From Methylococcus sp. (GTDB taxonomy: Bacteria; Pseudomonadota; Gammaproteobacteria; Methylococcales; Methylococcaceae), in NCBI GenBank assembly GCA_007280285.1, contig QYQA01000121.1, forward strand, positions 1-39,663: a stretch of DNA of 39,663 nucleotides, read 5' to 3'. The notes beneath the pieces were generated by a model, which saw nothing but the letters and a program-made list of their open reading frames with translations, searched no databases and was not told the origin of the DNA. The translations under genes and the position numbers were made by a program. This document shows positions 1 to 39,663 of the stretch, one piece after another; position 1 is the first letter of the stretch, and the number at the start of each line of letters is the position of its first letter.

Positions 1-1
1 C

Positions 2-346
2 ATCTATCAGCGAAAAGAGCACATTGATATTACCCGGGGTGACAGCGTTCAGATTCAAGGGGGACTTGGGGCGCGCGTCTTTTCGTTGTTTGATATTGGC
101 GTCACCGGGTATGGCCTGTGGCAAGTCGCCAAGGATCAAGGGAGCGCCTTGCCGGCCGTTGCCTATGGCCAGTTTGAACGCGCGGCGGGTCTTGGGCCCG
201 AAATTGGGATCATGATCCCGGACCTTCGAAGTAAGGTCACCGCTCGCTATGAATGGGACCTGTGGTCGCGCTCAAGGCTTGAAGGACAGGTCCTCGTCGT
301 CAGTTGGTCGGTGTTGGCTTTAGCGCTTGGGGAGTCTCCCCAATGA
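2..346 (+). CDS. C-terminal part of MetA-pathway-of-phenol-degradation-like outer membrane protein (partial, runs off left edge)
   Basis: Frame 2 is open from the window edge (IYQRKEHIDITRGDSVQIQGGLGARVFSLFDIGVTGYGLWQVAKDQGS...GLGPEIGIMIPD...RSRLEGQVLVVSWSV). The alternating beta-barrel pattern and GxGPEIG segment resemble the phenol_MetA_deg/SphA family. Its stop overlaps the next start (ATGA at 343). Confidence 0.6.
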   Translation: MYQRKEHIDITRGDSVQIQGGLGARVFSLFDIGVTGYGLWQVAKDQGSALPAVAYGQFERAAGLGPEIGIMIPDLRSKVTARYEWDLWSRSRLEGQVLVVSWSVLALALGESPQ

Positions 347-1392
347 AACATTTTATTCCCCCTTGGTGGTTACCAGGCCGTCATCTTCAGACCCTTTGGC
401 AACCCCTCTTTAGAGATCGCCCGGTTCCAGCAACCCGCCGGGAGCGGCTGCTGACCCCCGATCGAGATTTCATCGATATGGATTGGTTTGAGCCTTCATC
501 TGAAGGCCCTTTAGTGGTCTTGTTGCACGGTTTATCAGGTTCTTCGAAATCCCCCTATATTCGAGGGATGCAGGTGGCATTGGCCGCAAAAGGGTTTCGC
601 ACGGTGGCCCTCAACTTTAGAGGCTGCAGTGGGGAGCCTAATCACACGGCCTTGGGCTATCACTCCGGGGAGACGTCCGATCTTTCATTCTTGATCCAAC
701 AGTTGAGGCGGCGAGAGCCTCAAACCCCTTTCTTGGCGATTGGCTACTCGCTCGGTGGCAATGTCTTGCTGAAATGGCTCGGTGAGACCGGCACCGGTGC
801 CGATATTGAAGTGGCGGTGGCCGTTTCGGTCCCGCTTCGACTGGATCTTTGTGCCACCCATCTTGATCAGGGGTGGTCTAGGGTGTATCGAAATCGCTTG
901 CTTCAGGAATTGAAAGAGTATGTGGCCAGTAAGCTTGCAAGGCTCGAGGTCCTGGGGCTTGAGGAGGAAGCTCAAAAGTTGCGGGCGCTTGGGGATCTTC
1001 GGCCGATCAAGACTTTTTGGGATTATGATGCCCGAGTTGTCGGGGGGCTTTATGGCTTTGAGAGCGCCCAAGCCTACTATGATGCCTCGAGCAGCCGGCG
1101 CTACCTTTTAGGCATCAGGCGGCCGACACGCATCGTTCATGCCCTTGATGATCCTTTCATGACCCCTGAGGTTTTGCCCGAGGATCATGAACTCTCCCCC
1201 CTGGTTGAAATGGTCCTCAGTGATTCCGGTGGTCACGTCGGCTTTGTCGATGGGGGGTTCCCCTGGTCGCCAGGTTATTGGTTGGAGCGCATGGTCCCTG
1301 ACTATTTTAGGAGGGTCTTGAGTCCTTCAACGCCGACTCTGGCCCCTCAATCTTTACCTGATCCAGGAGTTCATCAATCTCCTTTGGTGTGA
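343..1392 (+). CDS. alpha/beta hydrolase, YheT-like
   Basis: MKHFIPPWWLPGRHLQTLWQPLFR N-terminus, VVLLHGLSGSSKSPYIRGMQ, NFRGCSGEPN, GYSLGGNVLLKWLGE nucleophile elbow. The ATG at 343 is preferred over the ORF-track start at 304. Confidence 0.85.
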   Translation: MKHFIPPWWLPGRHLQTLWQPLFRDRPVPATRRERLLTPDRDFIDMDWFEPSSEGPLVVLLHGLSGSSKSPYIRGMQVALAAKGFRTVALNFRGCSGEPNHTALGYHSGETSDLSFLIQQLRRREPQTPFLAIGYSLGGNVLLKWLGETGTGADIEVAVAVSVPLRLDLCATHLDQGWSRVYRNRLLQELKEYVASKLARLEVLGLEEEAQKLRALGDLRPIKTFWDYDARVVGGLYGFESAQAYYDASSSRRYLLGIRRPTRIVHALDDPFMTPEVLPEDHELSPLVEMVLSDSGGHVGFVDGGFPWSPGYWLERMVPDYFRRVLSPSTPTLAPQSLPDPGVHQSPLV

Positions 1393-2230
1393 TCATCGCG
1401 ACCTCTGGGCGCCGGGCATTGGCGGCACCGGCGGCGGCTGCAAATCGAAGGCGTCGTTCAACCGACCAGGCTTTGAGGGTGCCATGGGCGAGACCTGCGA
1501 GGTAGCAGTCGCCACAGCCGACCGGATTGACTTCTCGAAGTGAGGGCGGGGTGACCCGCCAGTGCCCTTCCGTTTTAGTGCGGACTTCAATCGGCAGGGG
1601 GCCATCGGTGATATGAAGCTCAGGCACCCCCTCCCAGTTTTCGATCTCCCAAAATTCGTCGCGATTGGGTTTGGCTAGTTGCGGGAGCACGCCCCCCCCG
1701 AGGGCGGCCTCAAGGCCTTTTCCATGGGCATCCAGCCAGACGGGGACCCCGCGTGCCTGGCCCATGGCGATCATCTTAGGATAGGCGGATGCCACCAAGG
1801 GGTGGGGGACGGAGCCACTGATAATGACTAAGCCTGTGCGTTGGATCAGCACCGCGACTTTTTTAAGAAGCTCATTAATCTCCTCTTCAAGGACCTCAAA
1901 ACCATCCGGAAGGAAGGTGGTGGGATGCGCCTCTTGAGGGGCTGAAGCCATGAAGCCCATCCGCATCGGCGCCTTCGTCGGGATGAACCACTCCTCAATG
2001 CCATCGGCTTTAACGATCTCTCGAAGCCAGGCCCCTGAATGGCCGCCGGCAAACCCTGTGAGGTTCACTCGATGGCCAAGTCGGACCAGAACCCGGGCTA
2101 CGTTGACTCCTTTGCCTTCGGCATGAACCTTGAGTTCCTCAACGCGATGGATCGCGGCCGGCTTAAAAACGTCCTGATGGACCAAATTAAGCAAGGGGTT
2201 GGTATTGACGATGAGGATGTCAGTAGCCAT
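1307..2230 (-). CDS. PfkB-family sugar kinase (1-phosphofructokinase / tagatose-6-phosphate kinase-like)
   Basis: VNTNPLLNLV..., AEGKGVNVARVLVRLGH, LVIISGSVP, NPVGCGDCYLAGLAHG (PfkB anion-hole/GxGD motif). Confidence 0.85.
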   Translation of the reverse strand: MATDILIVNTNPLLNLVHQDVFKPAAIHRVEELKVHAEGKGVNVARVLVRLGHRVNLTGFAGGHSGAWLREIVKADGIEEWFIPTKAPMRMGFMASAPQEAHPTTFLPDGFEVLEEEINELLKKVAVLIQRTGLVIISGSVPHPLVASAYPKMIAMGQARGVPVWLDAHGKGLEAALGGGVLPQLAKPNRDEFWEIENWEGVPELHITDGPLPIEVRTKTEGHWRVTPPSLREVNPVGCGDCYLAGLAHGTLKAWSVERRLRFAAAAGAANARRPEVAMITPKEIDELLDQVKIEGPESALKDSRPS

Positions 2231-2270
2231 AGACGATCAGGGATAGGGTCTTAGACAAACGCGTCGAGCC

Positions 2271-4142
2271 TCACCGTTCCATATCGAGAACGGCCTTCAA
2301 AGCTTCTTCTGCATCAATGATACCGGGCCCGCAGAGTCCCTTCAGGCTGGTCTGGCAGCTTGAGGGGACCTCCTTTTCCTCGACAACCTGGGTCCCAGTG
2401 TTCTTAACCAATTGGATCGTGGTCAGGGGAAATGGCCGCGCGGTGCCTTGGATGATGTTCTTGATTTTTGCCGGGGTTAATCGATGGTGGCGGTCGAGAG
2501 ACAGCATCAGCGATACAATGCCAGAGACCACAGGGGTTGCAATACTGGTGCCTTGATACCAGGCATAGCCCATGGCGTTGGGATCTGGTCGTTCAAGGCT
2601 GAGATTAACCGGTGCATAGATCCCAAATGGAAGGATGTGTTTTGAATCAATGACGGTTCCTGCCTCATTCATCACGTTCCAACGGGTTTGGCCTCCAGGT
2701 GAGGCGATGGAGACAATCTTGCCGAAACTACTGTAATAGGCGAGATCACCGGTCGGGCCAACGGCAGACACGGCGATGACCCCGCGGCACCCTGCGGGGG
2801 TGGACAGCTTCATATCGATCGAACTGTTGCCGCCTGCAACCACCACGGTGATGCCCCTTGATAGGGCGTAGTCGATGGCCGCCTGGTCACTGTCAGAGCA
2901 AGGAACATCAGCACCCAGACTCATACTGAGAACCTTTACTTTTTGGAGGTTGGGCTTCGTTCCGGGGACATCTTTGCCGCCGGCGGCCCAATAGATCCCG
3001 TCATTGACATCGTCAAAGGAACCCCCACAGGCACCTAAGACCCGAACCGGGACCACCCTGGCCTTGAAATTGATACCGGCAACCCCTTGATGATTGTTGG
3101 TGGTGGCAGCGACAATCCCCGTCATATGGCTGCCATGCCAGTCACTCGGGCTCGTATCGGTGCTGATGCTGCCAAGACACACCGCGGGTGTCCAATCGCC
3201 TTCATCCCCGGCATAGGGATCACGGCCATCGCCGTCCCGGGCATTGGTGGGGTCTGAGATCAAGTCCCAGCCGCGCTCTTTCATTCTTGGGCGATTGGAT
3301 CCCAAAGCGCGTTCGAGGTCTGGATGGCTAAAAAGGGCGCCGGTATCAATAATCGCAACGCCAATGTTCGATGTCCCTTTGGTAATGTTCCAGGCGGATT
3401 GCACATTGGCGCCCCCTGCGGAGGTCACTGCATCATAGAGGTGCCATTGACCATAAAAGTCGGGATCATTTGGGACTATCGTATTTTTTTTAGCCCACTG
3501 AAGGGGGTCCGCGTAAAGGACTTCCGACAAAGATTCTAATTGCTGTTCGATGATTCTCGCTTGTGATTGAGTGATGGCTTTATTGAGCGTTAGGACACGG
3601 CCAACGGTGGTGTTCCTTGAAAAGGTCAGGCGCTGGCCGATGGTTGCGGATAATTTTTCAAGGAGGTTGTTGTCTGGGGAAAGCGCCAACCGATCGTCCT
3701 TCAATTTAACCAAAAACTCTAAAATGACCGCGGGCTCTGGGGTCAGCGACTGGACGGCGGGTTTTCTGGCGGGTTCCGCTTCAAGCGCTGCCCAGAGGAC
3801 ACCCTCCAGCTGACTTAAGCGATGGGCGGCCGCTTCGGCCTGCTCGAGGGTGACCCAACCTGTGATGGAGAGAATCTGCGCATGGGTTCGGGTCTGACCC
3901 ACCGAGATCATTTGGACGCCGGCAATCAGTTCAAGCTGTTTTAGAAGGGCGGTATCAATGGGATGCGGCGAAGCCGCATCGACATCCTTCTTCAACATCA
4001 CCAAAAGATCAGGAACCATCCCGGCAGAGGTTTCGGTGACTACCCCTATGAGGATCAGGGTCGTCACTAGAATTCGGACGATCAACGGGAGTTTCGATGC
4101 CGGCATGAGGGTGCTATCACTCAGATTAAAAAAGGTCTCCAT
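2271..4142 (-). CDS. S8 family serine protease (subtilisin-like), secreted, with duplicated N-terminal propeptide-like region
   Basis: Catalytic triad motifs AIIDTGALFSHPDL (D), DWHGSHMTGIVAA (H), GTSIATPVVSGI (S). Hydrophobic signal segment LIVRILVTTLILIGVVTETSAG. Confidence 0.9.
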   Translation of the reverse strand: METFFNLSDSTLMPASKLPLIVRILVTTLILIGVVTETSAGMVPDLLVMLKKDVDAASPHPIDTALLKQLELIAGVQMISVGQTRTHAQILSITGWVTLEQAEAAAHRLSQLEGVLWAALEAEPARKPAVQSLTPEPAVILEFLVKLKDDRLALSPDNNLLEKLSATIGQRLTFSRNTTVGRVLTLNKAITQSQARIIEQQLESLSEVLYADPLQWAKKNTIVPNDPDFYGQWHLYDAVTSAGGANVQSAWNITKGTSNIGVAIIDTGALFSHPDLERALGSNRPRMKERGWDLISDPTNARDGDGRDPYAGDEGDWTPAVCLGSISTDTSPSDWHGSHMTGIVAATTNNHQGVAGINFKARVVPVRVLGACGGSFDDVNDGIYWAAGGKDVPGTKPNLQKVKVLSMSLGADVPCSDSDQAAIDYALSRGITVVVAGGNSSIDMKLSTPAGCRGVIAVSAVGPTGDLAYYSSFGKIVSIASPGGQTRWNVMNEAGTVIDSKHILPFGIYAPVNLSLERPDPNAMGYAWYQGTSIATPVVSGIVSLMLSLDRHHRLTPAKIKNIIQGTARPFPLTTIQLVKNTGTQVVEEKEVPSSCQTSLKGLCGPGIIDAEEALKAVLDMER

Positions 4143-4294
4143 CGACGATACTCCAGGAAAATAGCCCCTGCAAGGCGCTTTCGGGGATCATGTCGAGTTT
4201 AGCTGGATTTGGATTTATGCCAAAATGAAAAGATCGTGTGCCTTCGCGGTTTTAAGTCGTTGGAGGTCTTAACCCGCTGACCCCTCGACCAACC

Positions 4295-4588
4295 ATGCAT
4301 GTGACCTTCGTCCACGTTTATGTCCTTCAAGAATCGATCGGTGACTTCATCGAAGCGACGCGGGAGAATCATGAGGCCTCTATCGAAGAAACCGGCAATG
4401 TTCGCTTTGATGTGCTCCAGGACCCTCAAGATCCCGGGCATTTTGTCCTCTATGAGGTCTATCAATCGCCGGAGGACGCGGCCCATCACAAGACCACCGA
4501 TCATTACGCTAGGTGGCGGCTTCGGGTCGAGGAGATGATGGCCAAACCACGGCAGGGCATTCCCATGGCCTGGCTGTTTCCGGCGTGA
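4295..4588 (+). CDS. antibiotic biosynthesis monooxygenase (ABM) family protein, LsrG-like
   Basis: MHVTFVHVYV...DFIEATRENHEASIEETGNVRFDVLQDPQDPGHFVLYEVY...HKTTDHYARW matches the LsrG/ABM pattern (NH..S..E.GN.RFDVLQDP, HKTTxHY). Confidence 0.85.
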   Translation: MHVTFVHVYVLQESIGDFIEATRENHEASIEETGNVRFDVLQDPQDPGHFVLYEVYQSPEDAAHHKTTDHYARWRLRVEEMMAKPRQGIPMAWLFPA

Positions 4589-5784
4589 TCACCGCCACTG
4601 ACGTCTTTGCCATCGGCCGGCTGCCCAAAATAGTTTTTGGCGCGGGTGAAATCCGCCATCTTCCCACGCAGATTGAAGCTTTTGGATCCCATGGTCTCTT
4701 AGTCACTGGCGCCGAGTCCTTCTTGGGATCTCGTCACTTTCTCGCCCTTGAACGCGGTCTCAGGGCCTTGTCTGTCCGCTATACGATATTGACGATCGGG
4801 GGTGAACCTTCTCCTTTGGATATTGATGAGGCGGTGGCACGTCACCGCGGCGATGGGATTGAGGTGGTCATTGGGGTGGGAGGCGGCAGTGTCCTTGATG
4901 CGGCGAAGGCGATCGCTGGGCTTTTAAAGCCGGGGAACAGCGTGATGGACCATCTCGAAGGGGTCGGCCCTGAGCGGCCCTATGGTGGCCCAACCACGCC
5001 ATTGATTTTGGTTCCAACGACCGCAGGTACGGGATCTGAAGCCACCAAGAATGCGGTCTTGACCCGTCAAGGTCCCGATGGCTTTAAAAAATCCTTTCGG
5101 GATGATCGATTGGTTGCGGACTTAGCGATGATTGACCCTGATCTCCTGGCCTCCTGCCCCAAGCCTTTGATCGCCGCCAATGGGATGGATGCGGTGACTC
5201 AACTCCTCGAGTCTTATGTTTCCCTTGGGGCCAATCCCTTGACCGATGCCTTAGCCATGAGCGGACTTCAAGCGGCGTTCAAGGGTTTGTTACCCTGGTA
5301 TGAGGGCGGCGATAAAGCCGCGGAGGGGAGGTCTTTAATGGCCTACGCTGCGCTTCTTTCAGGTCTCTGCCTGGCCCAGACCGGATTGGGGTCGGTCCAC
5401 GGTCTCGCCCAACCGCTAGGCTCCTTTTTTCCAATTCCCCACGGGGTGGTTTGTGGGACCTTACTGGCGATCGCGACGGAAGCCAATATCGAAGCCCTTC
5501 GCCAGCGAGCCCCTGACGCGCCCCAACTTCATAAGTACGCCAACGTGGGCCGCGATCTTTTAGGCCAACCCGCACTGTCGGATGTTTCGGCGCAAGATGG
5601 ATTGATCGCCGAGCTCAAGGCCTTAACCCACCGCTTACAACTTCCCAACCTTTCGATGCTTGGGGTTCTTGAATCCGATATCGAGCGCATCGTGCTTCAT
5701 TCTCGAGGGTCCAGCATGAAAACCAACCCGGTCCTTTTAACTGATGGGGAGATTGGGCACATACTAAGGAGCCGGCTTTCATGA
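4585..5784 (+). CDS. iron-containing alcohol dehydrogenase
   Basis: FGAGEI, GVGGGSVLDAAKAIAGL, PTTAGTGSEATKNAVL, GMDAVTQLLESYVS, GSVHGLAQPLGSFFPIPHGVVC. A GTG start at 4585 overlapping the upstream TGA (GTGA) is more likely than the ORF-track start at 4513. Confidence 0.88.
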   Translation: MITATDVFAIGRLPKIVFGAGEIRHLPTQIEAFGSHGLLVTGAESFLGSRHFLALERGLRALSVRYTILTIGGEPSPLDIDEAVARHRGDGIEVVIGVGGGSVLDAAKAIAGLLKPGNSVMDHLEGVGPERPYGGPTTPLILVPTTAGTGSEATKNAVLTRQGPDGFKKSFRDDRLVADLAMIDPDLLASCPKPLIAANGMDAVTQLLESYVSLGANPLTDALAMSGLQAAFKGLLPWYEGGDKAAEGRSLMAYAALLSGLCLAQTGLGSVHGLAQPLGSFFPIPHGVVCGTLLAIATEANIEALRQRAPDAPQLHKYANVGRDLLGQPALSDVSAQDGLIAELKALTHRLQLPNLSMLGVLESDIERIVLHSRGSSMKTNPVLLTDGEIGHILRSRLS

Positions 5785-7379
5785 CCCAGCACTCTTTTCG
5801 TGCTCTCCTCTTATGGGGCCTCCCGGTGCTTTCGGGTGTGCTCATTGGAACCAGCTATATCCCTTTCCCGCCGTGGGCCTCTTTGTTTGCCTTCGTCCCC
5901 TTATGGATTTTCTGGCGCGACCAGACCTCCCTTTCGCGGGTTTTTCTTAGTGGGCTTGTGACCTCGTTTGTGTTTACTCTGATCGGGTTCAACTGGGTGA
6001 CTTATGTGCTCCATGAGTTCGCCCATCTTGATTGGTGGGTGGCCGGTATAGGGATGCTCTTGTTTGCCTTTTTAGCCCACCTTTTCGTCCCCCTCGCGGG
6101 CATTTTCTGGTGGCTTCTTCAGCGTCGCTATCGGTTCCAGCCTCAGCTTTCGTTGCTTATGATGGCGGTTTTAACGATCCTGCTTGAAGCAACCATTCCG
6201 ATGCTGTTTGACTGGAATTTTGGTTATGCTTGGTATGGAGCGGGTCTCCCCCTTTATCACTGGGCCGAGGTTGTAGGCTTTCAGGGCTTGAGTGCCTTGA
6301 CCATCCTGACCAATGTCCTCACCACGCGACTCCTCACAGAGCGAGGGGTCCTTCTAAGAGGAGGGTTGGCGGCGACTTTGGCATTCGGGTTCTTGGTATT
6401 CAATCTCAGCGGCCTCTGGCTTCAGGGACGTGTTCCAGTGCCAGATGCCAAGGTCAGGGTGCTCATGGCACAAGGCAATGTAGGGAATGCTGAAAAGATG
6501 GCGGCTGAGTTGGGTCGCGGCTACCAAGACGGCATCCTCAAAGCGTTTATGGCGGCAACCGATCAGGCCCTCAAGAACAATACCCAACCCGTCGATTTTG
6601 CGATGTGGCCTGAAACCGCGTTTCCGGCCATCTTGGGTGAAGGCCTTCGACCGGATCGATACCGAGTGGCACTGACGGAGTTTCTTCGGCAACGCCAGTT
6701 GACCCTCCTCACCGGCGCCTATGGTGTGGACTTTCCAAGTGGTCGACTGACCAATTCCCTCTTTGTCGTTAATCCCGAAGGGCAGGTGGTCGAACCCCAC
6801 TACAGTAAGACCATTCTCCTGGCTTTGGGGGAATATATCCCTGGTGAAGACTGGTTTCCGGTCATTCGAGAGTGGCTTCCGCAGACCGGGTTGTTTGCCC
6901 GAGGCCAAGGCCCAACCACCTTGCTGCAATGGCAGGGTTTCAAAATGGGGCCACAGATTTGCTATGAGAGCCTCTTCCCCTGGTTCAGCCGAGAGCTGTC
7001 TAATAGAGGCGCCCAGTTCATTGTCAATGTCACCAACGATTCCTGGTATGGCGACTGGCAGGAGCCTTGGCAGCACATGGTGATGACACTGGCACGAGGT
7101 GTGGAATTCCGCCGCCCCGTCCTTCGGGTCACCAATACCGGCATTTCGACCGTGGGGCTGGCTTCAGGTGAGAGGATGGGTGAGTCACCGGTTCATGAAG
7201 TCTGGGCGGGGATCTTCGACGTCCCCTACCTTCATAAGCCGCCGGTGACGTTCTATCAAAAAGTGCCCTACCTGATGCCGGCTTTATTCTGGAGTACGCT
7301 GTTGGGTCTTATCCTTTATGGTGAGCGCCGCCGGCAAAAGGGGGCTATGGACCGAAGAGCTTCATCTGGGGCTCTTTAA
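5781..7379 (+). CDS. lnt: apolipoprotein N-acyltransferase
   Basis: N-terminal multi-TM region plus C/N-hydrolase domain: WPETAFPAI (Glu), YSKTILLALGEYIP (Lys), QICYESLFPWF (Cys), NVTNDSWYGDWQEPWQHM. ATGA overlap with the upstream ADH. Confidence 0.95.
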   Translation: MTQHSFRALLLWGLPVLSGVLIGTSYIPFPPWASLFAFVPLWIFWRDQTSLSRVFLSGLVTSFVFTLIGFNWVTYVLHEFAHLDWWVAGIGMLLFAFLAHLFVPLAGIFWWLLQRRYRFQPQLSLLMMAVLTILLEATIPMLFDWNFGYAWYGAGLPLYHWAEVVGFQGLSALTILTNVLTTRLLTERGVLLRGGLAATLAFGFLVFNLSGLWLQGRVPVPDAKVRVLMAQGNVGNAEKMAAELGRGYQDGILKAFMAATDQALKNNTQPVDFAMWPETAFPAILGEGLRPDRYRVALTEFLRQRQLTLLTGAYGVDFPSGRLTNSLFVVNPEGQVVEPHYSKTILLALGEYIPGEDWFPVIREWLPQTGLFARGQGPTTLLQWQGFKMGPQICYESLFPWFSRELSNRGAQFIVNVTNDSWYGDWQEPWQHMVMTLARGVEFRRPVLRVTNTGISTVGLASGERMGESPVHEVWAGIFDVPYLHKPPVTFYQKVPYLMPALFWSTLLGLILYGERRRQKGAMDRRASSGAL

Positions 7380-7392
7380 GTCTCGTCGCCCT

Positions 7393-7830
7393 CTAGGACT
7401 TTGTGTGTGGGAGTTTTCGAGGGGCTGGATAACGGCGTTCAAGATCGTCGAGGAAACGGTTGACTTGCCGAATGCTGCTTTTAAACATCTTAGGCGATTG
7501 CCCCTTGAGCCAGCGCTCAGCGCGTTGATTCGTGCCGGGCCAGATGATCAGGCTTCCGAGGATCAGAAAGGGGGTTCCAACGATGCCGGGCAGGAGGATG
7601 CCGAAAACCCCAGCGGTGAACAAGAGCCAGCCGATGTCATGCGGTAGTTTTTCAATACGCTCAATAGTCGCGACATCGACGTTCAGTGCGACCAGACTCT
7701 TTTCAAGAGCAATGATCTCCTCAGCCTCTTGATCATCGTTCAACGGTCTAGCGGACGCTGAAGGACTTTGCTCGGTATGGAGGTCCCGCTGGAGGCGGCG
7801 AATAGGCTGCTTGAGGGGTGGTTTTGTCAT
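7393..7830 (-). CDS. small membrane protein with hydrophobic hairpin (DUF454/PGPGW-like); probable last gene of the P-type ATPase operon
   Basis: IGWLLFTAGVFGILLPGIVGTPFLILGSLIIWPGTNQRAERWL hydrophobic hairpin. Starts 28 bp after the stop of the upstream minus-strand gene. Confidence 0.6.
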   Translation of the reverse strand: MTKPPLKQPIRRLQRDLHTEQSPSASARPLNDDQEAEEIIALEKSLVALNVDVATIERIEKLPHDIGWLLFTAGVFGILLPGIVGTPFLILGSLIIWPGTNQRAERWLKGQSPKMFKSSIRQVNRFLDDLERRYPAPRKLPHTKS

Positions 7831-7858
7831 GAATGCTGTCGCTGTAATGGAAAGATTC

Positions 7859-10231
7859 TTAGCCGTTCATGCGGGGTAAAAGACGCCGCTGACTCCGACC
7901 GGACTCCTTGAGCTTCCGTTCGATTTGGCGATCCACATTGAGAACCCCTATGTTAGCAATGATCCCTGAGGTAATGCCGTTCAGAACACCGCCGAAGCCG
8001 CCAGCCACACAAAGAAGATTCGGGATCGTGGCCATCCCTGCACTTTTTTTGATGTCAGGCGCATAGGAGAGAGTGACGCTCAGCAGTTCATCGAGTGTCG
8101 CGTAGCAGCCCCCCATCAGGACCACATCAGCCGTGCGGGTTTCATCCGACAGATCTTCGACGGCAATCGTCGCGTTGGCGGCGTTGACCAGGAGTGGATT
8201 CTGGCTGACCAACCCTGCAAAAATGGCTTTGACACCTCGCTTTTGGAGACCCTCAAAGAACCGGCATTTCCCTTCTTGATCGAGATCACCGCCGGCCACG
8301 CTGATGCCGAGACGGTGGGCTAGTGCCTGGGTGTCTTTTTCAGGTTTGGATGAGATGAGAAAGACGTCATAGCCTTCGCGGGTGAGGTGAGCGATGGTCG
8401 CCTTCTGGACCGGTTCTTTTGAGTCGGCAAAAAGGAAGGTGGCCACCGGTTGGTCATCCATCAGGACCTCGAGCATCGTCTGGTCGCCCTGAGGCCCATT
8501 TCTCAACAGGAACTGATGATCGCCTTGCCGGGTGAGGATGCCCTGCTCATCGAGTCGGATCAGTTCTGGCTGACGTACAATCATGTCCTTTGCTTGAGCT
8601 GCCCGTGCCAGTGCTCCACTTCTGGCATCACCCAAGTAAAGCCCAGCCCCCGCGACATGGCGGAGTAGGTTGTCCGTATCAGCCAGCTGAGATTCGATAC
8701 GGTGGACCTCGAGGTCCATTTCAGCGAGTTTGGGATCGTCGCCATCGATAACGATGCATCGGCATTCTGATAATTTCATGAGGGCGCTTGGACGCTGAAC
8801 GACGGCACCCATCCTCAAGGCACTGCGCATGTGGTGGAGCGTCATTAAAGGAACCGCGAGGAAAGGACCACTGACCCAATCCTGATGCAAGATGGCGCCG
8901 ACCGTGATCAGGTCGCCGGCTACCCAACCAACACCTGCCGTGGCGAGGGTTGGCAGGGCTGTTTTGTCCCCCATCGACGCGACCTTTGCGTTCAGCGCCT
9001 TATCCTTAGGAATCACGATAGCGGCTTCGGTCAAGCGCTGGGCAATCTCTGCGGCCCTCGTATTGAGGCCGACGGCGGTGATCTTGAGGTCAACCTCGCC
9101 GCCAATGAGTCGAGACCCTTGATAGATCGCTGCACCCACGGATTTGAAAATGGGGTCAGGGGTTCCTCTGATGAGCGTTTCATCAACCAGGGCACAGCCT
9201 TTTAGGATCAGGCCGTCAGCGGGAACGATTTCGCCTCCCGAGAGGCGGAGGGTGTCACCCGATTGCAGTAATTCTGGATCAACCCGCTGCTCCTGTGCCT
9301 TTGAATCGATTCGCCGCGAATCCTCCATGATGGGCAGCGTCTGATTAATCGTCGCTTGTGTTTCATCGGCGAGACGTTGGCGCCAACGGCGCTGCCAGTA
9401 ACGCAAAGAGAAGTCAGTGAGCGCAAAGGCCAGAACCTGTCCGGTGACGATCGAGCAGGTCAGGAGCGCGGTATGGAAGAGGGGAACCCCGACCTTCCCT
9501 TCACTTAATTGCTGGGCGGCATCTTTGATAATCCCGAAATTAGTGACGACCAGAACCCCTGCGGCGATGGGTGTGACCGCCGGCAGCAGTAATTCGCCGA
9601 CGGTACCGATGCCTACCGTTGTCCCCGAGACCTTCATTGGCACTGACTTTGGGTCCTTGAGATCTTGAATATCAGAGTGACGACTATAGGCCTGCTCAAT
9701 AAGCGGGATCAGCTTTTCAGGGGTGATGCGCCGGGTGTTGTAGTGAATGTGAACCTGACCCTGTGACTCCAGTGTGATCGACTGAATCCCTGTCAGGGTC
9801 CTAACACTATCCTTGATAAAGCGCAAGAGCGGCGACTTTGTCGCAATGAACGCCTCATCTTCAACGATCAGATGGCCTTCTTTAAGGACGCTGATGGTGA
9901 GCGGCTGAATATGGGCGCCTGCGCGGACCCAATGCATCATGGTGCGCGCCTCAAGGTTTGGAACCTGATCTTCGCCTAGAGCATCCGCCTCGGAACCCAT
10001 GGCCCCTATCACCCGCTCAAGTAATCTGTTGTGGTTCTTTGGGTCTTTATGGTAGGTAATTCGCGCACGACCCTTCAAGGTATCGATGGCGACCGCCTCA
10101 ACGCCCGGGACCGCTAGTGCGCGGCGAGCGAATGAAGTGCCCAACTTTTGGCCTTTCATCTTCAATAGATCAGCGTGTTCGATCGTTATTTCACCGGGCA
10201 CAACATGGATGACGGGTTTCATGGGGGTCAT
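7859..10231 (-). CDS. degenerate (predicted catalytically inactive) P1B-like P-type ATPase homologue with two Cys-less HMA-like N-terminal domains
   Basis: Colinear with the ATPase at 11118-13820: GDTLRLSGGEIVPADGLILKGCALVDETLIRGTPDP vs GDLVAVHTGDMVPVDGHVVEGMAMVDQHALTGESTP; CIVIDGDDPKLAE vs TVLFDKTGTLTRE; KAIFAGLVSQNPLLVNAANATIAV vs KVCFVGDGINDSIALKKANVSISL; IPNLLCVAGGFGG vs VPNLACVAGVFT. The reading frame is intact over 790 codons. Confidence 0.8.
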   Translation of the reverse strand: MTPMKPVIHVVPGEITIEHADLLKMKGQKLGTSFARRALAVPGVEAVAIDTLKGRARITYHKDPKNHNRLLERVIGAMGSEADALGEDQVPNLEARTMMHWVRAGAHIQPLTISVLKEGHLIVEDEAFIATKSPLLRFIKDSVRTLTGIQSITLESQGQVHIHYNTRRITPEKLIPLIEQAYSRHSDIQDLKDPKSVPMKVSGTTVGIGTVGELLLPAVTPIAAGVLVVTNFGIIKDAAQQLSEGKVGVPLFHTALLTCSIVTGQVLAFALTDFSLRYWQRRWRQRLADETQATINQTLPIMEDSRRIDSKAQEQRVDPELLQSGDTLRLSGGEIVPADGLILKGCALVDETLIRGTPDPIFKSVGAAIYQGSRLIGGEVDLKITAVGLNTRAAEIAQRLTEAAIVIPKDKALNAKVASMGDKTALPTLATAGVGWVAGDLITVGAILHQDWVSGPFLAVPLMTLHHMRSALRMGAVVQRPSALMKLSECRCIVIDGDDPKLAEMDLEVHRIESQLADTDNLLRHVAGAGLYLGDARSGALARAAQAKDMIVRQPELIRLDEQGILTRQGDHQFLLRNGPQGDQTMLEVLMDDQPVATFLFADSKEPVQKATIAHLTREGYDVFLISSKPEKDTQALAHRLGISVAGGDLDQEGKCRFFEGLQKRGVKAIFAGLVSQNPLLVNAANATIAVEDLSDETRTADVVLMGGCYATLDELLSVTLSYAPDIKKSAGMATIPNLLCVAGGFGGVLNGITSGIIANIGVLNVDRQIERKLKESGRSQRRLLPRMNG

Positions 10232-10240
10232 TCGAAAGGG

Positions 10241-10435
10241 TTAGTGGGCGATGTAGGGCGTAATCAGGCCATGCTTTACCATCTCATCGAGGTCAGCGAC
10301 CACATGCTTATCTTCGGCATCGAGCACGTTATAAAGCTCCCGAAGGCGCCTTCGGCGTTGCTTCAGCTCATACCCCACGGCGGCGAGGAGAATGATCCCA
10401 AAGGCCGAGGTAATGATTTCAGAGACACTATTCAT
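10241..10435 (-). CDS. 64-aa single-TM protein, unknown
   Basis: MNSVSEIITSAFGIILLAAVGYELKQRRRRLRELYNVLDAEDKHVVADLDEMVKHGLITPYIAH: one hydrophobic helix followed by a positively charged then amphipathic tail. 9 bp upstream of the pseudo-ATPase start, same strand. Confidence 0.6.
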   Translation of the reverse strand: MNSVSEIITSAFGIILLAAVGYELKQRRRRLRELYNVLDAEDKHVVADLDEMVKHGLITPYIAH

Positions 10436-10477
10436 TCTTAGACACTCCTTCTTAAGTTTACCCGGGGGCGGATCGGA

Positions 10478-11056
10478 TCAAATGAGGTTTTCAGCACCAC
10501 CCCGAAGAACCTCGATAGCGCCTTCAAAGCCGTCTCGATGCAGCTGCTGCCGTATTTTGGCTTCGATCGAACGACTCTTACGGTGGACCGCCAGGAAATT
10601 GAGGAAATGCTGCAAAACGTCCATGGCCTTCTCAGGATCCTTGATGATGCCGAGGTTGAGGTGGAAGCCATGGTACTCCTTAGCGCCGGTCGTCTTGCTG
10701 CCGTGGAGATCCCGCGCCAGTAGGATAGGGTCCTTGCCGATCAAATGCGGGTGCTTCTTGAGGAGTTCACTGGATTGCTCGCGTGAAAGAATAAAAAAGG
10801 GATCGTTGTTATGAAGATGCGTAATCATGCCCAGATTTTGGCGTATCAGTTCCGGAACCGGCCCAATCCAGCCGCTGTCGATCAAGAAAAACTGAAAGCG
10901 CGGTAGCTCCTTGACCGAATAGCTTTGGGTTGGGGCCTCCATGCTCTCAACCTCTGGGATGGAAGGTTCCGTGGTCGTTGCTTGCGGCCTTAAAAGATTG
11001 GGAGCCAAAGGTTTAGTTGTTTTTGGCGATGACGGAGGGGGGCTTTTTTGAGTCAT
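10478..11056 (-). CDS. 192-aa hypothetical protein between two P-type ATPase homologues
   Basis: Complete ORF with a Pro-rich N-terminus and globular C-terminal region (PRFQFFLIDSGWIGPVPELIRQNLGMITHLHNNDPFFILSREQSSELLKKHPHLIGKDPILLARDL). Gaps of about 61 and 42 bp to same-strand neighbours. Confidence 0.7.
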   Translation of the reverse strand: MTQKSPPPSSPKTTKPLAPNLLRPQATTTEPSIPEVESMEAPTQSYSVKELPRFQFFLIDSGWIGPVPELIRQNLGMITHLHNNDPFFILSREQSSELLKKHPHLIGKDPILLARDLHGSKTTGAKEYHGFHLNLGIIKDPEKAMDVLQHFLNFLAVHRKSRSIEAKIRQQLHRDGFEGAIEVLRGGAENLI

Positions 11057-11117
11057 ATCATCAGTCCTGTCACTGTTCGGGTCTGCCGGTTATCACGAGG
11101 GAGGCTTTGGAAAAAGC

Positions 11118-13820
11118 CTAGCCCGCCATTTTTTTGCCACTTGAGGCCTGAGGTTTCGCACGAGTCGCGATTTTTCGGGGTTCACGGCGGCTCTTGGTGG
11201 TTTTTTCCATCGGGGGTGATACCTCTTTCGTGGCGGTCGTCTCCAGGGTATCTCCCGAGGAAAGTGAGGTCTCGTCATGATGGGCGCTCAGTTCGAGATC
11301 GAGCAGATGACGGCGCTCGGCCTCAAGCTTTGCTACTTCCCTTAGCGGCCAGACGCCATTGGCGAGGGCGCCAATGGCGGCGACGTTGTTAGTCAATACG
11401 GAAGCGCCGACACCAAACCCTAGGGTAAAGACCCCGGCCACACAGGCGAGGTTAGGAACGAGGATCATCCCCCAGCTGCGCTGGATATTCTGATCAAGGC
11501 TCCTTGCGATATCCCGAAGATCACAGAGCTTGCCAAGGCCTTGTTCCATGAAGACGATGTGCGCGGTATCCGTCGCAATCGTGCTTGCACCCCGGAGCGA
11601 AATGGACACGTTCGCTTTTTTAAGAGCAATTGAATCGTTGATACCATCGCCCACAAAGCAGACTTTCTTGCCTTCTGCTTGGAGTTGTTCAACATAGGCG
11701 GCCTTATCAGCGGGCAGGACCTGGGCAAAATAGCGATCCATACCCAGTTCCTCAGCCAGTTTTCTAGTCGGGGCCTCATGATCACCCGAGATAATGGCGA
11801 GATGTTTGATGCCGCGCTCACGCAGCCCTTTGATGATCTCTTTGACCTCGGGCCTTAAGGCAGCCCGAAGTTCAAGGGCTCCGCCGAGCTGCTGATCAAT
11901 GGCGACCATGACCATGGTGTCGCCATCTTGATGGACTGCATCAAGCTTTTCGTCGATCTCAGTCGGAATGGCGATGCCTTCCATTTCAAGATAACGACGA
12001 CTGCCTACCCGGATGTTTTTTCCCTCGACACCCACGCTGATACCAAAACCGACTTTATATTGGGTGTCATCGGTCGGTGGCAACGTCAGCTTAAGTTCCT
12101 CGGCCTTGTGGAGAATGGCAAGGGCGATCGGGTGATGAAACTTTCTCTCAGCCGCCGCGGCGTAACGGAGAATGTCTTTTGGCTGAAAGTCATTAGCGGT
12201 CACGATATCACCCACCTCTGGACGCTCCCGCGTCAGGGTGCCGGTTTTATCAAAGAGAACCGTATCAATCTCGTTCATCAGCTCCAAGGCTCTACCATCC
12301 TTGACCAAGATTCCTTTCTGAGCGCAGAGGGTGAGGGACGACAACATCGCGAGGGGGGCGGCCATCCGAATGCCGGTTCCGAGATCACTGTTGAGGACCG
12401 CAACCCCAGCAAAGGGTCCAAGGGTAGAGAAGGCAAGACCGCTGACGGCGAGCGTAGGGATCACGGCGCGGTCTGCGAGCTTTTCGCCCTTATTTTGCGA
12501 GGTGAGTTTGTAACCTGCGGTATCGTTCAGAATCTGACTAATTTTGGCCGAAGCGGTTTCACTACCGGCCTGTTCGACCGAGACGAAAATTTTGCCAGCA
12601 ACGAGGATCGTTGAGGCATACACGCGGTCACCGATCCCTTTTTCAGCCGGAGTTGATTCACCGGTGAGGGCATGCTGATCGACCATGGCCATGCCTTCGA
12701 CCACGTGGCCATCGACGGGCACCATGTCCCCGGTATGGACCGCCACGAGATCCCCTTGAATGACCTTATCGAGAGGAACCTCAAGTTCAACCCCATCTTT
12801 AACCAGCCAGACCGTACGTGCCTGTTTACCAAAGGCGTTAAGGAGCATTTTCTTAGAGTTGTCCTCGGTCTTTTTAACCAGCAAGCGGCCAAAAGAGAGG
12901 CACCAGGACATCACGGCCCCTGGCAGGATCTGTAAGGTTCCTAGGCACCCAATGACCACTAAAGAATCAAGGACATCGACTCCGAGTCGTCGCTCTTTAA
13001 CCAGCACATCATAGGCGCCCTTAATGCTGGGGATCGCGGTATAGGCGAAAAGCCCTGCAGCAACCGGCATAAGGGGGGGGAAAACAAATTGGGCTGCCGC
13101 GGCGAGCGGCAGGGACGCACTACAGATCGCAAGATCAAGATCGAGTTTATCGAGCTGTTCTTGGTGTTCGACCGCTGCCAGCGCGTCATTGATAATATCG
13201 ATGACGCTGGTGGCATTCAGTCGGCGGGGATCAAAATCTACATGGATGGTCGACCTTAAAGAGTTGGTCTTGTAGCGGTCAACCCCAAGGACGCTCATGA
13301 GTTCCCGTTCAATGGCTTCAAAATAGCTGCTCTTGCGATAAAGGGCCGGGTTTTTGAGCTTAATCATTCCCGTCTTCTCGCTGATCACGGCCCATCCCGT
13401 CACAAGATGGCCATGGCGATGGTAATGAAGATTGCCGCCCCGGTCGCTGGCATACCGGAGGGATGAGACCTTGAGCTCCTTTCCGGCGTGTGGCTGGGTA
13501 TCCTTGCGATTTGGCGGGGTCGCTGCGGCGTCCAAAGAATCAGCCAAGGCCATGAGAACCGACTTAGGCGCATGCTGTTTGGCATCAAACAACACCGTGG
13601 CGCCGTTCCTCGCTGCAGGAATTTCAAGGCTTCGAATAGACGAAGTTTCGAAAATACCGCGAACAAAGCGCAGGAGAGCCTCTTCTTGAAGTAAGCCAAG
13701 GCTACGAGCCCCGCGGATTCGAATCACGCCGGGGTGTTGGACCGAAATCGAGGTCTTTTGGGAGGACTCCACATCGGAACCCGGGCCCTTCTTCGTCTTA
13801 CGTTCGCGCAAACCCATCAT
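11118..13820 (-). CDS. heavy-metal-type (P1B-like) P-type ATPase, catalytic motifs intact
   Basis: ALTGESTPAEKG, VLFDKTGTLTRERPEVGD, KFHHPIALAIL (HP), ISGDHEAPTRKLAEELG, VCFVGDGINDSIALKKANVSISL. Two N-terminal HMA-like domains without CxxC; no CPx motif in the corresponding TM helix. Confidence 0.92.
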   Translation of the reverse strand: MMGLRERKTKKGPGSDVESSQKTSISVQHPGVIRIRGARSLGLLQEEALLRFVRGIFETSSIRSLEIPAARNGATVLFDAKQHAPKSVLMALADSLDAAATPPNRKDTQPHAGKELKVSSLRYASDRGGNLHYHRHGHLVTGWAVISEKTGMIKLKNPALYRKSSYFEAIERELMSVLGVDRYKTNSLRSTIHVDFDPRRLNATSVIDIINDALAAVEHQEQLDKLDLDLAICSASLPLAAAAQFVFPPLMPVAAGLFAYTAIPSIKGAYDVLVKERRLGVDVLDSLVVIGCLGTLQILPGAVMSWCLSFGRLLVKKTEDNSKKMLLNAFGKQARTVWLVKDGVELEVPLDKVIQGDLVAVHTGDMVPVDGHVVEGMAMVDQHALTGESTPAEKGIGDRVYASTILVAGKIFVSVEQAGSETASAKISQILNDTAGYKLTSQNKGEKLADRAVIPTLAVSGLAFSTLGPFAGVAVLNSDLGTGIRMAAPLAMLSSLTLCAQKGILVKDGRALELMNEIDTVLFDKTGTLTRERPEVGDIVTANDFQPKDILRYAAAAERKFHHPIALAILHKAEELKLTLPPTDDTQYKVGFGISVGVEGKNIRVGSRRYLEMEGIAIPTEIDEKLDAVHQDGDTMVMVAIDQQLGGALELRAALRPEVKEIIKGLRERGIKHLAIISGDHEAPTRKLAEELGMDRYFAQVLPADKAAYVEQLQAEGKKVCFVGDGINDSIALKKANVSISLRGASTIATDTAHIVFMEQGLGKLCDLRDIARSLDQNIQRSWGMILVPNLACVAGVFTLGFGVGASVLTNNVAAIGALANGVWPLREVAKLEAERRHLLDLELSAHHDETSLSSGDTLETTATKEVSPPMEKTTKSRREPRKIATRAKPQASSGKKMAG

Positions 13821-13922
13821 GAATACACCTTAATGACTAAAGGGGGCTTCGACTTAAGAAGCGAGGAGGGAGGATCAAAAAGAGAGCCTTCCTTAAATTA
13901 AAAAACGATGAATTTCTGGCAA

Positions 13923-14252
13923 CTAAGCGGCTTCAGTCGGTTTTGATTTGGCCTCGTTTAAGGCTTCAATCGCTGCGCGCCCGCCATCGATGAGACCTTC
14001 AACGATGGGGTTTTCCTGAGGAATCGAGCGGGCAACGAAGACCGTCGCATAGACCAAGCCGTAGGACAACATGTAGGAACTCGTGTAGGTGAATCGGGAC
14101 ACGCTTTGTCCCATGCCTGCGCCTGCTTCCTTGACCCGCTCACGCGCGCGATGGGCGTCTTCCGAGGCATTGTGAATGGCGTCACGCATCGCATCGGAGA
14201 TGGAGCGGAGCGGATCGTTTTCGACAGTATCGGCGGGTGCGGCTTTAGCCAT
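13923..14252 (-). CDS. 109-aa membrane-associated protein, unknown; first gene of the P-type ATPase operon
   Basis: MAKAAPADTVENDPLRSISDAMRDAIHNASEDAHRARERVKEAGAGMGQSVSRFTYTSSYMLSYGLVYATVFVARSIPQENPIVEGLIDGGRAAIEALNEAKSKP: amphipathic helix, short hydrophobic segment, helix. 102 bp upstream of the ATPase. Confidence 0.6.
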   Translation of the reverse strand: MAKAAPADTVENDPLRSISDAMRDAIHNASEDAHRARERVKEAGAGMGQSVSRFTYTSSYMLSYGLVYATVFVARSIPQENPIVEGLIDGGRAAIEALNEAKSKPTEAA

Positions 14253-14436
14253 GGGTGTTCTCCAAAATTCGTTAAGATAATGACGGCTCTGATCACGGGT
14301 TCAGCTCAATCTGGCATCTCCCCCTAAGGGACCATTGAAGTCAGCAGATCGCATCAGTAAAACTTTTCAACACAACTCGAACCCTAACATAGGCCGTTAA
14401 ACAGCGTCCATCACGAAGGGTGTCACAAAGTGTTTC

Positions 14437-15024
14437 TTATGGGTTAGTGTGGTCCATAGGCAAGATAGTTTCCTTAGGTGCGGTCTCTTCTTTCTGGTCG
14501 ACCAGAATCAGCTTTTCAAGCTTGAAGCCCATGGCCAACGCCTTCTGGATCAAGCGCTGCATGATGGCATCTTCTAGTTGAGGCTTCTTTGCAAGGATCC
14601 AGAAGAAGCGTTTGCTGGGTCCAGTGATCATCGCATAGGAATAGTCCTTTTCATCTAAATCAATAATGTTATAGCTGCCGTAGAAGGGTCCAAAGAACGA
14701 GACCTTCAGGCGGCCGCTCTCTGGGCCATCAATAAACCCGACTTTCGCGGTCGAAGTTTCCCAGCTGGTGTTCTTGGCATTGAAACCTTTATTGATGACT
14801 TTGAGACTGCCATCGTCCTTGGCGGTGTATTCGGCGGTGACATGACTCATGCCTTTTTCGAAGCCATGATCAAGCCGGGCGATTTCATACCACGTTCCTT
14901 GAAAGCGTTGCACATTGAAACCCTTGACGGCGCTGAGGCCTTCTGGAATGCCGAGCTTTCCGAACATGAGATAGGAGAGGCTGCCTATCAGGAACACAAG
15001 AATGATGCCGGAGAGTATTTTCAT
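14437..15024 (-). CDS. bacterial lipocalin (Blc-like)
   Basis: N-terminal TM/signal, then FNVQRFQGTWYEIARLDHGFEKGMSHVTAEYTAKDDGSLKVINKGFN, FGPFYGSYNIIDLDEKDYSYAMITGPSKRFFWILAKKP (GxWYEIAR lipocalin signature). Confidence 0.92.
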   Translation of the reverse strand: MKILSGIILVFLIGSLSYLMFGKLGIPEGLSAVKGFNVQRFQGTWYEIARLDHGFEKGMSHVTAEYTAKDDGSLKVINKGFNAKNTSWETSTAKVGFIDGPESGRLKVSFFGPFYGSYNIIDLDEKDYSYAMITGPSKRFFWILAKKPQLEDAIMQRLIQKALAMGFKLEKLILVDQKEETAPKETILPMDHTNP

Positions 15025-15033
15025 GATCAGTGC

Positions 15034-15519
15034 CTAGTGTGTGGTGGTCTCTAAAATGGATGTGGTTTGCCAGAGGGCGAGTGCGGTGGTTAGCGCGCTG
15101 AACGTGATGAAGATCCCCTTGGGCAGAGGCGATCCATCCCATACAAGGGGCGCTTCAAAGAGACCCAGACCCCCACTCAATAAGGCCAAAAGGGACCACG
15201 CAATCACCGAGGCGATCTGGCTCTTAAGCCAAGGGCGACAAGGCGCAAGATCATGGATCGTTAGAGTCCCGGTAACATGACTCGCAGGGGTTCGATCTTT
15301 GATCTCACGTTTTCTTTGCTTGTCGCGTTCCCGACCTTTAGCGCTTTCCTGCCGTTTGAAAAGCTCTATCCCTTTGGCAATCCCTTTAGTGATGCGCTTA
15401 GTTTCTTCTTTGGTTTGCCCTTCGACCTGAATCTTTTTGGTCATCCTCAGCGCTTCCGCCTCGAGGGGAGTCAAATCGGCGATTCCCTGAGCATTCTGGG
15501 TGGGGTTTATCTTTTTCAT
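15034..15519 (-). CDS. DUF2956-like protein with C-terminal TM helices
   Basis: EALRMTKKIQVEGQTKEETKRITKGIAKGIELFKRQESAKGRERDKQRKR resembles DUF2956, followed by two hydrophobic segments. 9 bp upstream of the lipocalin gene. Confidence 0.6.
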   Translation of the reverse strand: MKKINPTQNAQGIADLTPLEAEALRMTKKIQVEGQTKEETKRITKGIAKGIELFKRQESAKGRERDKQRKREIKDRTPASHVTGTLTIHDLAPCRPWLKSQIASVIAWSLLALLSGGLGLFEAPLVWDGSPLPKGIFITFSALTTALALWQTTSILETTTH

Positions 15520-15576
15520 GCCGCCATTGTAATCCGACTCTTCGTTTTCAAGGAGACCACTCTTTATAGATCGAGC

Positions 15577-15622
15577 AAAAAAAACGGCCCGTCTGACAGG
15601 GGTCTGTCAGCGGGCCGTTTTA
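15577..15622 (-). terminator. Rho-independent terminator of ftsH
   Basis: AAAACGGCCCG..CTGACAG-GGGT-CTGTCAG-CGGGCCGTTTT inverted repeat followed (minus strand) by a T8 run, just after the ftsH stop at 15635. Confidence 0.9.
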
Positions 15623-15634
15623 AGCGGACGTTCC

Positions 15635-17542
15635 TCAGTGAGAGGGCGCAGGATTGACGATGCTGGGGATCTCTGCAGCGTTAGCGCCCTCTGCCGTGTC
15701 GGTAGGGGTAGGCGGGTTGTTCATCCAGTCTTTGGGTGGATGTGGAACCCGGCCGTTCATGATGTCTTCGATCTGGAACCGATCAATCGTTTCGTACTTC
15801 ATGAGGGCTTCAGCCATCAAATGCATCTTATCGAGGTTTTCCTTGAGGAGGCGGTCGGCCCGTTCATAGTTTCGGTCAATGAAGGAGCGGATTTCCTCAT
15901 CAATCAGATGGGCCGTCTCTTCAGACACGGACTTGGTTTGGGTGACCGAACGACCTAGAAAGACTTCACCTTGCTCTTCACCGTAGGCGAGGGGTCCAAG
16001 ACGTTCCGATAAGCCCCACCGGGTGACCATATTGCGTGCCAGCTGAGTAGCGCGTTCGATATCATTAGATGCGCCGGTGGTCACCTTTTCAGCACCGAAG
16101 ATCAGTTCTTCTGCGATGCGACCGCCATAGAGTGATGAGATCTGGCTTTCAAGTTTTTGCTTGCTCGCACTGTAGTGATCACGTTCTGGCAGGAACATGG
16201 TGATGCCAAGGGCTCGACCACGAGGAATGATGCTGACCTTGTAGATCGGGTCATGCTCTGGGACCAGGCGACCGACAATAGCATGGCCTGCTTCATGATA
16301 GGCCGTCACCAGCTTTTCATCCTCGCTCATGACGGCGGACTTCCGCTCCGCGCCCATCAAGATTTTATCCTTTGCCTTTTCAAAGTCATCCATCTCGACT
16401 TGTTTCTTGTTTAACCGGGCGGCGAACAGGGCCGCTTCATTGACAAGGTTTGCAAGGTCTGCACCGGAGAATCCAGGCGTCCCTCGAGCGAGCCAATCTG
16501 GTTCGACATTGTCAGCGACGGGAACTCGCTTCATATGGACCGCGAGGATCTGTTGGCGTCCTCTGACATCTGGGAGGCCCACGGTGATTTGGCGATCAAA
16601 ACGTCCTGGGCGGAGCAACGCCTTATCGAGAACGTCAGCACGGTTGGTTGCGGCAACGATAATAACCCCCTCGTTACCGCTGAATCCGTCCATCTCCACC
16701 AGGAGCTGGTTGAGTGTCTGTTCTCTTTCGTCATGGCCGCCACCAAGACCGGCGCCACGTTGACGACCAACCGCATCGATTTCATCGATGAAGATGATGC
16801 AAGGTGCGCGTTTTTTAGCTTCCTCAAACATGTTCCGAACGCGAGAGGCGCCGACACCCACGAACATCTCAACAAAGTCAGAGCCCGAGATGGAGAAGAA
16901 AGGCACTTTCGCTTCCCCCGCAATGGCTCTGGCGAGGAGGGTCTTACCGGTACCGGGTGGCCCCACCATCAGGGCGCCACGGGGGATCAGTCCGCCTAGT
17001 TTCTGAAATTTGCTGGGGTCTCTCAGGAAATCGACCATTTCCTGAACTTCTTCCTTGGCTTCATCGCAACCGGCGACATCATGGAAAGTCACCTTGACCT
17101 TGTCTTCCTCGATGAGCTTCGCCTTGCTCTTGCCGAAGTTCATCGCACCACCGCCAGCACCCCCTTGCATCCGGCGCATGAAAAAGACCCAGACCCCGAT
17201 CAACAGCAACATGGGGAAGGTTGCCATGAACAATTGCATGAGGAAGGAAGGGTGATCAGCAGGCACAACCTTGATGTCGACATGGTTTTTAAGCAAATCA
17301 TCGATGAGATGCGGGTCGCCTGGGTTATAAGTCAAAAAGCGGTCGCCGTCCGTCATCATGCCACTGATGATTTCGCCATCAATGCTGAGTTGCCGGATCG
17401 TTCCTTGATTGATCGCTGAAATGAAATTCGTGTAGGTCATGGCCGGTTGCTGCTTTCCGCGCGAACCGAAATAGTTGAACATCGAGAGCAACGCAAATGC
17501 GATGACGACCCACAGGAGGATGTTCTTGGTCATGTCTTTCAT
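15635..17542 (-). CDS. ftsH: ATP-dependent zinc metalloprotease FtsH
   Basis: [18 protein letters not shown] Walker A, SRH region ([23 protein letters not shown]), HEAGH zinc site, N-terminal TM helices. Confidence 0.98.
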
Positions 17543-17562
17543 GTCTCTTCCTCTTCTTGGTA

Positions 17563-17713
17563 TTAAAATCCAGACGTTACTCAGCTACCACTAGGTAGCG
17601 GAAGCTTTGGGGCTGCCTCGTCTGGTTCCCGTTCCTGAGTTCGGTTGCGGCCGGGTTTTCTAAGGGAAGAAAACCTCATTCCGCAACACACGGACCATCC
17701 GTGTCGTTTTTTT
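17563..17713 (+). ncRNA. candidate structured small RNA antisense to the ftsH leader, with its own terminator
   Basis: Plus strand: CCAGACG(17570-17576)/CGTCTGG(17619-17625) closing stem around GCTACC-ACTA-GGTAGC; TTGCGG(17645-17650)/CCGCAA(17681-17686) around GGTTTTCT-AAGGGA-AGAAAACC; then ACACGGA-CCA-TCCGTGT + CG + T7 (17688-17713). The terminator is oriented on the plus strand, where no CDS precedes it. Confidence 0.45.
17688..17713 (+). terminator. Rho-independent-type terminator on plus strand
   Basis: ACACGGA CCA TCCGTGT CG TTTTTTT perfect 7-bp stem, 3-nt loop, T7. Confidence 0.7.
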
Positions 17714-17868
17714 GCTACGGACGATCGTTTCCGGGGGTCATGACCTTGTCTGGAACCGTTTATTGCCGCAACAAGAAGTCAGACTAGAGCGCGATCAATT
17801 TGTTCAATTGAATTAAAGGGGATGGGCAAGGCCCATCGCCAGAATGACACGATGGGGATATTGACGCT

Positions 17869-18648
17869 ATGAATTTAGTGGAGTCGGCCGTGATGGTGAT
17901 GGGCAAGGCGTTGACGGTTCTCATCGTGCCGCCGTTTAGCTTGATCATGCTGGCACTGATCGGATCGGTCCTCTATCGGCGCTCTCCTTTAATCGCCCAA
18001 TACATGGTTCAGGCGGGATTATGGAGCATTCTTCTGCTTTCAGTGCCCAACGTCTCCAAAGCCTTGATGGGGCTCATTGAACTTCCCTGTGACTCGATCG
18101 CCGCGCAGCCGGAGCGGGACGTCATCGTGGTCCTTGGCGGCGGCGTCCGGTTAAACGCCAAGGAATATGGGGGTGATGCCGCGGTTACGCCCTGGGTCCT
18201 TGAGCGCGTTCGCTATGCCGCTAGGCTTCATAGGATGCTGGGTCTTCCCATACTGGTTTCGGGCGGTTCGGTCTTTGGGACGGTAGCGGAGGCAACGGTC
18301 ATGCGAGAGGTCTTTGAAAAGGATTATGGAATCAAGGTGCGATGGGAGGAAGGGCTTTCTAAAACCACCCGACAAAATGCAGCCTATTCGGCTTCCTTAC
18401 TGAAAAATGAAGGATTCACCCGCATTGTATTGGTGAGTCAAGCTTGGCATCTTCGCCGCGCAGTTCGGGAGTTCCAGCGCCAGGGGCTTGACGTCAAGGC
18501 AGCCGCGACAGGTTGCGAGAGCCGACTGCAGTCGGATATCGAGGGATTTGTCCCAGATATCTGGGCCTTGGTTCGAAGCTATGAAGCAGCTCATGAAATC
18601 CTTGGCCTCGTTTGGTACGCGCTGATCTATCGATGGGTCGGCGATTAG
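17869..18648 (+). CDS. YdcF/ElyC (DUF218) family protein
   Basis: Two N-terminal TM helices, DVIVVLGGGVRLNAKEYGG, PILVSGGSVFGTVAEATVMREVFEKDYG, KTTRQNAAYSASLL, RIVLVSQAWHLRRAVREF. Confidence 0.9.
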   Translation: MNLVESAVMVMGKALTVLIVPPFSLIMLALIGSVLYRRSPLIAQYMVQAGLWSILLLSVPNVSKALMGLIELPCDSIAAQPERDVIVVLGGGVRLNAKEYGGDAAVTPWVLERVRYAARLHRMLGLPILVSGGSVFGTVAEATVMREVFEKDYGIKVRWEEGLSKTTRQNAAYSASLLKNEGFTRIVLVSQAWHLRRAVREFQRQGLDVKAAATGCESRLQSDIEGFVPDIWALVRSYEAAHEILGLVWYALIYRWVGD

Positions 18649-20144
18649 AGGTAAGTGAGATGGATGTTCTCGGCGGCAAGGTAACCCACCTCAAGCTCCA
18701 GATCGGCGTTCGTGAGGGGGTGGTCTTCCAGCCAGCCCAGTGGGAACTTCAGGAAGATGGTGTGGCGATCGATCCTGATGGACATCGGCGGTGAATGGGT
18801 GAGCGCTCGGCTTCGGTGGACCAGAATCGCAATCCGCAGGATCAGGGCCAGAAAGGGACCGACCTCATCCCAGGGGGTAGCGAGTTCTTTGAACAGGCGA
18901 GCGGGAAATTTTCGGCGTTGTGACCGGACGAGCGTGGCCATCAATAGCTGATCTTGACGGGAAAAGCCGGGTAGATCAGCATTGGCGAGGATGTAGGCCC
19001 CATGTTTGTGATAGCCGCTGTGTGCAATATCACGGCCGATATCATGGAGCGCAGCAGACCACTCGAGCCATTGGCGGGCGGTCTCAAGATCAAGGGCCGG
19101 GGGGAGGATGACCTGGTCCAGAAGACGGCGGGCGGTATTTTCAATCAGACGGGAGTGTTCAGCTTCGACGTGATAACGATGCGCCAGCGCCTGAACCGTT
19201 CGATCTCTGATGTCGTGATGGTTGATTCGGCCCAATAAATCATGAAGCAGGCCTTCTCTTAGGGCTCCATCCGCAATCATCATTTGATCCATCTCAAGCA
19301 GTTCGAACGTCGCTTTAATGATGGCAAGACCACCGGGGAAGCTTTGGAACCGTTCGGGATCAAGATCGGGGAAATCGGTTCGGGTCATCCGGCCTGCGGT
19401 GAGGATAATCTCGGCCAACTGATCGATCCCTGCCGCGGTAATACCGTCGCGGCTGAAGCCCCGGGCGACCAGCAGCTTTTGGGTGGTTCGCAAGGTGCCG
19501 GAGGCGCCTATCGCCTGGTTCCACTGGCGGCTATGGAATAAGTGTTGGTAAGGCTCAAGCTCTCGTTCCGCGGCAATAATGGCGCGCCTGAATCGTTTGG
19601 GGCTGATCTTGCCATCAGCGAAATGAGCCATGCTCATAGCGACACAGCCCATCTTGAGGCTTTCTTTTTGAAGCGGTGTGTCATCAATTCCGATGATGTA
19701 CTCGGTGCTGCCGCCGCCGATATCCATGATCAAACGGCGTTTGCCATCTTTGGGGAAACACTGGGAGACCCCTTGATAGATCAGTCGTGCTTCTTCAATC
19801 CCTGAAATGATCTCGATGGGGTGGCCCAAAGCCTTGACGGCCTCATGAAGCCAAGCGCCGGCATTGTGGGCGTCCCTAAGGGTATTGGTCCCGACGGCAC
19901 GGACACTGCCTGGCGGGAGGTGGCGGAGACGCTGGCCGAACCGCTCAATACACTCAAGAGCGCGCTGCTGGATTTCAGGGGTGAGATGGCGTTCAGGGGT
20001 CAATCCGGCGCCGAGCTGCACCATTTCCCGTAATCGATCGAGAACGATGATCTCGTTAGCGCGCAGTTCAGCCACAATGAGATGGAAACTGTTCGAGCCG
20101 AGGTCGACGGCGGCGACCTGTGTGGGGCGTTTTAAGTTGATCAA
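18645..20144 (-). CDS. Ppx/GppA phosphatase family (exopolyphosphatase-like)
   Basis: AAVDLGSNSFHLIVAEL, VRAVGTNTLRDAHN, LIMDIGGGSTEYIIG, MGCVAMS, C-terminal HD-like region (AALHDIGRDIAHSGYHKHGAYIL). Confidence 0.93.
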   Translation of the reverse strand: MINLKRPTQVAAVDLGSNSFHLIVAELRANEIIVLDRLREMVQLGAGLTPERHLTPEIQQRALECIERFGQRLRHLPPGSVRAVGTNTLRDAHNAGAWLHEAVKALGHPIEIISGIEEARLIYQGVSQCFPKDGKRRLIMDIGGGSTEYIIGIDDTPLQKESLKMGCVAMSMAHFADGKISPKRFRRAIIAAERELEPYQHLFHSRQWNQAIGASGTLRTTQKLLVARGFSRDGITAAGIDQLAEIILTAGRMTRTDFPDLDPERFQSFPGGLAIIKATFELLEMDQMMIADGALREGLLHDLLGRINHHDIRDRTVQALAHRYHVEAEHSRLIENTARRLLDQVILPPALDLETARQWLEWSAALHDIGRDIAHSGYHKHGAYILANADLPGFSRQDQLLMATLVRSQRRKFPARLFKELATPWDEVGPFLALILRIAILVHRSRALTHSPPMSIRIDRHTIFLKFPLGWLEDHPLTNADLELEVGYLAAENIHLTYL

Positions 20145-20295
20145 GGGGTCTTCAGGTGATGTGTCAGGGCCAAGGTTCAGTTTGGTTCGGCTAGAATAGG
20201 TGAGGGTTTGATATTAAAGAGAGAGCATCAATGTTCTGGATGACGGCCGACCAAACCCCTTATTCTTACAAAAAAACCATCATAAAACACCCAAG

Positions 20296-21237
20296 ATGAA
20301 AGCATTATCCCTGAAGGGATTGCGTAAAACCTATAAAAATGGGGCCGAAGCGCTGCGGGGAATTGATCTCGAGGTGGCCGCCGGCGATTTTTTTGCGCTT
20401 CTTGGACCCAATGGCGCCGGGAAATCAACCACCATTGGGATTATCAGTTCGCTGGTCACCAAGACCTCGGGATCCGTCAGAATTTTTGGTCATGATCTTG
20501 ATCTCCAGCCTGATCAGGCTAAAAGAATGATTGGACTGGTGCCTCAGGAAATCAACTTCAACCAGTTCGAAACCTTGCTGGGGGTAGTGGTCAATCAGGC
20601 CGGCTATCAGGGAATTACCCGCAAAGAGGGCATCATCCGGGCCGAACGCTGCCTCGATCAGCTGGGATTATGGGAGAAAAGAAACACGGTTTCGAGAACG
20701 CTCTCTGGCGGTATGAAACGCCGCCTGATGATTGCACGGGCGCTCGTTCATGCGCCTAAACTGCTGATTCTTGATGAACCAACGGCAGGGGTTGATATTG
20801 AGATTCGTCGCAGCATGTGGGAGTTGTTGAATCGAATTAACCGCGAGGGGACGACGATCATTCTCACCACCCATTATCTGGAGGAGGCGGAGCAGCTGTG
20901 TCGCCATATCGCCATCATCAATGATGGCCTGATCGTGGAGCACACAACGATGGAGAATCTCCTTTCTCGCATGCACAGCAATCGGTATCTCCTAAGCCTT
21001 GAAGCACCCCTCTTGGCTTTGCCAAACATCGAAGGCTGCCCCCTTGAGCGGGTCGATGTGACGACGCTTGCGGTTGATGTCCCTCATTATTTGGGGCTCC
21101 ATGGGCTGTTTGATGCGCTGAATCAACAAGGGGTTCGAGTCGCGAGCCTTCGGTTGGCGACGAATCGGCTTGAGCAACTGTTTATGGATCTCCTCGAAGG
21201 CAAATCGACTCTTGAGCGGGACTCCAAATCCCGGTAA
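20296..21237 (+). CDS. ABC transporter ATP-binding protein (ABC-2 / YadG-like)
   Basis: GPNGAGKSTTIGII Walker A, TLSGGMKRRLMIARAL signature, LLILDEPTAGVD Walker B, TTHYLEEAEQLC. Confidence 0.93.
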   Translation: MKALSLKGLRKTYKNGAEALRGIDLEVAAGDFFALLGPNGAGKSTTIGIISSLVTKTSGSVRIFGHDLDLQPDQAKRMIGLVPQEINFNQFETLLGVVVNQAGYQGITRKEGIIRAERCLDQLGLWEKRNTVSRTLSGGMKRRLMIARALVHAPKLLILDEPTAGVDIEIRRSMWELLNRINREGTTIILTTHYLEEAEQLCRHIAIINDGLIVEHTTMENLLSRMHSNRYLLSLEAPLLALPNIEGCPLERVDVTTLAVDVPHYLGLHGLFDALNQQGVRVASLRLATNRLEQLFMDLLEGKSTLERDSKSR

Positions 21238-21591
21238 TTCAATTTTCCTTATGGAGTGCTGGCGTTGACGATGAGGCCGCGGCACGTTGTCGCTGAGCGT
21301 CCTCAAAGACCCGGCATTTTCTTTCCAGTCCTTCCCTTTAGATCGACGCTTGGCCATTTTTAGAATCAGCGGATGGGCCATCAGAAGAATACGGCACAAG
21401 GGCTCGGAGTCCTCATTGAAAAGCCTCAGATGACCGGCTTCTCCGATCAGTTGATGACTGGTAGGAAGTATTGGTCTGTGTCAGAATTCACCCATGATAT
21501 CGATCTAATCTCAGGCCTTCTTGCGAGCTTTCCCTTGGCCCACCGGCTCGTCTTCAATAGGGGGTCTTCTTAGCGAAGACAACAGATACTG

Positions 21592-22095
21592 ATGAAGTCT
21601 ATGCCAAAATCCATAAGATTTTTTTTGACGGTGGCTACCTTGTTGCTGTTTGGCTTGGCCGGTTCATCGAACGGTTTTGCCGCTGAGACGTCAGACTCCG
21701 GTCATGAAGATGCCGGAGCCGATTTCAAGGATTTCAGTCAAAAGCGACGTGCTCTGATTCGTGAGCATCTCCATTTATCGCCGGAGAGTTCAAAGCGGTT
21801 CTGGCCACTTTATGATCAATTTCAGACCCAACTCGACTCCTTTCGACTGAAGCGTCGTGAGGTTTTGTTTGATCTTGGGAAGGGCCTCGATGGGATGAGC
21901 GATGAAGAGGCTAAGGAATACGTGAATGACCGATTGGAACTTGATCAGAAGAGAGCGGAGTTTACCCGAAAGTATTTCAACCAACTGGCCACTTTCATGT
22001 CTTACCGCAATCTGGCACTTTATATCCAATTAGAGACCAAGATCCGGGCCTTTGTGGAGGCAGGAATTGAAGAATCGATCCCCCTCATTCAGTGA
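21592..22095 (+). CDS. secreted alpha-helical periplasmic protein, unknown (Spy/CpxP-like character)
   Basis: N-terminal signal peptide (FFLTVATLLLFGLAGSSNGFAAE), then a charged helical domain (FWPLYDQFQTQLDSFRLKRREVLFDLGKGL). 42 bp before the next OMP gene. Confidence 0.65.
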   Translation: MKSMPKSIRFFLTVATLLLFGLAGSSNGFAAETSDSGHEDAGADFKDFSQKRRALIREHLHLSPESSKRFWPLYDQFQTQLDSFRLKRREVLFDLGKGLDGMSDEEAKEYVNDRLELDQKRAEFTRKYFNQLATFMSYRNLALYIQLETKIRAFVEAGIEESIPLIQ

Positions 22096-22137
22096 ATCCC
22101 GTCGAACGTCATCAGTCTTATTGCCTTAATTTGAACG

Positions 22138-23328
22138 ATGTGCCCCCTTCGATTTCAAAAACAGCTCGATTGTGGATGGATTTTCTTTTTGCTGATCTTC
22201 GGAATCCATACCGAGGCCGCATGGGCCGATGAGTATTCAGAGCCATCGAAGGCTGCTCAAGGGCAAGAGGCCGATGACCCTGGCTTAGAGGCTCGGGTGG
22301 AGAAGCTTGAGGCCATAAATAAAAAGTCCTATGCGATTTTTCGGGAGTATGGCAGACGGCTTGGCCAAGACATGCTCAAGGAGGCGGGATATCACGAACG
22401 CCTGAATATCCGAGAAGCAGGGGGTTTCTATGCTTCCCTCGTCGATTATGCCCAGGCCCTCAGCAAGGATGATCAGACCGCTTTCTTCAAGGGGCGCTAT
22501 GATCGTTCTCGTGCCCGGTTGCCAGAGAATATCGAACGTTGGCGCAGTGAACCTGATATTGGGAATCCAGGCGCTGATCTTGCGAACTGGCCCAACAGCG
22601 CTTTTACCCTGCCGCAGGGTAGGGTTTATATCGAGTTTGAACCTTTGAGTTTCAGTTCCGCAGTGGCCGTTGGAACGCCGCAGCCTGTGCAATATTCGAT
22701 GGACTACCTGCTTCGTTATGGGTTAACGGATAACATTGAGTTGCGCCTCTTCGGTAATGGTCCGACGTATACGGGAGGCTCGACTAATTCGTGGAATTTT
22801 TCGCCCCTGGGTTTCGATACGAAGATTCATTGCTGGGGGGAACAAAAAGACATCTTCCTTCCTGCGATGGGTATTGAGGCCTTTCTTCAAACCGAATGGC
22901 TGGGGAATACCACGACCAACAGCGGGACCCAGCCTGGGGTTAGCTTCAATTTTGACCAGTCGCTTCCTTTTGAGATCGATTTTGAATACAACCTTGGCGC
23001 TGTCAGAACCCAGGATGTTACTTCGAACCAAAAAAACAACGTCTGGGGGTTCAGTTTTCAGTGGTCCTTGCAGCGCGATTTCTGGGACAAAAATCTGGCG
23101 TGGTTTATACACGGTTACTACAATGCGCCAAGCCTTCCAAGGGTACCCAATACCCAGGGGGTAAAAAGCGCAACGGGGACCGTGGTGGGAGAGCAACAGA
23201 ATGTGGTGGGAGCAGGGTTGATCTGGACGATTAATTCAAGAGTGTCCATGTGGGGACAGACCAGTGCGGGCACCAACGCATCGACCCCATCCATGTTAAG
23301 TAATATGGGATTTGCTGTTGCCTTTTAA
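22138..23328 (+). CDS. outer-membrane beta-barrel protein, phenol_MetA_deg/transporter-like
   Basis: Signal peptide, coiled region, then amphipathic beta-strands (DYLLRYGLTDNIELRLFGNGPTY, SFNFDQSLPFEIDFEYNLGAV) and terminal aromatic ...GFAVAF. Confidence 0.75.
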   Translation: MCPLRFQKQLDCGWIFFLLIFGIHTEAAWADEYSEPSKAAQGQEADDPGLEARVEKLEAINKKSYAIFREYGRRLGQDMLKEAGYHERLNIREAGGFYASLVDYAQALSKDDQTAFFKGRYDRSRARLPENIERWRSEPDIGNPGADLANWPNSAFTLPQGRVYIEFEPLSFSSAVAVGTPQPVQYSMDYLLRYGLTDNIELRLFGNGPTYTGGSTNSWNFSPLGFDTKIHCWGEQKDIFLPAMGIEAFLQTEWLGNTTTNSGTQPGVSFNFDQSLPFEIDFEYNLGAVRTQDVTSNQKNNVWGFSFQWSLQRDFWDKNLAWFIHGYYNAPSLPRVPNTQGVKSATGTVVGEQQNVVGAGLIWTINSRVSMWGQTSAGTNASTPSMLSNMGFAVAF

Positions 23329-23374
23329 GAAAGCTGCGGGATCACTTTGGTGCCCCGCGGCCTCCTGAATTGAC

Positions 23375-23698
23375 TTATTTCAGAGGATTTTTGGCTTCGG
23401 CGAGCTGGGCCATGATCTGGGCTTTTGCTGCTAGCCAGTCCTGCTCTTCAAAGCCTGGAGCGAACGCGCGTTTTTCTGCCAGAAAATAAGCGGCAACCGC
23501 AACCATTCCATTGATCATGTCCTGTCCGGGTTGAAGGGTTTTTGTTTTGGCAGCCTTCTTCTCCTTGGGGGCGGCAGCGGCGTTCACGCTGGCTACTGTG
23601 GCGCTTTTTGAGGCCTTTGCTGGTTTTCCCTCAGTGGCCGCTTTGGGTTTTGCGTCCGCTGTCTTTTTGGTCGGTTTTATGTCAGTGGTCTTGGCCAT
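23375..23698 (-). CDS. Lys/Ala-rich protein with DUF2934-like C-terminus
   Basis: MAKTTDIKPTKKTADAKPKAATEGKPAKASKS... tail followed by AAYFLAEKRAFAPGFEEQDWLAAKAQI (DUF2934-like). The internal ATG at 23698 is likelier than 23740. Confidence 0.65.
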   Translation of the reverse strand: MAKTTDIKPTKKTADAKPKAATEGKPAKASKSATVASVNAAAAPKEKKAAKTKTLQPGQDMINGMVAVAAYFLAEKRAFAPGFEEQDWLAAKAQIMAQLAEAKNPLK

Positions 23699-23863
23699 CT
23701 TGATGTTCCTGTGAGAGGTGGGTAATCCTATAATAAACAAGACCTTTTTAGGTTGGAAGGGTCTTTAAGGAAATACTTCAGTCGAAATCTTGCTGACTGT
23801 GACTTGAAATCTTCTTTGGACGTCCCAACCATGTTGAGATCGCTAACATGAAGGTACAGAGGC

Positions 23864-24127
23864 ATGAAGGAACGTAAAGCAGAGCCAGATTTGAACCTCA
23901 AACTCAATCAGCACCAAGAGGGTGAGCCGCTTGATCAAGGCGTCCAAGAGATCTTTAATTTGATCAGTAGTGGGTTTCTGCCGCCAGCGGATACCGTCTT
24001 AAAGGACGGTCAGCCGGCCTGGGGCTTTGATACGCTCGCCAAAATTATTGGCTGTGAGGTGGCGGAGCTCTCTTTGCTTCTTAAGCGCCAAGGCGCGCGA
24101 TTTAAGCCTGATGCGCTTAGGCACTGA
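23864..24127 (+). CDS. 87-aa hypothetical protein
   Basis: Complete ORF MKERKAEPDLNLKLNQHQEGEPLDQGVQEIFNLISSGFLPPADTVLKDGQPAWGFDTLAKIIGCEVAELSLLLKRQGARFKPDALRH; HTH-like C-terminal helix pattern; no competing ORF. Confidence 0.5.
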   Translation: MKERKAEPDLNLKLNQHQEGEPLDQGVQEIFNLISSGFLPPADTVLKDGQPAWGFDTLAKIIGCEVAELSLLLKRQGARFKPDALRH

Positions 24128-24182
24128 GGGTGCCGGCCCCCTGCGTCTTTCGATTCTAGAGTGATCAAGGGCGAGGGCGGGG

Positions 24183-24764
24183 TCAGGCGACGATGTCCGC
24201 GTCGGCCGACAGAGCGTGAACGAAGGGAATCGCGAGCGCAAATCCCATCTTTATGGTGTCGAGGAAGGTTTTGCTGGTTGCCGCCTCCGTCGAATCCTCG
24301 TGGTGAAGATAACCAATCATGCTGAGAAAGGTCATCGCAGCTGTCTGGTAGGCATCGTAGGGGTTTTTTCGAAAGATCGAAAGGGTTGATCCCATGGCCT
24401 CGCTCGCTTGCTCGGCGATGTCATCTTTAAATTTTTCACGAATAGCCGCTTGGAGAGCGCGGTATATTGCGGTCAGGGCCTCTTTGTCGCTCCGGCCAAA
24501 GAAATACATCAATCCTACGGTGACAGACAGAATATAGTACCAGTGGTACATGTCCGTTTTCTTCATCGCAGTATCTGCGATAAACAGAGTCGTCAGTGTT
24601 TCCTCTGAAATTCCGTGCTCGACAGATTCGTTTTCGAGTTTGTCAATCCACTCGGGGAATGCCTCTTGACAGGCCTTTTCGCAGTGCGTCATAAGGCCAA
24701 GAACCAGGGCCTCTGCAGTCATTGTTTTTCTTTCCACGGTATCCATGTCGGATGGGCGGCTCAT
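24183..24764 (-). CDS. 193-aa hypothetical protein, alpha-helical
   Basis: Complete ORF with helical character and normal composition; no family recognised. Confidence 0.6.
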   Translation of the reverse strand: MSRPSDMDTVERKTMTAEALVLGLMTHCEKACQEAFPEWIDKLENESVEHGISEETLTTLFIADTAMKKTDMYHWYYILSVTVGLMYFFGRSDKEALTAIYRALQAAIREKFKDDIAEQASEAMGSTLSIFRKNPYDAYQTAAMTFLSMIGYLHHEDSTEAATSKTFLDTIKMGFALAIPFVHALSADADIVA

Positions 24765-25177
24765 CTTCGTTCAAAACGGTCTGGCGTTAGGGGTGGATCG
24801 CGCCATCAATACACAGCCATCGAATCATTAGTCCCCCAAGGTGCTGCATAGAGCAGTCAGACATTCTAGCATCTGCTTGCGGTAAATCTATGTCGGCACA
24901 GACTGTGTGAGCAATTATATAGTGCGCAAGGGGATGGGTTACGGGTGGCGGGAGTCACATTCGGTTCTAAACCGATCAGTTGGCCCAGATCAAAAAGATC
25001 GGCCTACACAATGACCTGGGGGCCCAAGTTGTGGGCGGAAACATTCCGCCAAAAGATAAGGGCCGTCTTAGGCTTGATCTAAGGGGTTGCGGCTTTCATA
25101 GTCGCAGAGCATCCATCTGTTTTGCCGTAAAAACCATCCCGTTCAGAGCGGGGATATAAGGATGAGCGGATAAGGTT

Positions 25178-25366
25178 TTAAGGGCGCGGGGCCGGGTTTT
25201 TTTGTTCGGCGAGTGCGAGGGTAACCCATGATGGTTCCACGACTTGAGGGGTCGTCGCGATGATATCTTGGCTGTTTCGCCGCATCATTTCGGCGTCGAG
25301 ATAATCCATTTCTGATGAGAGAGCGTAAATGATGCCCATGACCAAAAAGAGTGCTGTGTTTTTCAT
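25178..25366 (-). CDS. 62-aa small protein with N-terminal hydrophobic helix
   Basis: MKNTALFLVMGIIYALSSEMDYLDAEMMRRNSQDIIATTPQVVEPSWVTLALAEQKNPAPRP, preceded by AAGGGA Shine-Dalgarno-like sequence; preferred over the longer ORF-track start at 25420. Confidence 0.5.
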   Translation of the reverse strand: MKNTALFLVMGIIYALSSEMDYLDAEMMRRNSQDIIATTPQVVEPSWVTLALAEQKNPAPRP

Positions 25367-25414
25367 ATCGAATTCCCTTGCTGAAGCGTCGAAAGAGTAG
25401 ACGCCGGAATACGA

Positions 25415-25451
25415 TAGCATGCGCTAAATACAAAAACAATAGCAAAAGCTC
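25415..25451. promoter_or_regulatory. candidate operator sites of the S24 regulator upstream of the 62-aa gene
   Basis: TAGCATGCGCTA (25415-25426) and TAGCAAAAGCTC (25440-25451), both TAGC-N4-GCT(A); also ATAGCA (25439)/TGCTAT (25458). On the minus strand they overlap TTGAGC-N17-TATTTA, a possible promoter. Confidence 0.4.
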
Positions 25452-25466
25452 AATTTCTGCTATGGT

Positions 25467-26135
25467 TTATGACTGGTCACGGGAGGTGCGGTAACGGCGA
25501 TGTTCCAACATGGTGCCGATGATTTCAAAAGCCACGACGTCGGAACGCAGTGAGGGGAAGTCCTCATTGAGTGGGACGAGTTCAATCACGGAGCGTCCCT
25601 GATGATCAATGCCACGAGGCCTAAATTTCTTAAAGGTAGCCTCATCCTCTTGGTTTTTTGCAACGACAAAGTCCCCAGGAGACGGTTTGATATCAGGATC
25701 AATCACAATGGTGTCACCCTCTTTAAAGTCCGGCTCCATCGAGGCGCCCCTGATCGTTAAGGCAAATGCATGAGGCCCGAGCGGGGTATCTGTGAGGAGG
25801 TAATCATCCCCAGCGCCAGGGGCATAAGGGTCAACGGCCTCTGTCCAGACCCCGGCCTGAACAAAGCTGATGCGCGGCACTCGTCTCAAACCCTTGGGTA
25901 GTTTGTGGTGGCTGTCATCCTGTTCAGGATCGTCCCCATAGTCCATCGACATAGGAGCCAGAGCCAACTTTTGCTCAATATTACGGGCGGCCTTTTCACC
26001 GAGATTTCGGTGGCCATTGAGCAATTGTGAGATGTAGGTCGAATCAAGCTCGTAATGTCTCGCAAAGGCGGCAATGCTCCGAAACTTTTGAATTTCTCGG
26101 CGCAGCGATTCAAGGCGTTTATTATTGATATCCAT
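25467..26135 (-). CDS. XRE-family HTH + S24/LexA-like peptidase transcriptional regulator
   Basis: N-terminal HTH (FRSIAAFARHYELDSTYISQLLNGHRNLGEKAARNIEQKL), Ala-Gly candidate cleavage site (FVQAGVW), GASMEPDFKEGDTIVID (Ser) and DEATFKKF (Lys). Confidence 0.9.
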   Translation of the reverse strand: MDINNKRLESLRREIQKFRSIAAFARHYELDSTYISQLLNGHRNLGEKAARNIEQKLALAPMSMDYGDDPEQDDSHHKLPKGLRRVPRISFVQAGVWTEAVDPYAPGAGDDYLLTDTPLGPHAFALTIRGASMEPDFKEGDTIVIDPDIKPSPGDFVVAKNQEDEATFKKFRPRGIDHQGRSVIELVPLNEDFPSLRSDVVAFEIIGTMLEHRRYRTSRDQS

Positions 26136-26144
26136 GGACCAAAG

Positions 26145-26191
26145 ATAGCATAATGAATAGCAGATGTGAAGCTACCTTTCGATGGTGCTAT
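26145..26191. promoter_or_regulatory. candidate autoregulatory operator upstream of the S24 regulator
   Basis: ATAGCA (26145), ATAGCA (26157), AGCTA (26170-26174) and TGCTAT (26186): nested TAGC...GCTA dyads immediately upstream of the regulator start; shares the half-site with 25415-25463. Confidence 0.35.
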
Positions 26192-26329
26192 AAAAAATGT
26201 GTGATGATATGAACCGTCGCTCAGATGTTTCTGGAACCCTTTCTCCTTCACATCGTCCGGCCCAAGAGTGCCCCAAAGCCCTTTTCACTCATGAAACCAT
26301 GTCCTCCCTTAACATAACGCGAACCACTG

Positions 26330-27808
26330 ATGGAACATCTTCTGATTGAAACCCATCTCCCGGTTTGGCAGGCCCTTTTTTTGGGGGCAGGGTGTGGCCT
26401 TCTGCTCACCTTCATAATCCGCTGGTCACGTCTTAAAGCGGGTGAAGGACTCAAGATCGAGCGGGCGGTCCTCGAGGAGCGGCTGTCTACCATGACTGAC
26501 AGCGAAAATCGCCTTCGAGGCGACTATGAGACATTGAAACAACAGGTGGTGGATGATCGATTGCGTTTTGAGCAAGTTCAGATGGATAACGCTCGTCTAA
26601 AGGAAAAAGCAGATCATCTAGTGACGCTTGAGCTTCATTACGAGAGCCTGCAGCTTCGGTATCAGAACCTCCTCAGAACACAAACAGAATCAGATACCCT
26701 CCTTGAATCTGAACGTCACCAGCATGAAGACAAAGTGAGGCTCCTCTCGGAGGCCAGGGAATCCCTTAGCCAAGAATTCAAGCTGTTGGCGAATGAGATC
26801 CTGGAAGAGAAATCCAAACGGTTTGTCGAACAAAATGAAACGCATTTGTCGCAACTTTTGAATCCTCTCAAAGAGAGGATTCAAGCCTTTCAAGGGAAGG
26901 TTGAGGAAGTCTATGTCAAGGAGGGTCAGGATCGCAGCGCACTCGCAGAACAAGTGCGCCATCTCCTCACCCTCAATCAACAACTCTCCTCGGATGCCAC
27001 CAATTTGACCCAGGCACTTAAGGGCCAATCAAAGGTTCAAGGTAACTGGGGAGAATTGATACTCGAACGGGTCTTAGATGCCTCGGGGCTGACCGAAGGG
27101 CTTCATTACCGCACGCAGGAAAGTCATCAGCGGGATGATGGCAGTAGGGCCCAACCGGATGTCATCATCCATCTTCCAGAGCAGCGTCATTTGGTGATTG
27201 ATGCCAAGGTGTCACTCCTCGCCTACGAGGCCTATTGTTCAGTCGAGACAGATGTTGAGCGGGCCGTTGAACTAAAGCGACATCTGGAATCGGTTCGGAG
27301 CCATATTAAAGGTCTTGCGTCACGACAGTATCAAGATCTGTATCAGCTCAATTCCCTCGATTTCGTGATCATGTTCATTCCTGTGGAACCGGCCTTCATG
27401 TTATCCATTGCAGGGGATGAAGATCTTTGGCGGGAGGCCTGGGAGAAGAACGTTCTCTTAGTCAGTCCGAGCACCCTCCTCTTTGTCGTTCGAACCGTTT
27501 CACATCTTTGGCGTCAAGAGCAACAGAGCCGAAATGCCCAGGAGATCGCGCGGCAGGGGGGGGATCTCTATGACAAACTGTGCGGCTTTGTTCATGATCT
27601 TGAATCTATCGGCAAGAATCTCGAACAGGCACAAGGCGCTTATACCCAAGCGTTCAATAAGTTAAAGGATGGCCGGGGTAATCTTCTTGGGCGCGCTGAA
27701 AAGCTTCGGAAGCTTGGGGTCAAGTCTTCTAAAACCTTGCCCGCGACCCTTTTGGATCTTGATGAGGAAGATCTTGATGCCCGCGAAGAGGGGAGGGATG
27801 GGGGCTGA
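26330..27808 (+). CDS. rmuC: DNA recombination protein RmuC
   Basis: N-terminal TM, coiled coil, QGNWGELILERVLDASGLTEGLHYRTQ, QPDVIIHLPEQRHLVIDAKVSLLAYEAY, DFVIMFIPVEPAF. Confidence 0.95.
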   Translation: MEHLLIETHLPVWQALFLGAGCGLLLTFIIRWSRLKAGEGLKIERAVLEERLSTMTDSENRLRGDYETLKQQVVDDRLRFEQVQMDNARLKEKADHLVTLELHYESLQLRYQNLLRTQTESDTLLESERHQHEDKVRLLSEARESLSQEFKLLANEILEEKSKRFVEQNETHLSQLLNPLKERIQAFQGKVEEVYVKEGQDRSALAEQVRHLLTLNQQLSSDATNLTQALKGQSKVQGNWGELILERVLDASGLTEGLHYRTQESHQRDDGSRAQPDVIIHLPEQRHLVIDAKVSLLAYEAYCSVETDVERAVELKRHLESVRSHIKGLASRQYQDLYQLNSLDFVIMFIPVEPAFMLSIAGDEDLWREAWEKNVLLVSPSTLLFVVRTVSHLWRQEQQSRNAQEIARQGGDLYDKLCGFVHDLESIGKNLEQAQGAYTQAFNKLKDGRGNLLGRAEKLRKLGVKSSKTLPATLLDLDEEDLDAREEGRDGG

Positions 27809-27821
27809 TTCTCAGCGTTAT

Positions 27822-29903
27822 CTAAAGCTCAGCCATCAGCCCGCTGTGTCGCTCCACGCGTTGCAGAACGGTCTTTTGAAGGATCGTCTGATCCCCGCTA
27901 TGGACGAGGGTGAACCACTCGGAGGCTCGAGTGACCCCGGTATAAAGTAATTCCCGGGTCATGTTGCCACTATGATGGGGCGGAAGGATCAACGCGGTAT
28001 GGGCAAATTCAGAGCCTTGGGACTTATGGACCGTCAGGGCGAAGACTGTTTCAACGTCTCCGAGCCGGCTTGGGAGGACCCAACGAACGCCATGGGCTCC
28101 TTCTTCTTGGAGGAAGGCAACCCGAAGGCTAGAGGATCCTCCTTCGCCCGGGAGCCGGAGGGTGATCCCGATATCCCCATTCATGAGGCCGAGGGCGTAG
28201 TCATTTCGAATGACCATCACCGGACGCCCGAAGTACCAGCCATCGTTCGCCGAGATCAGTCCTTCGCGGTGGAGGCTTTCCGTGATGAGGTTATTGAGCG
28301 CATCAACCCCAAAGGCCCCCTGTCTAACAGCGGCGAGAACCTGGAAAGTCCTATGGGCTTCGAGTGACCGGATGGCCCAGGCGGCAAATGTTTCAGGCAG
28401 CGCATCTTCTGAGGGCTCTGCTTGATGGATGATGTCAAGATAGTGGCGATAGCCATAACGCCCTGCCTCTTTGGAGAGGACGTCGCCCTCGATGACCAAC
28501 TGTCGAAGCGGTTCGAGGTCCCTCTCGATCAGGACTACTTCAGCGATGTCCCTATAGCCCTCGGTCCGAAGGCGACGGAGTGCTTGAACATTGCCATCCC
28601 GGATGGCTCGACCGAGGGCGCCGATCCCACTGTCCTCCTTGAATCGATGGCTATCGCGCAACATCACGATGGCATGATCAATCGTCGTTGAGGCGGGATC
28701 TACCATCTTTTCTGGCAGCGTTTCCCCGGTGGTTTTAAGGAGCCATTCCCGCATCGCTTCAGAATAATGGCCCGCATGAGCGCGTTGACACATTTCACCT
28801 AGGATCGTACCGGCCTCGACCGAGGCGAGTTGATCTTTATCGCCCAACAGGATCAACCGCGCAGAGGCAGGCAGCGCAAGAAGGACGGCGTTCATCATCT
28901 CAAGATCAATCATCGAAGCTTCATCAATGACCAGAACGTCGATAGCCAACGGATGCTGCTGATGGTGACGAAAGCGTCTGGAGCCTGGCTGGTATCCCAA
29001 AAGACGGTGTAGCGTCAGGGCCTTTTGAGGTAACACCTTGAGGCAAGGGGCTTCATCCTGAAAGGGTTCCATGGCCCATGAGCGCATCGATTTTGCAAGG
29101 GATGCGTTGAGGCGTTGCGCCGCTTTACCGGTAGGCGCTGCCAATTGAATCCTGAGGGGCATTGAAGGGGTTCCCGTGTCACTGTCCTCGCTCCGAATCG
29201 ATTGGAGCAGGGCGAGTAGCTTGAGGACGGAGGTGGTTTTTCCGGTACCAGGTCCTCCGGTGATGATCGTAAACCATTGTCGGGCAGCCAAGGCACAGGC
29301 GACTTTCTGCCAATGGATCGGCCCAATGCCCGGATCCTTAAAGAGATGGTTCAGGCGACGTGATAGATCTTGATCCCCGGTCGGATCCGACCGGGCCATG
29401 AAACGATCCACCCTTGCATGGATCGCCATCCGTACCTGGTTTTCATAAGCCCAGTAGCGTCTTAAGTAAAGTCGTCCTCGCTCGAGGACCAGAGGCGTCG
29501 ATCCGGCGCCGGCGCTGATGAGCGCTTCGTGTTGAATGTTTTGTTCCCATTGTTCAACGTTGAGGTCCTTTAAGAGGATATGAGGGCGCTCTTCAAAGAG
29601 GAGGTTATCCTCCAACATCTCGCCCAAAGGGGGGATATGGAGGACTTCGCAGGGCCTCAAAAGGGTTGCCTTAAGGTCAAGGCAGACATGGCCTCGGCCA
29701 AGTTGGTGACTTAATAGCGCGCTTGAGAGGATCAGTAGCGGGGGAGCATCGCTACATTCCTCTAGGAGAAAGCGTGCAAACGCCAGATCGACAGGTCTGA
29801 TCCAGTGTTGTTGACGCCATGCATTCAGAAGGGCCATTATCCCTGCGGTTTTTTGTAGCGCGGGCTGAAGACTTAGTGTCTCGGTCTGTGACTTAATCGT
29901 CAT
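27822..29903 (-). CDS. recD: exodeoxyribonuclease V subunit alpha
   Basis: ITGGPGTGKTTSVLKLLALL, VLVIDEASMIDLEMM, LILLGDKDQLASVEAG, TVHKSQGSEFAHTALILP, GVTRASEWFTLV. Confidence 0.96.
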   Translation of the reverse strand: MTIKSQTETLSLQPALQKTAGIMALLNAWRQQHWIRPVDLAFARFLLEECSDAPPLLILSSALLSHQLGRGHVCLDLKATLLRPCEVLHIPPLGEMLEDNLLFEERPHILLKDLNVEQWEQNIQHEALISAGAGSTPLVLERGRLYLRRYWAYENQVRMAIHARVDRFMARSDPTGDQDLSRRLNHLFKDPGIGPIHWQKVACALAARQWFTIITGGPGTGKTTSVLKLLALLQSIRSEDSDTGTPSMPLRIQLAAPTGKAAQRLNASLAKSMRSWAMEPFQDEAPCLKVLPQKALTLHRLLGYQPGSRRFRHHQQHPLAIDVLVIDEASMIDLEMMNAVLLALPASARLILLGDKDQLASVEAGTILGEMCQRAHAGHYSEAMREWLLKTTGETLPEKMVDPASTTIDHAIVMLRDSHRFKEDSGIGALGRAIRDGNVQALRRLRTEGYRDIAEVVLIERDLEPLRQLVIEGDVLSKEAGRYGYRHYLDIIHQAEPSEDALPETFAAWAIRSLEAHRTFQVLAAVRQGAFGVDALNNLITESLHREGLISANDGWYFGRPVMVIRNDYALGLMNGDIGITLRLPGEGGSSSLRVAFLQEEGAHGVRWVLPSRLGDVETVFALTVHKSQGSEFAHTALILPPHHSGNMTRELLYTGVTRASEWFTLVHSGDQTILQKTVLQRVERHSGLMAEL

Positions 29904-32900
29904 GTGAAAACGCTGCTCTCCTGTCCATCAAAGAGCGCATCCAGGTGCTCGATCAATGCCCTCGGCGGGCGTTCACTGAAAAGTCCGCGAGTTTCTGCAT
30001 GGCCCCCTCTGAGGAAGAAATAAATAGCGCCGCCCATATGACGGTCGTAGTCATAGTCTGGTTTTCTGGATTTTAAGTGACGATGGAGCGCAAGGAGGTA
30101 GAGAACATACTGGAGATCATAGCGTGCCTCGAGCATCACGCTTTCGATCTTATCAGGGGTGTAAGCAGATGAATCAGAGCCTAGCCGGTTTGATTTGTAA
30201 TCCAGCACATAGTAGCGATCCTCATAGAGGAAAACGAGGTCAATGAAGCCCTTTAATAGGCCATTGAGCACTTTAGCCTCAAGGGGAGGGCGCTTTCGTC
30301 CTTTCAGGGTGTCACGGCAAATCCGGTCATCGATCTCAAGGATGGAGACAGTCCGGACGGCCATCCAAAATTCCATCTCAGCTTGATAAATCGATAGGTC
30401 CTGAAGGGCCATCGAACCCGTTAGGATGGGTGAGGTGAGAGGCATCTTCAAAAGATGATGCAGCCCGTCTTCGAGCTGGTCGACCGCATGGCCAAAGCCA
30501 TGGATCGCGCTTTTCCGAGTGATTTCTTCACGGAGGAGCGTCGGCTGCTGCACGATGGATTGAAACCCCTTTTCGGCGACCCATTCAAGAAGATCATGAA
30601 GAAAGGTGCCGGCATCTGCACCTGAAGGGAAGCTATGGAGTGAACCCTTTTCAACGGTTGTTGGCCCAAGGGTGTTTTTAACCGACCATGGTTCTTGGGA
30701 TTCCTCTTGCAAGGCCGATCCGTAATGATCAGCATCGGGGGTTTCAGGGGGGGGTCCCCATGCTGAAGCGTCCCCCTCTGATGATCCTCTTTTTTTGAGT
30801 GAAGAATAGCTCGCAATCCACCAGTTTTCACGGAAACGCCGGACGGAAGATCGGGCTAAGAGAGGATGTTGCTGATCCTCTGAGCCGGTCCATCGTTGAT
30901 CACTGATCATGGGGTCAACAATCAACGCAAGGCGATTGGAAGCCCCCGATTGAAGGTGATTCATGTGTTCGATGAACGCGCCCCTAGGGATCGGGGCGCC
31001 TCCGGTCAGAAGATAGCCCAAGGCACTTTGTTCAACGTTTTCGGCCGGGCCAAACCCGACCCATGTGGCATAGCGGGCCCGAGTCATGGCCACGTAAAGC
31101 TTACGAAGGTCCTCCGCGAGGCGTTCCTCTTGAACCCGCTCCCTCGCGGCGATATCCGGTGTCAAGCTCACGCACAGATCACCTTGATCATCGTGCCATC
31201 GAAAGAGTGCTCCGGGTTTTGAGGCCTCTTTGTGCAGGAGGGCAATGAAGGGGATGAAAACGAGGTCATATTCTAGCCCCTTGGATTTATGGATCGTCAC
31301 CACCTGCACCAGGTCTTCATCACTTTCAAGACGGACTTGTTGAGCCGCTCTGCCGAGCCCTGTGCGATCGATAGATGCGCGTTGCTCCTGCAGAAAGCGG
31401 ATCAACGCATGATCGCCATCGAGCTTTAAGCTCGCTGCTTGGAGGAGTTCGGCGAGATGAAGCACATCGGTCAGACTTCGCTCCCCAGAGCCTCCGGCCT
31501 CCGGGTCTATCGGGTGGACTTTGAGGAGTCTATTTGGGACATCAAAATCATGCAGAAGGCGTCTAAGCATAGGAAGAACGCCCCGTCGTTGCCATCTCGT
31601 ATGGTAGTCCCTGAACTGGAGCATGCGCTGTTCGAGGGCCCTTTCATCGTGATGAAGGCGTCTGAGCTCCTGGTAGGAGCAGCCCAGAAGAGGCGTAGCA
31701 AGGGCTGCTCTTAGGAGGCGACTATCATCAGGCTCTGCGCACGCTCTTAGCCAGGCCTCGATCTCGGGGGCATGAGGGCTTTGGAAGACCGAGTCCTGAT
31801 CTGAAAGGTAAACACTTTGAACGCTTCGGGCAGCGAGTTCACGGCGGATGAGACCGGCTTCTGTTCGGTTGCTTACGAGGACAGCCAAATCCTTGGGGGC
31901 GATCTTGCGGCCGCTCTCTTGAGATTGAAAGACCAAGGCGCCGGTTCTTGAAAGATGGAGAAGATGGACGATTTCACTGGCGCAGGTCCTGGCCATCGCT
32001 AACCGGTAGGCACCAGCGCCCCAGGGCTTCAGATCATCACGCTCGGGCAGAGTCCAGATAGAAAGTGCTGTCTTGGGTTCGGTATGAATCACTAATTGCT
32101 CTTGACGGTCCTGCGCATCAGCGGGAGAGAACGGAACCGGATTGGCATCTGGAGACCTGAACAAAAAGGCGCCCCGTCCGATAGGGCGAGATTCTGCCAA
32201 AAGAAATAAGTGATTGGTCGCCGCGACCATGGCGGTGGTCGATCGGTAATTTCGCTGCAAGGAATAAATCGGTGGCAGGCAGTCTTTCCGGGCCTTGAGA
32301 TAGGTGTGAAGGTCTCCACCCCGGAAGCCATAGATCGCTTGTTTGGGGTCACCGATCAAGATGAGGGCCTTAGGGGTTTTATCGTCGGGGGCGTTGTAAA
32401 CCCGATCGAAGATGCGGTATTGGATGGGATCAGTATCCTGAAACTCATCGATGAGCGCGACCGGGAACTGTTGCCGAATCAGCGCGGCAAGATGGGTGCC
32501 GTTAGGTCCTTGGAGTGCGGCATCGAGATGGGTTAATAGGTCATTGAAGCCCATTTGAGAGCGCCTTGACTGTTCTTTATCCATGGCCAAGCGAACCCAC
32601 TGAGCGGCATGGCCTAGAAGTGCTGGAAGGGCATTCGGGAGGGCTTCAAGATCTTCTCTGAAGGTCTCCATCGCCTCAAATGCGGGATGCTGTGGCGCCG
32701 ATACTCCCTTGTCAAAGGCGTCTTTTAGGCCGCTTCGGGTCAGCCGCGACCAGGCCTTGGCGTCCACTTTGATTAAAGGCCAGATCAGCGTTTCATCATC
32801 TGTCCATTGCTTGAGCTTATCGAGCCACTCATTAAAAAATCGGGGCTGAAGTTTTTGACCATTCGCCGATTTATTGTCGACAGCGCTCTTTAGGAGCGTT

Positions 32901-33661
32901 CGGATCTCTTCAATCCAAGGGGACCATGTCTGCTTCATCAAGGCGAGTGTCTTAAGACGAACCCGTTCGGTCTGTTCGATAACAACGCGGGGAGGATCGG
33001 TTCCCTCTAACTGATGAGCTTGTTCGAGGAGACCTATCAGCCGAGGGCAAAGGCTCAAAGGGTCTTTGAAGAAAGCCCCGATGATTGTGGCTTCGGCAAC
33101 AGACAAGGGCGTCATGAAGGTACGCCAGTAATCTCGGACGGTGTCCACCAGGAGTTGATCCTTCTCGGCGACCAGTTCCTGGGTAAAAAGGGACCCACTG
33201 TCGAAGGCATGTTCACGGAGCATGCGCTGGCACCAAGCGTGAATGGTTGAGATGGCCGCATCATCCATCCACTCGGAGGCTAATTCGAGGCGCCTGGCGC
33301 ATCCTGGCCAGGTGGCTTCAGGGAGCGATAAGCGAAGCTGAAGGAGTTGGGGGTCCGACTGGATGGGGGGGTCTACGCCAGGTTCTACGCGGAAGAGATG
33401 GGCCGCTTCAAAGAGTCGGATTCGAATGCGGTCTCTCAGTTCCTTGGTCGCGGCCTCTGTGAAGGTCACTACAAGAATTTCAGGTGGCATCAAGGAACGG
33501 CCAAATCCACGAAGATCGCCATGTCCAAGGACCAATCGCACATAAAGCGTCGCAATGGTGTAGGTTTTGCCGGTCCCGGCACTGGCCTCAATCAGGCGGC
33601 TCCCCGACAGGGGGAAGCTCAAGGGATCTAGTCGTTCCAGGGCATGAGGGGCGTTAACCAC
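29900..33661 (-). CDS. recB: exodeoxyribonuclease V subunit beta
   Basis: LIEASAGTGKTYTIATLYVRLVL, VALIDEFQDTDPIQYRIFDRVY, LIGDPKQAIYGFRGGDLHTYL, TIHKSKGLEYDLVFIPF, nuclease motif GFIDLVFLYEDRYYVLDYKSNRLG. Confidence 0.97.
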   Translation of the reverse strand: MVNAPHALERLDPLSFPLSGSRLIEASAGTGKTYTIATLYVRLVLGHGDLRGFGRSLMPPEILVVTFTEAATKELRDRIRIRLFEAAHLFRVEPGVDPPIQSDPQLLQLRLSLPEATWPGCARRLELASEWMDDAAISTIHAWCQRMLREHAFDSGSLFTQELVAEKDQLLVDTVRDYWRTFMTPLSVAEATIIGAFFKDPLSLCPRLIGLLEQAHQLEGTDPPRVVIEQTERVRLKTLALMKQTWSPWIEEIRTLLKSAVDNKSANGQKLQPRFFNEWLDKLKQWTDDETLIWPLIKVDAKAWSRLTRSGLKDAFDKGVSAPQHPAFEAMETFREDLEALPNALPALLGHAAQWVRLAMDKEQSRRSQMGFNDLLTHLDAALQGPNGTHLAALIRQQFPVALIDEFQDTDPIQYRIFDRVYNAPDDKTPKALILIGDPKQAIYGFRGGDLHTYLKARKDCLPPIYSLQRNYRSTTAMVAATNHLFLLAESRPIGRGAFLFRSPDANPVPFSPADAQDRQEQLVIHTEPKTALSIWTLPERDDLKPWGAGAYRLAMARTCASEIVHLLHLSRTGALVFQSQESGRKIAPKDLAVLVSNRTEAGLIRRELAARSVQSVYLSDQDSVFQSPHAPEIEAWLRACAEPDDSRLLRAALATPLLGCSYQELRRLHHDERALEQRMLQFRDYHTRWQRRGVLPMLRRLLHDFDVPNRLLKVHPIDPEAGGSGERSLTDVLHLAELLQAASLKLDGDHALIRFLQEQRASIDRTGLGRAAQQVRLESDEDLVQVVTIHKSKGLEYDLVFIPFIALLHKEASKPGALFRWHDDQGDLCVSLTPDIAARERVQEERLAEDLRKLYVAMTRARYATWVGFGPAENVEQSALGYLLTGGAPIPRGAFIEHMNHLQSGASNRLALIVDPMISDQRWTGSEDQQHPLLARSSVRRFRENWWIASYSSLKKRGSSEGDASAWGPPPETPDADHYGSALQEESQEPWSVKNTLGPTTVEKGSLHSFPSGADAGTFLHDLLEWVAEKGFQSIVQQPTLLREEITRKSAIHGFGHAVDQLEDGLHHLLKMPLTSPILTGSMALQDLSIYQAEMEFWMAVRTVSILEIDDRICRDTLKGRKRPPLEAKVLNGLLKGFIDLVFLYEDRYYVLDYKSNRLGSDSSAYTPDKIESVMLEARYDLQYVLYLLALHRHLKSRKPDYDYDRHMGGAIYFFLRGGHAETRGLFSERPPRALIEHLDALFDGQESSVFT

Positions 33662-36600
33662 GTTGACGGCCTCGATCTTCTTGATGGAGGATCATCTGGT
33701 GCAGCGGCTCTAACAGTTGATGGGCCCAAGATTCGAAAACGCCCGTTTCAAACAGGGCTTTAAAACTTGGGAAAGCCCTTCTGAGATAGGGGTTTCGGAT
33801 GCCTTCTCCCGGGCGGCTAGGATCCCCTTCATAGGCCTTCCTGGCCTTTTCATGATCGTGCTCTTCGATCCAGGCAAACCCGGTCTTTAGCGCCATGGGG
33901 AGGGGGCGCTGCATGCCCTCAAACCAGGCCTCTAAAAGGTGATCAAGATGATGCGCCGCCTCATCAGAGGGCAGAGGTTCTAAGACCACCGAGTCCATCT
34001 TGCTGAGGATCTGAGTGTTGATCTTGCGGCCTTCAAGATTGAGTGCCAGATGGGTGACCCAGTGCCGAGCGATGACATCCTTCCGGTAACGTCCATCTTT
34101 CTTGAGATCGCTCGCTTCAAGAACCAGATGGAGGAGGTCACCTTGATCGTTGAAACGAAGGCCCTCGACACTATCAACGAGACGAATGACCTGCCCGTCG
34201 AGATGGATTTCATGATGGATGGACAGCGCGTCATTGTTTTTTTCATGGGGCCATTCAACAAGAATGGCCCCCCAGGATGGCAAGAGAGCTTGATGGGACG
34301 TCTTGAGTTCTTCAAGAGCCAGATCGCCAAAACTATCGGAGACTAAGGCGCCTTTTGCCTGATAACGGCGCATAAAGACTGTGGCTCTGTCGTTCAGAGA
34401 TGCCATGAGACCGTTTGATGGCGAATCGATGCCTTGGCTTTCGATGTTTTTAATGAACCCACGCTGATGCTGTATCAGTGCTTCCCCCAAAGACCAGCGA
34501 TCGAGTGGCGATAAGGTGAAGGGTTCAACATCTTCCGAAGGCTCCTCATCCCCATGAAAAAATATGGCGAGTGCTTCTTGAAAAAAGGTCTTGGCCGGGC
34601 ATTGGAGGAAGGCGGTGATCGCTCTTAACGTGAGCGGTTCGTCGAGAACAGGTGGCGGCAGTCTCTGTTCAATGGGATTCCCGCGGGGTGGTTCTTGGCT
34701 GTCTCGTTCATCGGCAGATGAAATCCATTCATGGGCGAAGCTAAAGAGGCCTGATGGGGGATCCAAGCGTTTGAAATAACGGGGACTAAAGGGTTGCAAC
34801 GGATGGACCGTGGTCAAGGCCTCCATGAGCTGCTTGAAACCAGGCACGACATCATTGGCGAGGGACCAACCTGCCTCGAGGTGATCTCTTAATTGCCCGA
34901 CGAGAACCGAGGGGGGTCTTTCCGTATGGTCGTTGATACTGTGGCCCACCCAGGAGATATGGAGATGCCGGCGGGCGGCCAGCAAGGCTTCGAGGAAAAG
35001 GTAGCGGTCATCTTCTCTTCGAGAGCGATCGCCGGGGCGAACATCGTGGGCCATGAGGTCAAAATCAAGCGTATTTCTTGGCCTTGGGTAGTCGCCATCA
35101 TTCATACCAAGGAGACAGACCACCTCAAAAGGGATCGCTCTCATCGGCATGAGGGTTGCGAAGGTGACGGCACCGGCTAAATACCCCTGCGATAGACCCT
35201 GGCCCCCCAAGGCCGCAAGCCAATGGTCTTTCACTATCGACAAAGGGAGCGGCTCCTGATATCCAGAGCGTTCACAGGTCACCCGCCAGTCTTCGAGTTG
35301 ACGTTCCATCTCAAGGACCGTCAAGCCATCGTCAGTGCCCGTCGGATCAAAGAAATCCTCTATCAGGGCATTGAGCGTCAGGGCCCATTCATCAGGGCTT
35401 CGGACCTCACTGAGGGCGCTCCAAGCTTTTTCAAGCTGGTCCAAAAATTCGATCAAAGGACCGAGTGACGACGCCTCAAGGCCTCCAATATCATCGGATG
35501 GAATAATCCCTTGCCATTCATCGACCGAATCCCCTGTGGCGTAGCCCAAAAGGAGACGACGACAGCCGAACAACCAGGTGTTCTGACCAACGGCATCCTC
35601 TGAGAGAAGCCCCAGCGCTGTTCGATGGGCACCGTGAAGCCCCCATCGAATATGGGCGTTGTGGATCCAGCGATGGTACAGCGGGATATCGGATGGTTTA
35701 ATCCTGAAGCGCTGTCTTAAGGCCACGACATCAAGAAAGTCGAGCACCTCGCTGACCCCGAGGCGCGCGTTAGGGAGGTTGAGAAGCTTTTCAAGGGCTT
35801 TGATGAGGGGATCACTCGTCCGGCGATTTTGATCCGCAAGGGTGAACGGAATAGCGCGTTCGCTCCCCGGATCATGGAGGCCAAAGACCGCCTGTATATG
35901 GGGAGCAAAGGCCTCGATGTCAGGGACCATGACCATAATGTCTCTCGGCCGAAGGCTCGATACCTCATTAAGAAGCGCCAGTAATTGATCGTGAAGAATT
36001 TCCACCTCTCGAAGAGGGCCGTGGGCGACATGGAACCTGATCGAGTGATCTTGCCGTGGATCACAGGCGGGCCAAAGGGGCTTGCTTTCTGATAGAGGGC
36101 GGAGGTCCCGAATGTCATCTTGGAGTTGCTGAAGGAGCGTCGCTGTTCCCGGCGATTCGAAACAGTCGATGCGTCGATTTAGGCCTTGTAGGAGAGGTTG
36201 ATACTGGCCACGAAGCGCGGGGTCATCGAGTTCATCGAGGAGTGCAATGAAATCTCGCCCCTGCCGCCCCCAGGCAGCCAATAAGGGATGGGCATGAAGA
36301 TGCAAGAGTTCTTCAGACAAGATCTCTGGTCTATTGGCTTTTCGGGATTGGCGCTGATGGCGACGAGGATTTAAGAGCTCACGGTCAGCAACGATGTCCG
36401 ACCAATAATGTTCCGAAGGATTCTGGATAGAGACGAAGATCTGCGTCCACTTTGAGAGCACCTCGAGGACTTCCAGAGACTGCCGAGGAAGGCTTGAGAG
36501 ACCAAAGATCATCAGTCGGCGTGGGAGTCTCGGTGGCCGCTCTAGTGAGCCCCAGCCCCTGGCCTTGTCGATAAAACGAGCATGGACAGAGGCGCGGCTT

Positions 36601-37286
36601 AAGACATCCTTGGGGGGATTTAGAGGCTCAGTGAGGGGATATTCGGCGACATCCAGTAAAAGGCTGCGCCACAGTGAGGGTTGCCAGAGGGCGGGTTCAG
36701 GCAGGGGTCTCTCGTGGCCTTGGTGGGTGATCAAGCTGTTAGACCCCCGGGCCCAGGCTTCTAGCCAATCCGATCGGTAGACCTGATATTGATCAAAGAG
36801 ATCGGCCAGCCGCTCGGCCAGCTGATAGCGTTTTCTAAGGTCCTGATCGTCAGAAAGAAAACGGCGAATAGGTTCGTAGAGAGGCTGGTCCAAACACAGA
36901 GGCAGAAGCTTCATCAGCCGCCAAAGGAGTTCAGGCTTGTCAAAAGGAGAGGATTCTGGGACGTCTAAGGGGCCAAGCACCGCGCGGTACACCTGCCAAA
37001 GGAACCTTGAAGGCAGTGAAAAGGAGAGGGCAGCAGCAATCCCTGAAGCCTTAGCGTCTGGAGGATCTCCACTAGCATCCGCCATAGCCATTTTAAGCCA
37101 CTGCGCCATGCCGTTACTTTGGACGAGAAAAACTTCATTTTCGAGGGGTTCAAGCGGATACCGGTCCATCCAGGCGAGAAGGAGGTCCCGGAGCGCCTCC
37201 AGCCGATTGCTATGGATCAGTAAGAGGCCTGGTTGATGCGAGGGAGGGGAGGTGTCTATCACAAGATGCCGGGTAGCGTCCGTCAA
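33654..37286 (-). CDS. recC: exodeoxyribonuclease V subunit gamma
   Basis: 1210 aa; LLIHSNRLEALRDLLLAWM...ENEVFLVQSNGMAQWLKM, RDIMVMVPDIEAFAPHIQAVFG, LLGMNDGDYPRP, followed by recB with 8-nt overlap. Confidence 0.96.
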   Translation of the reverse strand: MTDATRHLVIDTSPPSHQPGLLLIHSNRLEALRDLLLAWMDRYPLEPLENEVFLVQSNGMAQWLKMAMADASGDPPDAKASGIAAALSFSLPSRFLWQVYRAVLGPLDVPESSPFDKPELLWRLMKLLPLCLDQPLYEPIRRFLSDDQDLRKRYQLAERLADLFDQYQVYRSDWLEAWARGSNSLITHQGHERPLPEPALWQPSLWRSLLLDVAEYPLTEPLNPPKDVLSRASVHARFIDKARGWGSLERPPRLPRRLMIFGLSSLPRQSLEVLEVLSKWTQIFVSIQNPSEHYWSDIVADRELLNPRRHQRQSRKANRPEILSEELLHLHAHPLLAAWGRQGRDFIALLDELDDPALRGQYQPLLQGLNRRIDCFESPGTATLLQQLQDDIRDLRPLSESKPLWPACDPRQDHSIRFHVAHGPLREVEILHDQLLALLNEVSSLRPRDIMVMVPDIEAFAPHIQAVFGLHDPGSERAIPFTLADQNRRTSDPLIKALEKLLNLPNARLGVSEVLDFLDVVALRQRFRIKPSDIPLYHRWIHNAHIRWGLHGAHRTALGLLSEDAVGQNTWLFGCRRLLLGYATGDSVDEWQGIIPSDDIGGLEASSLGPLIEFLDQLEKAWSALSEVRSPDEWALTLNALIEDFFDPTGTDDGLTVLEMERQLEDWRVTCERSGYQEPLPLSIVKDHWLAALGGQGLSQGYLAGAVTFATLMPMRAIPFEVVCLLGMNDGDYPRPRNTLDFDLMAHDVRPGDRSRREDDRYLFLEALLAARRHLHISWVGHSINDHTERPPSVLVGQLRDHLEAGWSLANDVVPGFKQLMEALTTVHPLQPFSPRYFKRLDPPSGLFSFAHEWISSADERDSQEPPRGNPIEQRLPPPVLDEPLTLRAITAFLQCPAKTFFQEALAIFFHGDEEPSEDVEPFTLSPLDRWSLGEALIQHQRGFIKNIESQGIDSPSNGLMASLNDRATVFMRRYQAKGALVSDSFGDLALEELKTSHQALLPSWGAILVEWPHEKNNDALSIHHEIHLDGQVIRLVDSVEGLRFNDQGDLLHLVLEASDLKKDGRYRKDVIARHWVTHLALNLEGRKINTQILSKMDSVVLEPLPSDEAAHHLDHLLEAWFEGMQRPLPMALKTGFAWIEEHDHEKARKAYEGDPSRPGEGIRNPYLRRAFPSFKALFETGVFESWAHQLLEPLHQMILHQEDRGRQRG

Positions 37287-37672
37287 GGTGGTGTAGTTGC
37301 TCTGGCTGACTTCCGGTTCGATTAAAAACCCTGTGATTTTATCAGAATACTGAGGATAGTCCCTTTTCTACCCGCATAAATACCCAGAGGTAAGGCCATG
37401 ATATATAAATAAACTAGAGTTAAAACTGGCTTCAGCAAGGATACGGAATTAGGCTTCGAACTTATCCTCCCAACGTCCATCATAACCTCTACCCAAGAGA
37501 CGACAATATTGTTCTCAGAGATGGTCAACATAGTTATGAATGAGGCTGTGTGATGCCAAAAAAGGTTCACCCGGAAGGTGTCTTCTGGATTTGAACGTGT
37601 TGCGTGTTGACGATGTTAGGATGCATGCCTGAAATCTATTATGTCCATCGAAGAATTCCAAGGGATTAAGTC

Positions 37673-38914
37673 ATGACCGACATGCGCCGCCGGGTATTTA
37701 TAAAGTCTAGCCTTGTCAGCCTCGGAGCGGGGATCATTTGCACTCCTGCGTGGTCCCAGAAGATAAACATGCTCTCACGTTCAATGGAGCAGGGCTCTGC
37801 CTCTGAAGCATTTCAGCCCCCGATGATGGCGTTCCCGGAGAAAAAACCTTTATGGATGCACTCGGACAGTCCGCCGTTGCTTGAGACGCCGCGCGAAGCC
37901 TTTGCCAATGCGGTAACGCCGAATGATGAATTCTTCGTTCGGTGGCATCATGCCGTGATCCCGGACACTATTGATCTCAAAACTTACCGCCTCTCGGTTT
38001 CGGGCAACGTGGATACGCCTCTCGAACTGAGTCTCGCCGAATTGAAAAGCCGCTTCGAAGCGGTTGAGTTTTATGCGGTCAAGCAATGCGGCGGCAATAG
38101 CCGATCGAGTTTTTCTCCCGTGACGTCTGGGATACAGTGGCATCATGGCGCCATGGGTTGCGCCTTGTGGAAAGGAGTCCGACTGCGCGACGTCCTCGCC
38201 GCCGCCAAAATCAAACCGAATAGTGAATTTCTCAAGCTAAACGGGCTTGAACGGCCGATTCTCCCCGGTACACCGCCATTCATGCGTAAGCTCGACAAAG
38301 ATGAATTTAACCGTGAGGATGTGATTATCGCCTACCAGATGAATGGCGAGGATCTTCCCCTGCTCAATGGTTATCCATTAGTTCTCATTGTGCCGGGTTA
38401 TTTCGCTGACAATTGGGTCAAGATGCTAGAGCGCATCGATGTCTTGGATAAGGACGAGCCGGTTTTTTACACGGACAAGGCTTATCGTCTCCCTGCCAAC
38501 CCCTTCGGATCCGTCGCACCCGGTGATCCCATGCCCAAGGATACACGCGCCTTGAAAGCCCTAAACATAAAATCCGTTATCGCAACCCCATCTGAAAAGG
38601 CCGTCATTCATAGGGGAGATCAAGTCGAGATGGCGGGTGTTGCATTTGATGCGGGCTATGGCATTAAGGAAGTCCTCGTTTCGATGGATCATGGCAAGTC
38701 GTGGACCTCGGCGACCTTGGACAAGGACCTTGGCCGATATGCATTCAGGAGATGGAGCTATACATTTACGCCTTCTAAGTCTGGGATCTTGACTCTGATG
38801 AGTCGCGCAATCAATCGCCTTGGAGAAACCCAGCCACTCCCTGCCAACATGGAGTGGAATCCTTCAGGGTATGCATGGAACGCCGCTGATCATCTCACCA
38901 TCAAAGTGCTTTGA
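37673..38914 (+). CDS. sulfite oxidase-family molybdopterin oxidoreductase (SorA-like)
   Basis: Tat-like leader MRRRVFIKSSLVSLGAG; FFVRWHHAVIPDTIDLKTYRLSVSG; FYAVKQCGGNSRSSF (candidate Mo-binding Cys); YPLVLIVPGYFADNWVKMLERI; C-terminal dimerisation-like domain. Confidence 0.88.
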   Translation: MTDMRRRVFIKSSLVSLGAGIICTPAWSQKINMLSRSMEQGSASEAFQPPMMAFPEKKPLWMHSDSPPLLETPREAFANAVTPNDEFFVRWHHAVIPDTIDLKTYRLSVSGNVDTPLELSLAELKSRFEAVEFYAVKQCGGNSRSSFSPVTSGIQWHHGAMGCALWKGVRLRDVLAAAKIKPNSEFLKLNGLERPILPGTPPFMRKLDKDEFNREDVIIAYQMNGEDLPLLNGYPLVLIVPGYFADNWVKMLERIDVLDKDEPVFYTDKAYRLPANPFGSVAPGDPMPKDTRALKALNIKSVIATPSEKAVIHRGDQVEMAGVAFDAGYGIKEVLVSMDHGKSWTSATLDKDLGRYAFRRWSYTFTPSKSGILTLMSRAINRLGETQPLPANMEWNPSGYAWNAADHLTIKVL

Positions 38915-38943
38915 GTCATGGTAAACAGAATGGAAGTCATACG

Positions 38944-39288
38944 ATGAAAATAATCGGTATCACCCAGTCACTTGCCATTTCATTTTTGTTGGCCTCTTTA
39001 AGTGTAACCGCGGAGGATGCAGCTACCCCCCCTTTTACCGGAAAGACGATTGATTTCCCGAAGGCGTACGTCTATCAGATGCAAAAGGGCGAAGGGTATG
39101 AAACTATCCAGAAGTGCAGCATTTGCCATTCCTTCGGTTACATTCTGAATCAAGGCAAGCAAAACCGTTCTTTCTGGGAGCATGAAACCCATAAAATGAT
39201 CGAGGCTTACAAGGCGCCTATCAGCCCTGAAGAAGAGAAAGTCATCGTCAACTATCTTGCTAAATTCTACGGAAACGATAAGAAATAA
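38944..39288 (+). CDS. c-type cytochrome subunit (SorB-like)
   Basis: Signal peptide MKIIGITQSLAISFLLASLSVTAE; heme-binding CSICH; immediately downstream of the SorA-like gene. ATG at 38944 preferred over the ORF-track start. Confidence 0.85.
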   Translation: MKIIGITQSLAISFLLASLSVTAEDAATPPFTGKTIDFPKAYVYQMQKGEGYETIQKCSICHSFGYILNQGKQNRSFWEHETHKMIEAYKAPISPEEEKVIVNYLAKFYGNDKK

Positions 39289-39311
39289 TTTTCGATCTGA
39301 GATTTATTTGC

Positions 39312-39662
39312 TCATTCGGTGAGGTCGGGGTTGTTGGCGCCAGTCACATTTTTATCCAGCCTTCCTCCTTCAATAAGGTGGCTGTCAGTGAAATCCCATC
39401 TTAGATTCTCAGCCATACGTGATTGCAGCACTCGAATTTTCTCAACCACGGCCTTTTTATTTAGCGCAGGTGATTCGGTCATCTCCCTGAAATGCCCCCC
39501 CAAAAAATCACCCCAACCAAACCAAGCCCCCCCGGTACCTTCGGCTACAGGGTGGTTCCCATCTTTGATTAACCATTGGATTTTCGACGGGGAACAGACT
39601 GGTCCCTTATCAAAATCACACGCTCCGGACGAAATAAGGAGTATAATCCAGAGGGGCCGTCG
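39312..39662 (-). CDS. partial CDS running off the right edge, lipoprotein-like, unknown
   Basis: Frame open past the TTG used in the ORF track: ...RPLWIILLISSGACDFDKGPVCSPSKIQWLIKDGNHPVAEGTGGAWFGWGDFLGGHFREMTESPALNKKAVVEKIRVLQSRMAENLRWDFTDSHLIEGGRLDKNVTGANNPDLTE*. Hydrophobic stretch ending in Cys resembles a lipoprotein signal. Confidence 0.5.
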   Translation of the reverse strand, partial: RRPLWIILLISSGACDFDKGPVCSPSKIQWLIKDGNHPVAEGTGGAWFGWGDFLGGHFREMTESPALNKKAVVEKIRVLQSRMAENLRWDFTDSHLIEGGRLDKNVTGANNPDLTE

Positions 39663-39663
39663 A

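Follow-up and report, generated by a model that had tools for sequence, protein, structure and literature searches.

The analysed window, a stretch of 39,663 nucleotides from Methylococcus sp., carries on its minus strand a group of genes whose order (p109, an active ATPase, p192, p64 and a pseudo-ATPase) is kept across several genera, usually with p145 downstream. The conserved first gene of the operon, p109 (13923..14252), encodes 109 aa with one likely membrane helix. It is followed by a 900-aa P1B-like ATPase (11118..13820), in which TGES, DKTGT, HP and GDGIND are intact, by the 192-aa soluble protein p192 (10478..11056), and by p64 (10241..10435), a 64-aa protein with one likely membrane helix; neither p192 nor p64 has a Pfam match. 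The pseudo-P-type ATPase gene itself occupies 7859..10231, and p145 (7393..7830) encodes a small membrane protein weakly similar to DUF454 (E = 2e-6, below the curated cut-off). All of these coordinates, and those of the motifs given below, refer to the minus strand.

The p64 ORF is too short for the size limit applied in the ORF lists and came to light when the sequence separating p192 from the pseudo-ATPase gene was read. Its relatives occupy the same spot, just after p192, in nearly all operons. p192 and p64 keep together, and in two genomes (G021 and G012; loci L049 and L050) the duplication includes both. Among 399 phylum-sampled genomes, p192 was present in one, the window's own. A thioredoxin identity for p192 is not claimed, as the Foldseek hints were weak (best E = 0.06) and the window copy contains no cysteine, and a lead connecting p109 with DUF5132 was dropped, having neither Pfam support nor a paper in the literature. 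A scan for promoters and terminators returned nothing above chance. Elsewhere in the window, recD-, recB- and recC-like genes lie in a row at 27822-37286 (-) (Pfam RecD_N; UvrD-helicase and PD-(D/E)XK; Exonuc_V_gamma), and a 623-aa subtilase-family peptidase (PF00082) is encoded at 2271-4142 (-).

Homology and predicted fold of the pseudo-ATPase

The initial annotation had described the 790-aa product as a full-length P-type ATPase homologue with an intact frame. The frame is open throughout, and the occurrence of the same gene in independent genomes argues against a wrong frame or an assembly error. BLASTP aligned the protein with the neighbouring 900-aa ATPase over ~700 residues at 23% identity (E = 3e-37). 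Pfam identified E1-E2_ATPase (PF00122, 6e-18) and HMA (PF00403, 28.5 bits, above the cut-off), together with a weak, sub-threshold match to HAD hydrolases. No NCBIfam model matched at or above its cut-off, and TIGR01525 scored well below its own.

The protein is laid out as two N-terminal ferredoxin-like (HMA-like) domains without CxxC, an A-domain, a reduced P/N domain and membrane hairpins. Its AlphaFold2 model, built on a 24-sequence alignment (mean pLDDT 84.5), shows the two ferredoxin-like N-terminal domains, the A-domain, the P/N region and the membrane helices. The top PDB matches of this model by Foldseek were copper P1B-ATPases (4bbj, E = 2e-30), and KdpB was also among the matches. 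The homology claimed at the outset was supported by sequence comparison, profile search and single-protein structure prediction alike. Global TM-scores against the PDB matches were just 0.3-0.4, indicating that the domain arrangement is unlike any single solved state. By homology and by its A, P, N and membrane architecture, the protein clearly belongs to the P-type ATPase superfamily.

Between the DKTGT and SGD positions, the cytoplasmic nucleotide domain measures 133 residues, compared with 156 in the active ATPase. Conservation is strongest along the membrane hairpins (about 0.7-0.84), the last of which (7943..8023, PNLLCVAGGFGGVLNGITSGIIANIGV) is among the best-conserved parts, while most cytoplasmic parts reach about 0.4-0.66. 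Values are lowest in the N-terminal domains and in some stretches of the cytoplasmic region.

Replacement of catalytic motifs and purifying selection

Motifs were counted in an alignment of 24 pseudo-ATPase rows with 34 catalytic P1B-like sequences, the latter of which retain essentially all catalytic signatures. In the A-domain, RGTP (9158..9169) stands in place of TGES, and the catalytic Glu of TGE is absent from all 24 homologues. LGDA (8624..8635), with DA at the motif itself, replaces the nucleotide-domain HP, with His absent in 24/24 and Asp in its place in 22/24 (LGD), and GLVSQN (8198..8215) replaces the GDGIND hinge motif, which is intact in none and whose Asn is missing throughout (24/24). 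The nucleotide-binding GxGxxG motif falls in a gap in every one of the 24 rows. These replacements of TGES, HP and GDGIND lie where the initial annotation had placed them, as does that of DKTGT, and the orthologues do not keep the motifs either. For DKTGT the description can be refined: at DGDDP (8732..8746), Lys, Thr, Gly and Thr are gone in 24/24, but the Asp position is kept in the window copy (VID-GDDP) and in 21/24 overall, with E or Q in the other three. The Lys position is occupied by Asp in 21/24, and the residues and spacing that follow the first Asp vary among homologues.

The residues that replace the motifs are themselves conserved, both at HP, which has become LGD, and in the CPC region, where an ILHQDW segment occupies the CPC position of the transport helix. 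The HQDW sequence (8876..8887) opens this transport-helix segment, at the position of CPC in canonical P1B pumps, and its H449 and D451 are invariant in 24/24. CxxC occurs in none of the pseudo-ATPases, including their HMA-like domains. The active neighbour has a DLGT-type sequence (LGT) instead of CPC, and its window copy is also devoid of CxxC; among the operon's active ATPases, a single one contains it (G001, CLVC at residue 90). With both CxxC and CPC missing from the two proteins, "P1B metal pump" describes the fold rather than the substrate, and a specific heavy-metal substrate is not supported. Accordingly, the P1B assignment proposed earlier stands by homology only.

The gene shows the marks of selection. 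Frames are intact in about 25 pseudo-ATPase copies, and dN/dS between close pairs (Nei-Gojobori) was 0.09-0.30, compared with 0.03-0.14 for the active partner; values far below 1 agree with the initial reading of selection rather than decay. In a 78-row tree, obtained by a quick search with SH-aLRT support and no bootstrap, the pseudo-ATPases formed one side of a single branch (SH-aLRT 100). Pseudoenzymes are a known kind of protein, and a conserved homologue that lacks the catalytic residues and is under selection is what we found here. Judging from sequence, we consider it very probable that the protein is a selected, catalytically dead P-type homologue. Lacking the motifs by which a catalytic P-type ATPase is recognised, it should not be classified as a working enzyme of that type.

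Distribution and co-occurrence with the active ATPase

Within the window's own bacterial family (Methylococcus-related), 21 of 38 genomes carry the pseudo-ATPase. Full or long matches to it scored at least 500 bits, whereas active ATPases of the type in the operon scored about 250-366 bits. Outside the family, none was found in 251 genomes of the order or in samples of 369 class and 399 phylum genomes; since these surveys scored only two to four candidates per genome and covered the window's own phylum, absence outside the family is not proven. The best matches outside the family were <250 bits; DKTGT is retained in the strongest ones among those inspected. A contig scan returned two close relatives only, and a plasmid search yielded merely ordinary distant P-type ATPases for the pseudo-ATPase and nothing for p192. 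The pmoA/amoA family (PF02461) is present in 23 of the 38 family genomes, which thus include methanotrophs, and the genome paper of Methylococcus capsulatus (Bath) (2004) lists 12 P-type cation ATPases. Closed genomes are available for several carriers, which makes it probable that cultured hosts exist.

Across the 38 genomes, 18 contained both the pseudo-ATPase and the active orthologue, 1 the active gene only, 3 the pseudo-ATPase only and 16 neither (Fisher p = 1e-6, not corrected for shared ancestry). Genomes of at most 8 contigs comprised 7 with both and 5 with neither (p = 0.001, likewise uncorrected). One genome (G426) was counted as having both because a fragment of the active gene is present at a contig edge, and the three with the pseudo-ATPase only (G002, G013 and G015) are fragmented assemblies, in two of which p192 lies at a contig edge. 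G013 also carries tandem pseudo-ATPase genes (L056 1655-4045 and 4050-5246 (-)). In the single genome with the active ATPase and no pseudo-ATPase (G036), p109, p192 and p64 are missing nearby as well, and the ATPase (L065 3380-5710 (-)) lacks the N-terminal 133 residues.

The closed genome G010 carries its pseudo-ATPase apart from the active operon, and a second pseudo-ATPase lineage, "b", is solitary, with neither active ATPase nor p192 as neighbours, in several genomes including the window's own. The own-genome "b" copy (L062 14032-15465 (-) and L063 1-1017 (-)) appears to be divided between two contigs, C17 and C44, at their ends. The same genome has a second active ATPase locus (L064 2500-6621 (+)), where p192, p64 and p109 are arranged in a different order and no pseudo-ATPase is adjacent. 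Given the solitary paralogues and the unlinked copy in G010, the link of the pseudo-ATPase to its neighbour is strong but not absolute.

Possible roles and comparison with known P-type systems

Purifying selection, co-occurrence and co-encoding with an active paralogue make a dedicated non-catalytic role the best reading. The earlier proposal of such a role is supported in part, and the tie to the neighbour has the exceptions described above. More specifically, the pseudo-ATPase may be a non-catalytic partner subunit of the neighbouring active pump, a proposal to which we assign about an even chance. The analysis establishes homology and a predicted fold, motif loss, a single origin, purifying selection, a conserved operon and co-occurrence; inactivity, a physical complex, a direction of regulation and an ion are inferred. 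In such an assembly, the active ATPase upstream in the same operon would run the phosphorylation cycle, and the pseudo-ATPase, presumably incapable of P-type ATP binding or hydrolysis, would sit beside it through its membrane hairpins and HMA-like domains. It might gate or activate the pump, or offer a second ion-binding site at the invariant ILHQDW, and the assembly might be completed by soluble p192 and by two small membrane proteins, p64 and p109. Loss of the signatures in all homologues and their retention in the catalytic relatives favour a partner subunit, as do the dN/dS values, the single clade, the conserved operon and the co-occurrence. The same is true of the hairpins, which are most conserved while most cytoplasmic parts drift, and of G036, where the pseudo-ATPase is missing together with the small genes and part of the ATPase N-terminus. 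Against it stand the unlinked copy in G010, the solitary "b" lineage and the L064 locus, as well as the fact that known P-type pumps work mostly as monomers. A heteromeric P-type pump, with one catalytic and one dedicated dead subunit and the ILHQDW helix as a second ion or ligand site, is a more tentative possibility.

A partner subunit is best supported. Its main rival is a stand-alone role in the membrane, as an ion receptor, a sensor or a path for passive permeation, in which the transport helix rebuilt as ILHQDW would bind or pass an ion and the cytoplasmic domains would relay binding instead of ATP hydrolysis. The membrane hairpins and ILHQDW are the most conserved parts, and the "b" paralogues and the G010 copy need no neighbour, as expected for such a protein. 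However, in nearly all genomes the main lineage lies in a single operon with the active ATPase, and its presence follows that of the ATPase; we regard a stand-alone role as rather unlikely. Less probable by far is a changed chemistry, in which the retained Asp, Ser and Lys of the HAD core would carry out another phosphoryl reaction, such as that of a phosphatase. Besides the Asp (21/24), most homologues retain the SGD Ser (20/24) and the HAD Lys (17/24). With E or Q at the Asp position in three homologues, however, phosphorylation at this site cannot be common to all pseudo-ATPases. In addition, GDGxND has mostly lost its acidic metal-binding residues (first D in 6/24, last D in 2/24), HP and GxGxxG are lost, and the residues and spacing after the Asp are variable. 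Finally, a decaying duplicate en route to loss could account for the faster evolution of the pseudo-ATPase (31-43% identity between genera, compared with about 70% for the active partner), but local decay is ruled out by dN/dS and the intact homologues, and the conserved replacement residues and single origin likewise leave this explanation with hardly any probability.

With the partner subunit as the preferred reading, precedents are few. The initial annotation had allowed that the protein might belong to an already characterised subfamily with alternative motifs; none was found, either among NCBIfam models at cut-off or in the literature, where a search on pseudo, inactive or degenerate P-type ATPases returned nothing relevant. 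Within the literature searched, no description turned up of a conserved dead lineage whose gene accompanies that of an active paralogue, and we know of no heteromeric P-type machine with a dedicated dead P-type subunit in prokaryotes. P-type ATPases are treated as largely self-contained pumps, and the family is defined by its catalytic motifs. The pseudo-ATPase lineage, which preserves the full architecture without the chemistry and is encoded beside an active paralogue, would be a natural test of what this fold can do without ATP, whether in regulation, ion sensing or a heteromeric pump. Its hosts are Methylococcus relatives, and ion and copper handling matters in methane oxidation. In KdpFABC, a P-type ATPase works with other membrane subunits, but the partner, KdpA, is a channel-like protein and not a P-type homologue.

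The precedents are human TMEM94/ERMA, whose status is disputed, and a suggested heteromer of Petunia PH1 and PH5. One structural study of TMEM94/ERMA reports that TGES is absent, that ATPase activity was not detectable and that the proposed site held no nucleotide, whereas a later paper argues that it is the ER Mg2+ ATPase (PMC12134183, PMC13322241). TMEM94/ERMA resembles the pseudo-ATPase in having a P-type architecture reportedly without TGES, but it is eukaryotic, has ten membrane helices, is not of the P1B type and has no operon partner. PH1 and PH5 are both P-type homologues, one of which does not transport by itself, and were suggested to form a single pump; they are plant P3A/P3B proteins, and the available part of the source does not describe PH1 as lacking catalytic motifs (PMC10654040).

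Also among the closest known systems are the P1B-type ATPases LpCopA (4bbj) and a bacterial CopA (7r0g), which have the domain order, A-domain core and predicted fold in common with the pseudo-ATPase, while the latter lacks their TGES, KTGT, HP, GxGxxG, GDGxND, CPC and CxxC. With the CPC-less P1B-like clade next to it, formed by the neighbouring ATPase (11118-13820) and its relatives, the pseudo-ATPase shares a long N-terminus, a PNLxCVAG segment and the operon. That clade is catalytically complete, whereas the pseudo-ATPases form a separate clade.
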